This document shows positions 1-35,180 of a stretch of DNA of 35,180 bases, piece after piece. Numbering within the stretch: the stretch's first letter is position 1; the number at the start of each line of letters is the position of its first letter. The position numbers and the translations under genes were made by a program. The stretch covers positions 1-35,180 of the forward strand of contig JABLUY010000315.1 of NCBI GenBank assembly GCA_013306675.1. Reading direction: 5' to 3'. The stretch is from Thraustochytrium sp. TN22. Lineage: Eukaryota; Sar; Bigyra; Thraustochytrida; Thraustochytriidae. The notes under the pieces were generated by a model. It was given only the letters and a program-made list of their open reading frames with translations. It made no database searches and was not told the DNA's origin.

Positions 1-24
1 GGCATCGGCGGTGAGGCAGGCGAG

Positions 25-60
25 CGAGGCTCGGCGAGGCTCGGCGAGGCTCGGCGAGGC
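25..60. repeat. Short tandem repeat upstream of the first gene
   Basis: A 10-bp unit, gaggctcggc, is repeated almost perfectly about four times and then decays into related ggctaggc and ggccagg words up to about position 100. It lies in the presumed 5' untranslated or promoter region of the gene starting at 159. No function can be assigned. Confidence 0.7.
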
Positions 61-158
61 TAGGCTCGGCCCGGCCAGGCTAGGCCAGGCCAGGGCGCAG
101 AGCAGGGCGCAGCAGTCGAGCGGCGCAGGGCGAAGGCTCGCCGCGGGAGCCGCCCGCC

Positions 159-1742
159 ATGGAGGGCAGGAACGGCCTGCGCGGCGGCGGCGGCGGCAGC
201 GGCAGCGGCAACAGCAAAAAGGCGCAGCAGAGCCAGAGCCAGAGCCAGAGCCCAGGCCCAAGTCAAAGCCAGGCGAAGCAGAACCAGACCAACCACCAGT
301 CGCAGCTGGAGCTGCTGCTCCGGCGGCAGCGGTTCCTGCAGAACAGCGGGCATGAAACGCCCGGGCTGGCGGCCGGCGGGCAGCTGGGCACCGGCGGCCC
401 AGTGTCGGCGACGCTGGCGCCATTCCTGCAGTACGGCAGCACGTTGCGCGTGGCGCCCGTAAACAGGGCCGAGGCCGCCATGCAGAGCCGCAAGCGGCTC
501 GGCAACCTACTGACCAAGACCTCCCGCACGTCGCCGTCGACGCGCGTGCAAAACCACGGAGACGCCATCAACCCGCGCGCCGGCGGCAGCGGCGGCAACG
601 GCGGCAGCGGCGCGGCCGGGGCCGCCAGCGCCACCGGCGCCAGCAGCGCCTCCGGCGCCGTCAAGCGGCCCCTGGCCGCCGAGGACGCCAGCAATGACAG
701 CAACAACGGCAACAGCGGCAGGGCGACCGCGGACGCGCGGGCGCACGAAGCCGGCGTGGACCTAGACCTGGACGAGGACGCCAAGGACGACTTTTTGGCC
801 ATGCTCCGGGCGGAGCTGGCCAACAAGCCCGCGCCCCGCAAGGGCGTCGCGCTCTTGCACTTCGACGATATCCTGGAGATGCTCGAGGCGCACCAGGTCG
901 ACGTGACGAGCCTCACGGCCGAGGTTGTGCACACGCTACAGCACATCGTCAACGAGGCGGCGCGCGAGATCGTCCTCGACATTTGCTCGCAAAAGAAGCA
1001 GCGCATCGCCACCAGCAAGCACCTCAGCATCTCGGCGCCCGACATCCGCACCGCCGTCGCCTCGCTCGCCGAAGGTAACCCCGTCGTTGTGCGCTACCCG
1101 AGCACCGCGCGCTTCTACTCATACATCCACCACTGCACCGCCATGCTCGGCACGCCCGACCCGGAGAGCAATCAGGTGCGCGAAGCCATCGTGCAGCGCC
1201 GCGAGCAGCCCGTTGGCCGCAACAAGAAGAAGCGAAAACTCGGCCCCGCCATCGCGCCTTCGGCCCCCGTCATGAGCGCCCCGCGCCTGCCCACCATGAT
1301 GACCGCCTTCGTGGGCAACGGCGCCGGCCTTCCCGGCGTTGCCACGAGCGCTGGCGCCAGCCCCAATGGCAGTACCCAGGCTGCCGGCTCCCCCGCCGGC
1401 TTCGCTGCGGCAGCGGCCGCTGCCGCAGGCGGCCCGAACTCGACCTCGACCTCGACCACGAGCAACGCAGCGCAGATCGCCGCAGCCATGGCCGCCAAGG
1501 CCGAGAGGGATGTGCTCGACGCCAGCTCCTCGCACCTTCGCAACTTCGCGCGCAACCCGCAAAAGGCTTCTTCAGAGGACATGGGCCTCGGCCTTCTCGC
1601 TAGTGCTGCCGGTCACTTGCAAGGCCAGGACCGTCAAAAGACTGGCGGCGTCAACCTCGCCTTTCAGTCCATGGGCGGCGTGCATCAGGCCTTTCAGAAG
1701 GTGCCTTCGGGGGGCACGCGTCGCTCCACGCGCCGCAGCTGA
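159..1742 (+). CDS. Histone-fold protein, H2B-like, with long low-complexity extensions
   Basis: Unspliced frame of 527 residues; the start ATG sits in a good eukaryotic context (cgccATGg). The N-terminal 230 residues are low complexity: Gly/Ser runs, a Gln/Ser SQSQ tract, poly-Ala. Residues about 231-305 form a predicted helix-loop-helix pattern typical of a histone fold. The segment KHLSISAPDIRTAVASLAEG, followed by a short linker and a Y-containing C-terminal helix, resembles the end of the H2B fold (I-T-x-x-x-I-x-T-A-V-x-x-L-x-x-G). A basic nuclear-localisation-like cluster, KKKRK, lies near residue 356, and the C-terminus is Ala/Ser/Thr rich and ends in RRSTRRS. True H2B is about 120 residues, so this is either a strongly extended variant or a histone-fold subunit of a TAF/SAGA-like complex. 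The histone fold is fairly clear; the H2B assignment is inference. Confidence 0.6.
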   Translation: MEGRNGLRGGGGGSGSGNSKKAQQSQSQSQSPGPSQSQAKQNQTNHQSQLELLLRRQRFLQNSGHETPGLAAGGQLGTGGPVSATLAPFLQYGSTLRVAPVNRAEAAMQSRKRLGNLLTKTSRTSPSTRVQNHGDAINPRAGGSGGNGGSGAAGAASATGASSASGAVKRPLAAEDASNDSNNGNSGRATADARAHEAGVDLDLDEDAKDDFLAMLRAELANKPAPRKGVALLHFDDILEMLEAHQVDVTSLTAEVVHTLQHIVNEAAREIVLDICSQKKQRIATSKHLSISAPDIRTAVASLAEGNPVVVRYPSTARFYSYIHHCTAMLGTPDPESNQVREAIVQRREQPVGRNKKKRKLGPAIAPSAPVMSAPRLPTMMTAFVGNGAGLPGVATSAGASPNGSTQAAGSPAGFAAAAAAAAGGPNSTSTSTTSNAAQIAAAMAAKAERDVLDASSSHLRNFARNPQKASSEDMGLGLLASAAGHLQGQDRQKTGGVNLAFQSMGGVHQAFQKVPSGGTRRSTRRS

Positions 1743-2643
1743 TTTCAGGCTTGCTTGGCCGCACCGCACCGCACCGCACCGCACCGCACCGCACCGCACC
1801 GCACCGCACCGCACCGCACCGCACCGCACCGCCTGTGTTTGTTGTTTGGGTGGAATGACTCTCGCACAGTCAGTCATACCGTACTCCGGGCCCCACCGTG
1901 ATGACAGCGCGTTAGCCTGTGAGTTTGCCTGACTCATCATTCGTGCCGTGCCGTGCCTTGTGGCGTGGGACGGCATTCCAACCAGCATTCCAAAGCCAAT
2001 CGACCAACCATTGCAATCAACCAACCAACCAACCAACCAAGACTCTTTGTCTGTGAGAGAGTAGTGAGATGAGTGAATCAGTGAGTGAATCAGTGATGCG
2101 TGATGATTGCAAAATGTGAGTGAGACCTCGGCGTCATGGTCGTCGAGGAGAGGTCATTGCCAAGCGTTGCGTGGCCCCGATCACGCTCGACCTGGAGCGC
2201 TCTGTCCGCACGTTGAGTAGCTGGGCGGCACCAGCTATTTGCCGCAAGAGCCGCGTCGCGAGGCAGCTGAAAAGAGCAACTCCGAAGCAAATTTCAGAGC
2301 AACCCAAATGCAACCCAAAAGTAAAACGCAAGCACGTTCGCCTTTTCGCCGGGCTCGAGCCTGCAAAGGCAGTGCAAGCCTTGCTGACTGATCGTTTGTC
2401 CGAGACGGAGTGCAAGAGCGCCTCTGGCACCGGCACTGGCACTGTCATGGTCATTGGCAGAGTGTGTGAGTCGCTGGTCGGCCAGCCCGCCACGGGCCCG
2501 GGCAGCCAGCCAAGCCAAAGCCACGAGGCGCCACGAGCACGAGCGGTGGGCAGCGGCGACCAGCCCGGCCAAGCGCAGTGCTGGCAGAGGAGCAGAGGAA
2601 GAAAGCAAGCTGGCGAGTGGGCCAGCGGGCGCTCGCGTCACGC
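1743..2643. other. Intergenic region with simple repeats
   Basis: Holds the CCGCA array (1759-1830), a CCAA tetranucleotide run (about 2017-2040) and a gtgagtgaatca repeat (about 2065-2095). Open frames that overlap the next gene have no recognisable features. The region probably contains the 3' end of the histone-fold gene and the promoter of the methyltransferase gene. Confidence 0.6.
1759..1830. repeat. (CCGCA)n pentanucleotide microsatellite
   Basis: About 14 perfect tandem copies of ccgca begin 17 bp after the stop codon of the upstream gene. This is a plain microsatellite and is likely to vary in length. Confidence 0.95.
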
Positions 2644-3945
2644 ATGCGGGCGGTGGAGTTCTACAGTGGCATCGGAGGCCACCACGCAGCCTTGCGGCTG
2701 GCGCTGGGCAAGGATGCAGACGTGGACGTCGTGCGGGCCTTCGACATGAGCGAGCACGCATGCCGCACGTACGAGCACAACCTCCCGTCGTCGGGACCGG
2801 TGAGCAGACGCAACATCCTGTTCCTCAAGCCGGAGCTGGGCGCAGAGTACGAGGAGCTGTGCGGCGCAGACCTCTTCGTCATGTCGCCGCCGTGCCAGCC
2901 GTATTCACGGCGCAAAGGAGGGGAGTTCTCGAGCGCCAAAGACCGGTCCGGGGATAGCGACGCACGCGCGCTCTCCTTGCACCACCTCATCGACCAGATG
3001 CGCACGGATGACCGCTTCGTGCCTCGCATGCTGCTGCTTGAGAACGTGCTGGGCTTCGAGCAATCCGAGTCCTTTGCACGCCTCAAGGTCGCTTTCGCGG
3101 AGCGCGGCTTCACCTGGCAGGCCATCGTCCTCTCGCCGCGTATGCTGGGCGTCCCGAACTCGCGTCCGCGTCTCTTCGTCGTCGCGAAACGCGGCCAAGG
3201 CCGAGGCCAAGTCCATGGCGGCGAGGACGCCAGCTTTGCCGTGCCGGCGTGGAACGGCCGCATCGTGCAGGAGTGGGCCGCCGACCCGGCGCGGCGCCAG
3301 ACACAAAAGGAGCTCGCGGCGCCCGACGGGATGCTCTGGCTTGAGCCTGGCGAGGTCCTGCGCACGTTGGCTGCCGTGGACGCGCTTACCGTAGATGACC
3401 TCGTGCACGGCGACCCGCCCTCGTCAGACGGTGCGGGGCGCGAGCCGGCGCCGCTCGCGCCTTTTCTGGACGCGCACGACGCACGCTTTGAGGTGGACCC
3501 GGTCGCGCTATGGAGGGTGGCCAACTACTTTGACGTTGTCACGCCGGCCTCGCGCTGGTCGCCGTGCTTCACCAAATCGTACGCCAAGTTCGGCGGCGGC
3601 GCCGCGGGCGCCGTGGTGTGCGAGACGACCGACGACGCGGGCGTCTGCGCGGCGTACGAGGCCTATTTTCAGGAGCGCGCCGCCATCATGGAGGCCGCCA
3701 AGCCGGGACGCCCGGATTGGAAGCAGGTGGTGCAGGAGCGCGGCGGCTGCCCGCTCTTGGCGCCGCTCAAGTTGCGCTACTTTGCGCCGGCCGAGATCGC
3801 CAGGCTGCTCGGCTTCCCGTCTACATTTACCTTCCCGCCCGACGTCTCACTCAAGCAGCAGTACGCGCTGCTTGGCAACAGCCTCAGCATACACAACGTT
3901 GCACTCCTGGTTCGCTACATGTTGTGCGAGCCGTCGAAGCAGTGA
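2644..3945 (+). CDS. TRDMT1: Dnmt2-family tRNA (cytosine-38 C5) methyltransferase
   Basis: Predicted protein of 433 residues from the ATG at 2644, which begins MRAVEFYSGIGG; an in-frame ATG at 2578 would add 22 unremarkable residues. The class-I SAM-dependent C5-methyltransferase motifs are in order: motif I (EFYSGIGG), motif IV with the catalytic cysteine (SPPCQPYSR, Cys84), motif VI (LLENVLGFE), and the C-terminal motifs (LLGFPSTFTFP, then YALLGNSLSIHN). The target-recognition part contains SPCFTKSYAKFG, the CFT signature that separates Dnmt2 from DNA methyltransferases of the DNMT1 and DNMT3 types. Dnmt2 enzymes transfer a methyl group from SAM to C38 of tRNA-Asp and some other tRNAs. Human DNMT2 is 391 residues; the extra length here is an insertion in the central region around residues 185-290. 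All key residues are present, so the enzyme should be active. Confidence 0.93.
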   Translation: MRAVEFYSGIGGHHAALRLALGKDADVDVVRAFDMSEHACRTYEHNLPSSGPVSRRNILFLKPELGAEYEELCGADLFVMSPPCQPYSRRKGGEFSSAKDRSGDSDARALSLHHLIDQMRTDDRFVPRMLLLENVLGFEQSESFARLKVAFAERGFTWQAIVLSPRMLGVPNSRPRLFVVAKRGQGRGQVHGGEDASFAVPAWNGRIVQEWAADPARRQTQKELAAPDGMLWLEPGEVLRTLAAVDALTVDDLVHGDPPSSDGAGREPAPLAPFLDAHDARFEVDPVALWRVANYFDVVTPASRWSPCFTKSYAKFGGGAAGAVVCETTDDAGVCAAYEAYFQERAAIMEAAKPGRPDWKQVVQERGGCPLLAPLKLRYFAPAEIARLLGFPSTFTFPPDVSLKQQYALLGNSLSIHNVALLVRYMLCEPSKQ

Positions 3946-3970
3946 AAGAGGAACCACGACAAGGTAGTCG

Positions 3971-4066
3971 AGCTCTGATGCTGTGCAAGCAAGGCTTGAT
4001 CTGAGTGTTTGTGGACAGAGCTCTGACGCTGCGCAGGCAAGGCTTGATGTGAGTGTTTGTGGGCAG
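3971..4066. repeat. 48-bp tandem duplication
   Basis: Two adjacent 48-bp copies (3971-4018 and 4019-4066) start agctctga and end gtttgtgg, with a few substitutions between them. They lie just downstream of the methyltransferase stop codon, in its probable 3' untranslated region. Confidence 0.85.
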
Positions 4067-4255
4067 CACCGGCACCGCGGCACCAGCATGCCGGCACCGC
4101 GGCAACAGCATGCATTCGTTGTAGAGTAAATAGCCAAAGTAGAAACTGTACCATTTTGACTTGCTGCCTGCCTGCGACTGACAGTGAAGTTTTAGCTAGA
4201 ACGAAGTTGAGCTCCTCCTTTCACTTGACCGCGCTAGCCATTATGCTTACAGGGC

Positions 4256-4333
4256 TCTTGTTCTTCTTCTCGGTCTTCTTCTTGTTCTTCTTTTATTTCG
4301 TCTTCTTCTTGTACTTGTTCTTCTTCTTTCTCT
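4256..4333. repeat. TTC-rich (GAA-rich on the minus strand) tract
   Basis: A run of ttc-type triplets interrupted by other pyrimidine-rich words ends just beyond the stop codon of the minus-strand dynein gene. On that gene's sense strand it is a GAA-rich 3' flank. It is simple sequence with no coding sign. Confidence 0.8.
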
Positions 4334-4341
4334 CATCAGGC

Positions 4342-7300
4342 TCACTTTTGATTCTGGTAGACGAGAGTCCGGAGCGCATCAGCCGCCTCCTGCGCAGTGC
4401 CGTGCGCATTGTCGAGCCCGCGAATGCGGTAGACGTCAATGACGCCGTTGGAGGCGCCCGCCACGACAATGGGCACATTGCTCGCAAAGGCGATGCTGGA
4501 GAAGAAGGCCGAGTCGGAGGAAGAAGCCGTCGCGCGCGCGCCGAGGCCCGACGCTGCCGAGGTCGCGGTGGCCAGGTCCGGCGGAGCGGGCGGGTCCATG
4601 CCAAGACCGGGCCCGGAGCCGGAAGACGTGGCGCGGCGCAGCGCGGCGCGCTGCGCAGCCTCGGCGTCGATGAACTGCGTGATGACCGGGTCGAGCGTGC
4701 TGCGCGAGAGATCCCAAATCTCCAGGCGGCCGTCGCCAGCGACGGAGCCAAAGACCGTAGCCTGCGAGGTGGACCAGGCCACGTCGTACACAACGTCAGC
4801 GAGGTCGACTGCCTGGAAGTGCAGCAGCGGCTGGTCGCGCTCCGGCTCCCACAGGCGCACGGACCAGTCAGCAGAGCACGTGAGGAAGGCCTCGGGCCAG
4901 AACGGCGAGCAGCGCAGCTTGTACACCGGGCCCGAGTGCCCAAAGTACGTCTCCAGATACTGCTCGTTGTAGCTGCAGGAGCAGCGGTGCAGCGTGCCGT
5001 CCTCCGTCGCCACGTAGTAAGTGCCCGAGCTGTTGGCGGGAAAGTCCAGGCTCAGGCCGGCGGCCGTGCGCGAGATGATGCCCTCGCCATGGCCGCCCAA
5101 CTCCGCCGGCACGTGCACGCGCTTGAGCACCATGAGGTCTGTGCTGGTGAGCCCCTTCTTGAAGGACCACTCCGTGACGCGGCCGTCTGAGCTCAGCGAG
5201 ACGAGCACCTCGCCACGCTCGTTCTTGTTCACCCACTTGACCTGCCACACGGCATCCTTGTGCTGCGACGGCAGCCGCGTGCTCTGCAGCACCGGTTTGC
5301 TCGCGGCCTCGCCCTCCTTGTGCAAGTCGTAGATGGCCACCGTACCGTCGTACATGCCAGCCGCCAGCAGACCTGGGTTCTCCGTGGAAAAGTCCACGCT
5401 GCACACGCCCGCATGGCAGCGGATGATGCGCTCTGGGTACTCCGGGTTCTTGAGCGTCCAGAACAGAATGAGACCGTCCTGCTGCGCATCAAAGTCAAAC
5501 TCGCAGTACGCGACCGCGAGCAGGTCCTCGTTCAGCCGGTTCCACGACATGCTGGACACCGTGCGCCCCGCGGTCTCCGGGCACCGGAACTTCCACAGCA
5601 GCTGCAGGCTCGGGCTCTCCATGGGCGCGACCTCGTCCTCCTCGTCCTCGTCCTCCTCGTCCTCCACCCCGGCCTGCTCGCCGTCCCCGCCGCTCGGCGC
5701 GCCCGAAGTCTCGGCCTGCTCGCCATTCTCCGCGCCCGCGGTCTTGCCCTCGCCGTCCTTGCTGGCGTCCTGCGCTTGCTGCTGCGGGTCGTCGCCGTGC
5801 TTGTGCTCTTGCTCCGTCTGGTCCGCCGAGGCGCCCTTGCTGCTGCTCCCCTGGTCCTGCGTCGACGCCTCCGCGCCGCCCGCCTGCAAGTCCTGGCCGT
5901 CGGAGGGCGGCGACGCCGTCGTCGTTGCATCCTCGCCGGCCGCGTCGCCCGCGCCGGCAGTCTCGGCCCCGGAGCCGGCCGCGTCCTCCGTGCTTGCGCG
6001 CGCGTCGTCGCCGCCGCGGTCCGAGCTGCCGGCCTCGTTCCCTGCCCCGTCCGGGTCATCCTGCGTCGCGGCGTCCGCCACGGGGACCGCGCGGTAGAGG
6101 AGGTGCTTGTCGTGGAAGACGTTTTGCTGGACGCCGCGCTCGATGGTGCGCAGCGTGTCGACCAGCTGCGCGTCGAGCAAGGCCGCCTCGTCCGCGGTCG
6201 GGTCCACCGGCGACCTGGCGGACATCGGCGACAGGGGCCCGCCGTCGTCGATGGGCAGCAGGCACCCGGGCGACGCCACGTTGGCGCTCACCACCCTGTT
6301 GAGTTGCTGCGACCGTGCGGCGATGAGCTTGGCACCCATCCCGCCGAGCCGGGCCGCGGCGCGCTCGCTGCCCGGCGCCGGCCCACCCGCGGAGGCCTCC
6401 GAGGAGGTCGGGTCCGTCGCGCCGCCAGGCCCGGCGCTGCTACTCGTCGCCCCGGCGGCAGACGGCGTGGGATCAGCGGCGCCGGCCACCCCGGCCTTGG
6501 GCCCGTCGCCAGCACCACCGATGAGATCATCCTCAGGGAGCCCGGCCAGGCCCCCGGCGCCGCGGTCCTGCTGCGCGGTGTGGTCGAAGATGTCCCAGGA
6601 GGAGATCTGGCAGCCCGAGTCTTGCACCGGCGGCGCCAAGGTTGAGGTCTCGGTGTTTTTCACATCCAGGTTGAGCGTCTGCGTCGGCCTCGGCATGTAC
6701 AGGTCGGAGCCCTCGCGCGCCTCGCACATCTCCTCATAGCGCTGGTTGCGCTCCGTGACGACCTTGCTCTCGTTGGACTCCGCCGAGACGCAGTAGCCGG
6801 TCAGGTGGAAGAGCGTGGTCGTGGGCGTCTCCACGAGCCGCATGAAGATGGTCTCCTGCAGATCGATCTGGCTGCGGTCCACGAGCGCGCCTGGTGCCTG
6901 CCGCGGGTCGCGCAGCGAGGGCGACCGCGGCTCTGTTGGCCTCTTGGCCGTGGGCGAGGTCGGCAGCGCCTGCGTCTGCACAGACTGCGTCTGGCTCGTC
7001 TGCGTCTGGGCCGGGTCCTGGTCCTCGTTTCGCGTGGAGATGTGCGGCGGCCTCGTCTCCGGCGCGGGCGGCAGCGGCCCGTCGTCGCCGTCCTGCGGTT
7101 GCTTGTGCTTGTTGGCGTGCTGACCGGCGGCGGGCGCCGCGCTGCCGTCCGCAGGCGCGGCCGCGTTCTTGCCGCTCCCATAGAGGCCGAGCGGCGGGCC
7201 GCCGGGCGCCGTGAGGCCGGAGCGGAGCCCCGTGGTGCTCGCGAAGATGGCGGACCCGTTCATGCTCGCGGCCGGGTCGCCGCCGGCGTTCTGGCCGGCG

Positions 7301-7623
7301 TGGGCTGCGCCTGTGCGCACGGCCAGGCTCTCGCCCTCGTGCAGCAGCGAGAGCGGCGTGAGGTCCCTGCCGTCCACCAGGACGCGCACGGCGTCGCCGG
7401 GGCCGCCGCCCTTGGCCGCGCCGCTGAGGCTCGTGCCGCGCATGCTGCTCCCGGACAGCTTGCTGGCGAACATGGTGCTGGCGCCGCCGCCCAGGCCGCC
7501 ATTGCCGCCCTTCTTCTTGCCGCCGCGGTTCGTGGCGCGGCTCGCGCCGCCCGAGAGCGACCCCTGCGCGAGCGCCGACGCGCTGGCGCCGCCCGCCGCG
7601 CCGCCCTTGCCCGTGCCGGCCAT
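4342..7623 (-). CDS. DNAI4: Axonemal dynein intermediate chain, IC138/DNAI4 (WDR78) type
   Basis: Unspliced frame of 1093 residues from the ATG at 7623. The N-terminal 640 residues are largely disordered, with Gly/Ala/Ser/Pro-rich tracts, a conserved-looking patch around VLVDGRDLTPLSLLHEG, and an acidic stretch (EDEEDEDEEDE) just before the propeller. From about residue 660 to 1065 there is a WD-repeat propeller with the dynein intermediate-chain pattern: SSMSWNRLNEDLLAVAY, LFWTLKNPEYPERII, then GMYDGTVAIYDL, SADWSVRLWEP and RLEIWDLSR. The phrase W-T-L-K-N-P-x-x-P-E-R is characteristic of intermediate chains, and the length is close to Chlamydomonas IC138 (about 1050). IC138/DNAI4 is the regulatory intermediate chain of the inner-arm I1 (f) dynein, which helps set ciliary waveform. 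The assignment to this subfamily rather than DNAI1/2 rests on length and the phrase pattern. Residues about 203-217 contain clustered TQT/QTQ motifs that could bind the LC8 light chain. The gene is divergent from the membrane-protein gene at 8012. Confidence 0.82.
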   Translation of the reverse strand: MAGTGKGGAAGGASASALAQGSLSGGASRATNRGGKKKGGNGGLGGGASTMFASKLSGSSMRGTSLSGAAKGGGPGDAVRVLVDGRDLTPLSLLHEGESLAVRTGAAHAGQNAGGDPAASMNGSAIFASTTGLRSGLTAPGGPPLGLYGSGKNAAAPADGSAAPAAGQHANKHKQPQDGDDGPLPPAPETRPPHISTRNEDQDPAQTQTSQTQSVQTQALPTSPTAKRPTEPRSPSLRDPRQAPGALVDRSQIDLQETIFMRLVETPTTTLFHLTGYCVSAESNESKVVTERNQRYEEMCEAREGSDLYMPRPTQTLNLDVKNTETSTLAPPVQDSGCQISSWDIFDHTAQQDRGAGGLAGLPEDDLIGGAGDGPKAGVAGAADPTPSAAGATSSSAGPGGATDPTSSEASAGGPAPGSERAAARLGGMGAKLIAARSQQLNRVVSANVASPGCLLPIDDGGPLSPMSARSPVDPTADEAALLDAQLVDTLRTIERGVQQNVFHDKHLLYRAVPVADAATQDDPDGAGNEAGSSDRGGDDARASTEDAAGSGAETAGAGDAAGEDATTTASPPSDGQDLQAGGAEASTQDQGSSSKGASADQTEQEHKHGDDPQQQAQDASKDGEGKTAGAENGEQAETSGAPSGGDGEQAGVEDEEDEDEEDEVAPMESPSLQLLWKFRCPETAGRTVSSMSWNRLNEDLLAVAYCEFDFDAQQDGLILFWTLKNPEYPERIIRCHAGVCSVDFSTENPGLLAAGMYDGTVAIYDLHKEGEAASKPVLQSTRLPSQHKDAVWQVKWVNKNERGEVLVSLSSDGRVTEWSFKKGLTSTDLMVLKRVHVPAELGGHGEGIISRTAAGLSLDFPANSSGTYYVATEDGTLHRCSCSYNEQYLETYFGHSGPVYKLRCSPFWPEAFLTCSADWSVRLWEPERDQPLLHFQAVDLADVVYDVAWSTSQATVFGSVAGDGRLEIWDLSRSTLDPVITQFIDAEAAQRAALRRATSSGSGPGLGMDPPAPPDLATATSAASGLGARATASSSDSAFFSSIAFASNVPIVVAGASNGVIDVYRIRGLDNAHGTAQEAADALRTLVYQNQK

Positions 7624-8011
7624 GCCGCCCCGCCTCGCCGCGCTGCGCCTCGCCGCGGCCTCCCGCCCTGCGGGTCTGCGGCCGCGCCTGCGCCCTGGGC
7701 GTCGGCGCCGGCCCCGCGCGCGCGCCGCCGCTCTCGCGCGCTCGCGGGCCTGCCGGCGCCCGCCGCGCTACGCGCGCTCAGCTGCTGACCGTTGACCGGA
7801 CAGCGATGCGCCCTCGGCCCGCAGCCGCAGTGGCGGCGCCGCTTTGCGCCCTTTGGCGCGGCCGGCGCCCACTTGCGGCGCGGCGGCGGCACTTGGAGTT
7901 GGCGCTGCGGCCGCGGTCGCCAGGCGCGGCCAGGCAGGCCCAGCCGAGGCGGCGGCGGGACGGGACGGGACGCGCGGCAGAGGGCGATGCGGCGCGCGGC
8001 GCGGCGCGCGG
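7624..8011. promoter_or_regulatory. Shared GC-rich intergenic region, probable bidirectional promoter
   Basis: These 388 bases separate the start codons of two divergently transcribed genes, the dynein chain (minus) and the membrane protein (plus). The DNA is very rich in CG and GC words and has no obvious TATA box. The open frames crossing it have only Arg/Ala-rich composition, as expected of GC-rich non-coding DNA. The promoter role is inferred from arrangement alone. Confidence 0.5.
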
Positions 8012-9159
8012 ATGGCGGGCGTGTTCGTGTCGCTGGAGGAGGCGGAGCGGAGGGAGGCGGAGGCGGAGGCGGCGGCCGCCGCGGAGGAGGCGCGGCTGGA
8101 GGCGGAGGAGGCCAGGCGCGCGCAGGCGACGCGGGAGAGGGAGGTGTACTGGGCGTATAACCTGTACGTGCTGGGCGTGGGGCCCGCGGCCATGGCCCTG
8201 GTCACGCTCTCCACCGGGCCGTTCGTGCTCAAGGCGGCGACGCGCTGCACGAACCAGCCCCTGCACGGTACGTGGGATGGGCGGAGGGCGAGCCCCCGCG
8301 GGCAGCGAGCCAAGACGCAGGACGCAAGCTAATGGGGCCGTGCCTTGCGCGCAGTCTTCGTCGCCTTGACGCTGGCCATCGCGTACGTGTATATGTTTCT
8401 CTACTCGTACATGCTCATGGGCCCGATTCCCTTCCACACGCGAATGAGCCCGCTCAAGATCGCCTTCGCGGTCATCGCCGTTCTCGCCACAGGCGCCTAC
8501 GGCCTAGGCGTGGGCTTCATGGCCATGGGGCCTGCCTGCGTACGTTCCGATCCGAGTATCTACCCTGCTTGCTTCGCCGGGTTCTGCTGCTTGCTTGCGC
8601 GTTTGCTCGGGCTCAAAGCACTCGATCGCGACTGACCGACCGCTCCTCCGTGCCAACTCAGGTCGACCAGGCGCCGCTCGAGTGGCGGTACTGCCAAATG
8701 GAAGTGCTGTTTTTTGTCGTTGGGTCGCTGTCTGCGTGCAGCAAATTTGGTAATGAAGCGTGGCACAAGAAGGCGCTGCAGCACCGGCGCGAGCGCCGCA
8801 AACGACTCAAGGAGCAGCTCGAGAAAGAAATGAACGAGCCGGACGCCTCCGAGCAGGACAACATAGCTGGCGACGAGGGCGAGGACGACGACGGGGACAC
8901 CGGCGTAGAAGACGATGACGAAGAAGACAATGACGATGATGAAGACGATGAAGTCGAAGAAGGAGAAAAAGACACAAATCAAGGCAAGGACGCAGGAGAG
9001 AGAGGAGCAGCGGGCGAAGAGGAGGAGGGAAGGGAAGCAGCAGATGAGCACCGAGAAGGAGATGGCGTGGAGGACCCAGGCGAGAACGGCAGGTCGTCCG
9101 CGAGGGCTCGTGCGGAGGAGGCTGCCTCGACCGTGCCCCCTAGCTCTCTACCTAGCTAG
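8012..9159 (+). CDS. Multi-pass membrane protein with acidic C-terminal tail (three exons), function unknown
   Basis: Exons 8012-8267, 8355-8539 and 8662-9159 join in frame to give 312 residues. Both introns start GTACGT and end CAG (87 and 122 bp). Intron 1 is phase 1 and intron 2 phase 0. The start ATG is followed by MAGVFVSLEEAERREAEAEA, an Ala/Glu/Arg-rich predicted helix (residues 8-45). Hydrophobic segments follow at about 51-75, 87-108 and 118-143, with a weaker one at about 159-175. Next come a basic helix (HRRERRKRLKEQLEKEM) and a long Asp/Glu-rich tail from about residue 195. I do not recognise the family. Splicing is supported because each exon's hydrophobic segments are complete only in the joined frame and the unspliced frames stop soon after each donor. 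Confidence 0.75.
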
Positions 9160-10148
9160 CTAAGTTAGCTAACTGTAAGTCAACGGCAAGATCATTTTGT
9201 GAAGGCCCGGGCGTTGTCGTCGCCAGCAGCGCAGAGGGGCCGTGCGTACGGCGCTGCCTAGCTGGAGCTAGCTCACTCACTGTCCGCCAATCAACCGGCC
9301 CCTCCCTCGACGCTCAAGAGGAGAGACGGCCGAGGCGGACCGGAGGCTGAGCTCCGCCCTTTCTCGGGCCTGCTGAGTTCCGACATTCCTCGGGCCCTTT
9401 CTCGGGCCTGCTGACTTCCGACATTCCTCGGGCCTGCCCAGCCCGCGCGAAACCCTCCCTTCCCCCCTTACTTACAGTTGACTCGCTCGTACCGTCAGTT
9501 GGAACTGACGCCAACTTCGTACGGGACTTGGACTGAGTGTCCACATAACTGCCTCCCACTAGCTGCGACTAGCAGCTGCGCAGCAGCGCTCACTCTAGTA
9601 GGCTTTGCATCAGCCAGGAACAGGACACTTTCGCATTGTGCTGTTCGGAGATGCCGTATGACTGATTCGCGATGCGTTCCCCGGGTGCCACTTTAGCGGC
9701 CTCAGACGAGCGATGCTTGGGTCTCCAGGCAAGCGACAGCTGGCAGGCTCGGAGGCTCGAAGCCTCGAGCCAGCGTTTGGGCTAGTATTAGGCTACCTGT
9801 CCAAGGCGTGACTCACTGTCAAGCCCTACTTGCAGTGGCCACACCAAGCCGCCGCGGACATCCGGCCGGGTCAAGCCCGCGGGCGTGACAAGGACGTGTT
9901 GCCATGACCCACAGAGGCACGCGCAAGCTCATTGGCCGCAATGGAGTCATCGGAGCGAGGGGGGAAGGGGGCGCGTCCGCGCGCCGTCCGCGGCAGGCAA
10001 ATCAGACTTCGGCAAGCTTGGGCTGGGCGCGCAGCACGGCAGTGCGGCGTGCTGCGGCGCGGCGCGGCGCGGCGCAGCGCAGCGCCCGCGAGCCTGTCCT
10101 GCGGCTCGTCCCGGGCTGCGGGCCGAGCCTCGCGGCGGGCGCGGGCCG
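9160..10148. other. Intergenic region
   Basis: Contains ctagctagctaagttagctaac near 9153-9175 and a 38-bp duplication at 9361-9436. No gene with recognisable features is seen. The frame of the next gene is open upstream to about 9885 but has no ATG there. Confidence 0.5.
9361..9436. repeat. 38-bp tandem duplication
   Basis: Two adjacent 38-bp copies (9361-9398 and 9399-9436) both begin ttctcgggcctgctga and appear to differ at a single base (gagttccg against gacttccg). The near identity indicates a recent duplication. It lies in non-coding sequence. Confidence 0.9.
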
Positions 10149-12065
10149 ATGGAGAAGAGACAATCGCACGGTGTCGAGGAGAAGGCATCATCGCCGGGAT
10201 CATCTGGGCTTCGCCTTGCTCGTACGGCGCTTGCTCCTGGATCTGAAGAAGGAGGAGCGGCAGTTCATGACGTGGCAGCAGACTACGACGCGTCAGACCA
10301 CGGCGCGGTAGCTCACGGCGTGGCAGATCACGTCGCGGCAGTCCACGACACGACATGTCACGGCGCCACCTACCGCGGCGCCGCATACCAAGCCGCGACA
10401 TACCAAGCCGCGACATACCAAGCCGCGACATACCAAGCCGCGACATACCAAGCCGCGACACACCAAGCCGCGACATACCAAGCCGCGACATACCAAGCCG
10501 CGTCACGAGAAGACACAAACCAGACATGTACAAGTGCAAAGCGAGACGGCAGCCCGACGCAAGCCAGGCCTTGGCGGCAGGAGGGTGAGGTCTCTCGACG
10601 TCCTGAACCTCTTCAAGTCTCTGTAGAGCGGGGAGCAGCGGAGCAGGTGTGGGAATTCTCTCCGCACGATGGCTTCATGCTCACCTCAGTTCCTCAGTGT
10701 TGGCAGACCAACCGTACGGAGGAAACTGCAAGGCCGCCCGCATCGTGGCCTGGCGTCGCGTCGAGCTCCTTTGCGTTCGCGAGCCAAGGCTCGAGTGAGG
10801 AGGATGTGGACCCGCTCCTCATCTCCATGCCCGCGGAATCGCCGCGGCTGGTGCGTGCACCAGCGTTGAGCTTCTTCGATGGCCGGCGCGACGACAGCAC
10901 GGCGCAGGACCGCCAACAGGTCGAGATGGAAACTGATATCCTCTGCGTCGCCATGCAGCTGAGCCCTACTGGGCTCCACTCTCACCAGAATGATTCGATT
11001 GGGACCGGGCAGCACGCTGGAATCGGGACACCAGCACACGAACGTTTTGACCGAGCTCTAGATATCTCCCCCTGCGCATCTGATGGAACCTTTGCTCCGG
11101 CGTACCACGCCGACGGAAGAAGGCCTCCACCAGCGCCAGATGCTGCCACCACCATGGCCACTTTCCCGCCTGCACGCGGTGTCGCAGCGAGTCCATCAAC
11201 CCCATGGTTCACATCATCTACCTCTGCGTATCCGATGGAGTCGTCTTCTCGCAGCTCTCAAGCATGCTTGTGGTTCTCGCCAACGGAAGTTGTGTGGGAC
11301 CAAAACGAGGCGAAGGACGCCCTGGGCACGTCCAACGACCAATCTGCTGCAATCGCACACCACGATGGTGGCCGTGGCCGTGGCCGTGGCGGTGGCGGTG
11401 GCTGCGACGGCGACGCCAGTGTCAGCAATGACAGCCAGCAGCACATGGAACTCGAGCAAGGCGGGAGAGGCAATACGCTGGCTGGAGAAGCTCCCACGAT
11501 TGGGAAGAGCCGTGGTCGCAAGGCCGACAAACAGTCCGGTGTAAACCGAGATGAAGGTGCAAGCAAGACGAGCAGCAGGGCAAAGTACTCGCCAGATGAC
11601 GCCAATCTGATCCGGTACTGGTTGCCCAAGTCCTCCAAGAGCCTCGAGGAGGTGGTTGGCGACATGCATGGGGAGCTCGCACAGGATAACGCAAGGATCA
11701 CCGGGTCATTGGAGCTCGCCTTCCCGAGGAACCGGGGCCGCAAGATCATGCAGCTCGTCCTGCAATCGTCGCAGAGACGCTCCTATGAAGCGGTCGCCGT
11801 CATGCTCAAGGCCTCAGAGATGCTCATTACCCATTTGACGCGCGCCGGCGCCTGCTTCAAGGGCCGCTCCGACGCTTTCATTCTTTGCGGCCGCGACATC
11901 GCGAAAGGCGCGCCGATGGATCCCCGGCTTGACTTCCTCAAGTTTGTCCTAGGACGCGCTCTGAAGGAAGCCGAAGCTGCGCGAACGAAACGGACTCGAA
12001 GAGCCTCTTCCTCCGCATCATTGCCCACCAGCAATATGAGCGCGAGCTCCAAGGACCGACGATGA
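10149..12065 (+). CDS. Unrecognised protein with AATYQ tandem repeats and a conserved-looking C-terminus
   Basis: Predicted 638 residues from the first in-frame ATG at 10149; the frame is open upstream to 9885 without an ATG. Residues about 40-76 carry imperfect DVAADYDASDHGAVAHGVAD-like repeats, followed at about 77-118 by eight near-perfect copies of AATYQ, encoded by a 15-bp DNA repeat. The middle is Ser/Pro/Thr-rich with an RGRGRGGGG patch near residue 405. The last 170 residues are better ordered: YSPDDANLIRYWLPKSSKSL, then AFPRNRGRKIMQLVLQSSQR, then FILCGRDIAKGAPMDPRLDF, and a basic tail (RTKRTRR). I do not recognise a family. It precedes the transposase gene on the same strand and might belong to the same element, but no shared end repeats are seen. 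Confidence 0.55.
   Translation: MEKRQSHGVEEKASSPGSSGLRLARTALAPGSEEGGAAVHDVAADYDASDHGAVAHGVADHVAAVHDTTCHGATYRGAAYQAATYQAATYQAATYQAATYQAATHQAATYQAATYQAASREDTNQTCTSAKRDGSPTQARPWRQEGEVSRRPEPLQVSVERGAAEQVWEFSPHDGFMLTSVPQCWQTNRTEETARPPASWPGVASSSFAFASQGSSEEDVDPLLISMPAESPRLVRAPALSFFDGRRDDSTAQDRQQVEMETDILCVAMQLSPTGLHSHQNDSIGTGQHAGIGTPAHERFDRALDISPCASDGTFAPAYHADGRRPPPAPDAATTMATFPPARGVAASPSTPWFTSSTSAYPMESSSRSSQACLWFSPTEVVWDQNEAKDALGTSNDQSAAIAHHDGGRGRGRGGGGGCDGDASVSNDSQQHMELEQGGRGNTLAGEAPTIGKSRGRKADKQSGVNRDEGASKTSSRAKYSPDDANLIRYWLPKSSKSLEEVVGDMHGELAQDNARITGSLELAFPRNRGRKIMQLVLQSSQRRSYEAVAVMLKASEMLITHLTRAGACFKGRSDAFILCGRDIAKGAPMDPRLDFLKFVLGRALKEAEAARTKRTRRASSSASLPTSNMSASSKDRR
10377..10502. repeat. 15-bp coding tandem repeat (AATYQ units)
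   Basis: About eight copies of gcgacataccaagcc lie head to tail inside the preceding gene's reading frame. The unit length is a multiple of three, so copy-number change keeps the frame. One copy has a single change giving AATHQ. Confidence 0.92.
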
Positions 12066-12641
12066 CTCACTGGCAAGAGTCACCAAATGAAACATCCAAG
12101 CATGCACACAATTCCTTACTGTTCTCACTGAAGCGCGTTGTGAGAGGCTCACACCAAGGGAAAAAAAGAAAAAGAAAAAAAAGGTTGCCTGAGCCCGGGC
12201 CGGGGTCTGAAGGACCCTGATCGTCTTTCCTTTCCTTCCCCACACTGCGCAACTCATTTTGACTCAGGAAAAATCCATGATATACTATGCTTGCAGGCAG
12301 GATTCGAGGATATCCTTCTCGCCAGAGCAAGCTTGAGCCGCTCGCGGCTGCGCGTCGCGACGCGTTCGTGCGCTTAGGGGCGCAGATGCGGTGGTTAGGT
12401 GATGGATGATGACACGGGGCGTCGCCTCGCCTCCGAGCCCCTGTTTGGATTCTTGAGAGTACCTTGGACTGGAGACGAGGAGAGGCCGCGGCGCAAACCG
12501 CGTTCAAGCGCGCGTGACTCGGTGCGACGCGGCTGCAAGGCTCAGCTGCCGTGGGCGCGCGACCGAGAGCGCGTCCTTGCTGGCCTTGGGCGCGTGGGAG
12601 CGAGCCGCGGCGGCTCCGCAACAGCGTCCCAGAACGCGAGC
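12066..12641. other. Intergenic region upstream of the transposase
   Basis: Contains an A-rich tract (about 12160-12182) downstream of the repeat-protein gene, and 243 bases in frame with the transposase from an ATG at 12399. That extension has no recognisable feature. I searched by eye for TTAA and for inverted repeats matching the far side of the transposase and saw none. Confidence 0.5.
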
Positions 12642-15600
12642 ATGAGCTCGCAGGGCCAGCCGTCAAGGGGCGACGACGCGAAGGAGGCTGCTGCGACGAG
12701 CGTAGCGGACGATGACGACGACTACGAGGAGGAGGAGGAGGAGGAGGAGGAGCGCGGCGACGAGAGACAACCCGTTCAGTCGACGCGTCGTGCGTCGGGC
12801 TCGTCCCAGAGCGGGGCGTCCGAACGAGATGAAGATGAGGTGCGGCGCGCGGCGAAGCGGCAGAAGACGGGCCCGACCCCGCAGACGAAGGCCTGCAAGT
12901 GCGGCTCGACCACGCACCTGCAGCCGAACAACCGCGCCTGCCCGTTGAACAAGAACGCTGGCCGGGCTGGCTCGTCGGGTAGGGCTAGCAGCCCGACTGC
13001 GACGCGTGCGCCGGCGACCCTCCAGGGGGCTTGGACGCCAGTGCCAAGCCCGGACGAGTACAATCTCGTGGGCGAGGACGAGGCGCGGTCCATCTTCTTC
13101 GACAAGCGCGTCGAGGAACAGGTAAAGTACATGAAGAAGCAGCTGGTCGGCATGGCCGCCAGGGAGCCCGACATGGACGCCTGCGACCCGGTCTCGCTAC
13201 TGCGGCTCGTTGGTGGAGGGGCGATCCAGAATCTCTACTCCTACACGCGCCGGAACGTCTGGGTAAAGCACAAGTGGGCGCTTTCGTACAAGCAGTTCTG
13301 GGTCTTCCTTGCCATGGTGCTGGAGATGGAGTCCATGCGCTCCAAAACCCTGGCGCGAGCTTTCCGCACGGTTCACGTCATGCTCACGGTAGATCACGGC
13401 GTGAACGTAGAGCTCCCCACTCTCGAGCAATTTCAACAGGTCCTCCAGGCCATGGCGATGGTTGATCCGGACGCGATCTCGTCGACAAGCAGTACGTGGG
13501 CCACCAACGCCGACGAGGTGGCTCGCTGGACACCCATGGAGACACGAGCGTTCGAGACTGTACGCAGGATTGCGTGCGCCCCGCACTCGTGCATCGTCAT
13601 TGACGACGAGCTTGTGGGTGGCCGCGCGAAGGACGAGGAGACGAGCGCGACAAGCCAGAGGAAAGCCGGGAAGGACGGCCTCAAGAACGACGCTGTCGCC
13701 GACAGCCTCTTCCGGCTGATGTACGCCGTGCGTCACCACCGCCGCCTCGACTGGTCGCAACAGACTGCCGTCAACGAGGTCCTGGGTGATCTGGCTGAGG
13801 TGCTTGGCAAGGACATGTCTTGCCTCGTGACGGCGGACCGCGGCTACTCCACGCAGTGGCTCTGGGAGCTGCTGGCGAACAAGGGGCTGGCATTTTGCAT
13901 GATCGCAGACGAGCGTGTCGCTCCCTGGCTGCGGTCTGCGGACGACGTGTACGAGGTTCCCTCTCCGGTCGACGCCAACCCGCTCATGGGCCGCGAGATC
14001 ATCACGCTCCGCTCCGTGCTGCAGCTGAGCCGGCCTGGGGCGGCCAACACGGTCCCGATCTACTCGTATACCTTTCGTGACTTTGCAGATGCAAGGACCA
14101 AGACCACGCGGCTGCTCTCGTTCGTCGAGGCAGGCACCGGCCTCCACGAGATGCTGCGTTCTACGCTGGTGATGGTTTTCTACAGCATCCCCAGCGGCAT
14201 CGTGCCTCACCGAGACGTGCTCTTTTATCCGTGTGACGGCAAGATCGCTTCTCTGAAGCAGACCGAGGCGAAACTGCGCGAGAAGTGCGTGCCGCTCACT
14301 TGCTGGCAGCGCAAGCAAGACTGGTTCGTGCTCCGGCTCCTCTGCATCACAGACACCACTGGAGGGACTTTTGCGCTGCACGATGCCGAGGCGCGCAAAC
14401 TCCTGGTGCGCAGCAGCGATGACGACGCTGCACCGGGCCCGCTTACGCTCGAGCGCGCAGCAAAGATCGCCAGCGGCTCGTGGATCGTCAAGCGCACTGC
14501 CTCCACCGAGGACATGAGGGCTGGCACGCTCAACGAGCTCGAGGTCATCCAGGACATCAAGAAGCAGCCATGGTGTGTTGAGCTCTTCGAGGCGGGGCTC
14601 TTTCAGCACAAGAGCATCCCGGGGCTCGGCGCTTCCCCGGACGGTATCGGCCTCCTGCGCAGGAGGCAGGAGCACGGCTCCTTTTCTGACCGCGCGGACA
14701 TCCTCTGCAGCGTCGAGATTAAGATGCGGATTTCACCGAACGGCGGTGTCACGGCAAGTGCGCTCGCGCGCCGCTATGGCAGCTTCTTCACATGCTCCGT
14801 TGGCGACAGCATCTGGTGGGAGGCGGTGCCGCGCGAACATCGTGCGCAGCTTTTGCAACAGGCAGCGGTCTTGGACCTCGATCATGTGCTCTACGTGGTC
14901 ACCACGATCGACCGCATGGTGTACGCCTGCCTCGTCGAGGTGCACGAGGACGAGCGGCTCGCCTACGTCCGGGCCCTGAGGCCGTGGGCGGACCAGCTCA
15001 CGGGCTGGGCACACGCCAGCCTCCACGCCGCCGGACCACCACCGGAGCCACCCGCCTGCTTCGACGAGTCGGAACGCAGCATCCTGGCGACCTACCTACG
15101 CTTGTGGCGCGCGCTGCACAAGCACGTCGCGGCGAATGGGCCCGTGCGACCTGTGCATGTCTTCAGGTGTGGCGCTCAGCACCTGTACAAAGAAATCAAG
15201 GGCGGCGTGGACGGTAACACCCAGTTCGTCGAGAGCATCTCAGACGGTACCATGTGGAGCCTGAATTGCGAGAAGACGGTGGCGCTGCGCACGTTCAAGC
15301 AGTGTGTCGTCAACACGTCCATCCTCTACAGGTGCATGAAGATTGCGCACGACCCGACGCATGATCTCAGCTCCGGCCTTCAGGCGCTGCGCAACAAGAT
15401 GAACCGTACCATGTCTGTATCCGACTTCCGATGCGAACTGGTCATCGCGATGCTGCAGTACAGCACGCAGCTGCCGAGCCCGACCGTGCCGACCACGCCC
15501 GTGCACATTTCTGGCGCGTCGAGCTTTGGTAGCGAGCCAGACGAGTCGAGTGGCTCGGTGTCCCAGGCGTCAAGCCCTGTGGTCCTGTCCACACCGTCTA

Positions 15601-16040
15601 GCCCTGTGCACGTTGGCTGCCAAGGCGTATCTCTGTCTCAGAGCGAGGCCATGGCCTTGTGCAGCAAGGCCCCACAACGGAAGCCCCAAGTGCAGGAGTT
15701 CTTCAACCGGATGGACAAGGGCAAGCGTGTTCGTCTCGACAGGCATCTGGACCACAGGGCTGTGCCCGTTGCGGCGCCCGTCCCGATGAAGCTGGGCGCC
15801 GGAGGCGCGGCAGGCAAGAAGAGACTGGCTCAGAGGACCTGCGTCGTGTGCCTGGGTCAAGCCACCAAGAAGTGCTACACTTGCGGTGTCCCACTGCACT
15901 CCACTCGCCGCGGCAACGAGCAATCGACCTGCTTCGAAAAGTTCCACAAGAGGACGCGGATCGACGTGCCCCTCAAGTGGTCGGCGAGCTCATCGCGCTC
16001 CAGCAACAGCTCGAACAGCTCGACATCCAATCGACTGTGA
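12642..16040 (+). CDS. PiggyBac-family transposase with inserted YqaJ-type nuclease domain
   Basis: Predicted 1132 residues from the ATG at 12642; an earlier in-frame ATG at 12399 is possible but adds sequence without features. In order: an acidic N-terminus (EEEEEEEE); a small zinc-knuckle-like motif, C85-x-C87-x4-H92-x7-C100; and, from about residue 138, a DDE_Tnp_1_7-like (piggyBac) domain. Its likely catalytic aspartates are in CIVIDDELVGGR (D321/D322) and TADRGYSTQWLWELL (D399), with a third candidate in FYPCDGKIASL (D532). Next is a PD-(D/E)XK nuclease domain of the YqaJ/lambda-exonuclease type: helix NELEVIQDIKKQPW, then LGASPDGIG (D667) and CSVEIKM (E692, K694). Near the C-terminus is a piggyBac-style zinc-binding domain, C1067-x2-C-x7-C-x2-C, ending CFEKFH (C1097, H1102). 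Transposases of this family cut and paste DNA, usually at TTAA; YqaJ enzymes digest DNA ends. All motifs appear intact. No terminal repeats were found, so the gene may be domesticated or its ends may be unusual. Confidence 0.8.
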   Translation: MSSQGQPSRGDDAKEAAATSVADDDDDYEEEEEEEEERGDERQPVQSTRRASGSSQSGASERDEDEVRRAAKRQKTGPTPQTKACKCGSTTHLQPNNRACPLNKNAGRAGSSGRASSPTATRAPATLQGAWTPVPSPDEYNLVGEDEARSIFFDKRVEEQVKYMKKQLVGMAAREPDMDACDPVSLLRLVGGGAIQNLYSYTRRNVWVKHKWALSYKQFWVFLAMVLEMESMRSKTLARAFRTVHVMLTVDHGVNVELPTLEQFQQVLQAMAMVDPDAISSTSSTWATNADEVARWTPMETRAFETVRRIACAPHSCIVIDDELVGGRAKDEETSATSQRKAGKDGLKNDAVADSLFRLMYAVRHHRRLDWSQQTAVNEVLGDLAEVLGKDMSCLVTADRGYSTQWLWELLANKGLAFCMIADERVAPWLRSADDVYEVPSPVDANPLMGREIITLRSVLQLSRPGAANTVPIYSYTFRDFADARTKTTRLLSFVEAGTGLHEMLRSTLVMVFYSIPSGIVPHRDVLFYPCDGKIASLKQTEAKLREKCVPLTCWQRKQDWFVLRLLCITDTTGGTFALHDAEARKLLVRSSDDDAAPGPLTLERAAKIASGSWIVKRTASTEDMRAGTLNELEVIQDIKKQPWCVELFEAGLFQHKSIPGLGASPDGIGLLRRRQEHGSFSDRADILCSVEIKMRISPNGGVTASALARRYGSFFTCSVGDSIWWEAVPREHRAQLLQQAAVLDLDHVLYVVTTIDRMVYACLVEVHEDERLAYVRALRPWADQLTGWAHASLHAAGPPPEPPACFDESERSILATYLRLWRALHKHVAANGPVRPVHVFRCGAQHLYKEIKGGVDGNTQFVESISDGTMWSLNCEKTVALRTFKQCVVNTSILYRCMKIAHDPTHDLSSGLQALRNKMNRTMSVSDFRCELVIAMLQYSTQLPSPTVPTTPVHISGASSFGSEPDESSGSVSQASSPVVLSTPSSPVHVGCQGVSLSQSEAMALCSKAPQRKPQVQEFFNRMDKGKRVRLDRHLDHRAVPVAAPVPMKLGAGGAAGKKRLAQRTCVVCLGQATKKCYTCGVPLHSTRRGNEQSTCFEKFHKRTRIDVPLKWSASSSRSSNSSNSSTSNRL

Positions 16041-16680
16041 GCACTACATCAAGAAACCAAATTCTAAATAGAATTCATTCAAGGGAACATGAGACGACCA
16101 AGTTGCGACTATTTGGCGCAAGGTGGGATGTTTCGAGCTGCTGGCAGCACTGGCACTTTTTGGCATGTCCAAGCCTTTTTCCGTCCTTGCCAGCCAGCCA
16201 GCTCTTGCCAGTGCCAGGCGCCAGTGTGCGCCCCTGGCTCGATGCTGATGTTCATGCCTTGCCAGTGCTGATGCTCAGGCTACGCTGTGGTGTGCAGTCC
16301 TGTGCTGGTGCATTGCTAGAGCCAGCAAGGCCAAATTAGAAGAGCAGTGCGCAGTGCCACCACGACGCCGACGCAGTCATGACTCACGGCCCGATCACCG
16401 GTGGCGGCCCGGCCATCGCCTTCATCACAGTCACTGACCATGACTGACTGAGATCACCGTGACGTCACTTGTGGCATTGACAGATGACACGGCGTGCATT
16501 TCGCACACCCCGGGCTGTCCACCAAGCAGGTCCGCGCTGGGCATTGCAGTGCCGCCTGCGCACTGCCAGAATGGGCCGTGGCGCGTGCAAGAGTCCACTC
16601 CAGGCGGCGGCCGCCGAGCCGGAGCCGAGGCGCCGCGGCGCGAGCCGCTGCCAGGCGGCGCAGAACCAGAGAGGAGGAGG
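16041..16680. other. Intergenic region
   Basis: Holds cagccagccagctcttgccagtgccag-type short direct repeats (about 16190-16235) and a CRE-like palindrome at 16460-16467. No TTAA or recognisable transposon end follows the transposase. The frame of the next gene is open upstream to 16459, but that extension looks non-coding. Confidence 0.5.
16460..16467. promoter_or_regulatory. CRE-like palindrome TGACGTCA
   Basis: A perfect 8-bp TGACGTCA within the 10-bp palindrome gtgacgtcac, 214 bp before the start codon at 16681. This is the classical site for bZIP factors of the CREB/ATF type. A single site can occur by chance, so the role is tentative. Confidence 0.35.
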
Positions 16681-17625
16681 ATGGGCGGGTCGCCGAGCAA
16701 GGCGACGCTGGTGGCGGACGCTGACGTGGAGCGACTCTACGATGCGCTGAGCGAGGCGTACCGCGCCTGGAGTCGGGAGCTCGCGCTGCCCACAACGGCG
16801 CGCAGCGCGGCGAACGGTGAGGCGGCGAGCAGCGAGGGCGAGGCGATGCGCGCGTTTGGCCAGATGCAGACCGAGCTAGTACGGCGCATCGCCGAAGGCG
16901 ACCCGACCGGGTTCGGACACGTCATTCTCTCCGTCGGCCTCGAGCTGAGTCGACAGGCGGAGGAGGGCGAGGACCACTTGCAACGCAAACTAGAGGCAAC
17001 GCAGACGCCCACGACGCCGAGCAACCTGCAGGGCAAGGCTTGCAAAGTACTGGGCGACACCGACATGGAGCCAGCGCAGCGCAGTGCCATGCAGCGCGTC
17101 GACGACCGGGAGGCGCGCCAGCGGGCCGCGCACCAGCGCAGGGAGCTCCACCGCGTGCTCTCGGTGCGGCCCGAGAGCCGCAACACGCTCGTGCGCCAGC
17201 GTCTCACCAAGTCCGTCAGCACCAAGGCCCTGCAGCTCATGGGTGATGTGCGCCTCGACCGCCAGGTCGAAGCTTTGCAGGAGCAGGCCGCCATGGGCAA
17301 CCGCAAAGTCGCCCAGGTCACCGGCGAGGCGCGCTTCGCCCCGGAGGACGCGTTGCGAATCGGCCACGGCAACGCGCGGGAAGCCCTCGGCACCGCGCAC
17401 CTCGCGCGCCGCAGCAGCGCCCCGACACCGCGCCGCCTCTCTCCATTTTCAGCACCTGCTGCTGACGCGGCCGTCCAAGGCTCCGACAAGCGACAGGGAT
17501 CTTGCGAGCTGTCTGCGTCCAAGCTCGCCATCGACGGCCGCCGCATGTCGATGGAGGGCGGCTCGCGCCGCCGGGGCTCCTCCTCCACCGCTGCCACCAT
17601 CCTTGTCGGCGCATACAGGCTTTAA
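16681..17625 (+). CDS. Small unrecognised protein with N-myristoylation signal
   Basis: Predicted 314 residues from the ATG at 16681. The start was chosen because MGGSPSK matches the N-myristoylation rule (Met-Gly, Ser at position 6, Lys at position 7); the frame is open upstream to 16459 but gives only Pro/Arg-rich sequence. Residues 10-85 are predicted helical. From about residue 120 there are three related segments: KACKVLGDTDM (about 120), KALQLMGDVRL (about 181) and KVAQVTGEARF (about 209). They suggest a short degenerate repeat of K-x-x-Q-x-x-G-(D/E) form. The C-terminus is Ser/Arg-rich with candidate phosphorylation sites (RRSSAP, RRRGSSS). The family is not recognised. Membrane attachment through a lipid is inferred from the N-terminus only. 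Confidence 0.6.
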   Translation: MGGSPSKATLVADADVERLYDALSEAYRAWSRELALPTTARSAANGEAASSEGEAMRAFGQMQTELVRRIAEGDPTGFGHVILSVGLELSRQAEEGEDHLQRKLEATQTPTTPSNLQGKACKVLGDTDMEPAQRSAMQRVDDREARQRAAHQRRELHRVLSVRPESRNTLVRQRLTKSVSTKALQLMGDVRLDRQVEALQEQAAMGNRKVAQVTGEARFAPEDALRIGHGNAREALGTAHLARRSSAPTPRRLSPFSAPAADAAVQGSDKRQGSCELSASKLAIDGRRMSMEGGSRRRGSSSTAATILVGAYRL

Positions 17626-18034
17626 AAGAGTAAAGTTCTCCTTTTCGCATCGCCTTTTCGTATCGCCTTGACAGAAACGACCTTGCCACGCACTGCCAGC
17701 GATGCAGTGCACGAGTCTTCACGTACGAGCCATCCTCTCTCTTCGCCAAGTGGGACCGATCGTCGTGCGATCTCCGTCTCGTGCACGAGAGCGCCACCGG
17801 AAGAATAAACTATTTCCCGTCTGCCAGTCCCCATCAACCCTGCTCCACTGACCTCGCGGGCCGCAGTGTATGCCCCCTCGGGAGAACGTGTAGGCACCAA
17901 TTGGGGGCGGATCACCGCGCCAGAAAGAGGCAGTGGGGCGGGGGGAGGATGGCCCGAGAGGGCCTGCCTGCGCGGCGCTGCGTCCGTGGCCGCCCAGAAC
18001 GAGAGGTCGAGGTAGGTGGCGCGCGCGCGCGGGC

Positions 18035-18065
<31 letters not shown>

Positions 18066-18436
18066 GCGGCGGGCGGCACGGGAGCGCGGCGAGGCCCCGC
18101 GGCCGCCCGCACACCCGCCCACGCCCCGACCGGAGCGGCGGCCGCTGGCGAGGGAGGGATGAGAGGAGCGAGCGCGGCTGCGTGGCGGCTGAGCTTGCGC
18201 GCGGCGACAAGCGGCAGCGCGCGCGCGGGCGAGCGAGCGAGGGGACGCTGCAGTGGACGGGGAGGGGGGATGGGAGGCGGGGTGCACGGGCGGCAGACGA
18301 GATGCCTGCTGGCACCTGGGAGCTGGCGCTCGCAGGAGAGGAGTCAAGCCAGGGCCAGAAACTGACGAGCACTGATTTGCACAGCCGTGATCTTTGCCTC
18401 ACTCTCTTCCTTTCACCCTCACCCACCTACACAACA
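17626..18436. other. Intergenic region and 5' leader of the complex III gene
   Basis: A GC-rich stretch with a GGC run (18036-18063) and many CG dinucleotides, followed by a pyrimidine-rich leader (ctcactctcttcctttcacc) just before the QCR8 start codon. An aataaa word at about 17805 could serve as a poly(A) signal for the upstream gene, but it is 180 bp past its stop. No other gene is seen. Confidence 0.5.
18036..18063. repeat. (CGG)n trinucleotide run
   Basis: About nine perfect cgg triplets in the GC-rich region upstream of the complex III subunit gene. Simple repeat. Confidence 0.9.
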
Positions 18437-18700
18437 ATGGCGCCCATTGGCAAGAACGTGCAGCCTGGCCTGGCCAAGCTGTGGAAGAAGTACAAGCCGA
18501 TCGACGGCCGTGTGACGCGGACCGTGTCGCCGTACCAGCAGGACTTCGTCACGCCGTGGGTCAAGACGTGGCCGGAGAAGATGAAGCACAAGATCACCGA
18601 CAACATCCTCGACGTCGGCCCCGCCTTCCTCGTGCTCGTCGGCACGGTCGCCTGGGGCGATGCCACCTACGAGCGCGAGATGAAGAAGCACCGCGACTAA
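18437..18700 (+). CDS. UQCRQ: Cytochrome bc1 complex subunit 8 (QCR8/UQCRQ)
   Basis: Predicted 87 residues, the usual size of this family. The ATG at 18437 follows a pyrimidine-rich leader and the sequence acaaca, a good eukaryotic start context. The N-terminal half is basic (KLWKKYKPIDGR) and carries a TVSPYQQ motif matching the SP-x-x-Q element of UcrQ proteins. One transmembrane helix lies at about residues 57-73 (VGPAFLVLVGTVAWG), followed by a charged end (YEREMKKHRD). QCR8 is a small single-pass subunit of ubiquinol-cytochrome c reductase in the mitochondrial inner membrane, contacting cytochrome b. The frame is open upstream, but only GC-rich Arg/Ala sequence lies there. The motif and size fit well; a family search would settle the remaining doubt. 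Confidence 0.82.
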   Translation: MAPIGKNVQPGLAKLWKKYKPIDGRVTRTVSPYQQDFVTPWVKTWPEKMKHKITDNILDVGPAFLVLVGTVAWGDATYEREMKKHRD

Positions 18701-19170
18701 CCGAAGCGTCGCGCCTGTCGCACCTGTCCGCGGCGCTCGGCCCCGGGCCGCCTTTTTTTCCCGTCACCAACCTCACCGTCCGTAGCAGCTCGTGCATGCC
18801 TGTTGCGCGCAGCGCAGAACAGCGCCGTGCGTAGCCTCGCACCAGCAGCTCACTTTCACACAACGTCCTGTCCGTCGCGGGCACGGTGCCTGCAAGTACG
18901 CCGCGATGCCAGGGTTGCTGCTGCAGCGGGTTGGTTGCCTGGTCGCCCGGGCCCCTCAAATGTGCATGCATCCCAATCCCGCCAGCAGCAGTGACCATCA
19001 TCGCGCCTCCGCAGGTCCGCCCGGACTAATTGAAGTAATGGCCTAACAACGGATTTGCGTCGCTTCTGCAATGTCCGCGCTCGCGGTCTCAAGTTGTCCT
19101 CGCTTGCGCGCCGCCGCTTCGCGGCATTCGCTCCTCGCCTCGCTTGCGCGCCGCCGCCCGCCTTGCAAGC
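18701..19170. other. Intergenic region
   Basis: The 470 bases between the complex III gene and the ELMO gene contain a T-run (about 18753-18759) and a short near-repeat, cgcttgcgcgccgccgc (about 19102 and 19141), just before the next start codon. No gene is seen. Confidence 0.55.
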
Positions 19171-21102
19171 ATGGCGGACGCCATGCCCGCGGCGCTGCCG
19201 CTGCGCACGGGCACCAGGTCGGCCCGCCAGCCCGCCACGGACCAGGACCGTGACGACAATGACGATGGCCTCGAGGTCGGTCGGGTCGAGGTGAACCCGG
19301 AGGCCGTGCGTCTCGGTCTCACGGCGCGCAAGCCACCGGCTGCGCAGTCCAAGGCCTCCGGCCCGTCCCCGGGTTCGTCCTCGTCCCTGTCCTCTTTATC
19401 GTCCTTGCCGGCGACGCGCCAAGTGCCTGTGGCCAGCCCCGTCGTGAGCGCCGTTGCCGCCTCGACGGTAGACACGGACGCCTTTGGCATTAGCTATCGT
19501 CCGCACATGACAGCAATCGCTGGCGTCAAGGAAGGCGACATTCCGGACGCTTACGAGCTGCCGGGCAAGATGGACTTCGAGGACGAAGCGGACTTTAGCC
19601 GCGAGCTCAACGAGGGACGGGACAAGACCCAGCAGGGCGAGGACCTCGGCCCGGGCTCGAGCGGGGACTCGGACTCGGACTCGGACTTTGACTTCGAAGA
19701 GGCCGCGGCCCCGGAAGCCTCGGCTGCGCCGGCGAACGGCAGCAGCAGGTCTGAAGGCAGCAACTCGCGCTTCACCGCGCCCAAGCGTCCGCGCGGCGAT
19801 GCGGGAGGCCACGCCAAGCTGCCCGGAGCCCTCGAGAGCGGTGGTACCTCGTCGTGCGCAGCGGCTCTGGCGCCGGCGCCAGAGAGCAAGGCACCGGGGT
19901 CCGCAGCAGACGCGCTCCTCGACGCCAAGCTACCACCAGCTCCGCCCGGCGGCAGCGGTAGTGCCGAGTCGCTCTTTGCCGCAGTGTTGAACTTTTCCAA
20001 ACTGCTCCGCGAGGAGCAGACCAGCACGAGTGAGCCAAGGCGCCAGGAGCCGCCGCCGGCGATCCCGAGCTCGCTGGGCCGCAAGGGCACGCTCGAATCG
20101 CTCGCGGAGGGCGACGAGGAGGGTGAGGAAGACCAGGAGGAGAGCGCGGAGGACGAGGGCAGCGAGGGGGGGGACGAGGACAGCACAGTCGCGTGGGACC
20201 CGCAGGAGCCCATTCGGGCCGACCCGCCGCTGAGCCCCCTCCGCGTGGACTGCGTCCCTGAGCTGAAGCGAGGTCTTCGTGGGCAGGAGGAAGCGAATGA
20301 CGACGACGACGACGACGACGCGGACGATGAGGAAGTCTGGGACGCGCTGGCCAAGAGCCCGCAGCAGGCGCAGCCACAGGAGTTCCCGCCGGCACGGGTC
20401 CTCTTGCTCGAACTGGCCGGGGACGAGGCCTCGCGCGGGCCGAGGGTGAGCGAGGCCAAGCCGGCGAGCGGGCTCCGGTCGATGCTGCACCCGTTCCGCA
20501 GGGCGACTGCTTCGTCAACCAGCGCGAACGCTTGGAGCGATCGCGACGCCGTGCTCGCCGCGGCCAAGGTCGCGCTCGACTGGAGCTGCGGGCGCCACCA
20601 GTGCATCATGGAGGCGCTCTTCCAGCGGCTCACGCGCGGGGTTGCCCGTGGGTTTGCAGAGAACGCGACGCCCGGGCAGCGCTGGGAGGCCATTGGCTTC
20701 CAAGGCGTCGACCCATCCACGGACCTGCGCGGCTGCGGCATGTACGGCCCGATCCAGATGCTCGCGCTCTGCGAGGAGCAGCCGGGGCTGGCCGAGACCC
20801 TCGTCTCGCTCGCCCGTGGCCAGAGCGAGTTCCCGCTCATGGCGGTCTCGCTAAACTGGACGCTGCTTTGCATAAGGGCCGTGCGGCAGCGCGCACACTT
20901 TGGCAAGCGCTACGCCGCCTCCGCGCACGACGCGGCGACAGCGCTCTTTGTCGCGCTCTGGCAGGCCACATGCCGGGCCTGGACCTCGGGTGCGCACAAT
21001 CTGGCGAACTTCAACCTCCTCCGTGCCAAGCTCGAGCACGAGGCCATGCAGCGGCCTTCGCGCTTTATTGAGCGCACGATGCGCACTGTGTCAAGCCCTT
21101 GA
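19171..21102 (+). CDS. ELMO domain-containing protein with long acidic N-terminus
   Basis: Predicted 643 residues from the ATG at 19171. Residues 1-430 are mostly disordered, with acidic runs (DSDSDSDFDFEE; EGDEEGEEDQEE; DDDDDDDADDEE) and a few ordered patches such as FGISYRPHMTAIAG and SAESLFAAVLNFSKLLREE. Residues about 440-640 form an ELMO domain. The hallmark is RWEAIGFQGVDPSTDLRGCG (around residues 504-523), matching the W-x-x-I-G-F-Q-G-x-D-P-x-T-D-x-R-G pattern of ELMOD proteins and including the Arg needed by ELMOD Arf/Arl GTPase-activating proteins (R520). ELMO-domain proteins either activate GTP hydrolysis by Arf-family GTPases or, with DOCK proteins, activate Rac. No PH domain or armadillo region is visible, which favours the ELMOD type. 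It faces the acyltransferase gene tail-to-tail, 76 bp apart. Confidence 0.82.
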   Translation: MADAMPAALPLRTGTRSARQPATDQDRDDNDDGLEVGRVEVNPEAVRLGLTARKPPAAQSKASGPSPGSSSSLSSLSSLPATRQVPVASPVVSAVAASTVDTDAFGISYRPHMTAIAGVKEGDIPDAYELPGKMDFEDEADFSRELNEGRDKTQQGEDLGPGSSGDSDSDSDFDFEEAAAPEASAAPANGSSRSEGSNSRFTAPKRPRGDAGGHAKLPGALESGGTSSCAAALAPAPESKAPGSAADALLDAKLPPAPPGGSGSAESLFAAVLNFSKLLREEQTSTSEPRRQEPPPAIPSSLGRKGTLESLAEGDEEGEEDQEESAEDEGSEGGDEDSTVAWDPQEPIRADPPLSPLRVDCVPELKRGLRGQEEANDDDDDDDADDEEVWDALAKSPQQAQPQEFPPARVLLLELAGDEASRGPRVSEAKPASGLRSMLHPFRRATASSTSANAWSDRDAVLAAAKVALDWSCGRHQCIMEALFQRLTRGVARGFAENATPGQRWEAIGFQGVDPSTDLRGCGMYGPIQMLALCEEQPGLAETLVSLARGQSEFPLMAVSLNWTLLCIRAVRQRAHFGKRYAASAHDAATALFVALWQATCRAWTSGAHNLANFNLLRAKLEHEAMQRPSRFIERTMRTVSSP

Positions 21103-21178
21103 CCGATCAGGCGAGGGAGGGAGGACGGTGCCTGTGGCATTTCATGTGATGATGGATAACTCAAAGAGATTTTACGGC

Positions 21179-23871
21179 TTAGCTAGCGCCCTGCGCATGC
21201 TGCAGGGGTGGAGCCGAAGAGGATTGCGGACTAGACGAAGAAGACGAAGTTCGCGGCGAGAGCAGGGTCTGGCGCGGGAACGTGACGAGAAAGTCAATGA
21301 GGATGTCATGGAGGCGCGGCGAGTTGAGAATGGCGCGATGCTCGACACCGGGGACCTCCTCGATGCGGAGCGCGTCGCAGCGGTCCGCCCAGTTCTTGAC
21401 GTGGGCTAGGACGCGATAGGGCACGGTGCCGTCGCCAGAGCGGCGCATGCCGTCGGGTTGCAGCGTGGCGGCAGTCTCGAAGATGACGCCCTTGCGCAGC
21501 TTGAGGCCGCGCGCCCTGGCGTAGTCCGCTTCGAGGTGCGCCGAGGTATCGAGCGCAAAGTCGCTGGCGACCTTGTCGGAGCGCACCTGCTTGGCCTGGC
21601 GCTTGAACACGCAAGAGATCATGGTGTCGATGTTGACGCCATAAATCGCCAGGACGCTGGGTACGGGCGGCGCGGCCGTGGAGATGAAGGGGTCGCGCTG
21701 AAAAAAGTCGGACTCCCAAAGGCGCACCGTGCCGTACAGGCCCTCCAGCCGCAGCATGTCGATGGGCGCATAACGCACGTAGCGCGAGCTCTCCGGCAGC
21801 AGCGCGCGCGGGTGACGCTTCGACAAGGTCTGCGTGGCGATGGGACCGGCGCCGAGGGGCGAGGCCGAAGCCGGCTCTGCCGGCATGCGCGCGCCGGCCA
21901 AATCGTGCAGGAGCGCCGGCGAGCTCCAGGTGACCTCCATGGTGACGACCGCCGAGCACCCGAGGCGAGAGCTGGACTTGCGCGCGCCAGCGAGCGGAAA
22001 GGCCATGAGTGTGGGTGCCCCTGGCGCGTAGGCGGGCGTGAGCGAGTCCGCGAGCTTAAAGGTCGACCGGCACACGACGCGGCCTGGGTCCAGCCCCTTG
22101 AGCGCGCCGATGGTGCTCTGGTACAAGCGCTCGCCGGCGCGCGCGAGCCCAGACACCCCACTCGACGCGGCCGGCAACGAGGGCCCGCGCGCGCGGTGCA
22201 GCAGGCGGCGGGCCGCGACGTCCGGCGCAAGCGCCTGCTCCACGAGCTCCAGCGTAAGCAGGTCATCCTCGCCACCGAGCGCCACTGGCGCCTCCATCTC
22301 GAACGTGATGAACTCGTTGTCCCCATCCACGGGCTGCACAGGGTGCGCCGGGTTCGCCACGTACCACGGCGTGGCGAGCGAGGTGGGGCCGTACTTGATG
22401 CGCAGGCGCAGCTGGCCAAGGTTGCGGTAGTACACGGCGAGCTGGCGCAAGTCGAGGTCCGTGACGCGTACACGCAGCAAGCCCGTGTGCTTGACGACCG
22501 GCGCGCACCACGCCGCTGCCCCGTCGTCATCGTTCTCGCCCGCACCGCTCGCGTGCAGCTGGCCCCGCGCGTCCACCGGCAGCAGCAGCGGCGTGGATCC
22601 AAGCGAGCGACCCATGATGAGCGCCGCGTGCGGCGACAGAAAGCTGGTGGGCAGGCCCATGTTGGACCCGCGCACCACACTCGGAATAGAGCTCGGCGAC
22701 CCGAGCATCGGCCCCCCGATCGGCACGTACGTGTCAATGTGGCGGTCGATCCACGCCTGGCCGTGCGCGGCTTGCGCAAACCGCAGCAGGTACAAGCCCA
22801 CCTGGCAGCCCATGCTGTGGCACAGCAAGACGACGCGGCGGCCGTCGTTCTCCTCCACCATGCGCTCGATGCGCGCCACTGTGCGCGTAAAGTACGCGTC
22901 GCGCTCCTCCAGCACGCGCGGGGGCATGCGCCAGTCGTACGCGGCGGCGTCCAGGTCCTTGCCCTTTCTGTAGCCGCCCCGCCGCACGAGCGCCTTGATG
23001 ACGGGCCCAAACACGTACGTCTGCGCGCTCAGAAACAGTCCCGGCTCCAAAAAGTCCACGCCACTCAGCCCGTCAATGGCGCGCACGCGCACGCCTTCGC
23101 GCTCCGTCATGAGGTCCGGCTGCAGCGCCATGTGCACGAGCCAGTCGTCGCGCATGCGCACCTGCTCCGCATCGTCGTCGTTCGTGTCCAGGACGCTCGC
23201 GGTGCCCAGCACCTTGCCGGTGAACCCGAGCCTCTGCAAGCTCATCCACAGCCGCTTGCCCTTCCATCGCGGCACCAGCGTCGACTCCTCCACGCGCAGC
23301 GCACTTGACATGAACCCGGGCACGATGAGCACCGGCTTGCGGTTCGTGCCCGCCGGCACCTCCGCCTCGCTTGTCGTGTCCTCGTCCTCCGCGCTGTACG
23401 CCTCCGCCTCCACCTGCGACGCCGGCCCGTCCGTCGGGCTGAAGAGCGCTGCATCCGGGACGCCGCTCCCGTTGCTCCTGCCGCCAACGCCAGCGCCAGC
23501 GCCAAGACCGAGGCCAAGCCCGAGGCCAAGGCTGCTGTCCTCGATCTCCACCGCGCTCTCGTCCAAGAGCGTGCTGCCGCCTTCGCCCACCTGTCGTAGC
23601 AGGTCCGCCGCGCTCGCCGCTGATCCTGGCGTCTTGAGCAGGGACGATGACCGCGGTGGCGGCGGCGGCGGCTGGGACGCCGACGACGAGAAAGACGATG
23701 CGCCCTCCGTGTCATCGTCGCTGGTGAAGACGGAGTCCACGTCCTCCTCCATCAGCGGCGTCGCAAACGCCGCCAGCGACGACGTCCGCGGCGGCGGCGG
23801 CGGCGCTGTTGCCGGCGGCGGAGGCGGCGGCGGAGGCGGCGACGACGGAAGCGTTGACGGCGGCGGCGGTG

Positions 23872-23905
<34 letters not shown>

Positions 23906-24226
23906 TGAGCTGCTGTTACTGCTGCTCGACACCAACGACGTTGTGCGCGGCGGCGGTGGCGGCGGCAGCAGCGCCGGCAGCGCCGGCGGGGGAGGTGCGA
24001 ACGCCCTTGCCGACGACGCAGACGGCGACGCCGGCGGCGGAGGTGCGGACGGCGACGGCGACGGCGGAGGTGCGGACGCCGACGCCGACGACGGAGGCGC
24101 AGACAGCGACGGCGGCGGCGGAGGTGCGGACGCCGACGGCGGCGGCGGAGGTGCGGACGCCGACGACGGCGGCGGAGGTGCGGACGCCGACGCTGGCGGC
24201 GGAGGTGCGGACGCCTCGGGATCCAT
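21179..24226 (-). CDS. LCAT/PDAT-family acyltransferase or phospholipase with poly-proline N-terminus
   Basis: Predicted 1015 residues from the ATG at 24226 (MDPEASAPPPP); the frame continues open to 24643, but that extension lacks features. Residues 5-160 are proline-rich, with SASAPPPP repeats and long poly-Pro runs like those that bind profilin or SH3 domains. The lecithin:cholesterol acyltransferase-type alpha/beta-hydrolase domain follows: PVLIVPGFMSSAL (oxyanion region), the nucleophile elbow VVLLCHSMGCQVG (Ser471), and YVPIGGPMLGSP. Then comes an inserted region of about 300 residues, and the catalytic acid and base lie in SGDGTVPYRVL (Asp932) and GVEHRAIL (His963). LCAT/PDAT enzymes move acyl groups from phospholipids to sterol or diacylglycerol, or hydrolyse them. 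I see no signal peptide or membrane helix, so a cytosolic or peripheral enzyme is likely. The insertion and the poly-Pro head are unusual for the family. All three catalytic residues are present. Confidence 0.85.
23770..24215 (-). repeat. Poly-proline coding repeat region
   Basis: The N-terminus of the acyltransferase is encoded by tandem ggcggaggtgcggacgcc-type units (plus-strand view), translating as SASAPPPP-like repeats and pure proline runs. The antisense frame reads as an artefactual glycine-rich protein. Unit lengths are multiples of three. Confidence 0.8.
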
Positions 24227-24955
24227 GGCCAATGCTTGCCTACTGCTCGCTTCTCCGACGCGCACAACGCCAACGAGCGAGGCACCCCGGCCGACCCGCG
24301 CGCACGCACGTCGCGCCTGCCTTGGCCAGCAGCGGCAAGCGGTAATGCAATGCGCGCTGCGCAAAGTGATTCTGGGGACGGGGCGGCGCAGTGTGACGCA
24401 GGCCGCTCCGACGACCCGGGAGGTGTTCACGTGCCCTGCCTTCCAAGGACCGGCAAGCGCGAGGTGGTGGTGGGCGCGTTGTCGGTCGACGCCGGGAAGA
24501 CAAGGGCCGCGGCGGTAGAGGACCGTACAGCCACCATGCTGTGTCTCTGGCTGAACCGAATCAACGCTTCTCCCAGCGTCAATCACGGATAGGCGCGTCA
24601 GGACCAGGCGGGTGATGTGCGTCGCCGCAGGCACAGTGCTCAACTTTTACTAAATTGGCACACGGGAAGCAGGCGCTCGTGGACAGCCTCTACCAAAAAA
24701 CTCGTTCGGCAAGATCAAGTGGCGTCCCCGCTTCCTAACATCTCTCTCAGACTTTGTGCTTGTCACCACTTCCTCATTCTCTCGTGGAGCGCAGGATACA
24801 TCAGCAAGTCTCACTGCCAGCCCCGTGGACCGTGAGATTGCGCCACGGCGATTGGCGGGGTGCTCACCAACAAAGCTTGACAGCCGCGACTGTGCAAAAA
24901 CGAGTAAAAAACAACAGATAATTTTGACGACTTTGCGTGCAACTGACTGCTCCAG
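24227..24955. other. Intergenic region
   Basis: The 5' flank of the acyltransferase gene and the 3' flank of the kinase-TIR gene, both read from the minus strand. Composition falls from GC-rich to nearly balanced around 24640-24950. An A-rich stretch (about 24896-24915) lies near the kinase gene's end. No gene is seen. Confidence 0.5.
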
Positions 24956-27900
24956 CTAGGTAGAGGTCGCAGCCGGATCGGAACGCCGCAGTCGGCACGC
25001 ACGCTTGAGGAGCTCCCGAACCAACGCGGGGCGCTCGTGATCCACGACGAGGTGTCCGATTTCGTGATAGTCCTCCGCAACGCCCGACCGCCAGGTTAGC
25101 ACCTCGAGATGATCAAAGAGCTTGGCGCGGAGTTCGCCGTGAAAGTCATCCCGCTCGGGACTGGAAAAGTCCCAACCGCTCTCGACGGCCAAGAAATGCA
25201 CGTCTGCGAGCGAGTCAGGCAACCTCGGTTCGGCACCTTCCTCGCCGTCGCCAGCGCGTGAAACGTTTAGTTGGCGCTCCACATCCACGGAGCAGCCCGG
25301 CTCGAGTACCACAACGACGACCTGCGCCTTGACGACGTCGGCGGCGATCGTCGTCTTAGCGGCGCGAAGGTCGGCTTTCAACGCCTTGACTACCTCGGAG
25401 TTGTACTTGCCAACAAGTGCAATGACAGGCACGTCGAAATCCGAGAGAGTGACCTCCTTGGACCTGTCCAGAGATGCCGGCGCGTGGAACTCCGCGTGCT
25501 TCGCCAAGGCCTCCAGCATGGCGTCTTCCTCGTAGAGGCGCCGGCGGTATGGCAGTATCGTTCCTTTGTCCAGCGCCTTTTTCGCAGCGTCGATGAAGGT
25601 GTCAGGACTTGAGTCGGGGTCGAGGCGCTGTAGGCCTTCTGTGAGTCGACGCAGCGCCAGTACGAAGCGATACTTCTTGACGGCCTTGCGGGCCTTCGCC
25701 ACCGCATGCTCCCAGGTCTCGACCGAGGCCCCCTCGCCCGCTCCATCTCGCTCCGCGCGGGCCGCCGCCCAGTTGCGCTGACACACTGCCTCGTCATCCA
25801 TGGCACGCTTCATCTTGAGCTCCGTGAGCTCGTCATGCATCGTGTTGAACTCCTTGTCCCGCGTTTTGTGCACGTTGCGATACTCCCAAGGCACATCGTC
25901 GTGGTGCCACGGATGGAAGCGATCGTCCGTCTCGACAAGGAAGAAGATGCGGTTCTTGAGCGAGGGCTCGCCGTCGCGCCGGGAGAAGTGCTCCAGCGCA
26001 AAGCGGAGCTCCGCCAGGCAAAAGGGCCGAAAAAGCACGTCCGTGGTGAGGACCATCACGAAGCACTGTGAGGTGACGATGCCGCGGTACATGGTCTCCA
26101 GCGTGATCTCGGGCGCGCGCATGTCAATCCAAGCCGTCATCTGACTGCGCTCTAAACCCTGAAGCAGGTCCTTGACGATGCCCGCCGCCTGCGACTGCAT
26201 GTGGGAGAGAAAAAAGTGGTAGGTCGGCAGATCGATCAGCTCCGTCCGGAGAGACTCCTTCGCCCAATCATCGACGGTCAGCCTGGGCCTGGGAGGACGC
26301 ATGGTCTGCCGCAGGAGGCTGAAGCGGTTGTGGCTGGGGAGGACCCGCCAGTGAATGCGCAGGATCCGCAAGGAAAGGCGCTCGCGCTTCTCCGGCCCAG
26401 CACGAGGGGCGGTGATGGGCGAGGATGACGCAGGCGCGTCGCTCGGCGGAGGCGTCTTGTCGAAGAACGGGTGACTGAGGATCTCCGCGAGCGAAATGCG
26501 CTCCTCCGGGTCACCGCGCAGGCAGAGGCGAACCAGGTCTTGCGCCGCCGTGATGTCGTCCGAATCGCCATTCAAACCGATCTCCCGCTGCTTGCCTGCC
26601 GTTTGCGCGCTCGGGCCATGGTCTTCCGGCGACTGCGCGTGAATCCGCTCCAGCCTCTCCTCGTCCAGGCCGAGCCAGTTCATGAGCTCCATCTTGTCGC
26701 GGCGGTGCACCAAGTTGTCGTCCGAATCGTCCATCATAAAGAGCTTGGTGCCGGACAGCAGCTGGTACAAGACGACACCAAAGCTCCACACGTCCAGTGC
26801 CTCGGTGCCCGTGGGTTGCTTCCCGTCCGCAAACAGCCAGCGGGCGACCTCCGGCGCCGCGTAGCCAGAGCTGGTCTTCTCGCTGAGGGGCTCGCCCAGC
26901 TTGACGGAAGCGTCCAGGTCGATGAGCTGCCACTTCTCGTGCTGCGCAAGACCGAGACCGGCGCCCGTGGACGACTCTTTCCATTCCTCGGAGACACGGA
27001 GGGCGCCGGCCCCGTCGTCTTTGAAGGTGTGAGACTCCGACGCCGACACGCGCACTGCGTTGCGCGGCTTCACGTCGCCGTGCACGCGACCGCTCTCGTG
27101 CAGCTCGCGAAGCGCGTCGGCGAGCTTGTGCGCAATCACGCGGACCTTGTCCAGGTCGCGCCCAGCGAAACGTTCCGTGTTGATGGCCTCGAAGAGCGAG
27201 CGAGACCCACGCTGCATGATCAGGCACAGATTCTCGTTCTGCGCATCCTCCTCCTGCGGATCGTCCCGGTGCAGCAGGCCCAGGCAGCCCTCTAGGGGCG
27301 ACAAGCGCGCGTCGACCTCGCGCGCGTACTGCTCCTTGTCGCGCATGACCTTGATCGCGACTGCCTTGTTGAGCTTGATGTCGGTCGCGAAGTGAACTGC
27401 GCACGTGAGGGACTCGTGCACGGGCGGGCCCTCCGCAATGGCGTAGCGGTCCAGAAAGGTACCGTAGGTCCTTCCCCAGGCCTGCGTATCCGGGCGGGCG
27501 AGCACAAGCGATCGCACCGAGCGACCGCTAGAGTCCTCTGCACGCATGAGCTCGAGGCCAGACGCGAGGGTGAGCATGCCAAAGAGCTCCTCGCAAAAGT
27601 ATGCGGGCAGCGCGAGAAGTCCGTCGACGCGGCACTCCAGCAAAGTATAGAGGATGGGCAGCGTCTGGGCGGAGGCGGTCTTATCGGTCTCGTCAGGTAG
27701 TTCCAGCCAGGAGGCAGGGTCGCGAATAGCGAAGCCGTCGTGCATTATCATGACGTGCACGAAAGCAGCGAAGACCTCCGCCCTCTTGCGCGCCAGCGTG
27801 TGCGCTGCCGAGCTCCACACTTGCCCTTGTTCGCTGCTCAGGAGGTACTTGCGAAGCAGCTCCAGGCGCTCGTGCACGGCGAGGGGAGTCCGTTGAGGCT

Positions 27901-28032
27901 TCCCGTCAGAGTCCTCGCCACTCTCCCTTGAGAAGAGATCGTAGAAGGATAAGTTTTTTGTAGGAAGCCACGGCAGCCCTCTGTCAGAAGTGCTTTCAGC
28001 ACGATCTTTAGCTGTTCTCTCTTTCTCTCTTT
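24956..28032 (-). CDS. Protein kinase-TIR fusion, receptor-like signalling protein (5' exon missing)
   Basis: One long exon of about 1025 codons. The frame is open to 28102 but has no ATG before about 27750. A strong acceptor (ten T, then AG) lies at 28033-28044, so the start codon is probably in an upstream exon not identified. Parts in order: a conserved helical N-terminal domain (about 27930-27430: HERLELLRKYLLSSEQ); a protein kinase with VAIKVM (Lys codon 27350-27352), VHGDVKPRN (Asp codon 27074-27076), a DLD in place of DFG (26912-26920), YAAPEVARW and DVWSFGVVLYQLLSG; a TIR domain (about 26225-25880: YHFFLSHMQS, then SQCFVMVLTTDVLF and RPFCLAELRFAL), whose C-x-x-E glutamate (26009-26011) matches the catalytic Glu of NAD-cleaving TIRs; and a C-terminal region with an alpha/beta look (PVIALVGKYNSEV, AQVVVVVLEPGCSVD). 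TIR domains signal in immunity and cell death; kinase-TIR fusions are rare. No membrane helix is seen. It is homologous to the LRR-kinase gene at 32.4-35.0 kb. Confidence 0.78.
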
Positions 28033-28083
28033 CTAAAAAAAAAAGAACGAGGGGAGGGATGGGGAAGACAGTCTTAGAGGCGC

Positions 28084-28206
28084 TATGCGTTTCGCTTAGC
28101 AAGGGCGGTGGGAATTCTGGACGACTGACTAGGTTAGTGGGGTCTTAGATTTTCCTCTAGCAAGCGATTCGCAATCTTAGCAGACCTATGCGTTTCGCTT
28201 AGCAAG
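28084..28206. repeat. 20-bp direct repeat upstream of the kinase-TIR exon
   Basis: The identical 20-mer tatgcgtttcgcttagcaag occurs at 28084-28103 and 28187-28206, with related ctctagcaagcgattcgcaa between them. It lies in the presumed intron or upstream region of the kinase-TIR gene. Function unknown. Confidence 0.8.
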
Positions 28207-28319
28207 TGATGAGGGATATCCCGCAAGGGCAGTCGCCAGCTCGCGTGCTCTTATGTTAGTCAGTGAGTCAGTGAGTCAGTGAAACGATGTTGTAGGCCTA
28301 CTGGCGCCTACTGCAAGTT

Positions 28320-28922
28320 GTGCAGCAGTGCAGCTTTGCCGAGTCGGCCACGCTCAGCTTGCCTCGATAGAGCTCGTCCGCAAAAAGATCGCCCGCCACG
28401 ACGATCGTGGCGAGCATGCCGACCACGTTCAGCTCGCCCGCCTAGACGATCGTGGCGAGCATGCCGATCGTGGAACTTGCCCGACACGTCGACCGTGGCA
28501 AGCATGTCCACCTCCTTCAGCATGTCCACCTCCTTCAGCTCGCTCGCCTACTAGGCGTTGCTCGGAACGTCGACCGTGGCGAGCATGTTGTACAGCAAGT
28601 GCAGTTCCGTCAAGTGGGCCAAGCTCACCCGCAGCTCGCCAAGCTTGCGCGCCAAGAGATCGCCCGCCATGTCGACCGTGGCGAGCATGCCGACCAGCAA
28701 GTCTGAGATCTGCCGTGTCGGCCATTTTCCATGGAAACATTTTGCCGAGGTCCTGTTGGCGCAGGCTGTCTTGTAGGTCTCGTTCAAGTCGTCCAGGTCG
28801 GTGCTGTTGTGCATCGCGCGCACGTACGCGACATCGCCGAGGTCCTTCGAGCTGACGTTGAGCTGGCCTTCCAGCTCGTTGCTAGGAGGCCACCACCTCG
28901 TGTCGGCGCCATCCGGCGCCAC
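28320..28922 (-). pseudogene. Degenerate repeat region, possibly decayed LRR coding sequence
   Basis: Minus-strand translation gives recurring phrases such as GMLATVDMAGDLLARKLGEL and GMLATIVVAGDLFADELY, and an LRR-like LTELHLLYNMLATV. The DNA has repeated words, gtcgaccgtggcgagcatg and agatcgcccgccac (or agatcgcccgccat), spaced irregularly. Reading frames are broken several times, and no intact gene or splice pattern is apparent. It lies upstream of the kinase-TIR exon, so it may be a remnant of an N-terminal repeat region of that gene or of a neighbouring family member. This type of repeat differs from the IGDEG repeats further along. Confidence 0.35.
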
Positions 28923-30943
28923 CGCGCCGCCGAGGCAGACCCAATTTTTGTATTATCAGATCGTTGCAAGTTGGTCGCCGAAGATCGCCCAAGTTTTGGA
29001 CTCGCGCAGCAACAGACGCTGCAAAACGAACGCGCTAGACTTACTGCAGAGCAGGGAGCTGTGTCGCGACTCACGAGTTAGTCTTCAGCAAGCAAGATTG
29101 CCAGGGTACTGTTGCTGCCGCGGAGGCTGCAACAACGAGCCGCCGCACAAGATACGTCTTGGCAACCAGCTCGGCTTTAATCGCCATGAGCGAGATCAGC
29201 GAGCTCTCTACGCGCTGGCCCAGCTATTGATCGCGCGCTCAGCCAGCTCTTGGCCGCGCGTGGTCGCCGCGCTTGGTCGCTGCGCGGGATTGGCGGGCTC
29301 TCTGCGCGCCGAGTCGCAGCCCCCGTAGAACCACTACCTCGGCGAGCTCGCCGAGCTAGTGGTAGCAGCTCTCGCCGAGCTAGTGGTAGCAGCTCTCGGC
29401 CCGCGCGCACAAAGTCTCGTAAACAACCACAGAAACCGGGCGTCGCCCGGACTGGTACGCGTGTCGAGGCTCCGCGCCCCGGGCTAGTAGCTCCTCGCCG
29501 TGAGTGGTCACGCTGGCTCAGCACTGGCTAGTCGCCGAGCCAGCGCGCACCAGCTAGACGTCAGGTCGCCATCGGGATCGGCGAGTGCTCCGCGTGTCCA
29601 GCGGCCTGGCGTCCTCGCTTGCCATGGTTGGGGTGACGGAAATGCTCGTACGAACGCGAAAAGTCTGGTAACAAGAACGGTCCACGCTGCGGCCACGAAC
29701 CACCAATGGGGTAACGTCGCGGGGAGAGCGTTTGCGAGCGACTCAGCGCCCACGCACTTACGAGCCGCCGCCGATGCGAAGGAGACTAACCAGCCCCCAG
29801 CCGCGCCTGGTCGCCGTGAGTGCCGCCGTCTTCCATGGCTCGGCATAGTCGGCAGTGCTGGGGCCGCACACACAAAGTCTGGCAACAACTGCAAATCAGT
29901 GCCTCGCCCGGACCAGTGCGAGCTTCGAAGCAGATCCAACATGTGCGTGTCCTGGCGTCCAAGTCCTCGCAGGAACCCGGACTAGCTCGTGCGCAAGAGG
30001 TCCGGTAAAATATGCAGTCCTCGTTGCTTTATGGACCACCATGGGCCGAGCTGCGGTGCAAGAGGTAATTTTGCGACCCGCCGCAAAGATTCACGACCTC
30101 CCAGACGCGCGTGGCCTCGCTGCGGCCGCGGCGCAGCTTGTCAAGTGAAGAGGTGCTTTGAAAAACAGCTCGGCTGCGGCCGCGGATCGCAGTTCGGCTG
30201 TGGGCCGAGCCGCGACGCGAGAGCATCATCGCAAGGCGTTGCATACATTGCCCGGGCTGCACCGCCTAGTTGCCGGCCGAGCCACCTCTGCGTATACTGA
30301 TCATGGCTTCGCCTGCGGATCAGCTCTAGGTTAGTGCATGAGGAGTAGACGTCCTGGCTGCGAGTGCTTTGATCGTGCGCGCATTGTGGCCGCGAGTACC
30401 TTTATCCCTGGTCTTGACACGGCTGCCTGGGGTTACGATGCACGTTCACAAACTCTCCAACCTCCGCGAATGGACCCTCGGGCCTGCCGCAGACCATCGC
30501 CGAGCTCGGCCTTTGTCCCTGGTTTTCACTCGGCTGCTTGGGCTCACGTTGCACATTCACAAGCTCTCCAGCCTCCGCGCTTTTGAGACGAGTTCAATTT
30601 CGTTGCTGCGACACAAACTGTCCGACGGCTCCCACCAAGCGACCTGTTTCGAGCTAGGAGGATCTCCTACCACGTGATTGTGCTCAAGCGAGGCTCCGCC
30701 TTGACAAGCTCGCTCAAGTCTCTCACCTCACCTCAGCTTAATAATCACCCCTGCTCACCTCAAGGCTCACGTCTGAAACGCTTTGCTCGCCTCGGCCAGC
30801 GACATCGACGTGAGACCGTTCATTCCGCGGCGATTGGGGTACAACATTCGGACATCGTGACAGCTCAGCATCTCTATTTACTCATGGACAGCATCTCCAT
30901 CTCCTGCAGCTTCCAGAGTTCCGCTTGGGCGAAGCCACTCCGG
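28923..30943. other. Gene-poor region with degenerate repeats
   Basis: No convincing gene. Imperfect copies of a word resembling cacaaagtctggcaacaa recur at about 29405, 29655, 29875 and, more weakly, 29995. The word gagctagtggtagcagctct is duplicated at about 29350-29400. A 111-bp tandem pair lies at about 30400-30620. The open frames here are short and Arg/Ser/Ala-rich. The base composition is less GC-rich than in the genes on either side. Confidence 0.45.
30400..30620. repeat. 111-bp imperfect tandem duplication
   Basis: A segment beginning ctttatccctggtc (about 30400) is repeated as ctttgtccctggtt (about 30511), and both continue to ctctccagcctccgc-like ends. The 111-bp offset is a multiple of three. 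In the plus frame the copies read SLVLTRLPGVTMHVHKLSNL and SLVFTRLLGLTLHIHKLSSL, with mostly conservative differences. That hints at coding origin, but no gene could be built around it. Confidence 0.6.
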
Positions 30944-32441
30944 CTAGGCGGCCATTTGGCTCGCTCCAGAAGGATCTGGTTCAACGTCTGTGCTCTTGAA
31001 CTCTGCGCCTGAGGTGGCGCTTGTGGTACTTGTGCTTTTGCTGCTGGCGGACTCTTTGCTCGGGAAGAGCTGACGGATCATGTTCTCAGTCTTTGCGCCG
31101 CTGCGCTTGGCCTTTTTAGGAGTTGATTGCTCCGTTGAGGCGGACGCCTTGCGAGCAGTCTTAGTTCTTGAAATGCTGCTGGCTAGGTTGAAGGAAGGGT
31201 CTGGACGCCATCCGAGCACTGCTTGATTTCCAAGCACTTCTGAGTATGCGGGCCTTTGCCCGCCCGGCTTTTTGCAAACAACGATATAAGAGTCAGTCGT
31301 GCAAGCACGAACCATCATTTTGAGCGACCAAACGTACTCAATCGACGTTAGCTTTGTTTCTGAACCCAGCAGAAGGGCCATGTCGTGGAAGTTGGCTGGG
31401 CCGATCCTGACGTTCATAAGACTGTGTCGATGCGATGTCGTCGTGAGCCCGCTTGCTGCTGCCGGCTTGCCTCGGCGAGACCCATCTCAAAGTCAAGCCG
31501 GCTGGCCGCGCGGCCGTCCGGCAACACGTGCGGACCTGCACGCTCCGACCGTGCCGCTCTCCGCCCGTGCCACAGCCGCAAGAGACCGGGCATCACGAAG
31601 GAAGGAAGGAACTCACTTGAGCGACGTCAGCGCGCACTGGCCGCTTCCCAGGGCTCCCGCCAGCGACCCAACGCCCTCTGAGCCGATCTGGTTGTGCCCA
31701 AGACTGTGTCGATGCGATGTGGTCGTGAGCCCGCTTGCTGCTGGCTGGCCGCGCGGCCGTTCGGCGACATGTGCGGACCTGCGCGCTCCGACCGCGCCGC
31801 TCTCCGCCCGTGCAAACGGCGCAAGAGACAGCGAGGATGGAACTCACTGAAGCGATGTCAGCGCGCACTGACCGCTCCCCAGGGCTCCCGCCAGCGACAC
31901 AGCGCCCTCGTCACGGATATTGTTGGCAAGAAGACTGTGTCGATGCGATGTGGTCGTGAGCCCGCTTGCTGCTGGCGGCTTGCCTCGGCGAGGCCCATCT
32001 CAAAGTCAAGCCGGCTGGCCGCGCGGCCGTCCGGCGACATGTGCTGACCTGCGCGCTCCGACCGCGCAGCTCTCCACCCGTGCCACTGGCGCAAGAGACC
32101 GCGTATCACAAAGGAAGGAACTCACTTGAGCGACGTCAGCGCGCACTGGCCGCTCCCCAGGGCGACCGCCAACGACCCGGCGCCCTCGTCGCCAATCTGG
32201 TTGGCTCCAAGCCTGTGTCGATGCGATGTGATCGTGAGCGCGCTTGCTGCTGAGCGGCTTGCCTCGGCGAGACCCATCTCGAAGTCAAGCCGGCAGGCCG
32301 CGCGGTCGTCCGGCGACATGTGCGGACCTGCGCGCTCCGACCGCGCCGCTCTCCGCCCGTGCCACCGGCGCAAGAGACCGCGCATCACGAAGGAAGGAAG
32401 GAACTCACGTGAGCGACGTCAGCGCGCACTGGCCGCTCCAG
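30944..32441 (-). CDS. Leucine-rich repeat protein with basic C-terminal tail (5' part lost in gap)
   Basis: Minus-strand exons: 32409-32441 (cut by the gap), 32126-32212, 31848-31934, 31617-31703, and a terminal exon 31421-30944. Each complete internal exon is 87 nt and encodes one 29-residue LRR: NQIGSEGVGSLAGAL, NNIRDEGAVSLAGAL and NQIGDEGAGSLAVAL, each followed by GSGQCALTSL. Introns (195, 144, 191, 196 bp) begin GTGAGTT, end CACAG and are all phase 2. The terminal exon starts with a diverged repeat (RIGPANFHDMALLLGSETKL), then YVWSLKMMVR, as in the neighbouring LRR-kinase gene. It then departs into a unique tail with a nuclear-signal-like TPKKAKRSGAK, ending in SQMAA and TAG. So this member has the receptor part without the kinase. 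The repeat pattern is the ribonuclease-inhibitor/NLR subtype. The N-terminus is unknown because of the gap. Confidence 0.7.
31617..32441 (-). repeat. Tandem LRR exon-intron units, first array
   Basis: Units of roughly 230-285 bp, each one 87-nt exon plus its intron, are repeated head to tail. Intron sequences are as similar between units as exon sequences are (for example caccggcgcaagagaccgcg and gaaggaaggaactcac recur), so whole exon-intron blocks were duplicated recently or are kept alike by gene conversion. Confidence 0.85.
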
Positions 32442-32445
32442 NNNN
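32442..32445. other. Assembly gap (NNNN)
   Basis: Four N bases join a kinase-coding exon (higher coordinates) to an LRR exon (lower coordinates), both on the minus strand. The kinase stops mid-domain right after LGEPLSEKTS, whereas the paralogue at 26.9 kb continues there for another 650 residues. The four Ns are probably a placeholder for an unknown length of sequence. Confidence 0.97.
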
Positions 32446-34979
32446 GCTGGTCTTCTCGCTGAGGGGCTCGCCCAGCTTGACGGAAGCGTCCAGGTCGATG
32501 AGTTTCCACTCTTCGTCCTGCTCGCCACCGTGTTCGGCACCCGTGGAGGGCACTTTCCATGTCTCGGAGACGGAAAGGCCGCCGTCTTCGTTTACTTGAA
32601 AGGTGCGAGACTCCGACTCCGTTACGCGCACCGCGTTGCGCGGCTTCACGTCGCCGTGCACGCGACCCTTCTCGTGCAGCTCGTGAAGCGCGCCAGCGAG
32701 CTTGTGCGCAATCACGCGGACCTTGCCCAGGTCGCGCCCAGCGAAGCGCTCCGTGTTTATGGCTTCGAAGAGCGACCGGGACCCGCGTGGCATGACCAGG
32801 CACAGGTTCTGGTTCTGTTCCTTCACCTCCTCCGGATCGTCGCGGTTCAGCAGACCAAGGCAGCCCCCCAAGTCCGACTTGCGCGTGTTGACCTCGCGTG
32901 CGTACTGCTCCTCGCCGTGCATGATCTTGATCGCGACTGCCATGTTGGAATTCATGTCGGTCGCGAAGTAAACTGCGCACGTAAGGGACTCGTGCACGGG
33001 CGGGCCCTCCGCAATGGCATAGCGGTTTAGGAAGGTACCATATTTCCTTCCCCATGCCTCCGTGTCCTTGCGAGCGACCACGAGCGACCGCACCGAGCGC
33101 CCGCCGGTGTCTTCCGCACGCATGAGCGCAAGCTTTGACGCGAGGTTGAGCATACGAAACACCTCCTCGCAAAAGCTTGTGGGTAGCGCGGGATGTCCGT
33201 CGAGGCGGCAATCGAGCAACGCGTGCATGATGGGCACCGCATGTACGGAGGCGGTCTCGACAGGTTTTTCCAGCCAGGAAGCATGCTCCCGGATAGCGAA
33301 GCCGTGGGTAATCAGGATCTGCACGAAGGCAGCGAAGACTTCTGCACGCTCGCGCGCGAGCTTGTGCGCGGCCGAGCTCCACACTTGCCTTTGTTCGCTG
33401 CTCAGGAGGTACTTGCGAAGCAGCTCCACACGTTCGTGCAGGGTGATGGGGGTCCGGTGAGAGTCCCAGTCAGAGTCCTCGCCGCTCCAACTGGAGAAAA
33501 GACCGCGGAAAGATAATTCTGCAGGAAGACCTAGCAGCGCTCTGTTTTCAAGCGAGGAAATGAAGTCAGTCGTGAGAACAATAACCACCATCTTGAGCGA
33601 CCAAACGTACGCAAGTGACGTTAGATTTGTTTCTGAAGCCAGCAGATGGGCCAGGTCGTAGAAGCCGGCTGGGCCGATGTTGTTGCCGTTAAGACTGTGT
33701 CAATGTGATATGGTCGTAAGCCCACTCGCTGCTGGCGGCTTTTCCTTGGCAAGGCTATCTCAAGGTCAAGCCAGTGGCGGCGCGACCGTCCGGCGACATG
33801 TGCGGACCTGCGCGCTCCGACCGCGCCGCTCCCCGCTCGTGCCACCGGCGCAAGAGACGGCGCATCACGAAGGAAGGAACTCACTACAGCTCCGTCAGCG
33901 CGCACTGGCCGCTCCCCAGGGCGAACGCCAGCGACCCAGCGCCCTCGTCGCCGATCTTGTTGTTCTGAAGACTGTGTCGATGCGATGTGGTCGTGAGCCC
34001 GTTTGCTGCTGGCGGTTTGCCTCGGCGAGGCCCATCTCAAAGTCATGCCGGCTGGCCGCGATGGAACTCACTTGAGCGACGTCAGCGCGCACTGGCCGCT
34101 CCCCAGGGCTCCCGCCAGCGACCCAGCGCCCTCGTCGCCGATGTTGTTGTGCTGAAGACTGTGTCGATGCGATGTGGTCGTGAGCCCGCTTGCTGCTGGC
34201 GGCTTGCCTCGGCGAGGCCCATCTCAAGCCGGCTGGCCGCGCGGCCGTCCAAGAACATGTGCGGACCTGCGCGCTCCGACCGCGCCGCTCTCCGCCCGTG
34301 CCACCGGCGCAAGAGACCGCGCATCACGAAGGAAGGAATGAAGGAACTCACGAAAGCGACGTCAGCGCGCACTGGCCGCTCCCCAGGGCGACCGCCAGCG
34401 ACCCAGCGCCCTCGTCGCCGATCTTGTAGAGTCCAATTCTGTGTCGTGTCGATGCGAGATTGTCGTGAGCCCGCATTGCCCAGCGAGGCACATCTCGAAG
34501 TCGAGCCGACTGGCCGCACGGCCGTCCGACGACAACTGCAGACCTGCGCGCTCTGACCGCGCCGCTCTCTGCCTGTGCCACCGGCGCAGGAGACCGCACA
34601 TCACGAAAGAACTCACTTGTGCTTTGTCAGCGCGCCCTGGTTGTTCTCCTGGGTGACCTTCGGCGCCTCAACGCTCTCTGGGTCAATTCTGTTGCCTTGG
34701 AGACTGTGTCCAGTGTGACGTCATTAGTTCGCTCTCTGCTGGCGGTTTGCCTTGGTGAGGCCCATCCCAATGTCAAGTCGGCTGGCCGCGCGACCGTCCG
34801 GGGACATCTCAGGACCTGCGCGCTCCGACCGCGCCGCTCTCCGCCCGTGCCAACGGCGCAAGAGACCGCGCATCACGAAGGAAGGAACTCACTCCAGCGA
34901 CGTCAGCGCGCACTGACCGCTCCCCAGGGCGACCGCCAGTGACCCAACGCCCTCGTCGCCGATCTTGTTGCGTCCAAGA
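32446..34979 (-). CDS. LRR-protein kinase fusion (3' part lost in gap, 5' part beyond window)
   Basis: Minus-strand exons: 34979-34893, 34703-34617, 34438-34352, 34158-34072, 33971-33885 (87 nt each), then one long exon from 33694 into the gap at 32446. Introns (189, 178, 193, 100, 190 bp) are all phase 2, with GTGAGTT donors and CACAG acceptors. Each small exon gives one 29-residue RI-like LRR (NKIGDEGAGSLAVAL, GSGQCALTSL); the 34617 copy is strongly diverged. The long exon starts with a final repeat (NNIGPAGFYDLAHLLASETN, then LTSLAYVWSLK) and runs without a stop into the same N-terminal domain and kinase as the gene at 24.9-28.0 kb: HERVELLRKYLLSSEQ, VAIKIM, RVHGDVKPRN, LIDLDASVKLGE. Catalytic Lys and Asp are kept and the DLD variant is shared. 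A TIR domain may follow inside the gap, by analogy only. No membrane helix lies between LRR and kinase, so it is probably intracellular. Confidence 0.75.
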
Positions 34980-35180
34980 CTGTGCCATATCGATGCGATG
35001 TGGTCGTGAGCCCGCTTGCTGCTGGCGGCTTGCCTTGGCGAGGCCCACCCCAAGCCGGCTGGCCGCGCGGCCGTCCAAGAACATGTGCGGAGCTGCGGGC
35101 TCCGACCGTGCCGCTCTCCGCCCGTGCCGCTCTCCGCCCGTGCCAACGGCGCAAGAGACCGCGCATCACGAAGGAAGGAA
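33885..35180 (-). repeat. Tandem LRR exon-intron units, second array
   Basis: Five complete 87-nt LRR exons with introns of 100-193 bp, plus intron-like sequence running off the window end from 34980. Units match those of the first array in both exon and intron. The sequence ends in the gaaggaaggaa motif that normally lies next to a donor site, so another LRR exon should start just beyond 35180. Confidence 0.85.

What the first reader, a model, noticed from the sequence alone, without database searches (positions are those of the whole stretch)
31617..34979. Variation between LRR exons falls on the predicted binding face while frame and introns stay nearly constant
Across nine joints of both arrays, the pattern is LTSL-x-L-x-x-N-x-I. 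The x after LTSL is D, K, S, N, Y in the second array and T, N, H, N in the first. The residues before and after the N also vary (GR, QG, GL, QH, QN, NG, GA, LA, GH). The rest (IGDEGAGSLA, VALGSGQCALTSL) is nearly fixed, and introns are also similar. In LRR structures those x positions are solvent-exposed on the concave beta-sheet. Conserved introns with variable surface codons is the picture expected of diversifying selection on a recognition surface, as in NLRs.
Basis: partly seen in the sequence, partly recalled or inferred. Interest (0 to 1): 0.88.

Follow-up and report, generated by a model that had tools for sequence, protein, structure and literature searches.

The report
Diversifying leucine-rich-repeat exons beside a kinase
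A stretch of an unidentified, apparently eukaryotic genome carries rows of equal-sized exons, each making one leucine-rich repeat, whose binding-face residues differ far more than the DNA around them, as expected if the protein evolves to recognise changing partners and signals through an attached protein kinase.

Summary
Two minus-strand arrays consist of 87-bp exons (8 of 8 complete ones), each one 29-residue ribonuclease-inhibitor-type LRR; 9 of 9 complete introns run GTGAGT...ACACAG in phase 2. Codons x5, x7, x8 have pN 0.55 (7 exons, divergent E2 left out; 0.57 with it), against framework pN 0.07 and pS 0.185 and intron p 0.10-0.12. They are the most diverse of 3654 codon triplets; codon models give omega 2.7-6.9 in 18 of 18 fits (P 0.0067 or less). 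Diversifying selection on three of five concave positions is supported; x2 and x3 hardly vary, and introns are less constant than claimed (100-196 bp). Array A is fused in frame to a kinase; a paralogue is kinase-TIR. No NB-ARC/NACHT was found, so membership of the NLRs is not supported. Closest known: 72-bp phase-2 LRR exons of brown-algal ROCO genes and 90-bp ones of Tetrahymena; the RI-type 29-residue module joined to a kinase is the variant. Caveats: bacterial control arrays also vary at x (4 informative of 30 loci); a four-N assembly gap truncates the kinase; few copies; immune function is inference.

The parts
34893..34979 (-). LRR exon E1 (87 bp, LGRNKIGDEGVGSLAVALGSGQCALTSL+D)
   Evidence: splice sites and reading frame
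34617..34703 (-). LRR exon E2, divergent (LQGNRIDPESVEAPKVTQENNQGALTKH+K): frame and splice sites kept, three core leucines lost
34352..34438 (-). LRR exon E3 (IGLYKIGDEGAGSLAVALGSGQCALTSL+S)
34072..34158 (-). LRR exon E4 (LQHNNIGDEGAGSLAGALGSGQCALTSL+N)
33885..33971 (-). LRR exon E5 (LQNNKIGDEGAGSLAFALGSGQCALTEL+Y)
32446..33694 (-). Terminal exon T1 of array A: last LRR, a linker, then a protein kinase domain in the same frame without an intron; cut by the gap after LIDLDASVKLGEPLSEKTS
32442..32445 (.). Assembly gap (4 N); true length unknown, kinase C-lobe missing
32409..32441 (-). Partial LRR exon E6 (SGQCALTSL+T), 3' end only
32126..32212 (-). LRR exon E7 (LGANQIGDEGAGSLAVALGSGQCALTSL+N)
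31848..31934 (-). LRR exon E8 (LLANNIRDEGAVSLAGALGSGQCALTSL+H)
31617..31703 (-). LRR exon E9 (LGHNQIGSEGVGSLAGALGSGQCALTSL+N)
30944..31421 (-). Terminal exon T2 of array B: last LRR, then a tail rich in Ser, Thr, Ala and Lys instead of a kinase, stop codon at its end
34704..34892 (-). Phase-2 intron between E1 and E2, the first of 9 complete introns (the others: 34439-34616, 34159-34351, 33972-34071, 33695-33884, 32213-32408, 31935-32125, 31704-31847, 31422-31616), all GTGAGT...ACACAG
24956..28102 (-). Gene C: paralogue of the array A kinase, with whole kinase domain and then a TIR_2 domain (its true start codon is not established); no LRR exon found upstream in the window

Best explanation
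This is a modular recognition gene (or two neighbouring genes) of an unidentified, G+C-rich, apparently eukaryotic organism. Each 87-bp exon with phase-2 introns on both sides adds one 29-residue RI-type LRR without shifting the frame, so copies can be duplicated, lost, exchanged or skipped in splicing (shown: the layout; inferred: the processes). The strand-face residues x5, x7, x8 (and x10) have been driven apart by positive selection while the leucine framework is conserved (supported by the rate tests). The resulting concave surface most likely binds a changing partner, and binding is passed to the kinase encoded in frame in the last exon (domain shown; signalling inferred). In the paralogue the kinase is followed by a TIR domain, so a kinase-TIR output for array A is likely but lies beyond the gap. 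A defence or self/non-self receptor is the most likely use (inferred).
For: 8 of 8 complete exons are 87 bp with open frame, while the 9 complete introns have 9 different lengths of 100-196 bp. pN at x5/x7/x8 is 0.547 without E2 (0.570 with) against framework pN 0.070 (0.149) and pS 0.185 (0.202). Codon ML: omega_x 2.69-6.92, omega_framework 0.25-0.73, P(omega_x=1) 4.5e-6 to 0.0067 in 18 fits (3 trees x 3 row sets x 2 site sets). Neutral simulation on the intron tree reached the observed x5/x7/x8 value in 0 of 2000 with 8 and with 7 exons; with all branches tripled in 11 and 10 of 2000. 11 random columns of the exon-intron unit reach the x value in 0 of 100000 draws. The third base of the x8 codon is C in 8 of 8 while its first two bases are among the most diverse columns, which speaks for selection on the amino acid, not a mutation hotspot. 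Terminal LRR exons T1 and T2 differ by 17 nonsynonymous and 1 synonymous changes over 33 codons (Fisher P 0.037). LRR type: Pfam LRR_6 3.1e-24 (array A) and 4.9e-12 (array B); best solved relatives are ribonuclease inhibitors (1dfj 3.1e-22), with NLRP proteins among the 60 shown. Kinase and TIR: Pkinase 2.6e-22 and TIR_2 2.3e-8 in gene C; Pkinase 1.6e-5 in the truncated A copy, below Pfam's cut-off, but that copy is 72% identical to gene C over 374 codons.
Against: Only 8 complete exons and 3-4 codons bear on the selection test, the copies are not independent, and exchange between copies would break the tree model (a star tree gives the same result). x2 and x3 of the same strand are nearly fixed. 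Bacterial LRR arrays without introns also show high pN at x (4 informative arrays, pN_x/pS_framework 0.59-4.19, against 4.26 here by the same rule). Kinase A against C has dN/dS 0.50, only moderate constraint. E2 looks half-decayed, and the T1/T2 changes include framework sites. Splicing, expression, ligand and organism are unknown. The AlphaFold model of gene C failed (mean pLDDT 32).
Confidence: 0.62

Rival explanations
1. Ordinary LRR behaviour: x positions are structurally free, and the rest is held by fold constraint and by homogenisation between copies; no diversifying selection.
For: Variable x and a conserved framework also appear in the 4 informative bacterial arrays (of 30 loci, 15 had at least 3 equal units and 4 of these had recent pairs). 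Framework and introns are about equally diverged (0.103 and 0.104-0.121), as homogenisation would give.
Against: Freedom from constraint gives at most the neutral rate, but x codons exceed introns and framework pS about three- to fivefold, and neutral simulation on the intron tree fails to reach them. Homogenisation that spares only some 11 nt on both sides of an intron needs selection to protect them.
Confidence: 0.2
2. The arrays are decaying or mis-assembled repeat fragments next to an assembly gap, not working genes.
For: NNNN at 32442-32445 right between kinase and E6; E2 has lost three core leucines; the E6 edge is 2 nt short of the usual sequence (read by eye); no transcript data.
Against: All 8 complete exons and both terminal exons are open, all 9 complete introns keep splice signals, and omega in the framework is below 1 in 18 of 18 fits.
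Confidence: 0.1
3. The LRR-kinase recognises a fast-changing partner of the same species (mating type, kin or allorecognition), or an internal partner, not pathogens.
For: The rate tests do not say what is bound, and nothing in this window tests it.
Against: TIR and kinase outputs joined to LRRs are usual in defence receptors (general knowledge). Of the 6 ORFs scanned with Pfam none points to mating.
Confidence: 0.15
4. A local mutation hotspot at exon edges near the splice sites, not selection.
For: The most diverse columns flank the intron on both sides.
Against: The third base of x8 is invariant in 8 of 8, the L6 and N9 codons beside it are nearly fixed, and the adjacent splice signals are fixed.
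Confidence: 0.03

Closest known systems
Shuffling LRR exons of brown-algal LRR-ROC-COR (ROCO) genes (PMC11378527: abstract and sections 11 and 15 read; Zambounis 2012, which it follows, not seen)
   Same: One LRR per exon, exons of one length, phase 2, in arrays; four positively selected sites on the concave side.
   Different: 72-bp exons and 23-residue LRRs there, 87 bp and 29 residues of RI type here; ROC-COR output there, kinase (and in a paralogue TIR) here. If their four sites are x3, x5, x7, x8 (my inference), x3 differs: it is nearly fixed here.
90-bp LRR exon arrays of Tetrahymena (PMC6564038: passages and section 23 read)
   Same: Tandem LRR exons of one length, phase-2 introns, junction residue split by the intron; some fused to protein kinase domains.
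   Different: 90 bp there; that paper reports purifying selection overall, and the passages I saw hold no test of the concave face; it calls the layout undescribed outside Tetrahymena.
NLR (NLRP, NOD, NLRC) LRR exons of man (PMC6642158: passages read)
   Same: RI-type LRRs of 28-29 residues, frame-preserving exons with the border at one fixed place in the strand.
   Different: NLRs carry a NACHT domain (recalled); none found here. NLRP exons hold two LRRs, NOD and NLRC exons one of 28 residues.
LRR-TIR-Kinase proteins of lancelet (PMC11747288: one passage read)
   Same: Same three kinds of domain in one protein.
   Different: Exon layout not compared; here TIR follows the kinase in the paralogue, and LRR plus TIR in one chain is not shown.

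Membership tests
RI-type (LRR_6) leucine-rich repeat proteins | 28-29-residue LRR with LxxLxLxxNxI and Pfam LRR_6 match | tested here: met
   29-residue units; LRR_6 3.1e-24 and 4.9e-12; RI best in PDB
NLR receptors | central NB-ARC or NACHT domain | tested here: not met
   No such Pfam match in gene C, the A kinase ORF or the two spliced arrays; the N-terminal part of array A lies outside the window
NLR receptors | C-terminal LRR | tested here: not met
   In array A the LRRs precede the kinase
LRR receptor-like kinases | LRR, one transmembrane helix, kinase | tested here: inconclusive
   LRR and kinase in frame; the best 19-residue stretch scores 1.68 in hydropathy but holds K and D; the N-terminus lies outside the window
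Brown-algal-type shuffling LRR exons | single-LRR exons of one length with phase-2 introns | tested here: met
   8 of 8 complete exons 87 bp, 9 of 9 complete introns phase 2
Brown-algal-type shuffling LRR exons | positive selection at concave sites | tested here: met
   omega_x 2.69-6.92 in 18 fits, for x5, x7, x8 with or without x10
Brown-algal ROCO | ROC-COR domains | tested here: not met
   kinase instead; no ROC or COR match
Tetrahymena 90-bp LRR exons | exons exactly 90 bp | tested here: not met
   87 bp
LRR-kinase-TIR receptor | all three domains in one protein | tested here: inconclusive
   Array A has LRR and kinase, cut by the gap; gene C has kinase and TIR without LRR
any expressed receptor | transcription and splicing of the exons | not testable with these tools
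   no RNA data held

The most novel reading that the evidence does not exclude
A further, independent invention of shufflable single-LRR exon cassettes under diversifying selection, this time with RI-type repeats feeding an LRR-kinase-TIR receptor in a eukaryote yet to be identified, with neighbouring arrays as exon donors and, by splicing, a combinatorial repertoire.
Probability: 0.3. Interest if true: 0.82.

Novelty: new variant of a known kind. Interest (0 to 1): 0.56.

Why it matters
Single-LRR exons of fixed length and phase are described in brown algae, Tetrahymena and human NLRs, among others (PMC11378527, PMC6564038, PMC6642158). One more case, with selection on the binding face and a kinase as output, would suggest that eukaryotes repeatedly build receptor repertoires this way, and makes the idea testable with long reads and RNA from one organism.

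Tried and rejected
Whole-genome copies: no genome is held for this window, so counts rest on 8 complete exons. LRR exons upstream of gene C: no match by tblastn; blastn gave only matches of 17-25 nt with E 0.017 or more. Relatives of the kinase-TIR protein in viral contigs: none confirmed of 5 stretches. LRR relatives: 1 viral contig and 29 prokaryote loci; used only as controls. Of these 30 loci, 7 had fewer than 4 motifs and 15 had at least 3 equal units, of which 4 had pairs recent enough to count. Structure of gene C from a two-sequence alignment: mean pLDDT 32, discarded; no fold search was run. The spliced LRR array was not handed to the structure predictor, because its rule takes only sequences read letter for letter from the DNA; placement of the x positions rests on the LRR motif and the alignment to ribonuclease inhibitor. 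That RI residues at x5 and x7 touch the ribonuclease is recalled; a paper search for them found 0 papers. Organism: not identified; a thraustochytrid-like protist was only a guess. Anti-phage library: 22 families matched gene C, 21 of them within residues 184-531, the kinase part; not pursued. One search printed nothing (it assumed 84-bp exons). An earlier count said 31 control loci; the right number is 30.
Full report
Anatomy. On the minus strand, from the right end of the window inwards, 87-bp exons repeat every 187-283 bp, apart from one step of 1476 bp across the kinase and the gap. Eight are complete (E1-E5, E7-E9); one (E6) is cut by a gap of 4 N at 32442-32445. All 8 complete exons are 87 bp and open; each begins with the last base of a codon and ends with the first two of the next, so the introns are phase 2. 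All 9 complete introns start GTGAGT and end ACACAG; their lengths are 189, 178, 193, 100, 190, 196, 191, 144 and 195 bp. Each array ends in a terminal exon. T1 (from 33694) holds a last LRR and runs on in frame, without an intron, into a kinase; T2 (from 31421) holds a last LRR and a tail of 124 residues rich in Ser, Ala, Thr and Lys with a stop. The spliced A product is open for 561 residues up to the gap; the spliced B product, from E7, has only its final stop.

Observation check. The residue x5 is itself split by the intron: two bases come from one exon and the third from the next, while x7, x8 and x10 lie at the start of the next exon. The variable strip of each repeat is therefore made by two exons. 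Framework exceptions are E2, which has lost three core leucines, codon 15 (V, G or F), Y for N in E3, and V for N in T2. Introns differ by 1.6-25.7% in pairs (45 pairs of 10 introns, one of them incomplete). Several of the closest intron pairs link the two arrays (I4 with I8, 1 of 61 sites; I4 with I7, 4 of 100), which fits exchange or duplication between them.

Rates. With all 8 exons, pN at x5/x7/x8 is 0.570 and in the framework 0.149, with framework pS 0.202; without the divergent E2 the values are 0.547, 0.070 and 0.185; without E2 and E3, 0.508, 0.067 and 0.204. Synonymous diversity in the x codons themselves is also raised (pS 0.335-0.375 at x5/x7/x8, few sites), so pN/pS within these codons alone is only 1.35-1.70. 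Pooled nucleotide differences without E2 are 0.460 at the four x codons, 0.103 in the framework, 0.121 in the downstream and 0.104 in the upstream introns. The x triplet is the most nonsynonymously diverse of all 3654 codon triplets, and the x quadruplet of all 23751; the five classical concave positions x2, x3, x5, x7, x8 together are reached by 285 of 118755 sets with E2 and by 184 of 118755 without. A codon model with separate omega for x and framework but one synonymous rate, on the intron tree, on a tree of exon plus intron, and on a star tree, with 8, 7 or 6 exons and with or without x10 (18 fits), gives omega_x 2.69-6.92, omega_framework 0.25-0.73, and P for omega_x = 1 from 4.5e-6 to 0.0067. 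Neutral simulation on the intron tree gave 0 of 2000 at or above the observed value; with branches doubled 0-3 of 2000, with branches tripled 10-26 of 2000. Sliding the same mask round the unit, 1 of 278 placements reaches the value without E2 and 2 of 278 with it, its own place counted. T1 and T2 differ by 17 nonsynonymous and 1 synonymous changes over 33 codons (P 0.037), spread over the exon and including framework sites, so that comparison may also reflect decay of T2.

Results against. The control used the 30 fetched loci (1 viral, 29 prokaryote). 15 had at least three units of equal length, and 4 of these had pairs with framework identity of 75% or more. Their pN_x was 0.45-0.53 and pN_x/pS_framework 1.49, 1.55, 0.59 and 4.19 (the last from 2 pairs), against 4.26 for the window by the same rule (6 units, 8 pairs). 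Variation at x is thus common in LRR arrays; the window is at the high end but not alone. x2 (T in 8 of 8) and x3 (S in 6 of 8) hardly vary. Kinase A and C have dN/dS 0.50 over 374 codons, only moderate constraint. All P values rest on few, related sequences.

Structure of the surface. PMC2747839 (passages) gives aaLXLaa as the strand on the inner concave face, followed by the C-terminal side loop. Here X is x5, and x7 and x8 are the following two; x10 then falls in the loop (my reading). The alignment to pig ribonuclease inhibitor puts S-L-Q-H of the window on W-L-W-E; that these RI residues touch the ribonuclease is recalled. No model of the array could be made here.

Neighbourhood. Gene C (28102-24956, minus) is a paralogue of the A kinase: Pkinase 2.6e-22, then TIR_2 2.3e-8, with a weak PDB match of the TIR part to Cat1 (E 0.44). 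Both kinases read VAIK, HGDVKPRN and LIDLD (that these are the catalytic places, canonically HRD and DFG, is recalled). No LRR exons were found near gene C in the window. Whether array A also ends in TIR is hidden by the gap. Gene A has a borderline hydrophobic stretch between LRR and kinase (1.68), so a membrane position is open. That the source is a eukaryote is inferred from the introns; no call named it.

Comparison with print. PMC11378527 (abstract, sections 11 and 15) describes 72-bp phase-2 single-LRR exons in brown-algal ROCO genes, with four positively selected sites on the concave side and alternative splicing. PMC6564038 (passages and section 23) describes 90-bp LRR exons with phase-2 introns in Tetrahymena, some fused to protein kinase, and says that its authors know of no other organism with them. 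PMC6642158 (passages) reports frame-preserving LRR exons in NLRs with the border at the same place in the strand. PMC2939053 (passages) reports LRR-receptor kinases with a transmembrane helix in oomycetes. A paper search for thraustochytrid with leucine-rich repeat and exon found 0 papers. A search for LRR-kinase-TIR strings found 2 papers, one of which, PMC11747288, names lancelet LRR-TIR-Kinase proteins (one passage). In the listings, several of them capped, I saw no report of 87-bp RI-type LRR exons fused to a kinase; this is limited to that library and those lists.

Verdict. The comparison with NLRs holds for how it may work, not for membership. It is a new variant of the known single-LRR-exon receptor arrays; immune function is the likeliest reading but unproved.

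Noticed in passing
30944-31320 (minus strand): The tail of array B holds SRTKTARKASASTEQSTPKKAKRSG, which resembles a histone H3 N-terminal tail (recalled) with one residue missing; could be chance.
   Followed up: no
12399-16040 (+): Long intronless ORF with a weak transposase match (DDE_Tnp_1, E 0.0016, below Pfam's cut-off) and, further on, a stretch that looks like a YqaJ-type exonuclease motif (GASPDG, recalled).
   Followed up: no
24956-28102 (minus strand): Protein kinase and TIR domain in one ORF, followed by about 320 residues without a Pfam match.
   Followed up: partly
28389-28539: 45-bp tandem repeat upstream of gene C; the neighbouring ORF 28551-28922 on the minus strand holds MLATVD twice.
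   Followed up: no
34617-34703 (minus strand): Exon E2 keeps length, frame and splice sites but has lost three core leucines, as if tolerated by skipping or on its way to decay.
   Followed up: partly
L001 2071-4430: Two neighbouring intronless LRR proteins with near-identical repeats on a contig filed as viral, with bacterial look.
   Followed up: partly
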